This document shows positions 1-64,000 of a stretch of DNA of 64,000 nt, in pieces (position 1 is the stretch's first letter; each line of letters opens with the position of its first letter). The translations under genes were made by a program, and so were the position numbers. The DNA comes from Dysgonamonadaceae bacterium (GTDB lineage: Bacteria > Bacteroidota > Bacteroidia > Bacteroidales > Azobacteroidaceae). Where the stretch lies: the NCBI GenBank assembly GCA_031272085.1, contig JAISUN010000003.1, positions 1 through 64,000 on the forward strand. Direction: 5' to 3'. The notes beneath the pieces are model-generated. The model saw only the letters and a list, made by a program, of their open reading frames with translations, did not search any database and was not told the DNA's origin.

Positions 1-663
1 ATTCAAATCACAAGCGTTTACGGATTGACCGAAACCTCGCCCGGAATGACGCAAACCCGCATCGACGACCCGTTCGACTGGCGCTGCAACACGGTCGGTC
101 GCCCTTACGAATTTACCGAAGTCGCGATTATCGACCCCGACACCGGCGAACATCTGCCCGACGGCGTTCAGGGCGAAGTCTGCTGTCGCGGCTACAACGT
201 GATGAAAGGCTATTACAAAAATCCGCAGGCAACCGCCGAAGTTATTGATAAAGACGGATTTCTGCACTCTGGCGACCTCGGCGTCCGCAATCAGGAAGGC
301 AACTACGTGATTACGGGACGTATCAAAGATATGATTATACGCGGCGGCGAAAACATCTATCCGCGCGAAATTGAGGAATTTCTCTACCATCTCGAAGGCG
401 TGAAAGACGTTCAGGTAGCCGGTATCCCTTCGGAAAAATACGGCGAAGAAGTTGGCGCGTTCATCATCCTTCACGAAGGCGCGACGCTGACCGAAGATGA
501 GGTTCGCGACTACTGTCGCGGCAAAATCGCCCGCCACAAAATCCCGAAATACGTTCTTTTCGTCGAAGAATACCCGCTCACGGGGAGCGGGAAAATACAA
601 AAATTCAAGTTAAAAGACGTGGGACTTAATTTGCTGAAAAAAAGAGGGATAGAAGTAATATGA
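1..663 (+). CDS. AMP-binding acyl-CoA synthetase, C-terminal fragment (truncated by window start)
   Basis: Frame is open to base 1 ([18 protein letters not shown]...); ANL-family motifs [25 protein letters not shown] and [20 protein letters not shown], and a C-terminal [11 protein letters not shown] lysine motif. Confidence 0.93.
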
Positions 664-683
664 ATACTTTTCCCGTTCATTTT

Positions 684-714
684 TTTGCAAACTAACGAAA
701 AAGGAGTATCTTTG
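684..714 (+). promoter_or_regulatory. Bacteroidota-type promoter (TTTG / TATCTTTG)
   Basis: TTTG at 684-687 and TATCTTTG at 707-714, 19-nt spacing, just upstream of the HD-domain gene. Confidence 0.6.
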
Positions 715-729
715 TGAATAATTTTTGCG

Positions 730-1974
730 ATGTCGAACTCCAAGCGAAAAATAGTCAACGACCCGGTCTTTGGGTTTGTAAATATTCCCGACGGACTGAT
801 TTTCAGGCTGATAAATCATCCTTACGTTCAGCGGCTGAACAGGATTAAGCAACTCGGACTTGCGTTTTACGTCTATCCGGGCGCCGTCCATACGCGCTTC
901 CACCACTCGCTGGGAGCGATGCACCTGATGTCGGAGGCTGTAAATCAACTGCGTACAAATGGCCATCAAATCACGGACGAGGAAGAAGAGAGCGCAATGG
1001 CCTGCATTTTGCTGCACGACACCGGCCACGGCCCTTTCTCTCACGTGCTTGAAAATGCGCTTGTCAGCGGCGTCAGCCACGAAGATATTTCCCTGCTCCT
1101 GATGAACAGGATAAATGCGGAAGAAAACGGCCTCCTTGATACGGCAATCGCAATTTTCCGCGACGAATACCCAAAACGCTTTCTACATCAATTAGTTAGC
1201 GGACAGTTGGACGTTGACCGCCTCGACTACCTGCGCCGCGACAGTTTTTTTACCGGCGTAACCGAGGGAAATATAGGTTCGGCGCGGATTATCAAGATGT
1301 TGAACCTGAAAGACGACCGCCTTGTCGTGGAAGCCAAAGGCATTTATTCCATCGAAAATTTTTTGATGGCACGCCGCCTGATGTATTGGCAGGTTTATCT
1401 TCATAAAACCGCTGTGGCAGCAGAAAAGATGCTAATAAGCGCAATGTCGCGGGCAAAATTTTTGGCCGCGCAGGGCGTAAAACTCGAAGCCTGCCCCGCC
1501 CTACTCTATTTCCTTTACAAGGAAGTGGATAAAACCCGCTTCCTGACCGAAACAGAGGCCATCGACAACTATGCGGCAATGGACGACAACGACATCTGGT
1601 GCGCACTGAAAACGTGGACGCAATCGCCCGACCGCGTGCTGGCTCTGCTCGCCTACGGATTGGTAAACCGCCGCCTGTTCAAAATTGAATATTTTTCGGA
1701 GCCGGTTTCTCAAAAAATTATCGACGAGAAAAAAGCCTCATTATCAAAACGTTACAATATCAGCGCCGACGAAGCCGCTTTCCTTGTTTCGTCCGACGAA
1801 ATTTCGACAAATATGTACAGCGAAGCCGACGACAGCATCGACATCCTTTACCGCGACGGTACGACAAAGGATATTTCTGTTGCATCGGATATGCTTAATA
1901 TTCAACTTTTGTCGAAGAAAATAGGAAAATACTACCTTTGCTACCTCCGTGATTCAGTTTTTGAGAAAGCCTGA
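730..1974 (+). CDS. HD-domain phosphohydrolase (dNTPase/SAMHD1-like superfamily)
   Basis: HD motif ILLHDTGHGPFSHVLE, RFHHSLGAMHL and LDVDRLDYLRRDSFFTG. Confidence 0.9.
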   Translation: MSNSKRKIVNDPVFGFVNIPDGLIFRLINHPYVQRLNRIKQLGLAFYVYPGAVHTRFHHSLGAMHLMSEAVNQLRTNGHQITDEEEESAMACILLHDTGHGPFSHVLENALVSGVSHEDISLLLMNRINAEENGLLDTAIAIFRDEYPKRFLHQLVSGQLDVDRLDYLRRDSFFTGVTEGNIGSARIIKMLNLKDDRLVVEAKGIYSIENFLMARRLMYWQVYLHKTAVAAEKMLISAMSRAKFLAAQGVKLEACPALLYFLYKEVDKTRFLTETEAIDNYAAMDDNDIWCALKTWTQSPDRVLALLAYGLVNRRLFKIEYFSEPVSQKIIDEKKASLSKRYNISADEAAFLVSSDEISTNMYSEADDSIDILYRDGTTKDISVASDMLNIQLLSKKIGKYYLCYLRDSVFEKA

Positions 1975-2051
1975 TTTTTTTTCATCTACTGTTAAAATAT
2001 CTTTAATTTTTCAGAAAAAACTAAAATATTTTAAAATTTTCTAACATTTTC

Positions 2052-2081
2052 TTTGTTTTTCCGAAAAAAATTGTAATTTTG
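2052..2081 (+). promoter_or_regulatory. Bacteroidota-type promoter of first SusC gene
   Basis: TTTG 2052-2055 and TAATTTTG 2074-2081, 18-nt spacing. Confidence 0.6.
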
Positions 2082-2191
2082 TCATTGAAATAATTGACCG
2101 AAGCATTTCACACACTCGTGCTATGGTCTCACATTTAACTATTTCAAAAACAAAACACTTTAATTTTATGACAAACTAAAACAGTTTTTTT

Positions 2192-5100
2192 ATGAAACAA
2201 ACGATTCGAATGAAACAAATTGGAGGTAATCCTCCTGAAACCAGTTCCATTAGAACCTTAAAAAGCAGTAAAAATCTATTTATGAAAAAATTACACTTGC
2301 TTTTTTGCGCTCTTCTTTTCACTGGAACAATCTTTGCACAGGAAACGGTGGTGAACGGCGCCATTATTGATGCACAAAATGAGCCTCTGGTAGGCGCGTC
2401 TGTGTCAGTAAAAGACAATCCAACTATCGGTACCGCTACCGATATCAACGGAACTTTCACTCTGAAAGTTGCAAATCCCGGAGTTTTCCTGAAAATCAGT
2501 TACATTGGCTACCAAACCGTTACCTTAAAGGCTTCCGAAGCGCAGGGACGAATTGTCCTCAAAGAAGACGCCGAACAGTTGCAGGAAGTGGTCGTTACCG
2601 CTTACGGAACATTCAAGAAATCGGCTTACGCAGGCTCGGTTTCGGTTATGGGAAGCAACAAAATCAAGGCCCCGGGCATCTCGATTACCGACGCTTTGCA
2701 GGGAAACACTACCGGCGTTGCGATTTCGAGCGGCGGAACTAACGTGCCGGGCGCTCCGCAAACAGTACGCGTCCGCGGTATCGGCTCGTTCAACGCATCG
2801 TCAAGCCCTCTGTACGTCATCGACGGCGTGCCGGTAATTTCGGGCGACGTCAGCGTTTTGGGAAGTTTGAGCAGCAACAATGCCGGTCTCGACATCCTTT
2901 CGACGCTTAACCCCGACGACATCGAAAACATCGCCGTCATCAAGGACGCTTCGGCCGCTTCGCTTTACGGTTCGCGCGCTGCAAACGGAATTATCGCCAT
3001 TACCACCAAACAGGGTAAAAAGGGAAAAGCCGTTTTCTCGGCAAAAGCCGAACTCGGAACTACCGGATTTGCAATGCCTTACCGTACAATTATGGGCGGT
3101 CAGCAACGCGCCGACATGATTGCCGAAGCCTGCCATAACGAATGGCAAATAAAGAACGGAAAAGTGTCGAACGCAGCCAATTACGCCAACGAAGACGACT
3201 ACGTGGCTCAAAACCTTGCGAAATACGCTCCCGAACCCTGGTGCGGCTGGACCGACTGGGATAAGGTGCTGTTCCGCGACGGCGCATTCCGCAATTACGA
3301 CCTTTCGGCGCAGGGCGGAAGCGATGCAGCCCGTTTTTATACGGCAATAAACTATACCGACAAGGAAGGCACAAGCCCCAATTCGGGATTGAACCGCCTC
3401 ACCGGCCGCCTCAATGCCGATTTTCACGCCAGCAAAAAACTGACTTTCGGTATTAAAATGCTGACTTCGCGCCTCAAACAGGACGTTTACGGCGAAGGCA
3501 CCGAATATACCTCGCCTTTCTATTCTTCGCGCCGCGCAGTTACGCCTTCCGACGCAGTTATGGCTCCCAACGGCGATTACAACCACACGTTCATAACTAC
3601 CGGCGACCGCAACCCGAAACTGTCGATGGATTACGACTGGAAAAAAGAAACCCTGACCCGTTTCTTCCTCACTCCGTACATAGAATACGCTTTCAACAAG
3701 AACTTGAAATTCAAGGCTCTTTACAGTTTCGACTACAATATGAGCGTCGGCGACACCTGGTCTGACCCCAGAACCTCAAACGGCAAGAGCAGCAACGGTT
3801 CGCGCTCGAAATACATGCGCGAGTACAACACTCAACTCTGGTCAACCAACTTGACGTATGCAAAATCTTTCGGTAAACACAATCTCGATTTGCTCTACGG
3901 ATTTGAATTCCAATCATACGATACCGATTATCTCTACGGAAACAAGAAAAACTTCATCCTTCCCGACTTCAATCAGGTTGGTTCGGGCGGAACCGTAGAA
4001 AGCGTGAACGGTTATCCTTCGGCTTGGCGTCTGGCTTCGCCGGTTATCGTAAAAGGCAACTACGACTATTTGCAGAAATATTTCTTCGGATTCAGTTACC
4101 GTTTGGACGGTTCCTCGCGCATGTCTCCTGCAACCCGCTGGGGCAGTTTCTGGTCGGTTTCGGGCGCATACCGCATTACCGAAGAACCGTTTATGGAAAG
4201 CCTTCGCCACACGATTACAAACCTCCGTTTGAGGGCTTCTTACGGAACTAACGGCAACCAGCCATCGTCTTATTACGGATTCTATCCGCTTTCGAGCATC
4301 AGTTCGTCTTACGTTTATCAGGGCGATTCGGGTATTGCTATCGACCAGCAGAAAAACGACGTTCTCGGATGGGAAGAAAATTACAATATGAACATCGGCC
4401 TCGACCTCGGCCTGTACAAACGGGTAAATATGAGCCTCGAATTTTACAACCGAATCACAAAATCGCTGATTCTCTCGTTGCCGCAGTCGATGACTACCGG
4501 ACATTCGAGCCACCTCGGAAACATCGGAAACATCCGCAACCGCGGCGTGGAATTTGAAATTTCTTCAACAAATGTTGAAACAAAAGATTTCTCGTGGACA
4601 ACCAACTTCAATATCGGCCGCAATTTCAGCAAAATTCTTGTTTTGGACGGCATTCAACAGCGTATGACCAGCGGAAACTGGATTTACAACGTGGGCAGCC
4701 CCTATTATTCGTTCTATCTGTATGAATTTGCAGGCATCGACCCCGAAGACGGCGAACCTATGTTCTACCTCAATACACAGGACGAAGACGGAAACATCAT
4801 CGACCACACGACAACCACCAAAGACTACAACGAAGCGTCGAGAATTGTTTGCTACAATCCCGAACCGAAAGTTAGCGGCGGTTTGAACAACTCGTTGAAT
4901 TACAAATGGTTCGATTTGAGTTTCCTGTTTACCTACCAGTTCGGCGGCTATTCTTACGACAACGGCGCACAGAAACTCGAACACGGCGGTTACGAACTCA
5001 ACACCAACATTCCTTCGTATTACGAAAACCGCTGGCAAAAACCGGGCGACATAACCGACATCGAACGCTTTGTAGCAAACCGTCCGACCGGCCGTATGTC

Positions 5101-5359
5101 GAGCATCGCAAGCACCCGCCGCCTCCATTCGAGCGACTTTGTCCGCCTGAAAAACCTCGCTTTCGGCGTTACGCTGCCCAAACAGTGGCTCCGCAATATG
5201 AAAATTGACAATGCCCGCATTTACGTTTCCGGCGGAAACCTCTGGACATGGGCTAAATGGAACTGGTACGACCCCGAAGCGGCTTCCGTAAGCGGAAACG
5301 TGGAATGGACTCAACCGCCTCTCCGGACAATGACTGTCGGCTTGAATTTCAAATTTTAA
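2192..5359 (+). CDS. SusC/RagA-family TonB-linked outer membrane protein
   Basis: CarboxypepD-like N-terminal domain (VNGAIIDAQNEPLVGASVSVKD), plug domain (VVVTAYGTFKKS, IDGVPVISGDV, IKDASAASLYGSRAANGIIAITTKQGK), long beta-barrel. Start may be 2282 (MKKLHLLFC signal peptide). Confidence 0.95.
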   Translation: MKQTIRMKQIGGNPPETSSIRTLKSSKNLFMKKLHLLFCALLFTGTIFAQETVVNGAIIDAQNEPLVGASVSVKDNPTIGTATDINGTFTLKVANPGVFLKISYIGYQTVTLKASEAQGRIVLKEDAEQLQEVVVTAYGTFKKSAYAGSVSVMGSNKIKAPGISITDALQGNTTGVAISSGGTNVPGAPQTVRVRGIGSFNASSSPLYVIDGVPVISGDVSVLGSLSSNNAGLDILSTLNPDDIENIAVIKDASAASLYGSRAANGIIAITTKQGKKGKAVFSAKAELGTTGFAMPYRTIMGGQQRADMIAEACHNEWQIKNGKVSNAANYANEDDYVAQNLAKYAPEPWCGWTDWDKVLFRDGAFRNYDLSAQGGSDAARFYTAINYTDKEGTSPNSGLNRLTGRLNADFHASKKLTFGIKMLTSRLKQDVYGEGTEYTSPFYSSRRAVTPSDAVMAPNGDYNHTFITTGDRNPKLSMDYDWKKETLTRFFLTPYIEYAFNKNLKFKALYSFDYNMSVGDTWSDPRTSNGKSSNGSRSKYMREYNTQLWSTNLTYAKSFGKHNLDLLYGFEFQSYDTDYLYGNKKNFILPDFNQVGSGGTVESVNGYPSAWRLASPVIVKGNYDYLQKYFFGFSYRLDGSSRMSPATRWGSFWSVSGAYRITEEPFMESLRHTITNLRLRASYGTNGNQPSSYYGFYPLSSISSSYVYQGDSGIAIDQQKNDVLGWEENYNMNIGLDLGLYKRVNMSLEFYNRITKSLILSLPQSMTTGHSSHLGNIGNIRNRGVEFEISSTNVETKDFSWTTNFNIGRNFSKILVLDGIQQRMTSGNWIYNVGSPYYSFYLYEFAGIDPEDGEPMFYLNTQDEDGNIIDHTTTTKDYNEASRIVCYNPEPKVSGGLNNSLNYKWFDLSFLFTYQFGGYSYDNGAQKLEHGGYELNTNIPSYYENRWQKPGDITDIERFVANRPTGRMSSIASTRRLHSSDFVRLKNLAFGVTLPKQWLRNMKIDNARIYVSGGNLWTWAKWNWYDPEAASVSGNVEWTQPPLRTMTVGLNFKF

Positions 5360-5368
5360 CCTGAAAAA

Positions 5369-6847
5369 ATGATTTATATGAATAAAATATTAAAAAATAC
5401 GATTACAGCAGCCTTGGCATTCGTTATGATTGGCCTCTGCTCCTGCGACGACTGGCTTACTCTCGAACCCTCGAACCGTCCTATCAACGAAGCCGGTTCG
5501 CCCATCACTTCGCTCGACGAGGCAAACGCCCGTATGAACGCTATTTACTCGATGTTCCGCTCATATTATCTTTACGGAGCGCGTATGACCTACTACGGCG
5601 ACGCCCGAAGCGAAGATATGATGGCTAACGGCGTAACAAAGCGCACTTCAAGTTATTACCTGTTCAGCATCTCGAAAGATAATGCTCCTTCGAGTTTCTG
5701 GTCAAGTTATTATGAAATAATAAACAACGTAAACACGCTGCTGGGCGGTATCGACGAAGTTCCTGCCGGTAATGCCGCCGACAGCGCAACTTTGGCCGAT
5801 TACAAAGGACAGGCTCTCACTGCCCGCGCTCTGGCGTATTTCGACCTTACCCGCCTCTACGGCTATCCTTATATGAAAGATAACGGCGAATCGTGGGGCG
5901 TGCCTATCCGCGACGAAGGTTTGGTATCTATCGACTACAAACCCACCCGCAATACGGTAGCGGAATGTTACGAATATTTCATCAACGACCTTGAAAATGC
6001 AATTCCCCTGCTGAAAAGCGACAAAAACAACGGCCGCTTCAACAAGTGGGTTGCTATGCAACTCCTTGCCCGCGCCTACCTTTATAAAGGCGACGACGCA
6101 AAGGCCTTGGAAACAGCAAAAGAAGCAATCGAAGGCGCAGCACGCTACGGCTACGCATTGTGGTCGGCAACCGATTACAAAGACGCTTGGAAATCGGAAT
6201 TTGGCGCCGAAGTAATCTGGGAACTCCCCATTATGACGGGCGAAACAGCCGGAAGCAAGGAAAATATCGGTTACCTCGTGTATGCCAGCGGCTACGACGA
6301 CATCATTTTGAGCGACGACTGGACAACCGTCCTTATGGGCAACCAGAAATCGGATATCCGCTACAAGTGCATCATCAACTCTTCCTCAAAACAGGGCGCA
6401 CGCTATATGTGGAAATACCAGCCGCAAGCCGGCGAATCAGACCGCAGCCTCGGCAATGTCCGCGTTCTGCGCCTGTCGGAACTTTACCTCATTGCAGCCG
6501 AAGCGGCAGCCCGTTCGGGAAACAACGAGGATGCGGTTAAGTATCTCGAACCCATCGTAAAACGCGGAAACAGCGCAATGACCGTTGTTGGTACGACCGT
6601 TACCCTCGACCGCGTGTTGGAAGAACGCCGCAAAGAACTCGTGGGCGAAGGCCACCGCTTCTTCGACGCTATCCGCAACGGCAAATCCATCGTCCGCTCC
6701 GAAGGCCTTGCATACCCGCATTTGAGCGCTATTCAGCCCGAAGCATGGAACTTCAACTGGAACTATTACAAGGTAGTTTTGCCTATCCCGCGTTCCGAAG
6801 TCAATGCTAACGAGAATATCGCGAAACAGCAAAACCCCGGATATTAA
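5369..6847 (+). CDS. RagB/SusD family nutrient uptake outer membrane lipoprotein
   Basis: Lipobox GLCSCDDWL, SusD-like TPR region, C-terminal RVLEERRKELVGEGHRFFDAIRNGK; directly downstream of SusC. Confidence 0.94.
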   Translation: MIYMNKILKNTITAALAFVMIGLCSCDDWLTLEPSNRPINEAGSPITSLDEANARMNAIYSMFRSYYLYGARMTYYGDARSEDMMANGVTKRTSSYYLFSISKDNAPSSFWSSYYEIINNVNTLLGGIDEVPAGNAADSATLADYKGQALTARALAYFDLTRLYGYPYMKDNGESWGVPIRDEGLVSIDYKPTRNTVAECYEYFINDLENAIPLLKSDKNNGRFNKWVAMQLLARAYLYKGDDAKALETAKEAIEGAARYGYALWSATDYKDAWKSEFGAEVIWELPIMTGETAGSKENIGYLVYASGYDDIILSDDWTTVLMGNQKSDIRYKCIINSSSKQGARYMWKYQPQAGESDRSLGNVRVLRLSELYLIAAEAAARSGNNEDAVKYLEPIVKRGNSAMTVVGTTVTLDRVLEERRKELVGEGHRFFDAIRNGKSIVRSEGLAYPHLSAIQPEAWNFNWNYYKVVLPIPRSEVNANENIAKQQNPGY

Positions 6848-6881
6848 TCGGAGTTTGTTTTTAATATATTAGAGTGTAGTC

Positions 6882-6919
6882 GGGGAAAATCGCAAACATT
6901 TTGTGGTTTTCCCCTTTTT
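6882..6919 (+). terminator. Rho-independent terminator after first SusCD pair
   Basis: GGGGAAAA ... TTTTCCCC followed by TTTTT. Confidence 0.65.
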
Positions 6920-7133
6920 ATTATCATTTTATCAGTTATTTATTTATAGCGAAGAAAAAACGTAAACTAATAGTACTTTTTGAAACAATTTCGTAATAAT
7001 TTGTTTCAGAAACTGAATATTTTAATATTTATTAACATTTAGTTGTCAGTATTTAAATTAATAAGCAAAACTGTTAAAATATTTATAAATTCAAAGAAAA
7101 AAAGGCGATTTTATAAAAATATCTAATAAAAAG

Positions 7134-7163
7134 TTTGTTTTATTAAAAAATGTTATAATTTTG
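7134..7163 (+). promoter_or_regulatory. Bacteroidota-type promoter of second SusC gene
   Basis: TTTG 7134-7137 and TAATTTTG 7156-7163, 18-nt spacing, as in the first SusC promoter. Confidence 0.6.
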
Positions 7164-7272
7164 TGGGTCGGAATATGCAATAAATGATTCTGAAATCCCA
7201 AAACACAAATTGCATATTTCACAATTAAATTAACAATTTTTTTTATAATTAATGACAAATTAAACATTTTTT

Positions 7273-10200
7273 ATGGGACAAATGAACGGTATGAAAAAAA
7301 GCGGGAATTGCACATTCCCGTCAGTTTGTTCTCAAATCCACAAAAACAGATGGGATAAATCTTTGTTTACCAAACAATTATGGATTGCTCTTTTCTGTAT
7401 TTTTTCATTTGGAACAATCTGCGCACAGGAAATGACAGTCAAAGGGACTGTTGTGGACTCGAACAATGAGCCGCTAATCGGCGCTTCCGTGTCTGTAAAG
7501 GAAAACGGCAGCATCGGTACGGCGACCGATGTTGACGGCAACTTTACGCTACGGGTGCCTAATTCGGGCGTAACGCTGCAAATCAGTTACCTTGGCTTCA
7601 CAACCCGAACTATGAAAGCGTCGGAAGTCCGCGGCAAAATCGTTTTGCAGGAAGACGCCACGCAATTGGAGGAAGTAGTTGTTACCGGTATGGTCGCAAT
7701 GGATAAACGACTGTTTACCGGAGCAACCGACAAGTTGAAAGCCGAGGATATGAAAATCGGAGGTATTTCCGATTTCAGCCGCTCGTTGGAAGGCCGCTCT
7801 GCGGGAGTATCGGTGCAAAACGTTTCCGGAACTTTCGGCGCGGCGCCTAAAATCCGCGTCCGCGGCGCAACCTCCATCTACGGCGACTCAAAACCGCTCT
7901 GGGTGGTTGACGGCGTGATTATGGAAGATGTAACGCAAGTCAGCGCCGACGACCTTTCGTCGGGCGACATCAATACCCTTATCAGTTCGTCTATTGCAGG
8001 CTTAAATTCCAGCGATATCGAGGACGTTCAAATCCTGAAAGACGGCTCGGCAACCTCAATCTACGGCGCCAAGGCTATGGCGGGCGTGATTGTCGTTACG
8101 ACCAAAAAAGGAAAACAGGGTACGAGCGTCATCAATTACACCGGCGAACTGACTTCCCGCCTGATTCCTTCATACAGCAATTTCAATATTATGAATTCGC
8201 AAGACCAGATGAGCGTTTATCAGGAAATGGAACAAAAAGGCTGGCTGCCAAATACAATATTAAACGGTAAAAATATGGGCGTATATGGAAAAATGTACCA
8301 ATTAATTAATACGCTTAATCCCGAAACCGGCGGTTTTATGCTGGCAAATAACGAAGCGGCAAAAAACGCTTACTTGCGTGAAGCGGAATACCGCAATACC
8401 GACTGGTTCGACGAACTGTTCTCGACCAACATAATGCAAAACCACTCGTTGAGTATTTCGGGCGGAACGGAAAAAACCAATTTCTACGGCTCCGTGAGCG
8501 CAATGCTCGACCCGGGATGGACGCTCGCAAGCGACGTGAAGCGTTATACCGGAAACCTGAATCTGAACCACAAAATCAGCGACAAACTGTCGGCTACAAT
8601 CATCACGAAAGCCTACAACCGCGCTCAAAAAGCGCCGGGTACAATGTCGAGGGTAACTGACAACGTGAGCGGATTGATTTCCCGCGATTTCGACATCAAC
8701 CCTTACAGTTTTGCATTGAACACTTCTCGAACATTGGACCCCGACGAGTTTTACGTCCGCGATTATGCTCCCTTCAATATCAAACACGAGTTGGAACATA
8801 ATTATATGGACTTGAACGAATCTTCGACCACTTTTCAGGCAGAATTGGCATACACGCCTATAAAAGGCTTGACAATAAAAGCGTTAGGCGCTCTGAAAAA
8901 CACCGTTTCTTCCATGGGACACATCATCGAAGACCAGTCGAACCAGGCCGAGGCTTACCGCGCTATGGGAACTACCGTCATCGCGAAAAACAACGGTTTG
9001 CTTTGGCTTGACCCGAGCAAAACGTATGATTACCCGATTTCCATCCTTCCCGAAGGCGGTATTTACGAACTTACGGAAAACCGTATGAGCGGCTGGGATT
9101 TCCGCGCTTCGGCAAACTATACCGCCTCGATTAACAAAATACATATAATCAATGTATTCGGCGGTATGGAGTTAAATTCTGTAGACCGGTACAACGATTG
9201 GAGCCGCCAGTGGGGACGCCAGTACGACAACGGCGACGTGGGTTACATCATCTATCAGGCTTTCCAGCAGTGGCAAAGCCAGGGCGAATCGATGAACTAT
9301 TACACAATAAACAATACCCGCCGCCGCGACGCTTCGTTCTTCGGAATGGCAAACTATTCATACAAAGGAAAATACACCATCAACGGCACCACCCGCTACG
9401 AAGGCTCGAACCAAATGGGAAAATCGCGCAAAGCACGCTGGCTGCCCACTTGGAACATTTCCGGAGCCTGGAATATGCACGAAGAAGGATTCTTCAAATC
9501 TCTGGAACCCGCAATGAGCCACGCAACATGGCGCGTTTCTTACTCATTGACCGCACAGGCGCCCCCTTTGAGCGTATCAAATTCGGGAATTATCTATACC
9601 AGCGCCAATACATGGCGTTTGGATTCCGACACCAACGAGCCGGGAATTTCCATCTCGCAGTTGGAAAACAGCGAACTGACCTACGAAAAGAAACACGAGT
9701 TGAATATCGGCGGCGACTTCGGATTTGTGAACAACCGCATCAATTTAGTTGTTGACTGGTACACCCGCAACAACTACGACCTGATTGGCCCCATCGCAGT
9801 TATGGGTATCGGCGGACAAGTGCGGAAACGCGGTAACGTAGCGGCGATGAAGACGACCGGCGTCGAAGCCACGCTTTCTACAAAGAACATCAAAAAGAAA
9901 GATTTTTCCTGGACTACCGACCTCACATTCGCAAAAATGCACGTCGAAGTTACCAAACTCAATTCCCGTACCCGAATCATCGACTTGATTAAAGGCACCG
10001 GATTTGCCAAAGAAGGCTATTCAAACCGCACTCTTTTCTCTATCCCGTTTGCAGGATTGGATGAAAACGGCGTTCCAATGTTCTATTTAGACGCAGACCA
10101 TACAATCATTACGCAGGATTTTTCGAGCAACGGAATCTATTTGCAGGATTACGAAAATCAGGATTTCCTGATTGTTTCGGGAAGCACGGAACCTACCCTT

Positions 10201-10707
10201 ACCGGCGGTTTTGCTAATGCGTTCAAATATAAGAACGTTAAACTGAACGTTTTCCTGACCTATTCTTTCGGAAATGTTATCCGCCTCGACCCTGTATTCC
10301 GCGCCAATTATTCCGACTTGACGGCTATGCCGAAAGAGTTCAATAACCGCTGGGTACAGCCGGGCGACGAACAATATACCAATATTCCTACGATTTTGAG
10401 CAACAGGGTATATTCCCTGTCGTCGAATTACAGGTATATCTACAACGCTTACAATTATTCGGATGCACGAGTAGCCGACGGCGGATTTGTCCGCTTGAAG
10501 GACGTTTCTCTGTCATACGATTTCCCCGCTATCGTTGCTCAAAAGTTGCGCCTGAAAAATCTGGGCGTAAAACTTCAAGCAACAAACCTCTGTTTGCTTT
10601 ATGCCGACAAGAAATTGAACGGACAAGACCCTGAATTTTACAATTCAGGCGGCGTGGCAACTCCGCTGCCAAAGCAATTTACATTTTCTTTGATGGTAGG
10701 TTTATAA
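7273..10707 (+). CDS. SusC/RagA-family TonB-linked outer membrane protein
   Basis: VKGTVVDSNNEPLIGASVSVKE, EEVVVTGMVAMDKRLFTG, VVDGVIMEDVTQV, ILKDGSATSIYGAKAMAGVIVVTTKKGKQG; ~1144 aa. Confidence 0.95.
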   Translation: MGQMNGMKKSGNCTFPSVCSQIHKNRWDKSLFTKQLWIALFCIFSFGTICAQEMTVKGTVVDSNNEPLIGASVSVKENGSIGTATDVDGNFTLRVPNSGVTLQISYLGFTTRTMKASEVRGKIVLQEDATQLEEVVVTGMVAMDKRLFTGATDKLKAEDMKIGGISDFSRSLEGRSAGVSVQNVSGTFGAAPKIRVRGATSIYGDSKPLWVVDGVIMEDVTQVSADDLSSGDINTLISSSIAGLNSSDIEDVQILKDGSATSIYGAKAMAGVIVVTTKKGKQGTSVINYTGELTSRLIPSYSNFNIMNSQDQMSVYQEMEQKGWLPNTILNGKNMGVYGKMYQLINTLNPETGGFMLANNEAAKNAYLREAEYRNTDWFDELFSTNIMQNHSLSISGGTEKTNFYGSVSAMLDPGWTLASDVKRYTGNLNLNHKISDKLSATIITKAYNRAQKAPGTMSRVTDNVSGLISRDFDINPYSFALNTSRTLDPDEFYVRDYAPFNIKHELEHNYMDLNESSTTFQAELAYTPIKGLTIKALGALKNTVSSMGHIIEDQSNQAEAYRAMGTTVIAKNNGLLWLDPSKTYDYPISILPEGGIYELTENRMSGWDFRASANYTASINKIHIINVFGGMELNSVDRYNDWSRQWGRQYDNGDVGYIIYQAFQQWQSQGESMNYYTINNTRRRDASFFGMANYSYKGKYTINGTTRYEGSNQMGKSRKARWLPTWNISGAWNMHEEGFFKSLEPAMSHATWRVSYSLTAQAPPLSVSNSGIIYTSANTWRLDSDTNEPGISISQLENSELTYEKKHELNIGGDFGFVNNRINLVVDWYTRNNYDLIGPIAVMGIGGQVRKRGNVAAMKTTGVEATLSTKNIKKKDFSWTTDLTFAKMHVEVTKLNSRTRIIDLIKGTGFAKEGYSNRTLFSIPFAGLDENGVPMFYLDADHTIITQDFSSNGIYLQDYENQDFLIVSGSTEPTLTGGFANAFKYKNVKLNVFLTYSFGNVIRLDPVFRANYSDLTAMPKEFNNRWVQPGDEQYTNIPTILSNRVYSLSSNYRYIYNAYNYSDARVADGGFVRLKDVSLSYDFPAIVAQKLRLKNLGVKLQATNLCLLYADKKLNGQDPEFYNSGGVATPLPKQFTFSLMVGL

Positions 10708-10719
10708 AAAAAAACAAAT

Positions 10720-12360
10720 ATGAAAAAAGATAAATTATTATTAATATTTTCGTTAGCGCTGACCTTGTTTAGCGTTTCTTGCGATGATTTTCTGGACGTA
10801 GTCCCCGACGCCCGTCCCGAATTGACCGACGCCAAGAAAGTGGGCTACCTGCTCAATTCGGCTTACGGACAACATATTCCCATCGTAGCGACCGAATGTG
10901 CTTCGGATAATAAAGACTGGTTGGATAAAGCCGGCATCAGTTACTATTATTTAGCGCAGGAAGAGGCATTTTTCTGGAAAGATGTACGCGATGAAGGCGG
11001 AAACGACGCCCTTGTCGATTTTTATCCCTCGTATTACAGCGCTATCGCCTGCGCAAATCAGGCTCTGATTGCTATCGAGGAACAGGGTACTCCCGAAAGT
11101 ATGCTGCCCTATAAAGGCGAAGCCTTGCTGACTCGCGCTTTTCACCATTTTATGCTCGTCAATGTTTATGGACAGCATTACAACAAGCAAACCAGCGAAA
11201 CCGATTTGGGCATTGTGTATATGGACAGGGCGGAAACAACTTTGAATCCGTATTACGAGCGCGAATCCGTTGCCGAAGTTTACAGAAAAATAGATAAGGA
11301 TATCGAAGAAGGCTTGCCATTGATTGACGACGCTATCTGGCAGTATCCGAAATATCATTTCAACAAACGGGCATCTTACGCTTTTGCAGCGCGTTTCAAC
11401 CTGTTTTACGGCAATTACGACAAGGCTATTAAATACGCTACGGAAGCCATCGGCGCCGACGCCGAACCTATGCTCCGCAAATGGTCGGATTATGCCAATA
11501 TCGGTACGGAAACCGATTATGTTACAAGGTATTATACTTCCCTCGACCAGAATTGCAATCTTATGCTGATTACAGCAGTTTCTTCGGTTCAGGGTTATTA
11601 TAGCAACAACCGCAAATACCAGCACACCAATCAGGTATCCGACCTCGAAGCAGAACGCGGACCCGGCCCATGGGGACCTGCACGCGGAGCGCTCAGCCCC
11701 CGCAGTTTCTGGATGGTTATTACCCGCCTTACCGACCATAATTCGGTATTCTGGAAAAATGTGCCTATGGCAATGAAAAAATCTTCGCCCACGGCTACAT
11801 CCGGCGTAAATCATACGACATGGCTGCCGTTTACGGCCGAAGAAACCCTGTTGGTACGCGCCGAAGCATACGTAATGAAAGACGATTACGAAAATGCTAC
11901 AAAAGACCTTGCACTCTGGATGAAAGTGATGGTTCGCCCCAATCCCGGCGTTACGACCAATATCCTGACGCGCGAGATGATTAACAACTATTACAGCACC
12001 GTTCCGTATTACCAATGGAACGCTCCCACTCCGAAAAAACACCTTCATCCGCTCGATTTTACGCTGGAAGAAGGCAGCGAAAAGGAAAATTTCCTGCAAT
12101 GCGTACTGCATTTCCGCCGCATCGAAACAATCAATCAGGGATGGCGCTGGTACGATATTAAACGCTTCGGTATCGAGATTTACCGCCGTCGAATGGACGA
12201 CAGTAACGGATACGACAGTTCAACCGGAATGGCAAATAAAACCTCGATTTTAGAAGCAGTAGACTCCTTGAAGGTAGGCGACCCGCGCCGCGCAATGCAA
12301 TTGCCGCCCGACGTTATCGCCGCCGGTCTGGAAGCAAACCCCGGAGTATATCGGAAATAA
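10720..12360 (+). CDS. RagB/SusD family nutrient uptake outer membrane lipoprotein
   Basis: Lipobox FSVSCDDFLDVVPD, SusD-like sequence with GEALLTRAFHHFMLVNVYG; directly downstream of SusC. Confidence 0.92.
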   Translation: MKKDKLLLIFSLALTLFSVSCDDFLDVVPDARPELTDAKKVGYLLNSAYGQHIPIVATECASDNKDWLDKAGISYYYLAQEEAFFWKDVRDEGGNDALVDFYPSYYSAIACANQALIAIEEQGTPESMLPYKGEALLTRAFHHFMLVNVYGQHYNKQTSETDLGIVYMDRAETTLNPYYERESVAEVYRKIDKDIEEGLPLIDDAIWQYPKYHFNKRASYAFAARFNLFYGNYDKAIKYATEAIGADAEPMLRKWSDYANIGTETDYVTRYYTSLDQNCNLMLITAVSSVQGYYSNNRKYQHTNQVSDLEAERGPGPWGPARGALSPRSFWMVITRLTDHNSVFWKNVPMAMKKSSPTATSGVNHTTWLPFTAEETLLVRAEAYVMKDDYENATKDLALWMKVMVRPNPGVTTNILTREMINNYYSTVPYYQWNAPTPKKHLHPLDFTLEEGSEKENFLQCVLHFRRIETINQGWRWYDIKRFGIEIYRRRMDDSNGYDSSTGMANKTSILEAVDSLKVGDPRRAMQLPPDVIAAGLEANPGVYRK

Positions 12361-12389
12361 TATGATTAACAATTAAACAGTATTATAAT

Positions 12390-13307
12390 ATGAAAGTAAC
12401 AAAAATATATGGATTGATGATGCTCATTGCGGGACTTTTCGTCTTTACGGCATGCGACAAAGACGAACTCGACCCAAATAGCGTGATAGTGGATTCTTCT
12501 ACTGTAAAAAACGACTTCGACAAATGGTTGGACAAAAATTATGTCGAACCTTATAATGTGGATTTCAAATACCGCATCGACAACAGGGAAACAAGCGTGT
12601 CTTATTCGCTTACTCCGGTAGAGTACGAAAAAGCGATTGCATTTGCAAAAATCCTGTTGCATACCTGGATTGGAACATTCGACGAAATAAAGGGAAAAGA
12701 GTTTACGCAAACTTATATCCCCAAAAATATTCAAGTAATCGGCTCCAAACAGGGAAATACGGTAGGCGAAGCGGAAGGCGGCGTGAAAATCACGTTCTTT
12801 GAACTCAACGACCGCATCACTTTGCCAAGTCCTACTGTCGCAAGTCTGGTTGGCAGAACCGACACCACAAGCACCGGCACCGAACAGTCTGCCGCTCTGA
12901 AAACCGCTTTCCACGAGTTTTCGCATATCCTGCACCAGACAAAGCCCTATACCACCGACTTCCCCAATATTTCCGACAGCGATTATGCGGGAGGCGACTG
13001 GAATACATACTACTCAACGCCGTCGGCTGCATGGGCGAAAGGCTTTATTTCCCAGTACGGAAGCAGCGCTCCTAATGAAGATTTTGTTGAAATTATCGCT
13101 CTATATGTCGTTCGCGGCGGTCAGCCTTATTTCGACAGCATCGTGAAAAAAGCCGGCGACGTAGGCGGCCCTATTCTCACTCAAAAATTGGACATTGTCC
13201 GTACCTATCTGAAAAACTCGTGGGCAATAGATTTGGACGAGATGCAAAGCGTTTTCCAACGTCGGGTAAACGAAGTTATCGCTATGGATTTGACAAGTCT
13301 TGATTAA
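12390..13307 (+). CDS. Zinc-metallohydrolase lipoprotein of the SusCD-associated HExxH type
   Basis: Lipobox FVFTACDKDE and HEFSHILHQ (HExxH) motif; position directly after a SusCD pair. Confidence 0.85.
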   Translation: MKVTKIYGLMMLIAGLFVFTACDKDELDPNSVIVDSSTVKNDFDKWLDKNYVEPYNVDFKYRIDNRETSVSYSLTPVEYEKAIAFAKILLHTWIGTFDEIKGKEFTQTYIPKNIQVIGSKQGNTVGEAEGGVKITFFELNDRITLPSPTVASLVGRTDTTSTGTEQSAALKTAFHEFSHILHQTKPYTTDFPNISDSDYAGGDWNTYYSTPSAAWAKGFISQYGSSAPNEDFVEIIALYVVRGGQPYFDSIVKKAGDVGGPILTQKLDIVRTYLKNSWAIDLDEMQSVFQRRVNEVIAMDLTSLD

Positions 13308-13319
13308 AATTAAACAGTT

Positions 13320-15224
13320 ATGAAGAAAACAGTATATATTATCAGTATATTGCTTGCTGCAATATGTATGAACTCTTGCGTGCAAAACGAAGCGGATATT
13401 TTCGACGAGTCGGCTTCCGCCCGTTTGGAAAAGGCTATCGCAAAATACAGGACGATGCTGACGAGCAATCCTAACGGTTGGATTATTGATTATTACGACT
13501 ATGACGTAATAAGTTCAAAAGCCCCCACTGTCGGATATGCCATGTATTGGAAATTTGACGGCGGCTCCGTATCAATGGCTTGCGAAACAAAAACAGGCAT
13601 ACCTGCGCTTACAGAACAAAGTTCTTTCTGGGATATCATCGAAGACCAGGGCGGAATTTTGACTTTCGACCTCTACAATCCGGTTATCCACTACTTTTGC
13701 AACCCCTCCGGAGTATCCGGAAGCGTCGGCAACGAAGGTATGGGAGGCGATTTTGAGTTCGTAATTATGGGCGAAACCGAAGACGGCGGATTGTTGCTTA
13801 CCGGTCGCCGCCATCTTGTGAAGATGGTTTTGCGCCCGCTGGCTGCCGGCGAAAATGGCCTGGATTACCTGCAAAAAGTTGTCGAAATGCCGAGTATCAC
13901 AATAGGAGCCATCAATTTCGACATAAAAGACGGCGGAAATACGGTAGGAACAGCAGTTCTGCAATCGCCACGCCTTTTTTCCTACACTTACACAAATGAA
14001 CAGGGCGAAGAAACATCTGCTACTCTGGCATTTACCTATACTCCAACAGGTATTCGCCTGCTGAAATCGATAGACGTAAACGGAAAAAGCATCTTTGAAC
14101 TGACATGGGACGACGATGCAAAAAACTTTACCGATGCAAGTTCCGGCATTGTGCTTGCCTGCACCGATAAGTTCCCCATAAAACCGGTTACTCCTCCGGG
14201 CGACGGCACCGATGCAAGTCCTTATTTAGTTTCGTCTATCGCGCATTTGATGAGTATGAGCGTCAATCTTACGGCAGTTTACAAATTGGTTGCCGATATT
14301 GATTTGAACGGCGAAATCTGGAATCCCGCAGGACCGTTTACCGGTAAGTTGTACGGCGACAATCACATTATCAAGAATATCGACATCAATACGACCGACC
14401 AAAAAGTCGGATTGTTCAGCGAACTTGGCGCAGACGCTTATATCGAAGGCGTCAGAATAGCAGGCAGCATAGTATCAAATGCACTGAACGCTTATGCCGG
14501 TTCCATCGCCGGACATATCAACGGCGCAAACGTTACCATTAAAAACTGCGGAAACACGGCAAGCGTCAGCGCTCCGCGCGGAACTACGGCTTATGTAGGC
14601 GGTATCGTCGGCTATATCAACAAAGATAACGCCTTGATTACCGGCTGCTACAACAAGGGCGAAGTTTCAGGCGGCGTATATGTCGGCGGTATCGTAGGCC
14701 GTCCGGCAAATGCCCAAAACACTGTTACTATCAGCAACTGTTACAGCGATGCAAACATCAGTTCTTCGGTAACATCCGCTTATGCAGGCGGTATTATTGG
14801 ATATATGTACAACGGCGGCAGCGGATATTACACGATTGAAAACTGCTACGCAACCGGTACCGTTACCAACTCGGGCAACGGCTCGGCTGTCGGCATCGCA
14901 GGCCGCGCTTGGAACAGCGCCAACACGATTATCCAGCATAACGTGGCTTTGCAGAGCGCTCTGTCGGGCAGTTCGTCGAACACTGTGGCTATCTTGGGAA
15001 GCAACGTGAACACGGGAACAAAAGAAAACTTTTCGAGTACGGAAATGCTTTTGAACGGCGTTCTCATTACCCATCCGGCTACGGTAGCCGAAAAGAACGG
15101 CGCGGCTGTTACGCCTGCCGAGGCTAAAACAGCGGCTTGGTATGCCGCCAAACTTCCAAGTTGGGATTTTACCAATGTCTGGAAAATTACGGAAGGCAAC
15201 TATCCCGTTTTGAAGTGGGAATAA
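13320..15224 (+). CDS. DUF4302-like lipoprotein with C-terminal GLUG-type repeats
   Basis: Lipobox ICMNSCVQNE; DUF4302-like N-terminal half (RLEKAIAKYRTMLTSNPNGWIIDYYDYD); C-terminal repeats such as AYVGGIVGYINKDNALITGCYNKGEVSGGVYVGGIVG. Confidence 0.8.
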   Translation: MKKTVYIISILLAAICMNSCVQNEADIFDESASARLEKAIAKYRTMLTSNPNGWIIDYYDYDVISSKAPTVGYAMYWKFDGGSVSMACETKTGIPALTEQSSFWDIIEDQGGILTFDLYNPVIHYFCNPSGVSGSVGNEGMGGDFEFVIMGETEDGGLLLTGRRHLVKMVLRPLAAGENGLDYLQKVVEMPSITIGAINFDIKDGGNTVGTAVLQSPRLFSYTYTNEQGEETSATLAFTYTPTGIRLLKSIDVNGKSIFELTWDDDAKNFTDASSGIVLACTDKFPIKPVTPPGDGTDASPYLVSSIAHLMSMSVNLTAVYKLVADIDLNGEIWNPAGPFTGKLYGDNHIIKNIDINTTDQKVGLFSELGADAYIEGVRIAGSIVSNALNAYAGSIAGHINGANVTIKNCGNTASVSAPRGTTAYVGGIVGYINKDNALITGCYNKGEVSGGVYVGGIVGRPANAQNTVTISNCYSDANISSSVTSAYAGGIIGYMYNGGSGYYTIENCYATGTVTNSGNGSAVGIAGRAWNSANTIIQHNVALQSALSGSSSNTVAILGSNVNTGTKENFSSTEMLLNGVLITHPATVAEKNGAAVTPAEAKTAAWYAAKLPSWDFTNVWKITEGNYPVLKWE

Positions 15225-15237
15225 ACAAAATTAACGG

Positions 15238-15264
15238 TAGTGCGCACCAAGGCGGTGCGCACTA
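15238..15264. repeat. Intergenic hairpin TAGTGCGCACC-AAGGC-GGTGCGCACTA
   Basis: Perfect 11-bp inverted repeat with 5-nt loop between two co-directional genes; no clear T-run. Confidence 0.7.
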
Positions 15265-15292
15265 TTATTTATAAACAATAAAAATTACTAAA

Positions 15293-16642
15293 ATGAAAAA
15301 GATTACTCAATTGGCTATGACAGCAATAATGCTGTTAAGCAGTGCGTTCAGCGTGTCGGCTTACGATTTTGCAGCCGGCGACGGCTCGTCCTCAAATCCT
15401 TACCAAGTGGCTTCGCGTGCCGATTTGGAAGGCATTAAAGACTTCATCACTTCAGGCGATGCAGGCGCAACCAGCAGAGGTAAATATTTTATCCAGATTT
15501 CCGACATCGATATGTCGGAAGGACTGTGGACGCCTATCGGAACTTCCAGCAGCGCTCCTTTCTGCGGCAACTACAACGGCAACGGATATAAAATATCCGA
15601 TATTGCGATGGACCGTACTCCCGGCACCAGCTCTACTACGGTAACTTATAACGGATTATTCGGCTGCATAGGCGCAGGCGCTGTTATCGAAAATGTTGTC
15701 CTCGACGGCGGCATTATTTCCGTTACCAACGACGCCGAACATCTGGGAGGTTCATACGTGGGAAGTATTGCCGGATATATTTACAATATCACCAGCGGAA
15801 ACACAATTATCCGTAATTGCAGCAGTACGGCTACTATCGTCAATAATTCGTTGGCAACCGTGTATTGCGGAGGTATTGCTGGATATGTCCGCTGCGGTAC
15901 AACCGGAGTTGACGGCAGCGAGATACTCATATCCAACTGCTACTACAATGGAACAATTACGGCAACTGAATCTACTACAACATCATCTACTTCCTTTTCT
16001 GTTTCCGGTATAGCAGCCTTCCCGTATGTTTACACATCAGCATCAGGCCCTTTAACTATCGAAAAATGCTTTGCTGCCGGCGATATATACACGGGAAGCG
16101 CCAATACCAGTGCTCGTGTCGGCGGAATTTCAGGCAGAGTTTATGAAAACACTACGGCAGGCGCAAACCCCTTAAATATCCGCAATAACGTAGCGGCGCA
16201 AGAAAATATTGAATCGGCAGGCACCGCACATAGAGTTTATGCCTCTCATAACAGCGGCGGAATTATAGACGTCGCCGATAATTACGGCTATGCAGATATG
16301 CTTGTAAAAGGCGCAACAGAAACTTCGGACGACGCTACCAGCTCCAGAGGTTTGGATAAAACCCTGGCAGAACTGCAAACACAGGCCACTTACGAAGCAT
16401 TGGGCTGGGATTTCACCAATATTTGGCAAATGGAGGCCGGCGATTTCCCGACGCTCCGCGACCCGAAAGGCAATAGCGGTATTCCAGTTATTGTTGCAGA
16501 CAACGATGTAATTGTAGCAAAACGTTACTACAACTTGCAGGGTATGGAAATCACTCCCGAAACGACCGGCATCCGTATCGTGAAAAATATTCACGCTTCC
16601 GGCCGCATCTCTGCTTCAAAAGAACTTATCCTGAAAAAATAA
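15293..16642 (+). CDS. Secreted GLUG-repeat surface protein with probable T9SS type A-like C-terminal domain
   Basis: Signal peptide; DFAAGDGSSSNPYQVASRADLEGIKDFI; repeats with NCYYNGTITATE; C-terminus RYYNLQGMEITPETTGIRIVKNIHASGRISASKELILKK. Confidence 0.75.
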   Translation: MKKITQLAMTAIMLLSSAFSVSAYDFAAGDGSSSNPYQVASRADLEGIKDFITSGDAGATSRGKYFIQISDIDMSEGLWTPIGTSSSAPFCGNYNGNGYKISDIAMDRTPGTSSTTVTYNGLFGCIGAGAVIENVVLDGGIISVTNDAEHLGGSYVGSIAGYIYNITSGNTIIRNCSSTATIVNNSLATVYCGGIAGYVRCGTTGVDGSEILISNCYYNGTITATESTTTSSTSFSVSGIAAFPYVYTSASGPLTIEKCFAAGDIYTGSANTSARVGGISGRVYENTTAGANPLNIRNNVAAQENIESAGTAHRVYASHNSGGIIDVADNYGYADMLVKGATETSDDATSSRGLDKTLAELQTQATYEALGWDFTNIWQMEAGDFPTLRDPKGNSGIPVIVADNDVIVAKRYYNLQGMEITPETTGIRIVKNIHASGRISASKELILKK

Positions 16643-16664
16643 GTTTTCTACGGATAGAAAACGA

Positions 16665-16697
16665 ACGAGGCCGCCAAGTGGCGGCCTCGTTTTTTTT
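16665..16697. terminator. Rho-independent terminator between convergent genes
   Basis: ACGAGGCCGCC-AAGT-GGCGGCCTCGT followed by a T-run. Confidence 0.85.
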
Positions 16698-16709
16698 CAT
16701 CTGCCTATC

Positions 16710-17510
16710 TCACTTGCTCCCCGCAAAATTAGCGGTTTTTCCAAGTCCTTCGGGACCCATTGCCAAGTAGCCCGAATCGGCGGCAAGGTCGTGTCCGGTA
16801 ATCACGGCTGCGTCGTCGCTCAACAGGAATGCTATGCAGGCGGCTATCTGTTCCGGCTCCTGCAAGCGTTGCAGCAAGTGGTACTCGTCCCAGGCCTGCG
16901 GAACGCTGTCGCGGGTGCCGCGCGGAGTTGCTTTCGCCACTTCGTCCGTCCAAACCCAGGCGGGACTTACGCAATTTACGCGGATATTCGGTGCCAAATC
17001 CATTGCCGCACAGCGCGTCAGTTGTTTTACTGCGCCTTTTGCCGCATTGTAAGTCCAGCGGAAAGGCTGCGCAATATGCCCCGAAATGCTCGAAACGCAG
17101 ACTACCGCTCCTGCCGTTACGCGACGGTCGGTTGCAAACTCGGCAATCATTCGCGCGTATGCCGTCGGTCCCGCCATAAATGCGTGCTGCCAGTCCTCGT
17201 AAGTCGCGTCAATCGCCTTTGCGGTAAACGGAAACGCATTATTTACCAAGAAATCAAGTTTTCCAAACAGTTCCCGCGCTTTCGCAACCAGCATTTTGGG
17301 CGTATCGCGGTCTTCCATATCGCAGGCTACGAAATGCACGTTGCCGCCGTATTTTTCCTTGAATTCGGCAAGCGTAGCCTGACCTGTTTTTTCGTTGCGT
17401 CCGCAAAACAGGACGCTTACTCCTTCCTGCAACAGCCGTTCAACCGTTGCTTTGCCGATTCCTCTCGACCCGCCGGTAACTACGGCGGCTTTTCCTTTTA
17501 ATCCGTTCAT
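16710..17510 (-). CDS. SDR-family NAD(P)-dependent oxidoreductase
   Basis: TGGSRGIGKATV (TGxxxGxG), NNAF, and YNAAKGAVKQL (YxxxK). Confidence 0.93.
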   Translation of the reverse strand: MNGLKGKAAVVTGGSRGIGKATVERLLQEGVSVLFCGRNEKTGQATLAEFKEKYGGNVHFVACDMEDRDTPKMLVAKARELFGKLDFLVNNAFPFTAKAIDATYEDWQHAFMAGPTAYARMIAEFATDRRVTAGAVVCVSSISGHIAQPFRWTYNAAKGAVKQLTRCAAMDLAPNIRVNCVSPAWVWTDEVAKATPRGTRDSVPQAWDEYHLLQRLQEPEQIAACIAFLLSDDAAVITGHDLAADSGYLAMGPEGLGKTANFAGSK

Positions 17511-17549
17511 GGTATTTTGTTTTTTTATTAATATACTGATAAATAATTC

Positions 17550-18506
17550 TCAATTAACCCTATATCTCGCCTTTCCGCCAACCAAGATTTCCGCCGCATT
17601 TTCTACGGGACGGGTTTTCAACTCGAAAAGCGAATCTTCGGAATAATATCCTGCGTGAGGAGTAAGAATCACATTGTCGAGCGCACAAAGCGGATGCGAG
17701 GCAGGCAGCGGCTCGGTCTCGAAAACGTCGAGGGCTGCGGCGCGTATAACCTTGTTTTTCAATGCGTTAATCAATGCCTCGGTATCGACTACTCCGCCTC
17801 GCGAAGTGTTTACAAGTGCCGCTTCGGGCTTCATTTTCGCCAAAGTTGCGGCGTTAATCAGATGCCGCGTGGAGGGCGTCAGAGGCACGTGTATGGAAAT
17901 TACGTCGCTTTCCGCCAAAACTTCGTCGAGCGTTTTTACTGCGATACCGTCGGGCGTGGTCGTTCCGGGCTGGAACGCAACATCGTAGCCGATTACGCTG
18001 TATCCTACTCCACGCGCTTTCAGGGCTGCTGAACGGGCAATCCGTCCAAGTCCGATAACGCCGAAAGTGCGTTTCGAGAGCCTTTGAAGCGGTTTTATGG
18101 AATTGAGGCTGTAATCGCCGCTGCGTATTGCGCGGTCGAGGCGGACAATGCCGCGGTCGAGCGCAAGGGTCAGCGCGACCGCGTGGTCCGACACTTCCTG
18201 CCAGCAGTAATCCGGCACGTTGCAAACGGCAATTCCGCGCTCGGTGCAGGCTTCCACATCGATACTGTCAATTCCTGTGCCGTACTCGCTGACCGCTTTC
18301 AGGCGCGGCGCTGCTTCGATTACGCGGCGCGTAACGGGCGCATATTGCACCACAAGGGCGTCGGCGTCGGCAACAACCGAAATCACGTCGTCTTCGGTTA
18401 TGCACTGCTTCGGTTTTTCAATCTCAAAACCGTACTTTTGGGCAACGTCTTTTTCGAGGTCGATTGCCCCCAAATTGCTGTCTAAAATTATGATTTTCAT
18501 TCTCAA
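17550..18506 (-). CDS. D-2-hydroxyacid dehydrogenase (CtBP-like) family protein
   Basis: GVIGLGRIARSAALKARGVGYSVIGYD, DVISIHVPLTPSTRHLIN, LVNTSRGGVVDTEAL, ILTPHAGYYSEDS. Confidence 0.9.
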   Translation of the reverse strand: MRMKIIILDSNLGAIDLEKDVAQKYGFEIEKPKQCITEDDVISVVADADALVVQYAPVTRRVIEAAPRLKAVSEYGTGIDSIDVEACTERGIAVCNVPDYCWQEVSDHAVALTLALDRGIVRLDRAIRSGDYSLNSIKPLQRLSKRTFGVIGLGRIARSAALKARGVGYSVIGYDVAFQPGTTTPDGIAVKTLDEVLAESDVISIHVPLTPSTRHLINAATLAKMKPEAALVNTSRGGVVDTEALINALKNKVIRAAALDVFETEPLPASHPLCALDNVILTPHAGYYSEDSLFELKTRPVENAAEILVGGKARYRVN

Positions 18507-18510
18507 TTCA

Positions 18511-19395
18511 TTAAGCGAATTCCTTCATAAACTCCGCCAGTCCCGCTTTTTTCTCTTCGGGGAAAGTGAGGAAAGGGAAAGTCATCGTATCCTGCGGGAA
18601 AATGCCCTGCTGCACGAGAACCGCTTTGCAGGTAGCGAGGAACGGCGAATGAAACCAAAGAATATCCATCAATCGGTCCACTTTTTTCTGAATTGCGGAA
18701 AGCGTGTCGAAATCCTTTGCGCGGGCGGCTTTTGCCCAGTCCGAGAAAAGGCGGGGCGCAATATTCGGCAGTATGCCGACGGCTCCATTTCCGCCCGCAA
18801 GAACGGTGTAGGCAAAGCAGTTGTCGTAAGCGTGAAATACCTGAAAATCAGGAAATTCCGGCTTTACCGTCTTGATAATATCCACCGTATTGTGCATATC
18901 CTGAATCGTGTCTTTTATGCCGACAATGTTCCGGTGTTTGCGAACAAGCCGCAGAACTGTTTGTGCATTAATGGAATAACTCGTGCGGTCGGGGAAATTG
19001 TAGAGATACATATTTCCCGGAATGTTGGCTGCCACGCGCGAAAAATACTCGAAAATGCTGTCGTCGGACAGTCCGTAATAGTACGGACCGACCACAATCA
19101 CGGTATCTGCGCCCTGCTCGAAGGCGAAGCGCGAGAGTTCGACGGTTTCGTCCGCGTTCATCGAGCCGGTGCCGACGATGTATTCGGCTTTGCCCTTGAT
19201 GACGGGCGCGGCGGCGGTTATCAGTTTTTTCTTTTCCGGCAACGGGAGGTGGGGAAATTCGCCGGAAGTTCCGAAGACGGCAATTCCGTCAATCCCATTC
19301 TTGATAAGGTGGGCGTAGAGCCGCAAGCAGGCTTCCACATCAATTTCCCGCTCGTTACGCAATGCAGTGAGGACGGGGGCTACGTACTTAATCAT
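18511..19395 (-). CDS. Dihydrodipicolinate synthase/N-acetylneuraminate lyase family protein
   Basis: GIDGIAVFGTSGEFPHL, VIVVGPYYYGL, MYLYNFPDRTSYSI, IVGIKDTIQDM. Confidence 0.9.
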   Translation of the reverse strand: MIKYVAPVLTALRNEREIDVEACLRLYAHLIKNGIDGIAVFGTSGEFPHLPLPEKKKLITAAAPVIKGKAEYIVGTGSMNADETVELSRFAFEQGADTVIVVGPYYYGLSDDSIFEYFSRVAANIPGNMYLYNFPDRTSYSINAQTVLRLVRKHRNIVGIKDTIQDMHNTVDIIKTVKPEFPDFQVFHAYDNCFAYTVLAGGNGAVGILPNIAPRLFSDWAKAARAKDFDTLSAIQKKVDRLMDILWFHSPFLATCKAVLVQQGIFPQDTMTFPFLTFPEEKKAGLAEFMKEFA

Positions 19396-19507
19396 ACAAA
19401 AAGATTTTTAAAAATTGTTTTAATGGTATTGTATTTAAGAAAATGCGATTTCAAAAAACACTTAATAAACCTCGCAAATTTAATGATTTTTCGGCTGAAA
19501 ACAAAAA

Positions 19508-19535
19508 AAACCGGAGCATTTTTGCGCTCCGGTTT
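19508..19535 (-). terminator. Rho-independent terminator of rng
   Basis: AAACCGGAGC ... GCTCCGGTTT; on the minus strand followed by a T-run (A-run at 19503-19510 on plus). Confidence 0.8.
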
Positions 19536-19541
19536 CAATTT

Positions 19542-21122
19542 TCAGACCACTGGAATTTCTTCTTCCTTTTTCAGGTCAAGTTCATTTTTGTCAAAGTCGT
19601 AGAATTTAAATTCTAACATTCCGAGACTTTGGTCGGGGATAATCTTCATCTTGGAGGAATATTTCAGTTTCCATTTCCGTTCCAGAGAGAATAAGAATCC
19701 CTGTTTGATAAATGCTGCAATGTATGGATGGACATACAATTTGAATTTCTTCACTTTCAGAGTGTTTACAACTTCGTCGATTTTCTTCTCAATATCGTCG
19801 GTAAAGAAGATTGAGGGGCTGATTTCGCCTTTGCCGTGGCATGTCGGGCATGTCTCGGAAGTATTGAAATCCATCACCGGCCTCACTCTTTGCCGCGTTA
19901 TCTGCATCAAACCGAATTTACTGATTGGCAGTATGTTGTGTTTTGCTCTGTCGTTGGCCATTAATGTCCGCATGTGGTCGTACAGTTTCTGACGGTTGTC
20001 CGCCTCATGCATATCGATAAAATCAACCACGATAATTCCGCCCATATCGCGAAGTCGCAATTGGCGGGCTATTTCGCTGGCTGCGGCCATATTAACCTCA
20101 ATGGCTGTGGTTTCCTGTCCTGCTCCGTTTTTAGAACGGTTTCCGCTGTTCACGTCGATGACGTGCATTGCTTCCGTATGTTCTATTATCAGATATGCTC
20201 CGCTTTTTACGGTAACGTATCGTCCGAAGCCCGATTTCATCTGTTTGGTTACCCCATAATGGTCGAATATCGGGGTTTCGCCCTTGTAAAGTTCGACTAT
20301 TTTCTCGTTTTCCGGGGCTATAACTTTCACATAATCAAGGACTTCGTTATAAACTGCGGAGTCGTTGATATAGATGTTCTGAAACGAGGGGCTGTAAATG
20401 TCCCTCAACAGGGCTACCGTCCGGCCGGTTTCCTCGTAAATGAGCATCGGCCCTTTGGATTTCAGGAGTTTAACCATATTGTCTTCCCATCGCCTGACTA
20501 ACGATTTCAGGTCGTAATCGAGTTCCGCTACGCGGCGGCCTTCGCTTGACGTCCGTACAATGACCGAATAATTTTTGGGCTTGATGCTGTGAATCAACTG
20601 CCGCAAACGGGCGCGTTCTTCGCTGGACTTGATTTTTTGCGATACCGAGACCTTGTCCCCAAAGGGGATAACGACTAAATACCGGCCGGCGAAGGATATT
20701 TCGGAGGTCAGGCGCGGGCCTTTGGTCGAGATTGGTTCTTTGGCTATTTGAACCAGCACCTCGTCGCCCGTCTTGAACACTTCGGCTATCGAGCCTTCTT
20801 TGGTTATTTCAGGCACCTGTACGAATTTGCCTATCGATGGTACTTTTTTTCTGTCAGAAAGCGTTGTTTTCAGGAATTTGTCCAATCGACCGAAATACGG
20901 CCCCAAATCCTGATAGTGAAGAAATGCGTCTTTTTTGTATCCAACATCAACAAATGCAGCGTTCAGGCCGGGCATTACTTTTTTTATCCGGCCGAGATAG
21001 ATGTTTCCTACCGAGAACGAGATATTGTGAGCCTCTTTCTGAAATTCTACAAGTCGCTTGTCTTCCAGTATGGCTATCGTTACCTCTTCGGGCTGAACAT
21101 CAATTACTAATTCGCTGTCCAC
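19542..21122 (-). CDS. rng: Ribonuclease E/G family protein
   Basis: GNIYLGRIKKVMPGLNAAFVDVGYKKDAFLH (S1), GGIIVVDFIDM, MHVIDVNSGNRSKN, CPTCHGKG. Confidence 0.95.
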   Translation of the reverse strand: MDSELVIDVQPEEVTIAILEDKRLVEFQKEAHNISFSVGNIYLGRIKKVMPGLNAAFVDVGYKKDAFLHYQDLGPYFGRLDKFLKTTLSDRKKVPSIGKFVQVPEITKEGSIAEVFKTGDEVLVQIAKEPISTKGPRLTSEISFAGRYLVVIPFGDKVSVSQKIKSSEERARLRQLIHSIKPKNYSVIVRTSSEGRRVAELDYDLKSLVRRWEDNMVKLLKSKGPMLIYEETGRTVALLRDIYSPSFQNIYINDSAVYNEVLDYVKVIAPENEKIVELYKGETPIFDHYGVTKQMKSGFGRYVTVKSGAYLIIEHTEAMHVIDVNSGNRSKNGAGQETTAIEVNMAAASEIARQLRLRDMGGIIVVDFIDMHEADNRQKLYDHMRTLMANDRAKHNILPISKFGLMQITRQRVRPVMDFNTSETCPTCHGKGEISPSIFFTDDIEKKIDEVVNTLKVKKFKLYVHPYIAAFIKQGFLFSLERKWKLKYSSKMKIIPDQSLGMLEFKFYDFDKNELDLKKEEEIPVV

Positions 21123-21231
21123 AATTGATTTTGTTATTAAAGTTGAATAAAAATGTAATAAACAGCAAAGGTTAAATGCGCATCAGCACCTTTAACCTCC
21201 GCTCTTTAACTCTCAAAAAGACCAGTCAGCC

Positions 21232-21324
21232 TCACTTCTTCTTCTTATGGCGATTCTTTCTGAGTCTCTTTTTTCTTTTGTGCGTTGACATCTTATGCCG
21301 TTTTCTTTTTTTTCCGCTTGGCAT
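21232..21324 (-). CDS. 30-aa highly basic protein resembling AURKAIP1/COX24 (mS38-like) family small ribosomal protein
   Basis: Manual translation, not in the ORF track: MPSGKKRKRHKMSTHKRKKRLRKNRHKKKK-stop; TGA at 21232-21234; between RNase E/G and HU genes. Confidence 0.8.
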   Translation of the reverse strand: MPSGKKRKRHKMSTHKRKKRLRKNRHKKKK

Positions 21325-21364
21325 TGTTAAATTGTTTAGTTAAAAAATTAATACTGTTGATTGT

Positions 21365-21661
21365 TTACTTCTTTTTGCCGCCTAAACTGGTGCGCAGTTT
21401 TTCGGAAAAATAAGACGAGGGCTTAAACGTAGGCACGTAACGCTCCGGAATGATGATTGTGGTTTCGTTCTTGATGTGGCGAGCCGCTTTCTGCGCCCGT
21501 TTTTTCACAACGAATGACCCGAAACCGCGCAAATAGACGTTTTTACCGCCATTCATCGATTTCATAACTTCGTCCATAAATGCCTCAACGACGGCCAGGA
21601 CGTTTGTTCTACTAATTCCCGTGTTTTTGGAAATTGCACTAACAATATCTGCTTTTGTCAT
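21365..21661 (-). CDS. HU family DNA-binding protein
   Basis: MTKADIVSAISKNTGISRTNV, VYLRGFGSFVVKKRAQKAARHIKN, PTFKPSSYFSEKL. Confidence 0.95.
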   Translation of the reverse strand: MTKADIVSAISKNTGISRTNVLAVVEAFMDEVMKSMNGGKNVYLRGFGSFVVKKRAQKAARHIKNETTIIIPERYVPTFKPSSYFSEKLRTSLGGKKK

Positions 21662-21997
21662 GACTAAAATTATTTAAAAAATTAATAAATGTTTTTTCAA
21701 TTTGACTGCAAATGTAATGTAAAATTCTTGATTAAAAAAAGATTATGGCATTTTTTTTTATTTTTTCAGAATTATTTTAGAATAAAGGCCGTTTTTTTAA
21801 CATTTCTCACTAAAAATCTTGTATTGAATGAGTAACAATTCCGGACGCTTATATCTATTTCGACTGCGCTACCTGCAAAAATTTGTGAATTTTTCCCAAA
21901 AAATTTTGTTATTTCCCCATTTGTAATTAAATTTGCCCAAAAATCAAAACTTAATTTTTATTTTTTTTTACTAATTTTTTAAATTAATTTAAAATAT

Positions 21998-22486
21998 ATG
22001 TCAGTAAACAAAGTTATTCTTATTGGAAACGTGGGTAAAGACCCCGAAGTCCGCTATTACGACAATGGCGGATGCGTAGCGAGTTTTTCGTTAGCCACCT
22101 CGGAAAGAGGTTATACTTCTGCCTCCGGAGCGCAAATTCCCGACCGCACCGAATGGCATAACATTGTATTGTGGCGAGGCTTGGCCGAAGTTGCCGAAAA
22201 ATACGTCAAAAAAGGCTCGAAACTCTACATCGAGGGGAAAATACGCTCCCGCTCCTACGACGACGCAAGCGGCAACAAGCGCTATGTTACCGAAATATAC
22301 GGCGATACGATGGAAATGCTCGGCGGCAGACCCGAAGGCTCCAGCTCCGGCGCATTCCCGCCTCCGCCTCCTGCCGAAGCGGCTCCGCAAAAGCCGAAAA
22401 CCAGCACAATCCCCGAATCGGGAGCGCCGATTCAACCGGACGATTCCGACCTCGACACCGGCAAAGGGGACGATTTACCGTTTTAA
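21998..22486 (+). CDS. ssb: Single-stranded DNA-binding protein
   Basis: MSVNKVILIGNVGKDPEVRYYDNGG, EWHNIVLWRGLAEVAEKYVKKGSKLYIEGKIRSRSY, acidic DDLPF tail. Confidence 0.97.
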   Translation: MSVNKVILIGNVGKDPEVRYYDNGGCVASFSLATSERGYTSASGAQIPDRTEWHNIVLWRGLAEVAEKYVKKGSKLYIEGKIRSRSYDDASGNKRYVTEIYGDTMEMLGGRPEGSSSGAFPPPPPAEAAPQKPKTSTIPESGAPIQPDDSDLDTGKGDDLPF

Positions 22487-23795
22487 TATATGGATTCTGA
22501 CTCATTCTTATCGCTTTTCTCAAACATCCGGTTTTTGCCGGTTGCAGTCAGTTCTATTATAGCCCTTGCGCTTTCAGGTGCGCTCCTGTTTTTGTCGGCA
22601 ATGATTTCGGCTTCCGAAATCGCCTTTTTCTCGCTCTCGCCGAGCGACCGCAATTCTATTGAAGAAGGCGAACAGGCCGGCGACAGCGGCCTGCTTGCGC
22701 TCATAACCCGCTCCGAACGCCTGTTAGCCACCATTCTTATATGGAACAACTTCGTAAACGTGGGCGTGGTGGTGCTTTCGAGTTACGCCTTCAACCAGTT
22801 TATCGACTTCTCGCAGGCGCCTTTCGTCGGCTTCCTGTTCGAGACTATTATTCTTACATTCCTGATTCTGCTTTGCGGCGAAATTCTTCCGAAAATCTAC
22901 GCCCAGAACAACCCCCTGAAATTCGCCCGCCGGATAACGCCCGCAGCCCGGAATATTATGAATATTACCCGCCCGCTCTCATCGTTTATGCTCGTTTCGA
23001 CCAAGTTTGTGAACTACGCCTCGAAAAAGAAGGCTATCGACGTTTCGGCCGACGACCTCTCGAAGGCTCTGGAACTCACTTCGCCCGAACTGACCGACGA
23101 AAAGGAAATGCTGAAAGGAATCATCGGGCTTTACGACAAAACGGCAGTAGAAATTATGACTTCGCGCGTCGATTTGTGCGACCTCGACATCCGAACCGGC
23201 TTTCACGACGTCTTGAAATACGTAATCGAAACCGGATATTCCAGAATACCCGTTTACGCTGATACACAAGACAATATAAAGGGAATACTGTACATCAAAG
23301 ACCTCCTCCCCTACCTTGACCGGCACGCCGAATTTCGCTGGCAAAGCCTGATTCGTCCGGCATTTTTCGTGCCTGAAAACAAGCAAATCGACGACCTGCT
23401 GGAAGAGTTTCGCAAGTCGAAAATCCATTTGGCCGTCGTGGTTGACGAGTTTGGCGGCACTTCTGGCATAGTTACCATGGAGGACATTCTGGAAGAAATT
23501 GTAGGTGATATCGGCGACGAATACGACGAGGAAGAAGAAGAAAAATTTGAGCGGCTGCCCGACGGCTCCCTCATTTTCGACGCAAAAATCATGCTGACGG
23601 ACTTTTTCCGGATAACCGGAATCGACCAGAAAATTTTCGGCAAACTGACCGACGAAGTCGATACTCTTGCCGGCCTGATTCTGGAAATTAAAGGTGATTT
23701 TCCTGAAAATGAAGAAGTTATAACTTATGACAATTATTCGTTTCAGATTCTCGAAATCGACCAGAAGCGGATTTTGAAAGTTAAATTTACAAAAA

Positions 23796-26913
<3,118 letters not shown>

Positions 26914-26960
26914 TTGTCGATTTTTTGTATTACATTTGCAGGAAATTTTTAGAAAGGCTA

Positions 26961-27854
26961 ATGGAACGAATCAATCTAAAAGGAATGGGAGTTGCGCTGA
27001 TAACTCCTTTCAAATCAGGCGGAAGCGTCGATTTCGACGCTCTGGCGCGTCTGGTGGATTTCCAGTTGCAGAACGGAACCGATTATTTGGTCGTTCTCGG
27101 AACAACTGCCGAAACCCCTACCCTCACAGCCGAAGAGCAGAAAGATATTACCCGCCTCGTAATCGAGCGCGTAAAAGGGCGAATACCGCTCGTGCTGGGC
27201 GTTAGCGGCAATAATACGGCCGCTGTGGTAAAACGCCTCGAATCGGAAGATTTTTCGGGAATCGACGCGATACTTTCAGTTGTTCCCTATTACAACAAAC
27301 CTTCGCAGGAAGGCATTTTCAGGCATTACGAGGCCATTGCCGCGGCTTCGCCGCTGCCGGTAGTGCTGTACAACGTTCCCGGACGAACCGGCGTGAATAT
27401 GGCTGCCGAAACGACTTTGCGAATCGCCCGCGAAATAAAAAACGCAATAGCCGTAAAAGAGGCTTCCGGAAATATGACGCAAATAGGCTCGATAATCAAA
27501 TACAAACCCGAAGAATTTCAGGTAATTTCGGGCGACGACGGCGTAACTTTCCCCCTGATAACTTTCGGCGCTGTGGGCGTTATTTCGGTCATCGGCAACG
27601 CTTTTCCGAAAGAATTCAGCCGAATGGTGCGGCTGGCGCTTGCCGGCGACTACAAAAGCGCTCTGATGATACACCAAACATTTATCGAACTGTTTGATTT
27701 ACTGTTTGTTGACGGCAATCCGGCAGGCGTGAAAAGCATACTCAATATGATGGGCTACATCGAAAACGAACTACGCTTGCCGCTCATCCCAACGCGCATC
27801 ACGACCTACGAGAAAATGCGCTCTATCTTGCACGAACTCAATATTAAATGCTGA
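26961..27854 (+). CDS. dapA: 4-hydroxy-tetrahydrodipicolinate synthase
   Basis: LKGMGVALITPFKSGGSVDFDALARLVDFQLQNGTDYLVVLGTTAETPTLT, VVPYYNKPSQEGIFRHY, LYNVPGRTGVNM, AVKEASGN. Start set at MERINLK because the TACATTTG promoter element lies at 26931-26938, inside the ORF-track extension. Confidence 0.95.
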   Translation: MERINLKGMGVALITPFKSGGSVDFDALARLVDFQLQNGTDYLVVLGTTAETPTLTAEEQKDITRLVIERVKGRIPLVLGVSGNNTAAVVKRLESEDFSGIDAILSVVPYYNKPSQEGIFRHYEAIAAASPLPVVLYNVPGRTGVNMAAETTLRIAREIKNAIAVKEASGNMTQIGSIIKYKPEEFQVISGDDGVTFPLITFGAVGVISVIGNAFPKEFSRMVRLALAGDYKSALMIHQTFIELFDLLFVDGNPAGVKSILNMMGYIENELRLPLIPTRITTYEKMRSILHELNIKC

Positions 27855-27880
27855 TTTGCGAAAAAAAATCGTAAAATTCC

Positions 27881-27911
27881 TTTGCAGTTTCAATAAATTT
27901 AATTACTTTTG
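27881..27911 (+). promoter_or_regulatory. Bacteroidota-type promoter of tRNA-Leu
   Basis: TTTG 27881-27884 and TACTTTTG 27904-27911, 19-nt spacing. Confidence 0.6.
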
Positions 27912-27928
27912 CACCCGTTAAAATTGAA

Positions 27929-28013
27929 GCCCAAATGGCGGAATTGGTAGACGCGCTAGTTTCAGGGACTAGTATCCGTTAAGGATGTGCAGGTTCGAGT
28001 CCTGTTTTGGGCA
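27929..28013 (+). tRNA. tRNA-Leu (anticodon CAG)
   Basis: GCCCAAA...TTTGGGC acceptor stem, anticodon stem-loop CTAGT-TTCAGGG-ACTAG, long variable arm, GGTTCGAGTCC T-loop; CCA not encoded. Confidence 0.95.
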
Positions 28014-28155
28014 CTCATTGAAAAACACCACCTTTGATAATTATGGCGGGCCGACGGCTCGCCATTCAGATTTTAAACTGTTTGGCGCCGGAAAATTTTT
28101 CCTGTTTTACAGCAAAAATAATAATAAAATGTTTGTGGAATTTAAAAATAAAAAA

Positions 28156-28252
28156 GGGTAAGCTTGCTACATCGCGTCGCTACAACCTGCTACCCTTGCT
28201 GCCGTCAAGCCCTGGGGGATTTGTAGGGAGCTGACCGTATAGGACTTACCCG
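28156..28252 (-). ncRNA. ffs: Bacterial SRP RNA (small 4.5S-type)
   Basis: Minus strand GGGTAAGTCC...CAGGGCTTGACGGCAGCAAGGGTAGCAGG...AAGCTTACCC, with the SRP helix-8 signature and complementary ends. Confidence 0.85.
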
Positions 28253-28341
28253 GCTGCAAAGGTACTGCTTTTTCCCAAATTTCCAAAATTAATTTTGGTT
28301 ATACTCGATAATAACCTGAATTTCAGACTAATATTTTTTTG

Positions 28342-28800
28342 TCATAGCGATTTTATTTGCTCGGCGTGAATTGAGGTTTTTATTTCTTTCGGCAAGAAAA
28401 TATCCTGTATAACTCCCTGCTCATCAACAATAAACGTGGTTCTGAACGTGCCTTGGTACTTCCGTCCGTACATACTTTTCTCGCCCCAAACGCCGAATTG
28501 CTGAACCAAACTCTTGTCGGTATCGGCAATCAAATCGAAAGGCAGACCCTGTTTCTCGATGAATTTGCGGTGCGATTGCTCGTCATCCACGCTCACGCCG
28601 ACAATTTCGTAGCCCTGTTTGCGCAACGCTGAATAGTTGTCGCGAAAACTGCAAGCCTCGGCCGTACAACCCGAAGTATTGTCCTTCGGATAAAAATACA
28701 GAACCAATTTTTTGCCCGCATAATCGCTTGATTTAATTAACTTTCCGTCTTGATTTTTTCCCAGAATTTCGGGAATTTTATCGCCTTTTTTCAGTTCCAT
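28342..28800 (-). CDS. bcp: Thioredoxin-dependent thiol peroxidase (BCP-type peroxiredoxin)
   Basis: LYFYPKDNTSGCTAEACSFRDNYSALRKQGYEIVGVS. Confidence 0.95.
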   Translation of the reverse strand: MELKKGDKIPEILGKNQDGKLIKSSDYAGKKLVLYFYPKDNTSGCTAEACSFRDNYSALRKQGYEIVGVSVDDEQSHRKFIEKQGLPFDLIADTDKSLVQQFGVWGEKSMYGRKYQGTFRTTFIVDEQGVIQDIFLPKEIKTSIHAEQIKSL

Positions 28801-28929
28801 AATGTTTGTTTTTAGAATTAACTGCGCAAATGTAAAAATATTTTTTCAAAAAATTAAGGTTTTGGTCCCTAACCTAACTAATAAAAAATCATTGATTATA
28901 TATTAGAATATGTCACATGAACTAAAAAA

Positions 28930-28971
28930 ACGAACGGCCGGTTTAGAAGTGGCAGAACCCCTGCCGTTCGT
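28930..28971 (-). terminator. Rho-independent terminator of the 28989-31601 gene
   Basis: ACGAACGGC ... GCCGTTCGT with a minus-strand T-run (A7 at 28924-28930 on plus). Confidence 0.75.
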
Positions 28972-28988
28972 TTCATTATTAATCTCTG

Positions 28989-31601
28989 TTATTTGTGATT
29001 TCTGCGCCATTCTTCGGCCTTCTCGATACACCAAGCAAAGGCATTTGCGCTGAACACTGCATTATAAGCGCGACCTGACGATGAACCGTAATTCGGACGA
29101 TAAGTAGGATAATTACTATATGTATGTCCGTCGATTGTCTTGCTCGTTAAGCGGAAAGGGCAAGCAGTCGCTCCGGTATATGTTCTTGTTTCGCCGGAGT
29201 TGAACCCGCCGTCGCCCATAAACACAAACGGATATTCTCTGTGCCGGAAAATAGTAACGCCCTCTGCCGAACGAGTAGTATTTCCTATTTCTCTTGCTCC
29301 CGAATAGATAATTATCTCGTCGAGCGGCAAATTTGAAATAAAGGTCGTTGTAGATGAGTCTTCGCCCCATTCGCGGCCTACTATGTTTTCAAACGGTCCG
29401 ACGAGAATCGGGTCGTCGTCTTTACAATAATAGGGTTTCATTTCGGCAGGCATATTTGTCGTGTTGAACGCAAGCGTATAGCGGCTGCCGGCGCCGGCGC
29501 CGCCAGTACCGGTTATCGAAGCGTCGTTGAAAAATCTTCGCATGAAGTTTTGATTAGACGCCGTTATTTCCGAACAAATCATCAATATTCCGCCGTTTTT
29601 CACAAATTCGGTCAAGAGGTCGGCTCTTGACACAGCATCGCCGGTAGTGGCGTTGCAATAAGCGGCGTCGTGTCCAATCATAACAATGTCGATTTTCGGT
29701 TTGCCATCCGAGCCTTTCAACAAACGTTCCAATCTGCTCGGACTCATAGCATTCCAAACCGCACCTGTCATTGCAATAATATCTCTGTCGTCGTCAGTCC
29801 AAGAGTTTGCACCTGTAACCCAATTCTCGCCTGTTTTGTTTTTGAAGCCGGCAAATCTCAATATCGACCACTGGTTATATCCGAAGTTATTTTCGTCTGT
29901 CAGCAGCGCATTCAAGTCATTTCTCGGATTGCGAGTTCCTACATCGCCCGGATTGTAGCCGTAAACAGAAGACATACCTATTGCAAGCAGTCGTTTTCTG
30001 GGGATAAGCATGTGCAATGTAGCCGTACAGGAGGCCGTCGAAATTGCGCTGTTGCAGGTAATTGTAAAAATCTTATCGTTCAATCCCCGCGGCGTACCTG
30101 TACCTTGCAGGGTAATAGTCTGCGTCGGAGTTGTAGTTACGATAGTTGAACCCGAAAATGAAATACCATCGACTTCGTTGGTTTGCATCTCTATCGTTGA
30201 GCCGATAGAAGCGGCTTGAACATTGATTGTTACGGAAATTGTCTGCGGGCCGTGAGCCGGGTCGGAGCCGATTTGCTCGTCTTCAAAATACATGCCGTTT
30301 ACCACTGTTTTGGAGCAGTCCATGGTGAAATTGCGCGGAATAGTCATATCTTTTACCGGAATAGTAAAAGAACAAGTACCGGAGCCGCCGCTAATAGTCA
30401 GCGTAAAACTGTCTGTTTGAGGGTCAATCGGCTGTCCTGTTCCGGGAATAGTCAGCGCAAAACTACCTTCGGAATAGAAATTTCCAACCTGCTCGAAGAA
30501 GTAACCGTTATCGGGATTTGAGGTAGCCGTAATGGAGTAAGAGCCGGAGCGGGTAACGTTTACAATATTGAGTTTCAAATAATGCGAATTGTCGAGCGAA
30601 ACTCCGTTGCCGTAACTGCCTCTAACCTCTACGCTGCTGCAATCCACTTCGAAAATGGCTTTTTGTGCGCCTTTTTGCAGGGGCGCCCATTTTTCGCCGT
30701 CCCAATAATAGATGCCGGCGTCGAGGTTATTCGCTTCATCATCGGTAAGATTGTAAACGAACAGGCCTTTGTGAGCCTGCCGTACCGCGGCGCTTAACGA
30801 CTGCGCATCGGAAACCGAATACATCGGCGCCAGCAAGGTATCGCTGACCAAAGCCACGCGCGGAAGTCCAATTCCCTGCGTGGCATTTACCTGTCCGGCC
30901 GAAGTTGCGTCGTCAACGGATTTCACTTGCAAAAGCGCTCCTGTAACGGCCTTTTCGTCCAAACCTACGGTTATCGGGCCGGCAATGTACGGTTCCCAAG
31001 CAACGGTGTCGGCTTCCCAAACCAGCACTTTTCCGGTTGCGCCTTCGCGGATGCCCACTTTATAGGGACTTGCGTCGTTTCCTAAACCGGCTCTGACTAA
31101 TCCCCTGCCGGCAATAACGTCTAAAATTTCATTGCCGACAAGCCTGTCCTGGTTGGCGCCATGCACCTGTTCGAGGTCGCTTCCGGTAGCAAGCGGCTCC
31201 CACGAACTGCCGTTGAGAAAATAAAATCCTACTGCCGTTATCTTGTCCATTGTGGAAGGAATTGCGATTCCATCGTCAGTATTAGGCAGTGATGAAACGA
31301 AAATCAGAGTGCCTCTTGCCGCTCCGCCCAAAGCGGGGTAGGTATTGGCTATCATCTTATTTTTCAGTTCATTACCTGTCATTGAAGGTATTACAAGGCC
31401 GTCGCGGCTTGTTGCGTCGGAAGCCTTGCCGATAAGGTCGAGAGTTGCTCTCGGTGTGCTGTTTGCGCCGATAGTTACTTGCGCTGTTAGTTTGTTCACT
31501 ACACCCATAGTGAGGAGTGCAATGAAAATAAAATATATTTTTTTCATTTTATTGCTTAATAATTTGTATAATAAAGTCTGATTGTTGTCGCTAAATTTCA
31601 A
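28989..31601 (-). CDS. Large secreted hypothetical protein: tandem beta-sandwich-like repeats plus C-terminal ThuA/class I GATase-like domain
   Basis: Probable start 31547 (MKKIYFIFIALLTMGVVNKLTAQ signal peptide); VTIGANSTPRATLDLIG; repeated ...SGGSGTCSFTIPV / ...SAISTASCTATLHM units; C-terminal IDIVMIGHDAAYC ... FVKNGGILMICSE ... FVFMGDGGFNSGE. Confidence 0.7.
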   Translation of the reverse strand: MKFSDNNQTLLYKLLSNKMKKIYFIFIALLTMGVVNKLTAQVTIGANSTPRATLDLIGKASDATSRDGLVIPSMTGNELKNKMIANTYPALGGAARGTLIFVSSLPNTDDGIAIPSTMDKITAVGFYFLNGSSWEPLATGSDLEQVHGANQDRLVGNEILDVIAGRGLVRAGLGNDASPYKVGIREGATGKVLVWEADTVAWEPYIAGPITVGLDEKAVTGALLQVKSVDDATSAGQVNATQGIGLPRVALVSDTLLAPMYSVSDAQSLSAAVRQAHKGLFVYNLTDDEANNLDAGIYYWDGEKWAPLQKGAQKAIFEVDCSSVEVRGSYGNGVSLDNSHYLKLNIVNVTRSGSYSITATSNPDNGYFFEQVGNFYSEGSFALTIPGTGQPIDPQTDSFTLTISGGSGTCSFTIPVKDMTIPRNFTMDCSKTVVNGMYFEDEQIGSDPAHGPQTISVTINVQAASIGSTIEMQTNEVDGISFSGSTIVTTTPTQTITLQGTGTPRGLNDKIFTITCNSAISTASCTATLHMLIPRKRLLAIGMSSVYGYNPGDVGTRNPRNDLNALLTDENNFGYNQWSILRFAGFKNKTGENWVTGANSWTDDDRDIIAMTGAVWNAMSPSRLERLLKGSDGKPKIDIVMIGHDAAYCNATTGDAVSRADLLTEFVKNGGILMICSEITASNQNFMRRFFNDASITGTGGAGAGSRYTLAFNTTNMPAEMKPYYCKDDDPILVGPFENIVGREWGEDSSTTTFISNLPLDEIIIYSGAREIGNTTRSAEGVTIFRHREYPFVFMGDGGFNSGETRTYTGATACPFRLTSKTIDGHTYSNYPTYRPNYGSSSGRAYNAVFSANAFAWCIEKAEEWRRNHK

Positions 31602-31628
31602 GAGTTCGTGATAAGGGCGGAGCCTTTA

Positions 31629-32234
31629 TCACAATACGGTGGGCGGAGGACGCCTCACCGGCCGGCAAGGGCAGCAGGTAGAATTGTGGATTTGGCGGAC
31701 ATTAGCGAAGCCGTCCGACTGTAAAGACAAATCATTGAAAGTAAGATTCTTTACAGTTGCAAGATTCCATTTTTTGAAATGATGGTTATTGACGGCTGCA
31801 CAGACCGTTTTGTCGAAGCCTGTCCCGTATTGGGCTGTCCTGTTGGATGAGTTAACGCTTTGTAATCCTGTTGCTTCGGCAATTTTAACAACTCTGATAT
31901 TCCTTACCTTTACAACATTATTCTTTTTGTTTTTTTTCTGCTTGGCTTTGTTTTCGGCGATTACGCTCTTATAATCGCCTTCGTCGCTGATGACCGTTAT
32001 TGCATTACATTCGACGGGAGTACCGTCAATGTTCAGCGTTGCGCCTTCGTCGATTATCACTTTAACGTCGGAACCAATATAGACTTGTGGAAACAAATGG
32101 GTCGGAATCAAAAAAATGGCATAAAAAGCAACAGCCTTTACTCCTTGGAGTAATCGCCGCATAAATTTCATATTTACCCTGACCACTGTTAGCCTGTTAT
32201 TGTTCATACCGTTAGTTAGTTTAGATTGACACAT
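31629..32234 (-). CDS. Exported hypothetical protein
   Basis: Hydrophobic segment GVKAVAFYAIFLIPTHLFPQVYIGSDVKVIIDEGATLNIDG; TACCTTTG promoter element on minus strand at 32287-32294. C-terminal codons overlap a hairpin cluster. Confidence 0.55.
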   Translation of the reverse strand: MCQSKLTNGMNNNRLTVVRVNMKFMRRLLQGVKAVAFYAIFLIPTHLFPQVYIGSDVKVIIDEGATLNIDGTPVECNAITVISDEGDYKSVIAENKAKQKKNKKNNVVKVRNIRVVKIAEATGLQSVNSSNRTAQYGTGFDKTVCAAVNNHHFKKWNLATVKNLTFNDLSLQSDGFANVRQIHNSTCCPCRPVRRPPPTVL

Positions 32235-32400
32235 TTAAAATGACAATCTTTTAACTCTTTTTGACCGTTAGTTGCACTTTCAGGCACAAAGGTAAATGCT
32301 TTTTTCAGAATAATTATTATCAATTTGCTTTTTTATTCTGTAATTTTCGATAAATTTCATTAAATTGATAAATATTCATATTTATATACTAAAAACTTTT

Positions 32401-32432
32401 TTTGCCATTTCAAAAAAAATACCATACCTTTG
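32401..32432 (+). promoter_or_regulatory. Bacteroidota-type promoter of DedA gene
   Basis: TTTG 32401-32404 and TACCTTTG 32425-32432, 20-nt spacing. Confidence 0.6.
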
Positions 32433-32450
32433 CACCTTAATAACAAATAT

Positions 32451-33182
32451 ATGAAGAAAACGAGTATCTGTCTGATATTAAGTATTTTATTCACGTTCAG
32501 CGCATTGGGGCAAGCCTCCGAAACCGGCTCGCAAGCCGCGCAAACCGAAAAATCACCCTCGATGATAGAAAAAGTTGTTTCGTGGTATGCCGACAATATG
32601 AATTATGCCACAGTTACGCTGTTGATGACGGTCGAGAGTTCGTTCATCCCCTTTCCTTCCGAAGTCGTAATTCCGCCCGCAGCCTACAAAGCCTCGCAGG
32701 AAAACAGCGGAATGAGCCTGCCGTTAGTTGTGCTGTTCGCTACTCTGGGAGCGCTTCTCGGCGCAATTATCAACTATTTTCTGGCTCTCTGGCTTGGACG
32801 GCCTGTTATTTACCGCTTCGTCGAGAGCAGAATAGGCCGGATGTGCCTGTTGAGCAAAGAGAAAGTCGAAAAAGCCGAAAAATATTTTACCGAACACGGA
32901 AAAATTTCAACCTTTATAGGCCGTTTGGTGCCGGTTATCCGACAGTTAATTTCGCTGCCGGCCGGCCTCGCACGAATGAACATGGGCGTTTTTGCGCTTT
33001 ACACTGCGCTCGGAGCGCTTATATGGAACATTATTCTGGCCGCTATCGGCGCTATTGCCGGCCAGAACAGCGATTTGATTGAAAAATATTATTCCGAACT
33101 CTCGTGGATTTTCGCGGGTCTGGGAGCGCTTTTTGTACTTTACCTGCTCTACAACGGCTTTCGGAAACGTCCCGCAAAATGA
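32451..33182 (+). CDS. DedA family membrane protein
   Basis: ESSFIPFPSEVVIPPAAY, FIGRLVPVIRQLISLPAGLARM. Start at ATG 32451; the upstream TTG lies in the promoter. Confidence 0.93.
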   Translation: MKKTSICLILSILFTFSALGQASETGSQAAQTEKSPSMIEKVVSWYADNMNYATVTLLMTVESSFIPFPSEVVIPPAAYKASQENSGMSLPLVVLFATLGALLGAIINYFLALWLGRPVIYRFVESRIGRMCLLSKEKVEKAEKYFTEHGKISTFIGRLVPVIRQLISLPAGLARMNMGVFALYTALGALIWNIILAAIGAIAGQNSDLIEKYYSELSWIFAGLGALFVLYLLYNGFRKRPAK

Positions 33183-34996
33183 CAGAAGAGCGCAAAATCA
33201 CCGACTGGCTCCCGACGACGAAAAAAGAAATTGAGCAGCGGGGCTGGGATTATATCGACGTTATCCTGTTTTCGGGCGACGCATACATTGACCATCCTTC
33301 CTTCGGAGCGGCCGTCATCGGACGCTGCCTCGAAGCGATGGGGTTGCGCGTGGCCATAGTTCCGCAGCCCAACTGGCGCGACGATTTGCGCGATTTCCGC
33401 AAACTTGGCGAACCCCGCCTGTTTTTCGCCGTTTCGGCCGGAGCAATGGATTCTATGGTCAATAAATATACGGCTAACAAGCGGTTGCGCTCCGACGACG
33501 CCTACACGCCCGACGCCCGCATCGACCTGCGGCCGGAATATCCGACCATAGTTTATACTCAAATCCTGAAAAAACTTTTTCCCGAAAAGCCGGTAATCAT
33601 CGGCGGTATAGAGGCTTCGATGCGCCGGCTGGCGCATTACGACTACTGGCAAGACCGTCTTTTGCCTTCTATAATCGCAAGTTCGGGAGCCGATTTGCTG
33701 TTCTACGGCGCGGGCGAAAAAGCCCTGTCCGCTTTCGTCAAAGCCTTGAAAAACGGAAAAAAAACCGGCGAAATAGACAATATCCCGCAAACAGTATTTT
33801 TCAAAGATAAATATGCTGAAAATGAGCAGGATATAATCCTGTCGCCTTACGAAAACTGTCTGAAAGACAAACGCCTTCAAGCGGCCAACTTCCGCAAGAT
33901 AGAGGAACAATCCAACAGACTAAATGCCAACAGATTAATACAAAAAACAGGCAATGGATTTGTAATTGTCAATCCGCCCTATCCGCCGATGACTTCCGCC
34001 GAACTCGACGCCTGTTACGACCTGCCTTACACCCGCCTGCCCCATCCGCGCTACCGCGACAAGCGGATTCCGGCCTACGAGATGATTCGGCACTCGGTAA
34101 CTCTGCACCGCGGCTGCTTCGGCGGCTGCGCTTTTTGCACCATTTCGGCTCATCAGGGCAAATTTATTGCATCGCGCTCAAAAGAATCTATCCTGAAAGA
34201 AGTTAAAGCCGTAACCGAAATGCCTGATTTCAAGGGCTATTTGAGCGATTTAGGCGGCCCGTCGGCCAATATGTACGGGATGAACGGACGAAATTTGGAA
34301 ATCTGCTCCAAATGCGGCAAACCCTCGTGTATTTTCCCGAAAGTCTGCAAAAACCTGAACGCCGACCACCGTCCTTTGCTCGAAATTTACCGCGAAGCCG
34401 ACAAGATTGCCGGAGTAAAGAAAACCTTTATCGGCAGCGGAGTTCGCTACGATTTATTGGTAAACCGCTACGAGGACGGCGAACTGAACCGCGCCGCCGC
34501 CGATTATGCCCGCGAACTGATAGAGCGGCACGTTTCCGGCCGTTTGAAAGTGGCTCCCGAACATACTTCCGACGCTGTTTTGGAATGTATCCGCAAGCCT
34601 TCTTTCGCGCTGTTTTACGAATTTCGCAAGATTTTTGAGCGCATAAACCGCGAGAAAGGCCTCAATCAGCAGTTGATTCCTTATTTTATAAGTTCTCATC
34701 CGGCCTGTACCGAAACGGATATGGCCGATTTGGCGGTAACAGTCCGCAATCTTGATTTTCATCCCGAACAGGTTCAGGATTTTACCCCAACTCCGATGAC
34801 GCTTTCCACCGAAATTTATTATACCGGCTTGCATCCATATACCTTAAAACCCGTTTACACAGCGCGAAGCAAGAACGAGAAACTCGCTCAACGCAAATAT
34901 TTTTTCTGGTATAAAAAGGAGTTCCGCGACGACATTATCCGCTCGCTAAACCGGCTTAAACGCCCGGATTTGATTCGGAAATTGTTTGGAAAATAA
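33179..34996 (+). CDS. YgiQ family radical SAM protein
   Basis: WDYIDVILFSGDAYIDHPSFGAAVIGR; radical SAM CFGGCAFCTISAHQGK; ATGA overlap with the dedA stop. Confidence 0.95.
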   Translation: MTEERKITDWLPTTKKEIEQRGWDYIDVILFSGDAYIDHPSFGAAVIGRCLEAMGLRVAIVPQPNWRDDLRDFRKLGEPRLFFAVSAGAMDSMVNKYTANKRLRSDDAYTPDARIDLRPEYPTIVYTQILKKLFPEKPVIIGGIEASMRRLAHYDYWQDRLLPSIIASSGADLLFYGAGEKALSAFVKALKNGKKTGEIDNIPQTVFFKDKYAENEQDIILSPYENCLKDKRLQAANFRKIEEQSNRLNANRLIQKTGNGFVIVNPPYPPMTSAELDACYDLPYTRLPHPRYRDKRIPAYEMIRHSVTLHRGCFGGCAFCTISAHQGKFIASRSKESILKEVKAVTEMPDFKGYLSDLGGPSANMYGMNGRNLEICSKCGKPSCIFPKVCKNLNADHRPLLEIYREADKIAGVKKTFIGSGVRYDLLVNRYEDGELNRAAADYARELIERHVSGRLKVAPEHTSDAVLECIRKPSFALFYEFRKIFERINREKGLNQQLIPYFISSHPACTETDMADLAVTVRNLDFHPEQVQDFTPTPMTLSTEIYYTGLHPYTLKPVYTARSKNEKLAQRKYFFWYKKEFRDDIIRSLNRLKRPDLIRKLFGK

Positions 34997-35033
34997 AAAA
35001 TTGCTATCTTTGCACGAACAAATTTCTAATTTT

Positions 35034-35627
35034 ATGAAAAAGGTATTATTGATTTTTATTGCGGGAATTGCGCTTGCAGCCTGCAATCAGAAAAAAGAAT
35101 GTTGTGCCGGACAGGCCGCTCCTTCAAAGGCGCAGGTCGTTTACGACAACATTATGAGCCGCCGAAGCATACGCGCGTACAAACCCGACGCAGTATCGAA
35201 AGCGCAGATGGATACTCTGCTCCGCTGCGGAATAAACGCTCCAAGCGCGATGAACGCCCAAACATGGCAGGTGCGTGCAATCTTGAATCAGGATTTGATG
35301 GCTAAAATCAGGGCATTAGACCCCGATTTTTCGCGCGGCGCACCCAATCTTATCATTATTGCAGCAGAAAAAGGCAGCGATATCGGCAAAATTAATTGCA
35401 GCCTGCTGACCGAAAACATCCTGTTGATGGCTAATGCAATGGATTTGGGAACTGTTGTGCTGGGAAGTTTTGCAGGAGTTATTCAAAAGCCGGAAGCCAA
35501 GGAAGTTATCGCTCAATTTGGATTGCCCGAAAATTACGAGCCGATTTACGCAATCGCAGTAGGCTATCCTGACGAAAGTCCCGACGCCCGCGAACGCGAC
35601 GCATCGAAAGCCGTGATTATTGAGTAA
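35034..35627 (+). CDS. Nitroreductase family lipoprotein
   Basis: Lipobox IALAACNQK; IMSRRSIRAYKPDAVSKAQMDTLLRCGINAPSAMNAQTWQV; AVGYPDESP. Confidence 0.92.
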   Translation: MKKVLLIFIAGIALAACNQKKECCAGQAAPSKAQVVYDNIMSRRSIRAYKPDAVSKAQMDTLLRCGINAPSAMNAQTWQVRAILNQDLMAKIRALDPDFSRGAPNLIIIAAEKGSDIGKINCSLLTENILLMANAMDLGTVVLGSFAGVIQKPEAKEVIAQFGLPENYEPIYAIAVGYPDESPDARERDASKAVIIE

Positions 35628-35629
35628 AA

Positions 35630-37765
35630 TCAGTTTGCAGTCATCTTTTTGATGATGCTGTATGCTTCTGGAATGCCGAGTTCGCCGGCCCGGCTTAAAT
35701 CTTCTATGCCGTTTTTGGCGTCGCCCGTATATAGCCGGGTCAGGCCGCGGTTGTACCACGCCTCGGCAAAGTCGGGATTGCGGCTGATTGCTTCGTCGTA
35801 ATCGCGAATTGCCTGCTGATAGTCTTTTTGGGTGCAGAAAATATTGCCTCGGTTGAACCACGCGAACACAAAATCGGGATTCTGCTCTATAATCTTCTCA
35901 TAATCAGAGAGAATCAAATCGAACAGATAGCCGCCTGCTCTTGGTTCCGAATCGGGATTTTTGGCAGTTGCAGCCTGCCGGGCGATTGCCGTGCGGTTCA
36001 TTCCGGTCTGGATATTGAGCGAGAGGTCGCTGACTTCTTTCGAGGGACTTTGGTTATACCGTTCTATTTCAAGCAGTTTGTAATTGATTACCGCCCTGTT
36101 GAACCGAGCCAAAGCAAAATCGGGATGGGCGGCAAGCAGGCGGTTGAGGTCCTGAACGGCTTCCTGCAAATTCTGAACCACCATATAGTCCATTGCGCGG
36201 CCGAATCGGGCGTCGAGGTTGTTTGAATCGCGCTCCAAAACAAGCGAATAATCGTCTATCGACTTGAAATGATATTCTATTTGCCGGTCGGAAAGGGCGG
36301 CTTCGTCTTCGGTAATTTTGAGTTGCATTTTCATTGCCCGTTTTGCGTTGTAATCGGCCAACAGGCGGCTGTAACGGGCTGCGGTACGGTCAATTTCGTC
36401 CGATTTTTCGTAATAGGTAACGACAAATTGCGGTCGCAGTTCGACTTTAACCTGCTTGTCCTGAACGCGCCCCTTAATCTCGCTGTTGTACGATGCCGAA
36501 GATTCTTCTTCCTTGTCGTAAACCATCAGGCGGTTGAATTTTTCTATATTTTTATCCGATTTTTCGCGGGTATTTTTTTCGTCGTTTTCGGCAGTAACTG
36601 CTTCATCATCGGGATTTTTGTCGAAAATTCCTTTTCCGGTAACGACTTTCCCGCTCTGTCGTTCTTTTTTCAATTTCTGTTCAAGTTCGTAAGCGTACCA
36701 GTAATCCTTGTCGCCGCCTTTCGCGTCGCCGCTTTTGCGCTTGACTTCGGAACGCAGCATATAGCCCGAAATGAAGTAGGGATATTCTTCAAGCACAGTG
36801 TTGATGTCGGCCAACGATTCTTGGTAACGGCGGGCTTCTTCGTTCAGCAGGGCGCGGTTGTAAATGGCCATAAAGTTGTCAGGCTCGTTTTTGATTACCT
36901 CGTTGAAATCCTCTATCGACTTGTAAACGTCGCCAATCTGGGCACGCAGCAGGCCGCGGTTGTAATGCGCAATAGTGTTCTTCGGGTCGAGAATCATCAC
37001 GGCGTCGTAATCGCTCATTGCTCCGCGAAGGTCGTTGAGCGAATAGCGAATCAGGCCGCGGTTGATGTAAAAACCGACCTGTTTGGGCAGCAGGCGGATT
37101 GCCTCGTCGTAATCGGCCAGCGCTTCGCGGTATTTTGCCTGATTGTAATACAACATTCCGCGTTGAGCGTAAGTCGAGGCGTTGAACTTGTCCATTTTCA
37201 AGGCTTTGTCGAAATCTTCAAAAGCCTTGACGGTATCGCCCTTATCAACATAAATTGCTCCGCGGGTAAGGTAAGCCTGCATATAATTAGGCTGATAATC
37301 AATCAGTTGGTTCATTGTCGCGATAGCCGAATCGAAATCTTTTTCCTGAACGTATGCAATGCCCTTATTTATAAGCATTTGCTTATCTTCCGGCATTTCT
37401 TCGAGGCCGTGGTTGTAATCGTCGATGGCGGCCTTGTAATTGCCCATATACTGATTCGCAATTCCCCGCAGAAGGTAGGCTCTGACGAGGAAAGGATTGA
37501 TTTCGAGGCAGGCCGTCAGGTCTTTTTCCGCTCCGGAATAGTCGTCAAGATTCAGTTTGGCTAATGCGCGGTAAAGGTAAGGCTCGGCCAAATTGGGCTT
37601 TGCCGCGATAACCTGGTTGAAATACTGAATGGAAAGTATGTAATCTTCAAAATACAGGGCGTTTCGGCCAACGGCAAGCACTTTGTCGGTATTTATTTGT
37701 GCCGGAGCCTGCGTTGCAATGCCTGCTGCGAGCAGGAAAAGGGCAAGTATTTTTCTGATTTTCAT
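35630..37765 (-). CDS. Tetratricopeptide repeat protein
   Basis: Many TPR units (e.g. AYLLRGIANQYMGNYKAAIDDYNHGLEEMP, AWYNRGLTRLYTGDAKNGIEDLSRA) after a signal peptide. Confidence 0.93.
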   Translation of the reverse strand: MKIRKILALFLLAAGIATQAPAQINTDKVLAVGRNALYFEDYILSIQYFNQVIAAKPNLAEPYLYRALAKLNLDDYSGAEKDLTACLEINPFLVRAYLLRGIANQYMGNYKAAIDDYNHGLEEMPEDKQMLINKGIAYVQEKDFDSAIATMNQLIDYQPNYMQAYLTRGAIYVDKGDTVKAFEDFDKALKMDKFNASTYAQRGMLYYNQAKYREALADYDEAIRLLPKQVGFYINRGLIRYSLNDLRGAMSDYDAVMILDPKNTIAHYNRGLLRAQIGDVYKSIEDFNEVIKNEPDNFMAIYNRALLNEEARRYQESLADINTVLEEYPYFISGYMLRSEVKRKSGDAKGGDKDYWYAYELEQKLKKERQSGKVVTGKGIFDKNPDDEAVTAENDEKNTREKSDKNIEKFNRLMVYDKEEESSASYNSEIKGRVQDKQVKVELRPQFVVTYYEKSDEIDRTAARYSRLLADYNAKRAMKMQLKITEDEAALSDRQIEYHFKSIDDYSLVLERDSNNLDARFGRAMDYMVVQNLQEAVQDLNRLLAAHPDFALARFNRAVINYKLLEIERYNQSPSKEVSDLSLNIQTGMNRTAIARQAATAKNPDSEPRAGGYLFDLILSDYEKIIEQNPDFVFAWFNRGNIFCTQKDYQQAIRDYDEAISRNPDFAEAWYNRGLTRLYTGDAKNGIEDLSRAGELGIPEAYSIIKKMTAN

Positions 37766-37796
37766 ATTTTCCGTCCGTATTATTTTTTATTTTGAC

Positions 37797-38357
37797 TTAT
37801 TTTCTGGGCGCAGGTTTAACCCGATACGAACAGTTTACGTCGCCTTTCATTATTTTGTTCAGTTTCGAGCGAATCATCTGTTTGCGGATTCCGGGCAGGC
37901 GGTCAACGAACATTATTCCGTCCAAATGGTCGTATTCGTGCTGGATGACGCGTGCCTTATAACCCTCGAAAACCTCGTCGTGAGGCTGCAAATTCTCGTC
38001 CAAATACTGAATACGGATTCTGAATTGCCGAGGCACTTTTTCGTGAATTTTTGGAATCGAGAGGCAGCCTTCTTCCACAGCCTGCTCCTCGCCGTCGCGC
38101 TCGATGATGTGAGCGTTGATAAACACTTTTTTGAACCCTTTGAGCGTGGGGTCGTCTTTTGAAATAGAATCGGTATCGATGACCAAAATGCGGTCTTCGA
38201 GGCCGATTTGCGGTGCGGCCAATCCAACTCCGTCGGCCTTGTACATTGTTTCGAACATATTGTCTAACAAATCTTTAAGGCCGGGATAATCGAGCGGAAT
38301 ATCCTTCGTTTCTTTCCTCAAAATCGGATGACCATATAAATAAACAGGTAAAATCAT
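37797..38357 (-). CDS. def: Peptide deformylase
   Basis: [29 protein letters not shown]. Confidence 0.97.
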
Positions 38358-38770
38358 AATCTTTTTGCTTCCATAAAGGACTGTAATAATATTGTCGCGC
38401 TGATTTCATCGACCAAAGCCTTGTCCTGACGGGCTTTTTTTTTCAGGCCGCCGTCGAGCATCGCCCGATGAGCCAGAACGGATGTAAATCGTTCGTCGAA
38501 CATTTTAATCTCTTTGTTGGGGAAAGCCTGTTGCAGTTTGCGTTTGAAAGTCAGCGCCCTGTCCATATTTTCCGAAGGCGAGTAGTCCATTTGGCGGGGT
38601 TCGCCAAGCAGGAACATTTCGACTTCGTTTTCTGCGGCATAGCGTTTCAGGAACTCGATAACCTCGCTGCTGGCCAGCGTTGTAAGCCCGCCTGCAATGA
38701 TTTTCATCGGGTCGGAAACGGCAATTCCCGTCCGCTTTTTCCCGTAATCTATGGCAACAATTCTTCCCAT
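38354..38770 (-). CDS. ruvX: Holliday junction resolvase-like RuvX/YqgF
   Basis: [42 protein letters not shown]. Confidence 0.94.
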
Positions 38771-38803
38771 TGAGGGTGCAAAGATAATAATTTTATCTTG
38801 ATT

Positions 38804-39814
38804 TCAGTCCCTGTAAGGCGGGAAAAATCCTGTTTCAGGTATAATTTTGCCAAATTTAAGCAAGTTTAACTCTTTGAACGCTTTTTCGTTATGAATATAA
38901 CGCCAAGTACTGAACTGAAACCGAAGGTCGGAAAAGTGCGCTTTGAAGAGAAATAGCGTATCGTTGCGCCCCGACAGCCCGCCGCCGAAATGAACATAGC
39001 GGAAGCCCTTCCTCGCGCCGTACTCGCGGACATTGCTCCAAACGGCTTTCAGGGGGCTGATGTCGAGAAATTCGGTTTTTGTAGCCGCTAAATGCGTCTG
39101 GATTATGCCGTTACAGCGCGAATTGAGCGAACCGGCGATGATTTTGCCGTCTTTCTCTGCCACAAGCAAAAACGAAGGAATTGTCGCCAAAAATTTTAAG
39201 AAATACTCTTTCGGGAAAAAGTAAAACGGCGCAGCCCCTACCCTTTTCATATTTTCGTAATAAATCTCGATAAAGGCCTCAATATCAGCACTATTTTTGG
39301 CTTCGCGGACAGAGACATTTTCCTTTTCCAACAAGACAAGAGCCTGTTTCAAGGAATGGGTGTATTGCGCAAATTGTTCTGATTCAGGTTGTTTCAAGTC
39401 AATGGCAACTGTCAAATTTTCTTTTTTTATTTTTCCAAGTCCGCCAAGCAGCGCATTTCCGGCCGGCAAAAGGGGATGAAGGCGGGAAAAAGCGGTAACA
39501 ATGCGGTTTTCGTCAAAAAACTGGCGTAAATTCTGCTGAAAATCCGTAATAAACTCATTATCAACGGCTTCTTGACTAATAATTGCACCGGCATATCCGT
39601 AAACCGAAGTCGCATCGCAATAATCGGAGCCTTCTATTTTCCTGATTATCAGCGGCAAAGCACATGATTGCCCGTTTTTGGAATGAGAAATGAGAACAGG
39701 TTTTCCAAAATCGTAGAGCAAATGGCAAGCCGAAAGGTGGTAAAAATCGTAATTCCCTGTGGCTCTGACTGTTTCATCCCATTTCTTCGTATTTTCAAGT
39801 CCGATTATTTCCAT
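38804..39814 (-). CDS. GNAT/FemAB-like acyltransferase family protein
   Basis: FemAB/GNAT-like pattern: FIEIYYENMKRVGAAPFYFFPKEYFLKFLATIPSFLLVAEKDGKIIAGSLNSRCNGIIQTHLAAT. Confidence 0.75.
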   Translation of the reverse strand: MEIIGLENTKKWDETVRATGNYDFYHLSACHLLYDFGKPVLISHSKNGQSCALPLIIRKIEGSDYCDATSVYGYAGAIISQEAVDNEFITDFQQNLRQFFDENRIVTAFSRLHPLLPAGNALLGGLGKIKKENLTVAIDLKQPESEQFAQYTHSLKQALVLLEKENVSVREAKNSADIEAFIEIYYENMKRVGAAPFYFFPKEYFLKFLATIPSFLLVAEKDGKIIAGSLNSRCNGIIQTHLAATKTEFLDISPLKAVWSNVREYGARKGFRYVHFGGGLSGRNDTLFLFKAHFSDLRFQFSTWRYIHNEKAFKELNLLKFGKIIPETGFFPPYRD

Positions 39815-39835
39815 AGTTTTTCGCGTATTCGTTTT

Positions 39836-41236
39836 TCAATAAGCGTTTTTCTCGCCCTTGAACATATTAAGTATCGTAACCAAAATGATTTTCAGGTCGA
39901 GGATGAACGACCAGTTTTCGAGATACCATACGTCGTAGCGGATTCGGCCTTCCATCTGGTCCATGGTGCGGGTTTCGCCGCGATAGCCGTTAACCTGCGC
40001 CCAGCCGGTAATTCCGGGCTTTATCAGGTGTCGAACCATATATTTGTCTATCACAGAGGAATATAGTTCGGTATGCTTCAACATGTGCGGACGCGGGCCT
40101 ACGACGCTCATATCGCCTTTCAGAACGTTGTAAAACTGCGGAATTTCGTCGAGGTTTGAGCGACGCAAAAACTGTCCGATAGCGGTTGTCCGCGGGTCGC
40201 CTTTCTCGGCCTGTTTCTCGTCGGCTTCTTCATTTCGGCGCATTGAGCGGAACTTGTAACACTCAAAATTTTTGCCGTAAATTCCGGTTCGAGTTTGTTT
40301 AAAAATGACCGGCCCGGGCGACGAAAGTTTGATGATTATCCCGAAAATAATGTATAAAATCGGAAAAATCGCTATCAAGAAAATCAGCGAGAAAATTATA
40401 TCGAATGTCCGCTTGAAGAAACGGTTTACGATAAATTGCAGCGGCTCGTGCCGAACGGCCATAACCGGAACCGCTTCTATGCTTTCAAGCACCAACTGCT
40501 TTTTCACGTAGCGCGAAAATTCTGGAACGATATAAAAGCGAATCATATTTTTTTCGCAGAAATTGAAGATGCGTAAAATCTTCTCATCCTGCGAGTTAGG
40601 CAGCGTACAATAAATTTCGTCAACATCGTTGTCGAGCGCAAATTTTTCTACTTCGTGCGTCATCCCCAGATAGTTCGGTAAACTGTTCTTCAACAGCACG
40701 TTATCATCAAAAAATCCGAAAATATAGTAACCGTAGGCCATTTCTTTTTTCATTTCTGCATACAGGTTCATTCCGTTTTTCCCGGCTCCGACGATTATTA
40801 CCCGCTTGAAATTGCGGCCTTTTTTGCGGTACAGTTTCAGTGATTCGCGGGTTACAACCCTGTATAAAGTAAAGGCAATCAGCAAGATAGCGTAATAGAC
40901 GACAATGAAATAGCGCGGCAGGACGTCGGTATCCAATTTCAGGAAATAGAGGCCGGCAAGGAAAATGATGGCGTGGAGCGCCACTAAGTAAATCGAGCGC
41001 TGGATAACCTTGTCGATAAACATTACAGGTTTGTATATTTTTACCGGCACGAAATAGACGGCAAAAATATAACTCAAATTCAGCAGCAGCACAATCAGGC
41101 GCAAATTTGCCATTTCCTGCCCGCCCGGCTGCAACCATTTAAAAATGATATAAAAAGTTAAATTAAAGATGAATAAATCGCCGATTATTATCAGCCATTT
41201 AATCATAAAGCCGTATCTTGTCTTTTCTTTTACCAT
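39836..41236 (-). CDS. Undecaprenyl-phosphate sugar phosphotransferase (WcaJ-type)
   Basis: Membrane N-terminus; KRTFDIIFSLIFLIAIFPILYIIFGIIIKLSSPGPVIFKQTRTGIYGKNFECYKFRSMR; DEIPQFYNVLKGDMSVVGPRP. Confidence 0.94.
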   Translation of the reverse strand: MVKEKTRYGFMIKWLIIIGDLFIFNLTFYIIFKWLQPGGQEMANLRLIVLLLNLSYIFAVYFVPVKIYKPVMFIDKVIQRSIYLVALHAIIFLAGLYFLKLDTDVLPRYFIVVYYAILLIAFTLYRVVTRESLKLYRKKGRNFKRVIIVGAGKNGMNLYAEMKKEMAYGYYIFGFFDDNVLLKNSLPNYLGMTHEVEKFALDNDVDEIYCTLPNSQDEKILRIFNFCEKNMIRFYIVPEFSRYVKKQLVLESIEAVPVMAVRHEPLQFIVNRFFKRTFDIIFSLIFLIAIFPILYIIFGIIIKLSSPGPVIFKQTRTGIYGKNFECYKFRSMRRNEEADEKQAEKGDPRTTAIGQFLRRSNLDEIPQFYNVLKGDMSVVGPRPHMLKHTELYSSVIDKYMVRHLIKPGITGWAQVNGYRGETRTMDQMEGRIRYDVWYLENWSFILDLKIILVTILNMFKGEKNAY

Positions 41237-41355
41237 AAAAACATATCGGATAAACAGCCGATATTCAAACAGTTAATATTAATTTTTCCCCTTTCGGGGC
41301 GTGTTTTCTCTCAAAAAGTTGTGCAAATTTAAGATTTATTGGGGATATAGACAAA

Positions 41356-41383
41356 AAAAGCGCCCAAAATTTTGAGCGCTTTT
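41356..41383 (-). terminator. Rho-independent terminator of OmpA-family gene
   Basis: AAAAAGCGC ... GCGCTTTT just downstream of the minus-strand OmpA gene, with a minus-strand T-run. Confidence 0.7.
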
Positions 41384-41407
41384 CGTAATTTTTTCCGCAA
41401 TGACAGA

Positions 41408-42583
41408 TTATTTATTAGTCATTATTACTACGCGATTCCAGTTGTTTTGAGCATAGGGTTGAACTGTATCGCCATGCCATTCGACACTAATCTTTTCGGA
41501 CGGGATGTTGTACTTGGTCATAAGTTCCTTTGCAACAGCCTGTGCGCGTCTCTTCGAGATGTCGAGGTTGTACTTCGGATTGCCGGTTTTAACGTCGGCA
41601 TAACCAATAACTTTAATGTTCTCGCCGGTATTCTTTACAAATTCAGCGGTGTTGTAAACGCTAATCTGCTGATTTGCATCGATTTTGTCGCTGTCGAGGC
41701 GGAAGAATACTACGTTAGGAACATAGTTGATTTCGTTAACCGGAACAACGGGCGCAACTTTCGGACATTCGGGGCATGAAACCGGACGTTTAGACAGGTT
41801 TGCATTTTCCGCACGCAAAGAATTGAGTTTGTTGTTCAGGTCGTCGATAAGACCATAATCCATCGGCTCTACTGCATCGAAACCAACTTTACCGAGTTTG
41901 AACGTCAAGCCGCCTTCGAGAGCAAAGACTGCCTCGTTGCTGGCTTTCTGAACTGCGCGGTCGAAATAGTCAGGCACTAACTGCACGCCGAGGTCGAAAT
42001 CGAGGCTGACTCTCTTGCTGAAAGCATAGCCGAAATTAAAACCGGAATTAACCGACAAAGCATCCGAATAACGGTTGTAATTCGAGATTCCATTGTCATA
42101 ATTAGTTACAGGAACTGTCTGGTCGCCCTGCAAACGGCGGGTAAATCCAAGTCCAATGTAAGGACCGAAATTGAATTTCTTTTCGGGAACTCCCCAATAG
42201 TTCATCCAATTCCACATGGCGTCCAAATGTACATTGTAATACTTGAAATGCTGCATGATGTCGCCGGCATTTTCAAAGCCGTGAAGAGAACCGCCCTGCG
42301 CTTTCAGGCGAAGTCCCCAGTAGGGATTGAACAGTTTGCCGACCGAAACGGTAGGCATCAACGTAATGCGGCTTAAAAAGTTGCCTTGCATTTCATCGAA
42401 GTCGCCTTGCATCACCTGCCCGCCGGCTCCAACATGAATAAACCAATTTTCACCTGCCCCGCTGTGTTTGTAGGCAGTCAGGTATCCGGGCTGCGTACTG
42501 GTGTAGGGGTGCGATTCCTGCGCGAAAGTAGAAAACCCACACAGAGAAACTAATACACTAAATAGAAAGATTTTCGTTCTCAT
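41408..42583 (-). CDS. OmpA family outer membrane protein
   Basis: N-terminal beta-barrel; C-terminal NIKVIGYADVKTGNPKYNLDISKRRAQAVAKELMTKYNIPSEKI. Confidence 0.93.
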   Translation of the reverse strand: MRTKIFLFSVLVSLCGFSTFAQESHPYTSTQPGYLTAYKHSGAGENWFIHVGAGGQVMQGDFDEMQGNFLSRITLMPTVSVGKLFNPYWGLRLKAQGGSLHGFENAGDIMQHFKYYNVHLDAMWNWMNYWGVPEKKFNFGPYIGLGFTRRLQGDQTVPVTNYDNGISNYNRYSDALSVNSGFNFGYAFSKRVSLDFDLGVQLVPDYFDRAVQKASNEAVFALEGGLTFKLGKVGFDAVEPMDYGLIDDLNNKLNSLRAENANLSKRPVSCPECPKVAPVVPVNEINYVPNVVFFRLDSDKIDANQQISVYNTAEFVKNTGENIKVIGYADVKTGNPKYNLDISKRRAQAVAKELMTKYNIPSEKISVEWHGDTVQPYAQNNWNRVVIMTNK

Positions 42584-42736
42584 AATTTAACAAATTTGAA
42601 TTTATAATTTAATATTTTTTCCTTTCTGTTTTTCCTAAATAATTACTGCAAAAACCGTTCCAAAGATAATGATATTTATTTTCCAAACAAAAAAAAAGTG
42701 TTTTTTTTAATAAAATCGTTATAAATTAGACGTTTT

Positions 42737-43888
42737 TTACTCAAAATAGTTTAAAATCCTGTACCCTCCTTCTTTTAAATATGCTTCTTTTTTCATCTCG
42801 CGCACGTCGCTACGCATCATATCCGCTATCAAAGTTGGCAGAGTATATTGGGGCTGCCACGACAATTTTTCACGCGCTTTTGTCGCATCGCCAATCAAAA
42901 GTTCCACTTCGGTAGGCCGGAAATATTCGGGGTCAACCTTTATAACAGCCTCATTTATGCGGCTTTTAATGCCGGGAAGAAATGATTCGCCGATTTTTTC
43001 GGCAAAAATATTTTCATCAACTGCGTCGATTAATCCGGTTTCGGCAACTCCTGAACCTGAAAATCTGACAGTTATTCCTATTTCTTTGAATGCCATTGAG
43101 ATAAAGTCGCGGATGGTGGTTGTAACTCCGGTTGCAATCACGTAATCATCCGGTTCTGCCTGTTGCAGAATAAGATACATCGCTTTTATGTAGTCTTTGG
43201 CGTGTCCCCAGTCGCGTTTGCTCGACAGGTTGCCCATATAGACTTCTTTCTGGATTCCGAGCGCGATACGCGAGAGGGCGCGGGTTACTTTTCGGGTAAC
43301 GAAAGTTTCGCCTCTCAACGGCGATTCGTGGTTGAAAAGTATTCCGTTGCAGGCGAACATTTTGTAAGCCTCTCTGTAATTGACAGTTATCCAGTATGCG
43401 TAAAGTTTTGCGCAGGCGTATGGGCTTCGGGGATAAAAGGGCGTGGTTTCCTTTTGCGGGATTTCCTGCACCAGACCGTAAAGTTCCGAAGTCGAGGCCT
43501 GATAAATTCTTGTTTTTTCGGTCAGATTGAGCAGCCGCACCGATTCGAGGATTCGGAGGGTGCCGAGGCCATCGACGTTTGCCGTGTATTCCGGGGTATC
43601 GAAACTGACTTTTACGTGGCTCTGGGCGGCGAGGTTGTATATCTCGTCGGGCTGAATTTCGCCGATAATCCGCGTAAGATTCATAGAATCGGTCATATCG
43701 CCGTAATGCAGTATCAAATTCCTGTCCGTCAGGTGCGGGTCTTGATACAGGTGGTCGATTCGGTTAGTGTTGAACAGCGATGCGCGACGTTTTATGCCGT
43801 GTACCGTATATCCTTTTTTTATCAGGTATTCCGACAGATATGCTCCGTCCTGTCCTGTAATTCCGGTAATTAATGCCGTTTTTGCCAT
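42737..43888 (-). CDS. gmd: GDP-mannose 4,6-dehydratase
   Basis: [63 protein letters not shown]. Confidence 0.97.
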
Positions 43889-44971
43889 TTATTTTGTTTT
43901 TAATTTTTTCAGATACCAGTCGTATAGTAATCCGACTCCTTCTTCTATCTCGATTTTGTGCTTCCAGCCGAGGTTGTGAAGTTTCGAGGGGTCGGTAAGT
44001 TTGCGCATTGTGCCGTCGGGTTTTTCGCTGTTGAAGACGAATTTTCCGTTGTAACCGACTGTTTCGGCCGTCAATTCGGCCAAATTGCGGATGCTGATTT
44101 CTTTTCCTGTTCCGATGTTGATATGTGTGTTCCGCACCTCTTTTTCGTTGGAAATCAGGTCTTTGAAATCGACTTTTTCCATGATGAAAACGCAGGCGTC
44201 GGCCATTTCTTCGCTCCAAAGAAATTCGCGGAGCGGTTTGCCGCTGCCCCAAATCTCAACGCTTCCGGATGTAATGCCGTATTTGTTTAATTTTCCGATA
44301 ATTGCGTCTTTTTCGGCTTCGCCGTTCACTCCTTCTACCGGAAGATGGCTGAAATCGTTTCGGATGGCGTCCCAATCGTTTTCCATAAGGCATTTTGCCA
44401 AATAAACCTTGCGCAAAATGGCAGGCATAACGTGCGATTTTTCGAGGTCGAAATTGTCGTTAGGCCCGTAAAGATTGGTTGGCATCACCGAAATATAGTT
44501 TGTTCCATATTGGAGGTTGTAACTTTCGCACATTTTTATTCCGGCTATTTTCGCTATTGCGTAAGGCTCGTTGGTGTATTCGAGAGGAGCCGTCAGCAGG
44601 CAGTTTTCGCTCATCGGTTGAGGGGCTTCGCGGGGATAAATGCAGGTGGAACCGAGGAAAAGCAGTTTTTTTACTCCTGACAGATACGAGGCGTGAATCA
44701 CATTGTTCTGAATTTGAAGATTTTCGTAGATAAAACGGCCCCGATAGGTGTTGTTGGCCACAATTCCACCCACGCGGGCTGCGGCAAGGAAAACATAATC
44801 GGGTTTTTCATTTTCAAAAAAACTGATAACTTTTTGTTGGTCAAGCAAATCCAACTCGCTGTGGGTGCGCAGCAGCAGATTTTCGTAACCTTTCTCCGCC
44901 AAGTTTCTTGTTATCGCAGAACCGACTAAACCCCGGTGGCCTGCGACGTATATTTTTGCTTTTCCGTCCAT
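43889..44971 (-). CDS. fcl: GDP-L-fucose synthase
   Basis: [61 protein letters not shown]; adjacent to gmd. Confidence 0.96.
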
Positions 44972-45051
44972 ACTATATTTGTAATCGCCCGCAAAGGTAA
45001 GTTATTTTTTTAGATTTATACAAATGAATATCAAAAAATCGTCAAAAGTTT

Positions 45052-47691
45052 TTAAAAACTGTACTCGCCGGCGCTTAAAATCCGCTCATTTCCGTCCGGA
45101 AATACAAATTTGGCCGTCATTCCGAAGGGAATTGAAACAGAATATTTTACCTTGCCGTTTTCCTTTATCCAGCCGCTTTTTACCCTGCCAAACGGAGTTT
45201 CGACCGAAGCGCTGCAATGCGAAAGCCGCTCGACAAGCCGGGGTTTTATCAGGATTTGAGCGACCTCGGCATATTCGCCTATTCCGGCCAAACCTTTGAT
45301 AAAAAATGCGGAAATACCTGTGTATGAGGTATGTATGACGGTGGAATTGGGCTGGTCGATTTCCCACATTTCGGGAAAAGTCGTGCAGTCGTTTTCAAGA
45401 AAATAGCCGTAACCCGGATAGGTTGTTTTTGCCAAAATATCGGCCAACAGCGCAAAAGCGGCGGAATCCTGCAAAACGGTTTTGTAGAACGGATAACGCC
45501 CGAAACTACCGATATTGATGAAACCCTGCTCCCGCAACCGGTTTTCGAGGTACTGCCCTACCCTTGTTTTCAGGCTGTCGGGAACGATTCCGGCATATAG
45601 CGCAAAGGCGGTGCGCACCTGGTCGCAATTTTGATAACTTCCGATTTCCGGTTTGTAATATTTTTGGTGCAAGGCCTTGCGCAGGGTGGACAATTTTGTT
45701 TTAAGACGCTCAATTTCAGACTGTTCGCGACCAAGTTCCCCGGCTGCTTCAATCATAAAATCGAGGGTTGCGGCATAAACGCAATTATTGAAAAACAGGG
45801 CTTCTTCGGTTTCGCCGTACTCAAAAACCGGGCCGGGACTTACCCATTCGCCGAGAAAATAACCCTCTTTATCATAAGGAGTTAGCATATCGTTTTTTAC
45901 ATATTTTTCTAAAAATCCGAGCCATTTTACGGCTGTCGGCCAAGCCGTTTCCAAAATTCTGCGGTCGCGGCAAATGCGGTAATGCTCTACCGCAATATTC
46001 AGTATTGATGCGCCATTGAGCGCACAACCGTACATCTGGCTGATTTGGGGCGCGACATTGTTGATAAATCCGTCGGAATACTGAACATCAGCCCAATCGC
46101 GGACATTTTTCACGCAGTAGGCCGAGGAATTAAAACAAGGCAAGGCAAGTCCCCAGAGCGTTTGCCAAGCCCCTTCGGGGCCGTATCCGAGGCGCTCGCG
46201 ATTCGGACAATCGACGGTAACTCCTTCTGTATGGCACATTTGAAAGGTATATTTATCCATATCGAAAATCCTGTTGTAAAGGCTGTCGGAACTGTCGAAA
46301 GCGGCAGTAAAATCCGGAGCCGAAGAAATGGCTAAACCCTTGACGCTCTGCAAATCAGAGGCTTTGCGCAACCCGCGGAAATGGATGTAGCGGCCGGCAA
46401 AAAAATTGAACCGGTTGCGGAAAGTTTCGCCGTCTTCGCCACGTGCAATGTAGATTTGACGCTGTTTTTGCTCCTCAATAACGTAATCGCCTACGCCGTA
46501 GGTTGCGCGGACAAATTTCGGATTCCGGTCGCGCATCGATACCATAATTTCCACAGTATCGCCCGCTTGCAGGCCATTGAAACTCGCTTCGAGAAAGCCG
46601 GTAAAATCCTTTCCCATATCGGCGCGGTAAATTGTATTTCCCATAGAATCAGGTATTTCCGTAATATTTTTCGCGCCTATTGTTTCAATAATTTTTGTCG
46701 GGTCGGTCATTTGAGCGGACAAAACAGGCTCATTTTCAAACTGTTGCAGCGAAGCATTTTGCCAATCGCCGTCGTCGAAATCAATATTTGCCCATTTGTC
46801 GGTAAAACGGCGTCCGTCAACGAGTTCGCCGCCCATATCCATAAAATCGAAACGCCCGATATTGCGGCTGTAACTTTCGCTGCATTTCCAAGTTGTATCG
46901 GTGGAAAGCGAAAATTTTTCCTCTGCATCATAGACTTGCAGCAGGAGCGCCCGACGCGATTTCCGCTTAAAATATGCGTTCAAAGTCCATCCGGGGGCGT
47001 AATTGACGGCAATCACATTTTTGCCTTTTTTCAGGAATTTAGAGATGTCGTAAGTGATGTACAAAATCCGCTTGTCGATTCGCGAAATAGCAGGGGCAAG
47101 CGCAATATCGCCTGTCTTTGAGCCGTTTACGTACAGTTCGTGATAGCCGGAAGACGCCAAATAGGCAAAAACCGTTTCGGGAACCGCGTCAAGTTCAAAA
47201 GTTTTGCGGAACCAAACCTGCTTTTCCGGCACAGTATCAGGCATATAAATCCATTTTCCCTGCCAGTCGGATTTGGCAAGTCCGGTTGTGAAACTTGCTG
47301 CCTCACTTTTGCAGCAGCGCTTTAAATCTTTTTCATAAACACTTACATACCAGCGATATACAGAGTTTGATTTCAAAATTCCGGCAGGCAGAAAGCAAAA
47401 TTGTTGTTCGCTCTCGACTATTCCACTGTCCCACAATATTTTATCATTATTTTTTAAGACGAGACGGTATGCTTTTTGCTTTCCGGTTTCGCTTTTACCC
47501 TCGACTTTCCAAGTCAAACGCGGCGAAAAATCCTTATAATCAAGCATTTGCCCGTTCTGATACGGGTTGTCGATTCCGAGCGGTTCGGTAAGATATTCGC
47601 AACGCAGGGCGTAAATCTTCAAATCCGCCTTATTAGCGCAAGATGAAGCAATTAAAGCCAAAAGCAGGGATAGAAAAAATGTTTTTTTCAT
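45052..47691 (-). CDS. GH78-type alpha-L-rhamnosidase, lipoprotein
   Basis: Lipobox ASSCANK; GH78-like FQMCHTEGVTVDCPNRERLGYGPEGAWQTLWGLA; ENDCTTFPEMWEIDQPNSTVIHTSYTGISAFFIKGLAGI. Confidence 0.9.
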   Translation of the reverse strand: MKKTFFLSLLLALIASSCANKADLKIYALRCEYLTEPLGIDNPYQNGQMLDYKDFSPRLTWKVEGKSETGKQKAYRLVLKNNDKILWDSGIVESEQQFCFLPAGILKSNSVYRWYVSVYEKDLKRCCKSEAASFTTGLAKSDWQGKWIYMPDTVPEKQVWFRKTFELDAVPETVFAYLASSGYHELYVNGSKTGDIALAPAISRIDKRILYITYDISKFLKKGKNVIAVNYAPGWTLNAYFKRKSRRALLLQVYDAEEKFSLSTDTTWKCSESYSRNIGRFDFMDMGGELVDGRRFTDKWANIDFDDGDWQNASLQQFENEPVLSAQMTDPTKIIETIGAKNITEIPDSMGNTIYRADMGKDFTGFLEASFNGLQAGDTVEIMVSMRDRNPKFVRATYGVGDYVIEEQKQRQIYIARGEDGETFRNRFNFFAGRYIHFRGLRKASDLQSVKGLAISSAPDFTAAFDSSDSLYNRIFDMDKYTFQMCHTEGVTVDCPNRERLGYGPEGAWQTLWGLALPCFNSSAYCVKNVRDWADVQYSDGFINNVAPQISQMYGCALNGASILNIAVEHYRICRDRRILETAWPTAVKWLGFLEKYVKNDMLTPYDKEGYFLGEWVSPGPVFEYGETEEALFFNNCVYAATLDFMIEAAGELGREQSEIERLKTKLSTLRKALHQKYYKPEIGSYQNCDQVRTAFALYAGIVPDSLKTRVGQYLENRLREQGFINIGSFGRYPFYKTVLQDSAAFALLADILAKTTYPGYGYFLENDCTTFPEMWEIDQPNSTVIHTSYTGISAFFIKGLAGIGEYAEVAQILIKPRLVERLSHCSASVETPFGRVKSGWIKENGKVKYSVSIPFGMTAKFVFPDGNERILSAGEYSF

Positions 47692-47826
47692 AAATTTTCA
47701 GATTTGAGGACAAAGATAGGTATTTTTTCTTGAAATTTGCCCTGCATTTGCGCTCCAATTTTAAAATTAAAATTCTTTTTCTTACTTTTGCGTAATTTTT
47801 CAAACAAAACAAAATTAATACCATTG

Positions 47827-49827
47827 ATGGAAAAAGAAGAAAAAACGCTCGGATTACCCGAAAACGCCTACCGGGAACTGAAAGAAGGCGAAGAGTATAA
47901 GCCGGTTATGACGCCGCAACGCACGTGGCCGGAAGTCAATCCATGGTCGGTTACATGGGGAATCCTTATGGCAGTCCTGTTTTCGGCGGCCGCCGCCTAC
48001 CTCGGCCTGAAAGTCGGCCAGGTTTTTGAAGCGGCAATCCCGATTGCCATTATCGCCGTAGGGCTTTCGTCGGCTACGAAACGCAAAAATTCGCTCGGCG
48101 AAAATGTTATCATCCAGTCGATTGGAGCAAGTTCGGGAGTAATTGTGGCAGGCGCAATTTTCACTTTGCCGGCCATTTACATTTTGCAGGAAAAATATCC
48201 CGACCTGACAGTCAATTTTTTGCAGGTTTTCATCAGTTCCGCGCTCGGCGGCGTGCTTGGAATCCTGTTTCTGATACCGTTCCGCAAATATTTTGTGTCG
48301 GAAATGCACGGCAAATATCCCTTTCCCGAAGCCACTGCCACTACGCAGGTGCTGATTTCGGGCGAAAAAGGAGGCGAACAGGCTAAACCGCTGATTGTAG
48401 CCGGACTTATCGGCGGCCTTTACGATTTCATAGTTTCATCTTTCGGCTGGTGGAACGAGGTAATTACTACCCGCATCGTCGGCGTAGGCGAAACTCTGGC
48501 CGAAAAAGCAAAATTAGTTTTCAAGGTCAATTCCGGAGCCGCCGTTTTGGGGCTTGGCTATATAGTCGGATTGCGCTATGCGGCAATTATTTGCGCCGGC
48601 TCGTTTTTGGTTTGGCTGCTGATAATTCCGCTGATGTCGGCCTTTTTCGGCGACGTGGTACTCAACCAGTGGAATCCGACAATTACCGATACAGTCGGCC
48701 AAATGTCGGCAGAAGATATTTTCCGCAATTATGCCCGCACAATCGGCATCGGAGGCATCGCAATGGCTGGAATCATCGGCATTATACGCTCGTGGGGAGT
48801 GATAAAAAGCGCCGTCGGCCTCGCTTCGCGCGAACTGAAAGGCAAGGGCGCAAGCCAGGAAGAAAAGCAGATAATCCGCACCCAGCGCGATATTTCGATG
48901 AAATTTATTTCCATCGCAAGCATAGTCGTCCTGCTGCTGATTTTAGCATTCTTCTACGCCGGAGTTGTGCATAACATCGGATATGCGCTTGTAGGCTGGC
49001 TTTTGGTAACAATTATCGCATTTCTTTTCACAACCGTAGCGGCAAATGCAATAGCGATTGTCGGCACGAATCCGGTTTCGGGAATGACGCTGATGACGCT
49101 GATTCTGGCTTCAGTAGTATTGGTCGCCGTCGGCCTGAAAGGAACCGAAGGAATGTTGGCCGCAATAGTTATGGGCGGCGTGGTCTGCACCGCGCTTTCG
49201 ATGGCCGGAGGCTTCATTACCGACCTGAAAATCGGATACTGGCTCGGAACAACGCCCGCCAAACAGGAATCGTGGAAATTTCTCGGCGCAATAATTTCGG
49301 CTGCAACTGTCGCCGGAGTGATAATGATTTTGAACAAAACTTACGGATTCACAGGCGATAACGCCTTGGTTGCCCCGCAAGCCAACGCAATGGCCGCCGT
49401 CATCGACCCGCTGATGAACGGGTCCGGCGCTCCCTGGCTGCTTTACGGCATTGGCGCGGCTTTGGCGATAATTCTTACCGTTTTCAAAGTTCCCGCCCTG
49501 GCTTTCGCGCTTGGAATGTTTATCCCGCTCGAACTGAATGTCCCGCTGCTCGTAGGCGGCGCAATAAGTTGGTACGTAAGCACCCGCTCGAAAGATAAAG
49601 CCCTGAATACGGCGCGTTTGGAACGCGGAACTTTGCTCGCTTCGGGATTCATCGCAGGCGGCGCACTGATGGGTGTTGTCAGCGTCGGAATCCGCTACGC
49701 CGGAGTGAACGTCCTGAACGAAAAATGGTTGGAAAACGACCTCTCGCAATACGTGGCAATCGCAGCATACATCCTGCTTATAGCCTATTTAGTGTGGGAC
49801 AGTATGAGGGCGAAAAAAGAAGAATAA
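47827..49827 (+). CDS. OPT family oligopeptide transporter
   Basis: VLFSAAAAYLGLKVGQVFEAAIPIAIIAVGLS, GKYPFPEATATTQVLISGEKGGEQAKPL. Start 47827; the TACTTTTG promoter element at 47783-47790 lies in the ORF-track extension. Confidence 0.94.
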   Translation: MEKEEKTLGLPENAYRELKEGEEYKPVMTPQRTWPEVNPWSVTWGILMAVLFSAAAAYLGLKVGQVFEAAIPIAIIAVGLSSATKRKNSLGENVIIQSIGASSGVIVAGAIFTLPAIYILQEKYPDLTVNFLQVFISSALGGVLGILFLIPFRKYFVSEMHGKYPFPEATATTQVLISGEKGGEQAKPLIVAGLIGGLYDFIVSSFGWWNEVITTRIVGVGETLAEKAKLVFKVNSGAAVLGLGYIVGLRYAAIICAGSFLVWLLIIPLMSAFFGDVVLNQWNPTITDTVGQMSAEDIFRNYARTIGIGGIAMAGIIGIIRSWGVIKSAVGLASRELKGKGASQEEKQIIRTQRDISMKFISIASIVVLLLILAFFYAGVVHNIGYALVGWLLVTIIAFLFTTVAANAIAIVGTNPVSGMTLMTLILASVVLVAVGLKGTEGMLAAIVMGGVVCTALSMAGGFITDLKIGYWLGTTPAKQESWKFLGAIISAATVAGVIMILNKTYGFTGDNALVAPQANAMAAVIDPLMNGSGAPWLLYGIGAALAIILTVFKVPALAFALGMFIPLELNVPLLVGGAISWYVSTRSKDKALNTARLERGTLLASGFIAGGALMGVVSVGIRYAGVNVLNEKWLENDLSQYVAIAAYILLIAYLVWDSMRAKKEE

Positions 49828-49843
49828 AAGTTGAAATACTGAA

Positions 49844-49880
49844 ACAAAAAGCGCAACCTCGTAGAGGTTGCGCTTTTTGT
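49844..49880. terminator. Bidirectional rho-independent terminator
   Basis: Perfect ACAAAAAGCGCAACCTC-GTA-GAGGTTGCGCTTTTTGT between convergent genes. Confidence 0.9.
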
Positions 49881-49901
49881 TTTTCGGACGAACAGGCAGG
49901 A

Positions 49902-50342
49902 TTATTCTACCGTTCCTCTGAACGAAACCCTGATTGGGTTAGGTTCGCCTGTGGTAGTGATTGTTACCGTTTTGTTGAACGGACCCGGACGGCCTTTGGG
50001 CGAATAGGTCGCCGTAACTTTTCCGGTTTTGCCCGGTTCAATAGGGCCTTTTGTAAACGAAGCAACAGTGCAGCCACACGAAGGCTTTGCTTCCTGAATA
50101 ACTATCGTATTCTTCGTGTTGTTCGTTATTACATAGACTACGCTCACATCGCCGCCGTCTTCCAGTATTTTGCCGAAATCGTAGTCGGTTTTGTCAACGG
50201 TTACTTCGCCCTCGGTTGCCAGCCATTTGACTTCCGAGGCCGATTCGTCGGAATGATTTCTGACGCCTGCCATAAGTACCAAGCCTAAACAAGCCGGTAC
50301 AAGAAATGCAAATTTTCTTAATTTCTTACTCAACATAGCCAA
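49902..50342 (-). CDS. DUF1573-like protein
   Basis: DYDFGKILEDGGDVSVVYVITNNTKNTIVIQEAKPSCGCTVASFTKGPIEPGKTGKVTATYSPKGRPGPFNKTVTI. Confidence 0.9.
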   Translation of the reverse strand: MAMLSKKLRKFAFLVPACLGLVLMAGVRNHSDESASEVKWLATEGEVTVDKTDYDFGKILEDGGDVSVVYVITNNTKNTIVIQEAKPSCGCTVASFTKGPIEPGKTGKVTATYSPKGRPGPFNKTVTITTTGEPNPIRVSFRGTVE

Positions 50343-50504
50343 AAATATTTATTAAATTAAACTTTCTTAAAAACTCAAATCGAATAAAATACGCGACAAA
50401 GGTACATATTTTTTCGGAAAAACGAATTTTTTTTGAAAAAAATTTTGCTGTTTAAAAAATTTGTTCTACTTTTGTGGCATAGTTACATATAACACTAAAC
50501 ATCT

Positions 50505-51329
50505 ATGCCAATGATTAAAATTGAAAATTTGGATTTCAAGTACGGGAAAAACAAGCCTTTGTTTGCCGGATTCAACCTCGAACTGGGGGAAGGGCATATC
50601 GCGGGGCTTCTCGGAAAGAACGGCGCGGGGAAATCTACCCTGCTGCGATTGGTTGCCGGACTGCTTTTTCCGCAAGGCGGGCAGATAACGGTAAATGGCT
50701 TTACGCCCAAGGAGCGGACGCCCGATTTTCTGTCCGAAATCTATATGATTCCGGAGGAATTTTCGCTTCCCTCTATCTCTATTGAGGCCTGCACCAAGGC
50801 TTTAAGTCCCCTGTATCCGCGTTTCGACCGGCAAAAAATGAACGCTCTTTTGCAGGAATTTGAGTTGAACGCGAATGACCGATTGCACCGCATTTCGCAC
50901 GGGCAGCGTAAAAAGTTCCTGATTGCTTTCGCGCTGGCCACGAACTGCCGGCTGCTGCTGCTCGACGAGCCTACCAACGGGCTTGACATCCCCTCCAAAA
51001 GCCAGTTCCGCAAAACTTTGGCCGCTTCGGTCAGCGACGAGCAACTTGTGGTTATTTCCACTCACCAGGTGCGGGACGTCGATACGCTAATCGACACTGT
51101 GGCAGTGATTAACGACGGACGATTAGCCTTCCTTGAATCGACGGAGGCCATCAGCCGGAAATACCTGTTTGAAACCGCTCCCGACCTCGCAACGGCCGAA
51201 AACGTGATTTACAGCGAAAAATCCATTGCCGGAGCGCGTTATATGCGTCTGAACCGCGGCAATGCGGAAACGGCTATCGACCTCGAACTGCTGTTTAATG
51301 CGGTAACGAAACTGATTTTGAATGAATGA
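50505..51329 (+). CDS. ABC transporter ATP-binding protein
   Basis: Walker A GLLGKNGAGKST, signature-like ISHGQRKKFLIAFAL, Walker B LLLLDEPTNGLD. Confidence 0.96.
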   Translation: MPMIKIENLDFKYGKNKPLFAGFNLELGEGHIAGLLGKNGAGKSTLLRLVAGLLFPQGGQITVNGFTPKERTPDFLSEIYMIPEEFSLPSISIEACTKALSPLYPRFDRQKMNALLQEFELNANDRLHRISHGQRKKFLIAFALATNCRLLLLDEPTNGLDIPSKSQFRKTLAASVSDEQLVVISTHQVRDVDTLIDTVAVINDGRLAFLESTEAISRKYLFETAPDLATAENVIYSEKSIAGARYMRLNRGNAETAIDLELLFNAVTKLILNE

Positions 51330-51357
51330 ATTATGAATTTTGAATAAAAGATTTATT

Positions 51358-52161
51358 ATGAAAACAAATAATTTTTTTGATTTTCGGCGTTTTGGCCGGC
51401 TTTTGGCTGCCGATTTCAGGCTGAACGGCAAACGGTACCTCTTTTTCGCCCTTGGAGCGCTTGTGGGGATTTATCTGATTGACATTTTTTCAATCATAAA
51501 TATTTACAATATGCCTTTTGACGACTCGCTTGGAACATATATTTATATGCCTGTGTACAGTGCAATATTTTTCTTATCAATGTTGATAATCTATGCTTTT
51601 GCAGGCAGTTCGTTTCCGGCGTTCAGCGATAAAAACGAAAGCGCAAGTTATTTGCTGCTGCCCGCCTCGCATTTCGAAAAATTTTTGGCGCAGTTTGTTA
51701 TTTACATTGCGGGGGGTATTGTTATGCTTTTCATTTTTTTCTGGATTGATATACATTTGGCTCGCCTGACGGTGGCTCCATTTAAAAATTTTCCGATAAC
51801 GCCTTTCAGTTACAAGGAAATGTTTATCGACTTTATAAAAGAAGATAAAAGCAATTTTGTTTTAATTCTCATTTCTACAGCAGTTGGAATTTTTCTTTTT
51901 TCCGTCCGCCTGTTTTTCGGGAAATATGCTTTGACAAAGGGCGTTGCAAGCCTGTTCGGATTCATCTTTTTGCTGTTTTGTCTTCTTTGCCTTTTCACGC
52001 AAATATTTTACCCAAAAACTGCAAATTGGGAAGTGTATGTTTTTGATTATAGAATAAATGGGATACATGTTATGTCAATTTTAATGGGCTTCTTTGCGCT
52101 TGTCGTAATCCTGTTTTCCCTGCCAATTGCTTATTACAAATTGAAAGATAAACACTTATGA
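51358..52161 (+). CDS. Probable ABC transporter permease
   Basis: Multiple hydrophobic spans; directly downstream of the ATPase and overlapping the GntR gene. Confidence 0.75.
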   Translation: MKTNNFFDFRRFGRLLAADFRLNGKRYLFFALGALVGIYLIDIFSIINIYNMPFDDSLGTYIYMPVYSAIFFLSMLIIYAFAGSSFPAFSDKNESASYLLLPASHFEKFLAQFVIYIAGGIVMLFIFFWIDIHLARLTVAPFKNFPITPFSYKEMFIDFIKEDKSNFVLILISTAVGIFLFSVRLFFGKYALTKGVASLFGFIFLLFCLLCLFTQIFYPKTANWEVYVFDYRINGIHVMSILMGFFALVVILFSLPIAYYKLKDKHL

Positions 52162-52517
52162 GTATGGATTTCAAAGCCTCGAAAGGCATATTTTTACAGA
52201 TAGCGGACAATATTTGCCGCCAAATCTTGGAAGGGCGTTTGCCTGCGGGCGAACGGACGCCTTCGGTGCGCGACCTTGCGGCGGATTTGGAAGTGAACCG
52301 CAACACCGTACTCCGCACTTACGAATCGCTTGAACGCGAGGGAATTATCGAAAACCGCCGCGGGGTAGGATATTTTGTTTCCGAATCCGCAGCCTCAATC
52401 ATCGCCGACAGGGAAAAAGAGGAATTTTTCCGCTCCGACTTGCCGGAATTTATCGGGAAAGTAAAACTCCTGAATTTGGAAAACGAAGTTAAACAATTAT
52501 TAGAAAAAGAGTTATGA
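52158..52517 (+). CDS. GntR family transcriptional regulator (YtrA-like)
   Basis: GRLPAGERTPSVRDLAADLEVNRNTVLRTYESLEREGIIENRRGVGYFV; short GntR of ABC-operon type. Confidence 0.93.
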   Translation: MSMDFKASKGIFLQIADNICRQILEGRLPAGERTPSVRDLAADLEVNRNTVLRTYESLEREGIIENRRGVGYFVSESAASIIADREKEEFFRSDLPEFIGKVKLLNLENEVKQLLEKEL

Positions 52518-53083
52518 AAACAAGCAATATTCTTATTATCATCGCCGCCGTATTGATTACAGCCGCAGTAGCAGTGTTTTACGCCGAATCGAAACGGTTT
52601 GCGGACAATGCTCCTGCCCGGTTTAAGCCGGAAGTTTCTTTGTCGGATTCAATCAGGGTTGTTACCGCTATGGATTTTACAAGAATACTTTTCTATGGTT
52701 CGGAAATTAATTTTCTGGTGGAACCAAGTCATTTTGATACAGTTACATACCACATAAGCGCCGACACTCTGTATTTAGACGGCAACAACACTAATGTTAA
52801 TTTTCGCAGTCAGGTTACCTTTGATGCAAGGTACGGAAGCCAAATTGAAATAAAATATTTCAACAAAGATACTTTGCTGATTGAAGCCCGCAGTGCAGAG
52901 GTTAAAATTGATAATTCTTCTGTTAAATTACTGAAAATAAATGCAATAGATAAAAGCATTATCAATTTTTACGATACCAGTAAAGCCGACTCTGCGGTCG
53001 TAAATTTGCGTAACGGCAGTCATTTTGGTTACAGCGGCGATGGCATTGGCCGGCTGATATTGGATTCGGATAACAGGAAATAG
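52514..53083 (+). CDS. Membrane-anchored hypothetical protein (DUF2807-like beta-solenoid pattern)
   Basis: N-terminal TM helix followed by short beta-rich repeats (LYLDGNNTNVNF, VKIDNSSVKLLKINAIDKSIINFYDTSKADSAVVNLRNGSHFGYSGDGIGRLILDS). Confidence 0.65.
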   Translation: MKTSNILIIIAAVLITAAVAVFYAESKRFADNAPARFKPEVSLSDSIRVVTAMDFTRILFYGSEINFLVEPSHFDTVTYHISADTLYLDGNNTNVNFRSQVTFDARYGSQIEIKYFNKDTLLIEARSAEVKIDNSSVKLLKINAIDKSIINFYDTSKADSAVVNLRNGSHFGYSGDGIGRLILDSDNRK

Positions 53084-53095
53084 CAAGAAACTTCT

Positions 53096-54079
53096 TCATT
53101 TCACCCACCGCTCGTCGTAAACCTTTGTTTTGCTTGGCTTTACCTTCAAATCTTCGGGATTCGGGACGTCAAGATAATAAACTTTTCCGGCGGCAACGGT
53201 CAATTTGTCGCTGCGGAGCCAAGGGTTAAACTCTTTGAGTTGGAAGTAGTTAAGCCCATAGTCTCGGGCAAATGCCGCCATACTTGTTATGCTTCGGCTG
53301 ACTTCGACTTTTTGAGTTGGGATGAGCGGATAAAGGTCTTCCTTTTTAAGGAAAAAGCCGTATTTATGCGGATTTTCGAATATCTCGCGGATTGCTAAAA
53401 TGCGGAAAACGTAACGCGAAGTTTCGGGAACCAGCAGCAAATCGGAAGCCGAATCAGCCATCTGGTTTTGCAGTTCCGACGAAATCCTGCCCGTTCCGGC
53501 ATTGTAAGCCGCAGCCGCGGTAAACCAGTCGCCGTAAATCCGGCGAGCGTCGGCAAAATAGCGGCAAGCCGCTTCGGTAGCCCGTTCTGCGTGGTAGCGT
53601 TCGTCCACGTCGGAAGTTATTTCGAGGCCGTAACTTTTGCCTGTCGATTCCATAAATTGCCAAAGTCCGGCCGCCTTTGCGGGCGAAATGGCGCGTGGGT
53701 CGAGGTTGCTCTCAATCAGGCAAAGATATTTGAAATCGTCCGGGATTCCGTAACGCTTCAAAATCGGCTCGATAATGGGGAAAAACCGGTTTGCACGCTT
53801 GAAATAAAGCATCGTGGTCGCGTGAAGATAGGCAAAAGTGTTCAGTTCGCGGTCGAAACGCTCGCGCATATCCCAGCGGTCGAGCGGGATTTTTTCCCCG
53901 CCGAAAGTAACTTCTTCGGGAACCGGATATGAGCGTATCTCGCTCGGAAAGGCGCTTTCGTGCTGCGAATAATAATTCGGTTCAGCCTCTTTCCGGTCTT
54001 GCCCCGAAAGCAAAACAACGGCTACAAGAGCGCTTGCGAGAATGAGAACCGCAAAAAACAGGATTTTTTCTCTTTTCAT
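53096..54079 (-). CDS. Lytic transglycosylase domain protein
   Basis: KYLCLIESNLDPRAISPAKAAGLWQFMESTGKSYGLEI, AAAAYNAGTGRI. Confidence 0.93.
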   Translation of the reverse strand: MKREKILFFAVLILASALVAVVLLSGQDRKEAEPNYYSQHESAFPSEIRSYPVPEEVTFGGEKIPLDRWDMRERFDRELNTFAYLHATTMLYFKRANRFFPIIEPILKRYGIPDDFKYLCLIESNLDPRAISPAKAAGLWQFMESTGKSYGLEITSDVDERYHAERATEAACRYFADARRIYGDWFTAAAAYNAGTGRISSELQNQMADSASDLLLVPETSRYVFRILAIREIFENPHKYGFFLKKEDLYPLIPTQKVEVSRSITSMAAFARDYGLNYFQLKEFNPWLRSDKLTVAAGKVYYLDVPNPEDLKVKPSKTKVYDERWVK

Positions 54080-55422
54080 TACAATGTTGAGTTAGATGTT
54101 GTTGTTGAATTATTGTCTTCCGAAGCCCGCAGTATGCTTACCGACTGCGAAGCCGTTCTTTTTTTGCCTGTCGAATCGCGGTATTCCACTATCACATAAT
54201 AAGTTCCGGAAGGCACGTAGCGGCCGTTTACCCGACCGTCCCAGCCTTTTGCTGGGTCTTCCCAGTGAAAAAGCAGATTGCCCCAGCGGTTGTAAACCGA
54301 AGCCTTAAAATTGGTTATCGAAGCGTATGAAACCCGCAATTCATCGTTGATTCCGGGCGAAGTCCCCGGACTGAAAGCGTTAGGAATTTCCATTTTTGAT
54401 TCGCCTATCAGGATTGTGAAAACCTGGCTCGAATCGACGCAGGACAAGGTTTTGTCCGACACTTCGAGTTGCAGGCGAAAATCGCCCGATTCGTTGAACG
54501 TATATTGCATAACTTTCTGGTCGTAGCGGTAAAACTGCACGTAATTGCCTGTCGCCAAGTCCCTTTTGAACATTTTCCAGTTGAAAAACGCGGCTGTCGG
54601 CTCGTTTGCTATCGCCGTAAAAGTGTATTCTATCGGAGCCGAGCCTCCAAGGGCGTCGCCGCTTGCGTGAGTTTCGTTTTCGGCATACTCGCGGTCGGTT
54701 TTGGCGGTGCAGTTAACTGCCACAGCCACAGCCTTATACTCGGCAGAACGTATAGCCTGTTCCATACCGAAATGCGCCGCAAAACTGTCGCCCGTTAGCG
54801 TAAACATCGTGTTCATCAGCGGGGCTTCGACTATGATTTCGGCGATAATTCCGCGCAGTTCAAGGTCTTTGTCTATCGGAACGAATTGCAGCAGGTCGTC
54901 GTCCCATTCCATTGTCTGATATTGAAGATGATAAATGCGCTGCAAAACCGCCGGAGCGCCGGTCGGCAGGCGATAATTCAACTGTTCGGCTTCCACGTCG
55001 GCCAAGATTTTCAGGTATTCGCAGCGGTCATCTTCTTCCTGCGCTTCGAGGTTGAAAAATGTGGGCGCATAGCGGCTGTAATCAATTATCCATATATACG
55101 AAGTTTTCGGGTCGGTCGGCTCGCCGGTAAAATATCCGCAGCCGTCTTCGACGTCGGTAATATACGAAGTATTTCCGCTCTGAATCGAGGATACGGGCGT
55201 TGCCGACAGCGCATTTTCGGAATATTTGAACCACTGGTGAGCGCCTTCGCCGGTAAACGAAATTTCGGCTCCCGCCAGCCCGTTGAGCAAATAAACCTGT
55301 ATGCGGTTTCGGGTATCGTCCTCAGCCAAAAAGGGCGTATTTTCGCCTCCGCTCACAACATATTGTGCTGCAAGCAGATAAAAAATTTGCAAAAAAGAAA
55401 ATAAAACTATAAATCGTTTCAT
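54079..55422 (-). CDS. Secreted protein with T9SS type B (gliding motility-associated) C-terminal domain
   Basis: IPNAFSPGTSPGINDELRV ... FKASVYNRWGNLLFHWEDPAKGWDGRVNGRYVPSGTYYVIVEYRDSTGKK. Confidence 0.88.
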   Translation of the reverse strand: MKRFIVLFSFLQIFYLLAAQYVVSGGENTPFLAEDDTRNRIQVYLLNGLAGAEISFTGEGAHQWFKYSENALSATPVSSIQSGNTSYITDVEDGCGYFTGEPTDPKTSYIWIIDYSRYAPTFFNLEAQEEDDRCEYLKILADVEAEQLNYRLPTGAPAVLQRIYHLQYQTMEWDDDLLQFVPIDKDLELRGIIAEIIVEAPLMNTMFTLTGDSFAAHFGMEQAIRSAEYKAVAVAVNCTAKTDREYAENETHASGDALGGSAPIEYTFTAIANEPTAAFFNWKMFKRDLATGNYVQFYRYDQKVMQYTFNESGDFRLQLEVSDKTLSCVDSSQVFTILIGESKMEIPNAFSPGTSPGINDELRVSYASITNFKASVYNRWGNLLFHWEDPAKGWDGRVNGRYVPSGTYYVIVEYRDSTGKKRTASQSVSILRASEDNNSTTTSNSTL

Positions 55423-55486
55423 ATTACAAATATAACAGTTTTTTTATTAACTTTGCGCCAAAAATTAAGGAATAAAATTCATTATT

Positions 55487-57088
55487 ATGCTGAAACGAAT
55501 AATATTCATATCTTTATTCGCGTCTGTTTTTATAAATAACGTAAAATCAGGCGTTGAATTTTATGAAATGCCAACTTTTTTTCAACAACAGGACGAAAAT
55601 TGGTTTCTTCATACGGTCGAGCGGGGACAAACCGTATATTCCATTGCAGCAATGTATAACGTTGCAGTTGAAGACATTTACGCCCTCAATCCGCAGAGCC
55701 GCGAAGTGATTCGCGTAGGCGAACAGTTGAAAATCCCGCAGAGTTCGGGTTCTTTTGCCTACCACACCATCCAGCCGAAGGAAACGCTGTATTCGGTTTC
55801 AAAAAAATACGGGATGAAAGGAGAAGATATAATTGCCGTAAATCCCGGCCTTTCGACGGCCACTTTTCAAATCGGAAAAACCATCAGAATTCCGACCAAC
55901 AAGGTAACAAGCCCCATAAACGGCGGAAACGAGATAGACAACCGCGTAAAAACCAACAACCTGCTCTCGAACAAGGCGCCGATAAACAAGGTAGGAATGA
56001 TGAAAATCGCCCTGCTGCTGCCTTTCGGAACCAAGGAAAATGCTGACAGCCAAACGGAAAGCGTCAAAAATATGAACAAGCGTATGGTGGAATATTACGA
56101 AGGCCTGCTCCTCGCTCTGAAAGACGCGAAAAACAAGGGAATTTCCATTAATTTGCAGGTTTACGATACCGGAAACTCTACCGACGAGATAAAATCTATC
56201 ATCAAAAAGCCTGAAATGCAGAATGTTAACCTCATTATCGGCGGACTTTTCGACGAACAGATAAAAGCCCTCGCCCGCTTCGCAAAAGAAAAGGACATTC
56301 CTTACGTAATTCCCTTTAACTCACAGAGTAACGAGCCTTACGACAATCCCCGCGTATTCCAGATAAACACCCCGAAATCGAACCTCTATTCAAAGGCTTC
56401 GTCGGCATTTATCGACAAATACAAACGCGACAACATCATTTTTGTTTTCGACTCAAACAAAAAAGACAACCAGATAGAATTTATTAACATCTTGCAGAAC
56501 GACCTGAAAGACAACAACATACTGTATAAAACAATCTATACCGGCGACTTGCTTTTCAACGACCTTACCCGCGTAATGAGCATTTCGCTCCGCAACGTGA
56601 TTGTCCCAACAAGCGATTCTACGCTGATTTTGAAGCAGTTAATCGAAACCCTGAAAGCCGCCCGCGAATCGAACGTCAGATACCGCGTTTCGCTTTTCGG
56701 CTCCCCTTCGTGGCAGGTTTACACCAATTTTACTGACCAGTATTTCAACTTAAACACAACGTTTTACGCATATTTTTACGCCAACCAGACTTCCGACGAG
56801 GTCAAGAATTTTTACGAAACTTTCCAGAAATGGTACGGCCGGACGCTGATTAATTCTTTCCCTAAATACGGAATCCTCGCCTACGATACCGGAAATTATT
56901 TTATTTCGCTGATAAATTCTTATGGTTCAAATTTTTACGACCATATAAACGATGCTCGTTACAACGGATTGCAAATGAATTTTTATTTCGAGCGGGTAAA
57001 CGTCTGGGGCGGATTTATCAATACCGGACTGTATTTTGTCGATTACACCTCCGATTTTTCAATCAACAAAACGCCGATTAGCAAATGA
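55487..57088 (+). CDS. LysM-repeat protein with periplasmic-binding (type 1 PBP-like) domain
   Basis: Two LysM repeats (HTVERGQTVYSIAAMYNVAVEDIYALNP; HTIQPKETLYSVSKKYGMKGEDIIAVNPG) then MKIALLLPFG...VNLIIGGLFDEQIKALARFAKEKDIPYVIPFNS. Confidence 0.88.
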   Translation: MLKRIIFISLFASVFINNVKSGVEFYEMPTFFQQQDENWFLHTVERGQTVYSIAAMYNVAVEDIYALNPQSREVIRVGEQLKIPQSSGSFAYHTIQPKETLYSVSKKYGMKGEDIIAVNPGLSTATFQIGKTIRIPTNKVTSPINGGNEIDNRVKTNNLLSNKAPINKVGMMKIALLLPFGTKENADSQTESVKNMNKRMVEYYEGLLLALKDAKNKGISINLQVYDTGNSTDEIKSIIKKPEMQNVNLIIGGLFDEQIKALARFAKEKDIPYVIPFNSQSNEPYDNPRVFQINTPKSNLYSKASSAFIDKYKRDNIIFVFDSNKKDNQIEFINILQNDLKDNNILYKTIYTGDLLFNDLTRVMSISLRNVIVPTSDSTLILKQLIETLKAARESNVRYRVSLFGSPSWQVYTNFTDQYFNLNTTFYAYFYANQTSDEVKNFYETFQKWYGRTLINSFPKYGILAYDTGNYFISLINSYGSNFYDHINDARYNGLQMNFYFERVNVWGGFINTGLYFVDYTSDFSINKTPISK

Positions 57089-57768
57089 ACCGAATCCGAT
57101 TTTTTGCGTTGCTTCTGCCCTGCCTGATTTTTGCCGTCGGTTCGCTTGAAGCGCAGACTGCAAGCCGGTTTCAACCCGAATGGAGTTTCGGGTTCAACGC
57201 AGGCTCTACGCTGTCGAAAGTCAGTTTTAATTCGCAAATCCGGGTGCCGCAAGAGTATCTGATTCAGTATTCGGGCGGGCTGACGGCGAGGTATATTTCG
57301 GAAAACCACGTCGGGATTCAGGCAGAAATCAACTATTCGCTGCGCGGCTGGAAGGAACAGACTGATACTCTTCATCTTAACCGCTATACGCGCTCGCTGG
57401 CATATCTCGAAATCCCGCTGCTGACGCATATTTACGTCAATCTCGGCAAACGGGCGAGGTTTATTTTCAATCTGGGGCCGCAAATCAGTTACCTTATTTC
57501 GGATGATGTTATTACACAGGAAATTAACGAGCCTGACGGAGCAATTCCGGAATATTATTCCGCCAAAATTCAACGCCGTTTCGACTATGGGCTGAAAGGC
57601 GGCGCAGGTCTGGAATTCCGCACCGGAAGCGGCTCTATCATTCTCGACGGCAAATATTATTTCGGGCTTTCCGATATTTTCAACAACACTCGCGCCGACA
57701 TTTTTCAGGCTTCGAGCAACAAGGTTATCGGCATTAATTTGACCTATCTGTTCAGGTTAAAGCAGTGA
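57085..57768 (+). CDS. PorT-like outer membrane beta-barrel protein
   Basis: Signal peptide; FQPEWSFGFNAGSTLSKVSF ... GIQAEINYSLRGWKEQ ... YLEIPLLTHIYVNLGKRARFIFNLGPQISYLISD; ATGA overlap with upstream gene. Confidence 0.85.
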   Translation: MNRIRFFALLLPCLIFAVGSLEAQTASRFQPEWSFGFNAGSTLSKVSFNSQIRVPQEYLIQYSGGLTARYISENHVGIQAEINYSLRGWKEQTDTLHLNRYTRSLAYLEIPLLTHIYVNLGKRARFIFNLGPQISYLISDDVITQEINEPDGAIPEYYSAKIQRRFDYGLKGGAGLEFRTGSGSIILDGKYYFGLSDIFNNTRADIFQASSNKVIGINLTYLFRLKQ

Positions 57769-58597
57769 ATCGCACGCTTGCCCAGCCGCTATTCTCCTTT
57801 GTATCAACGAGTTTCAGACCATTTTGCCCGCATTTTTCCTGCAAAACGGGAATATCTTCCGGGTAAAAGCCGCTCATAACGAGCGAACCTCCTCTGTTCA
57901 AGCGCTTTGCATAAACAGGAATATCGGCTAACAAAATATTGCGGTTGATGTTGGCAAAAATCAAGTCGTAAGTTTCGCCGCCAAGCAGCGAAGCGTCGCC
58001 AAACGCGGCATTGACGCCTGTTATGCCGTTGAGCCGCAGGTTTTCGAGCGCATTTTCGTAAGCCCAGCGGTCGTTGTCGATGGCAGTTGTCCGCGCTGCG
58101 CCCCGCATTTTCGCCAAAATGGCCAGCACAGCCGTTCCGCAGCCCATATCGAGGACAGTTTTTCCGGCTAAATCAGTTTCGAGAATGAAAGAAACCATCA
58201 TCGAGGTCGTCGCGTGATGTCCCGTTCCGAAAGCCATTTTCGGGTCAATCACTATGTCGAAAGGCAGGCCGGGAATGTCCTTGTGAAACGAACTATGGAT
58301 AACTACCTGATTATCAATAATTATTGGCTGAAAATAGTTTTTTTCCCATTCTTCGTTCCAATCTCGGCTTTCTATATAATTCTTTGTGTATGAGATTTTT
58401 ATATCCGGCAATGGAAAATTTTTGAAGATTTTTTCGAGAGCCGGTTCGTCCGCCAAATTTTCTTGAACATAAGCCTTCAAACCTCCGCCGGTTTCTTCAA
58501 AACTCTCAAAACCGGCATCGGCAAGCAATCCCGACAAAATATCGCAAGCGATTTCGGAGCAGGGACAAATCGAAAAAATAAATTCGTAATAGTTCAT
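57752..58597 (-). CDS. prmA: Ribosomal protein L11 methyltransferase
   Basis: DPKMAFGTGHHATTSMM, VLDMGCGTAVLAILAKMRGA, YDLIFANINRNILLADIP. Confidence 0.95.
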   Translation of the reverse strand: MNYYEFIFSICPCSEIACDILSGLLADAGFESFEETGGGLKAYVQENLADEPALEKIFKNFPLPDIKISYTKNYIESRDWNEEWEKNYFQPIIIDNQVVIHSSFHKDIPGLPFDIVIDPKMAFGTGHHATTSMMVSFILETDLAGKTVLDMGCGTAVLAILAKMRGAARTTAIDNDRWAYENALENLRLNGITGVNAAFGDASLLGGETYDLIFANINRNILLADIPVYAKRLNRGGSLVMSGFYPEDIPVLQEKCGQNGLKLVDTKENSGWASVRFTALT

Positions 58598-58646
58598 AAA
58601 AGAGATTTATAAACTGCAAAGTTAAAAATTTTTCTCTATAACCGTA

Positions 58647-60452
58647 TCATACAGCCCGATTTTTTCTGTTCGATGAAGATGCGTCGGCGCGTAAGTTGGC
58701 TTCAAACAGGTACTTGCCTGCATAATCGTAATTGATTCGCCCGAAACCGGAAAGCATTGCGAGTTGGCGGGTATATCCGCTGTTGGTCTGGCTTGCCTCG
58801 CTTCCGGAATTCATATCGGTAAGTTCGTTATTCGGAAAACTCTTGCGGGTAGCAATATTTTCAATGTAATTGAACTTTTCGGTATGCCAGCCGAGCAAAA
58901 CTTTCAGTCCGTGAACGCCGAAATGCTTGTCGTAGTTGAGCAGGGCGTCGAAATTCGTCCGGTCGTCGAGATAATAGCGCTCGTCGAGCGAGTTCGGGCC
59001 GTGATACTTGTTCGGGTTGTACTGAATATCCTTCATAAAGTATTTGTAATGCTGGACATTGGAAACATACGAGCCTTGCAGAGTGGCTTTCAGCCCGTCG
59101 AACAGTTTGACGTCGGCAGCCAGAAGGCCGGTAAATTTCTGATTGTTGCGGTCAACCGTTTCATCGAGGTCTAACCACGCAATCGGGTTTCCGTCGGAAA
59201 CAGTTCCGTAGGTTCCATCGGCATAACGCGCTGTAATCCAGGGAGCAATGATGTTCAACTGCCGGATAATCTGGTCGGAACTTCCGCCGGCGTAACTGCT
59301 CGTCGCGTCGCGGTAATCGTTCTTTATGAAACCCATATTCATCCTGACGTCAAGCCGGCTCGTGAGGTTCATATCGAGATTTATGCGCCCGTTGAACTGG
59401 CGGCGGTCGCTATTCGGCAAGATGCCTTCTTCGTTCAGGAATCCGGCCGAAGCCATATATTTTGCTCTGCCGCTTCCGCCGTTGACATTGACGTTATGCT
59501 GGTGTTGAGCGCCTGTCCGATACGCCAGCGCGTACCAGTCGGTATTCGGATGGCCGTAGGGGTCGGAGCCGTCCTGAAATTTTTTCAGGTCGTCGTCGGA
59601 AAACCGCGCCGGTTTGTCGCCGTCTTCGGCCAGAGCCTGATTCAGGAGGCGGGCGTAATCGTAGGACGAGAGCCGTTCAATCATCTGCGTGGGCTTCTGG
59701 AAACCGTAATATCCCCGGTATGTAATAACCGGCTTATCGGCTCCTTTCCCGCGTTTTGTGGTAATCAGTATTACCCCGTTTGCCGCTTTTGAACCGTAGA
59801 TTGCGGCCGAAGCGGCGTCTTTCAATACCGAAACGGACTCAATGTCGTTGGGGTCGATTGAGTTCAGTTCGCCGGTTTCGATTCCGTCAACAAGCACATA
59901 AGGGCTTGCATATCCGGTGTTTAATGTTCCTACGCCGCGGACGCGGATAGTGGCTCCGTCCTGACCGGGGCGGCCCTCACCCGCCATCGAAGCAACGCCG
60001 GCCATCAAGCCCTGCAAGGCGGTTGAAACGTTTTGGATAGGACGCGATTCGAGTTCGCTGCCGCTGATTTGCGCAACCGAGCCGGTCAAATTGACCTTCT
60101 GCTGTGTGCCGTAGCCGACAACAATCACTTCGTCGAGAAGTTTTGAATCTTCTTCCAAAACAATGTTCATTTCAGCCGTTGCAGGCAATTCCTGACTTAC
60201 ATAGCCGATGTAGGAAACTACTAAGGTTTTGCCCCGCTCGACGCGAAAAGTAAAACGCCCGTTAATGTCGGTCGTAGCGCCGTTTTGTGTTCCTTTTTCA
60301 AGGATGTTGGCGCCCATAATCTCATCCCCGCTCCGGTCTTTTACTGTTCCGCTAACTGTAATCTGTTGAGCGAAAGCCGATAAGCCGAATGTCAGAAACA
60401 AAACTGCAAAAACGCCGGCAAAAAATTGTGATTTTTTTGTTAGATTCGTCAT
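58647..60452 (-). pseudogene. C-terminally truncated SusC/RagA-family TonB-linked outer membrane protein (~600 aa)
   Basis: Start MTNLTKKSQFFAGVFAVLFLTFGLSAFAQ; QITVSGTVKDRSGDEIMGANILEKG; DEVIVVGYGTQQKVNLTGSV; SVLKDAASAAIYGSKAANGVILITTKRGKG; ends abruptly ...YLFEANLRADASSSNRKNRAV-stop; the distal barrel is missing and no SusD follows. Confidence 0.8.
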
Positions 60453-60500
60453 AGACACTATATTGAGAAAGTCGCTTAGAATTGATTTATTTAAGTTGAC

Positions 60501-60530
60501 GATTTTGGTGATTTTTGTTGATTTTGATGG
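60501..60530. repeat. Imperfect tandem repeat, three ~10-bp GATTTTGGT-like units
   Basis: GATTTTGGT / GATTTTTGTT / GATTTTGATGG. Confidence 0.5.
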
Positions 60531-60549
60531 TCTTGGCTGAAAATGGTGG

Positions 60550-60604
60550 CCAGCGTAGCGCGTGAAGATGGTTATTTTTTGCCACCAGCGTAGCGCGTGA
60601 AGAT
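60550..60604. repeat. Direct repeat, 20 bp CCAGCGTAGCGCGTGAAGAT x2
   Basis: Identical copies at 60550-60569 and 60585-60604. Confidence 0.9.
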
Positions 60605-60638
60605 AATTTTTTAAAAACAAAAAAAATAAACCAATAAA

Positions 60639-60716
60639 TAAACCAAAACTGCAATGAGGCGTTCATTCAGGGCAAGCGATTATGTCTTACGCTGACTCAT
60701 TGCAGTAATTGGTTTA
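60639..60716 (-). ncRNA. Inverted repeat / terminator-like hairpin (part of candidate structured RNA)
   Basis: TAAACCAAAACTGCAATGAG (60639-60658) and CTCATTGCAGTAATTGGTTTA (60696-60716) are near-perfect reverse complements; on the minus strand a T-rich tract TTTATTGGTTTATTTTTTTTGTTTTT follows. Confidence 0.6.
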
Positions 60717-60798
60717 ATGGCGACGGTTTTTTAAAGTTAATAATATAATTGTTTGAAAATCCATTTATACGCTAATAAAACCGTGATTTTTTCCGGCA

Positions 60799-60826
60799 CA
60801 AATGTAAGTGAATTTATTTATTCAAA
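60799..60826 (-). promoter_or_regulatory. Bacteroidota-type promoter P2 upstream of truncated SusC
   Basis: Minus-strand TACATTTG (60799-60806) and TTTG (60823-60826), 16-nt spacing. Confidence 0.5.
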
Positions 60827-60885
60827 CAAGGAATTTTTAAACTTTTTTTGAAAATTTTTTTATTTTTTTCAGCAAATTTTATTTA

Positions 60886-60968
60886 AAAAAGAAAAGGTTG
60901 TCATCCCGACAACCAATCTTCATTGTTAACCTTAAATCTAATACCATGAAAAACACGATGCAAAGGTA
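60886..60968 (-). ncRNA. Candidate ~70-nt small RNA with own promoter and terminator
   Basis: Minus strand TACCTTTG (60961-60968), then ~40 nt, then hairpin GGTTGTC-GGGAT-GACAACC (60896-60914) followed by TTTTCTTTTTT. Confidence 0.55.
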
Positions 60969-61041
60969 ATACATTTATGTTATAAAACATAATTTTTCGG
61001 CATAAAATTTAAAAGTTTAACAATTTTTAACACTTTGAGGC

Positions 61042-62232
61042 CTATTCAATTTCTAAAACAAGGCCTTTAAGATACTCACTTTCAGGATGATACAAATTTA
61101 TTGGATGGTCGGCCGCCTGTGTGAGTTGATGAAGAATTTTTACCCGTTTTCCGGTTTGAGCGGCTGCGCTGAAAACGGCAAGCCGGAAATTTTCGCGGCT
61201 AACGGCCTGCGAACAGGAAAAAGTGAAGATAATTCCGCCCGGCTGAATCTTGCGGATAGCCGCCGCATTCAGTTTCCGGTAGCCGACAAGCGCATTTTTC
61301 AGTGCGCTCTGATGCTTGGCGAAGGCCGGCGGGTCGAGGACAATCAGGTCGTAATCTCCGCCGCCCTGTTCCAAAAAGCGGAAAGCGTCGTCGGTAAAAG
61401 CCGTATGGCGGGCGTCGTTTCCGAAATTCAGGCCGACATTTTCGCGCGTCAGGTCGATGGCTTTGGCCGAACTGTCCACCGAATGAACAAGAGCGGCGCC
61501 GCCGCGCAGAGCAAAACACGAAAACCCGCCTGTGTAGCAGAAAAGGTTCAGCACGTGCCGGTTTTCCGAAAATTTTTCGAGCAGCGAACGGTTGTCGCGC
61601 TGGTCAACAAAAAAACCTGTTTTTTGGCCTTTCAGCCAGTCGATTTTGAATTTCAGGCCGTTTTCCAAAGCAACGCCCGAAACCTCGGAACCACCGAAAA
61701 GATAGCCGTTTTCCGGTTCCAGAGCGGCTTTATAGGGCAAAGTGCCTTCCGATTTGTAGAAAATATTTTTCAGTTTGCCGCCGACTACTGCCTGCAATGC
61801 CTCCGCAATCTCGCGGCGGACAAGGTGCATTCCTACGGAATGAGCCTGCACAACGGCGGTATCGGAATAAAAATCAATAATTAGGCCGGGCAAAAAATCG
61901 CCTTCGCCGTGGACTAATCGGAAAGCCGTATTTTTTTGAGTATCAAACAGTTTCAATCGCATCCGCAAATTCCATGCCGATTCGATGCGGCGGCGCCAAA
62001 AATCGGCGTCAATCGCTTCATCCTCAAAAGTCAGGATTCGGACGGCTATCGAGCCTATCTGACAGTGTCCGCGGGCAAGAAACTCGCCACGGCTGCCGAT
62101 TACGTCCACCAAATCGCCCTCTTCGGGATTGCCTTCTGCACGGCTGATTGCGCCGGAAAAAATCCACGGATGAAAGCGTTTGAGCGACTCTTCTTTCCCC
62201 TGTTTCAGATAGATTCGTTTATTTAAAGACAT
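61042..62232 (-). CDS. Class I SAM-dependent rRNA methyltransferase (RlmI/PUA type)
   Basis: HPWIFSGAISRAEGNPEEGDLVDV (PUA), GFFVDQRDNRSLL, VLNLFCYTGGFSCFA, YDLIVLDPPAFAKHQSA. Start MSLNKRIYLKQGKE. Confidence 0.93.
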   Translation of the reverse strand: MSLNKRIYLKQGKEESLKRFHPWIFSGAISRAEGNPEEGDLVDVIGSRGEFLARGHCQIGSIAVRILTFEDEAIDADFWRRRIESAWNLRMRLKLFDTQKNTAFRLVHGEGDFLPGLIIDFYSDTAVVQAHSVGMHLVRREIAEALQAVVGGKLKNIFYKSEGTLPYKAALEPENGYLFGGSEVSGVALENGLKFKIDWLKGQKTGFFVDQRDNRSLLEKFSENRHVLNLFCYTGGFSCFALRGGAALVHSVDSSAKAIDLTRENVGLNFGNDARHTAFTDDAFRFLEQGGGDYDLIVLDPPAFAKHQSALKNALVGYRKLNAAAIRKIQPGGIIFTFSCSQAVSRENFRLAVFSAAAQTGKRVKILHQLTQAADHPINLYHPESEYLKGLVLEIE

Positions 62233-62789
62233 AGTTTTTTGTATATTTTCAGGCAGGCCCATGCGTCTAATGCGGCGTAATGTTGCTGCGCCGCGGTCAG
62301 AGTTGAAGCCTCCCAGTTGGTAAGTCGTTGGTTTTTAGATATTTTCTTATGAAAAAGCAGAGCGTAGATTTTTTGCAGGCTCATATCTTCGATTCCGTAT
62401 TTTGGAGCAATTTTTTGCAAATCGATAAATCCGCGAGGCTCGAAATTCAGGTTTTTTTCGAGGCTATGGAAGTCGTCTTTCAGCGAAAGTCCGATTTTCA
62501 TAATGTCGGGATTTGAAAGCAGTTCGATAAGATGGGGAAAATATCCGGTAATATTGAGGCGGAAAAGGCAGCAAAAATCTTCGCTTGCGAGTTGAATCAG
62601 AGCCACATTATTGGTATTTCCCTTGCGGAACGAGGGGCGGGTTTCGGTGTCGAAACCGAGAATTTTATTTTCCGAAAGCCGCTCGACGGCCTTTTTTGAA
62701 CTCTCAAAATCGTTGGCGACAACTATCGTGCCGCGGAACTCTTCCCTTTCATAAGAGTTTAATTCTTCCTTGGTTATGCTTCTTCCCAT
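62223..62789 (-). CDS. 3'-5' exonuclease domain protein (RNase D/DEDD-like)
   Basis: KILGFDTETRPSF, VALIQLASEDFCCLF, HYAALDAWACLKIYKKL. Confidence 0.9.
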   Translation of the reverse strand: MGRSITKEELNSYEREEFRGTIVVANDFESSKKAVERLSENKILGFDTETRPSFRKGNTNNVALIQLASEDFCCLFRLNITGYFPHLIELLSNPDIMKIGLSLKDDFHSLEKNLNFEPRGFIDLQKIAPKYGIEDMSLQKIYALLFHKKISKNQRLTNWEASTLTAAQQHYAALDAWACLKIYKKLCL

Positions 62790-63289
62790 TCTCTGTATTT
62801 CAGATTATGCAAGGCGCGAAGCGAGTTCACGAGCCGTTGTCCCCAGTATTTCTCGAAATTGCGGATACAAAGCGCTAATGAATCGTTCATCGTTTCGGTC
62901 TGCCCGTTTTTAAATTCGGCTATAAAATTCCCCAAATCCTGATAAATATCGGCCAAATCCTCGGAAATCCTCACTGCAACGGGCGAATCGCTCATTTTTA
63001 TGTCGGGATGGAAGGTTTCGAGATACAGGTCGTCGTCACCCAAAATGGCGCTCACAGCATCGCGGACGCGCTCGTACATCGCTTCCGAAACGCGCTGTTC
63101 GAGTTCCGAACCGTTGTCTTCCTTTATCGGCGGAATAATCGACGCTTTCAGGTAGAGCAGCGGCAAAACCCTGACCATATTATTGACGAAAGTCGTCTTG
63201 TCGGTTTGCCCCGTCTTTTCCGCCAAAACGCAGAAATCAAGGGCAGAACGGACAAAATCTTCGGTATATTTTGAATAGAGAATCGACAT
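62774..63289 (-). CDS. DUF5063-like protein
   Basis: FVRSALDFCVLAEKTGQTDKTTFVNNMVRVLPLLYLKASIIPPI; EDLADIYQDLGNFI. Confidence 0.75.
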   Translation of the reverse strand: MSILYSKYTEDFVRSALDFCVLAEKTGQTDKTTFVNNMVRVLPLLYLKASIIPPIKEDNGSELEQRVSEAMYERVRDAVSAILGDDDLYLETFHPDIKMSDSPVAVRISEDLADIYQDLGNFIAEFKNGQTETMNDSLALCIRNFEKYWGQRLVNSLRALHNLKYREWEEA

Positions 63290-63469
63290 ATAAATTGAAA
63301 ATTGATAATTTTTATAAAATCAATAATAATTTCACTGCAAAATTAGGACTTTTTTTTGAGAACTGCAAAAAGAATTTAACTCCCCTACCCTCCGAAGCCG
63401 ATATTCATTATCATTTTTGTCTAATATCCCCAAAAATGAAAAAAATCATAGTGCATACAAAAACTACCT

Positions 63470-64000
63470 TTACAGCAACTCCAAGAGCATCCTCATCCCG
63501 TTGTTTGCGGCGCGTTGGATATTGCTTTCGCGGCTTTTTGAGAAATGATAGAGTTCGGAAACGAGTTTGTCGCGGAATGAGGCCGCTATCCACACCGTTC
63601 CGACCGGTTTTTCCGCCGTTCCGCCGTCGGGGCCTGCGATTCCCGAAGTTGCTATCGAGCAGTCGGAATGAAAAATGTGGCGCGTTCCGGAGGCCATTTG
63701 CTCGACGACCTCCCGGCTCACTGCTCCATATTTGCTTAAATCAGAAGCGGATACGCCTAAAATTTCAAGTTTTGCTTCATTAGCATAAGTAACTGCTCCG
63801 CCTTTGTAATAGGCTGAACATCCGGGAATTGCAGTAAAAAGCGATGAAAGGTAGCCTCCGGTGCAACTTTCGGCTACCGACAGGCTTAAACCTTTATCTT
63901 TCAATATTTTATGCAGAATAAATTCAAGATTTGAATCTTCTTCGGAAACGATATTTCCGGCGAGCAGAGATTTCAATTTTTCGCTTTGAAAGCGGATAAT
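63470..64000 (-). CDS. cinA: CinA family protein, C-terminal part (truncated by window end)
   Basis: LSLSVAESCTGGYLSSLFTAIPGCSAYYKGGAVTYANEAK, SGIAGPDGGTAEKPVGTVWIA. The frame stays open past the TTG at 63976 (IIRFQSEKLKSLLAGNIVSEED), consistent with a full-length CinA running off the edge. Confidence 0.88.
   Translation of the reverse strand: MIRFQSEKLKSLLAGNIVSEEDSNLEFILHKILKDKGLSLSVAESCTGGYLSSLFTAIPGCSAYYKGGAVTYANEAKLEILGVSASDLSKYGAVSREVVEQMASGTRHIFHSDCSIATSGIAGPDGGTAEKPVGTVWIAASFRDKLVSELYHFSKSRESNIQRAANNGMRMLLELL

Follow-up and report, generated by a model that had tools for sequence, protein, structure and literature searches.

A FopS small RNA gene behind rlmI in a Dysgonamonadaceae bacterium, with a candidate Cur operator in its promoter

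In the window, a stretch of 64,000 nucleotides from a Dysgonamonadaceae bacterium, we describe a small RNA that, judged from its sequence, is real and is a member of the already known FopS family. Its promoter carries an exact match to the published consensus site of the CRP-family regulator Cur (BT4338). Cur would control this FopS, probably by repression, a sign that we take from the geometry of the site and from one published expression trend. We think it fairly likely that this rlmI-linked FopS acts in trans under a repressing Cur, and that a brake on susC translation would be released when sugar is scarce. The features of the locus are given in Table 1.

Table 1. Features of the FopS locus and its neighbours, in window positions.
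Feature	Position	Strand	Evidence
FopS sRNA gene, type A, rlmI-linked, ~73 nt	60884..60956	-	Full-length RF04319 match; orthologues elsewhere in the genus and in further Bacteroidales
Conserved single-stranded 5' seed (R1/R1' of FopS)	60923..60956	-	Near-invariant in 133 distinct sequences
Intrinsic terminator hairpin GGTTGTC-GGGAT-GACAACC	60896..60914	-	Sequence; hairpin recovered by a terminator scan
-7 box TACCTTTG (TAnnTTTG)	60961..60968	-	Seen in nearly all FopS loci
Candidate Cur operator TATGTTTTATAACATA, an exact match to the Cur/BT4338 consensus TATGTTnTAnAACATA; 7 nt separate it from the -7 box, and it covers the place expected for the -33 element	60976..60991	-	
rlmI-like 23S rRNA methyltransferase, conserved upstream neighbour, 85 nt gap to FopS	61042..62262	-	
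Truncated susC ORF, a neighbour specific to this genome and outside the unit	58647..60452	-	TIGR04056 1-569 of 981

The minus strand at 60884-60956 (GTGTTTTTCATGGTATTAGATTTAAGGTTAACAATGAAGATTGGTTGTCGGGATGACAACCTTTTCTTTTTTA, downstream of TACCTTTG) matches the RF04319 model, BTncRNA_FopS, over its full length (cmscan, model positions 1-71 of 71) with 81.2 bits against a cut-off of 56 and an E-value of 2.3e-10. FopS was described in 2025 in Bacteroides thetaiotaomicron, which has 14 paralogues, each laid out as a single-stranded 5' seed and a terminator hairpin (PMC11697453). The BTnc231 model scores far under its own cut-off at this locus. GibS (RF04182), which is like FopS in its R1 5' sequence and unlike it in having a second seed R2 and the promoter motif PM2, was rejected as the identity of the RNA at 44.1 bits against a gathering score of 115. 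The terminator hairpin is followed by TTTTCTTTTTT / TTTTCTTTTT, reaching ~60885. The promoter box, non-coding leader, hairpin and tail that the initial annotation had read here all lie where it put them, and they make up a complete stand-alone sRNA gene. The interval it drew has the right elements and omits the most informative one, the upstream palindrome at 60976-60991.

The predicted centroid fold leaves the seed mostly unpaired. The folding energy of the RNA is unexceptional (z -1.1, not significant), and so the case for the gene rests on conservation. Across 133 distinct FopS sequences the letters of the hairpin vary widely (GGTTGTC/GACAACC, GGCTGTCT/AGATAGCC, GGGAATTC/GAATTCCC) while the pairing is kept. 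Of the covariation that had been proposed as a check, RNAalifold on these sequences shows a little: on account of gaps it retained no more than 4 pairs, which do have compensatory changes. In this alignment the 5' part of FopS is conserved in sequence and the 3' part in structure.

FopS occurs in nearly all of the same-genus genomes searched, frequently as one type A and one type B copy, and in an order-wide sample it is present in 56 of 247 genomes, representing 38 of 165 genera. By these model matches, its range is wider than the published Bacteroidaceae. Our own genome bin (2.6-Mb, 82% complete) has two copies, the rlmI-linked type A copy of Table 1 and a type B copy on contig C68 (L002 1501-1581, G000:C68:18034-18114). 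Type B has an altered seed, CATAATAGTATT, and a different hairpin, and is orthologous across the genus; in our own genome it adjoins an acetate-kinase-like gene. The Cur palindrome is always absent from type B. Further copies (L326-L329) are found in the Bacteroides xylanisolvens phage BX-TP2, there with a plain promoter without the dyad, and in large circular plasmid records of Bacteroides, Parabacteroides and Phocaeicola.

The promoter is of the canonical sigma-ABfr type, with TACCTTTG correctly spaced and the palindrome overlying the -33 element. The palindrome, TATGTTTTATAACATA, fits the published Cur/BT4338 consensus wwwTATGTTnTAnAACATAwww exactly (PMC3878776, PMC6989115). Exact sites of this kind number 40 in 25 same-genus genomes (~64 Mb), with 0-4 per genome, and in 15 of the 20 FopS-A copies such a site stands 19-20 nt before the start of the RNA, where ~0.0003 would be expected. 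For the dyad counts we used loci fetched with RF04319 only, without the motif (112 non-B and 20 type B FopS); allowing up to two mismatches, the dyad precedes 72 of the 112 non-B genes (42 of them exactly) versus 0/20 of type B, at a rate of 1.4% in shuffled upstream regions, and outside the family of our genome it is upstream of FopS in 41 of 78 cases and absent in 37, Bacteroides and Mediterranea records being among the carriers, all of these being raw sequence counts that include related copies and are not independent events. The consensus also precedes EF-G2 (fusA2) in seven same-genus genomes, our own and six others, and EF-G2 is the strongest published Cur target. We rejected PM2, the GibS promoter motif, as the identity of the palindrome, as PM2 has its elements centred on -10 and -30, unlike the dyad, whose centre is near -28. 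The paper on B. thetaiotaomicron FopS does not identify the transcriptional regulator, finds the paralogues not strongly sub-diversified, and brings in Cur only when colonization phenotypes are compared (PMC11697453). A full-text literature search for FopS together with Cur, which extended neither to subscription journals nor to preprints, returned nothing, not even that paper, and is a weak negative. The conserved Cur-consensus site in the FopS promoter looks new, and it suggests a direct link from sugar supply to FopS.

Cur is reported to act as an activator and as a repressor (PMC6989115, PMC3878776), and the sign of its action on FopS can be approached from the position of the site. In 294 genomes, 37 exact Cur sites have a TAnnTTTG box at a distance of 5-12 nt, and 28 of them are FopS promoters. 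A second class forms a sharp peak at 31-33 nt, with 14 sites, 11 of them at exactly 32; the non-FopS sites within the genus likewise cluster 32-33 nt from the -7 box. The FopS-type site is 7-9 nt from the -7 box, centred near -28, and overlies the -33 element. (In genome G077, two FopS genes have their Cur site 40-41 nt away.) Because the site covers the -33 element at this short distance instead of the usual 32 nt, repression is favoured, and the ~3-fold lower FopS level on high-mannose glycan versus glucose agrees with it (PMC11697453). The opposite sign, in which sugar starvation would turn FopS on through Cur and stop the translation of unneeded susC mRNAs, seems unlikely to us. Cur does activate another sRNA, MasB (PMC10994844), FopS is said to act under limited substrates (PMC11697453), and the palindrome takes the place of a good -33 box, so that an activator might be needed. 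Against activation stand the same two observations, a site that is centred near -28 and overlaps the -33 element, in contrast to the 32-nt class of other promoters, and the lower level on glycan than on glucose.

A CRP-family orthologue is present in most same-genus genomes, and we presume it to be orthologous to BT4338. A search for a Cur-like gene in our own bin, 82% complete, did not find one; the sole cNMP-binding protein of the bin was rejected as Cur, since its nearest solved structures differ from those of the genus-wide CRP group. As a check for autoregulation, sites near the CRP gene were found at 7 of 17 loci, each only with 2 mismatches. We consider it improbable that the protein binding the palindrome is not Cur but a different regulator that recognizes similar DNA, such as a CRP-family bile or membrane-stress regulator. 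The bile-salt response of FopS does run through an unknown regulator (PMC11697453), and similar sites are possible among CRP-family proteins, but the palindrome agrees with the published Cur consensus at every position, and the same genomes have it before EF-G2/fusA2. The dyad and the CRP-family gene were also followed in two particular genomes. A reduced genome of 1.1 Mb (G003) has a diverged FopS (L094, G003:C5:402925-402996) with a dyad upstream that has 1 mismatch, and also encodes a member of the genus-wide CRP-family group; a search for SusC in it found none, although FopS is kept, and FopS may therefore have further targets besides susC, or be a relic in this genome. In genome G023, FopS, the upstream dyad and the genus-wide CRP-family gene are all three absent.

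In B. thetaiotaomicron, FopS RNAs are trans-acting repressors whose seed pairs near the susC start codon and blocks SusC translation, and the RRM protein RbpB relieves this repression (PMC11697453). Here, the 34-nt seed is the reverse complement of a start-codon region including the ATG (...ACCATGAAAAACAC). Our target prediction covered 30 susC genes of our own genome and the genes of the window, with susC start sites picked by a simple signal-peptide rule. In this prediction the real seed pairs with the 30 susC start regions better than scrambled seeds do (0/200 as good) and better than with window genes (p = 0.016). The mean alignment score between seed and susC has its maximum exactly at the start-codon register, 9.24 versus a background of -1.1 (sd 2.15). 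Ordinary genes show the same register more weakly, which means that part of the signal comes from the generic AT-rich start region. For 10 susC genes from two other genomes the register is the same, with 19 of 500 scrambles as good. Predicted pairing in our own genome reaches ~30 nt, and for the susC genes on contigs C25 and C67 it runs over nearly the whole seed. The susC adjacent to FopS in the window ranks in the middle. Our genome also encodes an RRM protein that matches NCBIfam Rbp_regulator.

The initial annotation had placed the RNA upstream of a susC-like gene, and saw in it a possible regulatory sRNA associated with a polysaccharide utilization locus (PUL). The kind of molecule was well chosen, as FopS shows; the place was not, the conserved neighbour being rlmI, upstream. 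A complete rlmI lies immediately upstream of FopS in 18 same-genus loci. When loci were fetched with the RlmI protein alone, FopS was 79-186 nt downstream in seven other Bacteroidales records, including Bacteroides and Fermentimonas, and ~1.5 kb downstream of rlmI in two more. The susC, described as ~440 bp away on the same strand, is present, with its start at 60452, ~430 nt past the FopS terminator, but the ORF is truncated; it is without the C-terminal ~40% and abuts prmA, and may be either what is left of a PUL or an artefact of the assembly. tblastn for SusC at the other FopS loci examined (mostly ~1.5 kb on each side, some ended by a contig) found none. The expectation that the core string would recur beside other susC loci thus fails, and the string is instead strongly conserved as that of a trans-acting family. 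With no SusC at the other loci examined, the linkage to rlmI kept, and the susC truncated, the adjacency of FopS and susC is incidental; nor is this susC among the best predicted targets, and the proposed functional tie to it is not supported. An attenuated leader or PUL-specific RNA acting in cis on this susC, to which the common strand, the ~430 nt distance and a promoter-like TACATTTG with a strong hairpin in between might point, is very improbable given that FopS has its own promoter and terminator, that rlmI is its conserved neighbour and none of the other FopS loci examined showed a SusC, and that the susC beside it here is a truncated ORF with only moderate pairing. Just as improbable is a 3'-UTR-derived RNA processed out of the rlmI mRNA: FopS begins just 85 nt past rlmI on the same strand and 1 of the 14 FopS RNAs in B. 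thetaiotaomicron comes from a 3'-UTR (PMC11697453), but nearly all loci, even those without rlmI, have the conserved -7 box at a fixed distance to the 5' end.

Between FopS and susC we observe two other elements. At 60600-60790 on the minus strand there is an unusually stable hairpin (-43.9 kcal/mol, z -4.55), CTGCAATGAG...CTCATTGCAG, followed by a T-rich tract and preceded near 60800 by the promoter-like TACATTTG; it is single copy within the window and might represent another short RNA, part of a leader, or a mobile repeat. At 60550-60612, two 28-nt direct repeats (CCAGCGTAGCGCGTGAAGAT...) stand 35 nt apart with a G+C content far above the surroundings, and the repeat core is found in no locus besides those overlapping the site.

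This FopS resembles those of B. thetaiotaomicron (PMC11697453) in its full-length model match, 5' seed, terminator hairpin, sigma-ABfr-type -7 box and multiple copies, in a seed complementary to susC start regions, and in an RbpB-like protein encoded in the genome. It differs in having 2 copies rather than 14, in lying behind rlmI, in an exact Cur consensus that is not described for FopS, and in being known only from sequence. Carried over from B. thetaiotaomicron, the mechanism would have the 5' seed pair with susC mRNAs around their start codon and block their translation, with the RbpB-like RRM protein counteracting FopS. We infer that the master regulator Cur binds the operator in the FopS promoter. 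When simple sugars are scarce, Cur would repress FopS and the brake on susC translation would be lifted; when they are present, Cur would be silenced and FopS made. Type B FopS, having no operator, would be independent of Cur. If so, FopS would join the sRNA MasB in the Cur regulon (PMC10994844), a different RNA with target BT_1675 for which activation by Cur is shown, where for FopS we predict repression.

In E. coli, CRP represses Spot 42 (spf), which is itself an sRNA repressor of genes for secondary carbon use. The predicted logic here is the same, a CRP-family regulator repressing an sRNA that represses carbon-use genes; the RNA sequence is unrelated, there is no Hfq, the promoter and regulator are those of Bacteroidota, and our case is a prediction. 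More tentatively, at a confidence that we would put just short of even, Cur may directly repress the conserved rlmI-linked FopS, starvation thereby both activating sugar-use genes and lifting the SusC brake, as an independent Bacteroidota counterpart of CRP and Spot 42 with Cur-controlled and Cur-independent paralogues side by side. An operator present on one FopS class and lacking on another points to a candidate regulator and to a functional split among paralogues. If the proposal is true, simple sugars could silence glycan importers post-transcriptionally.
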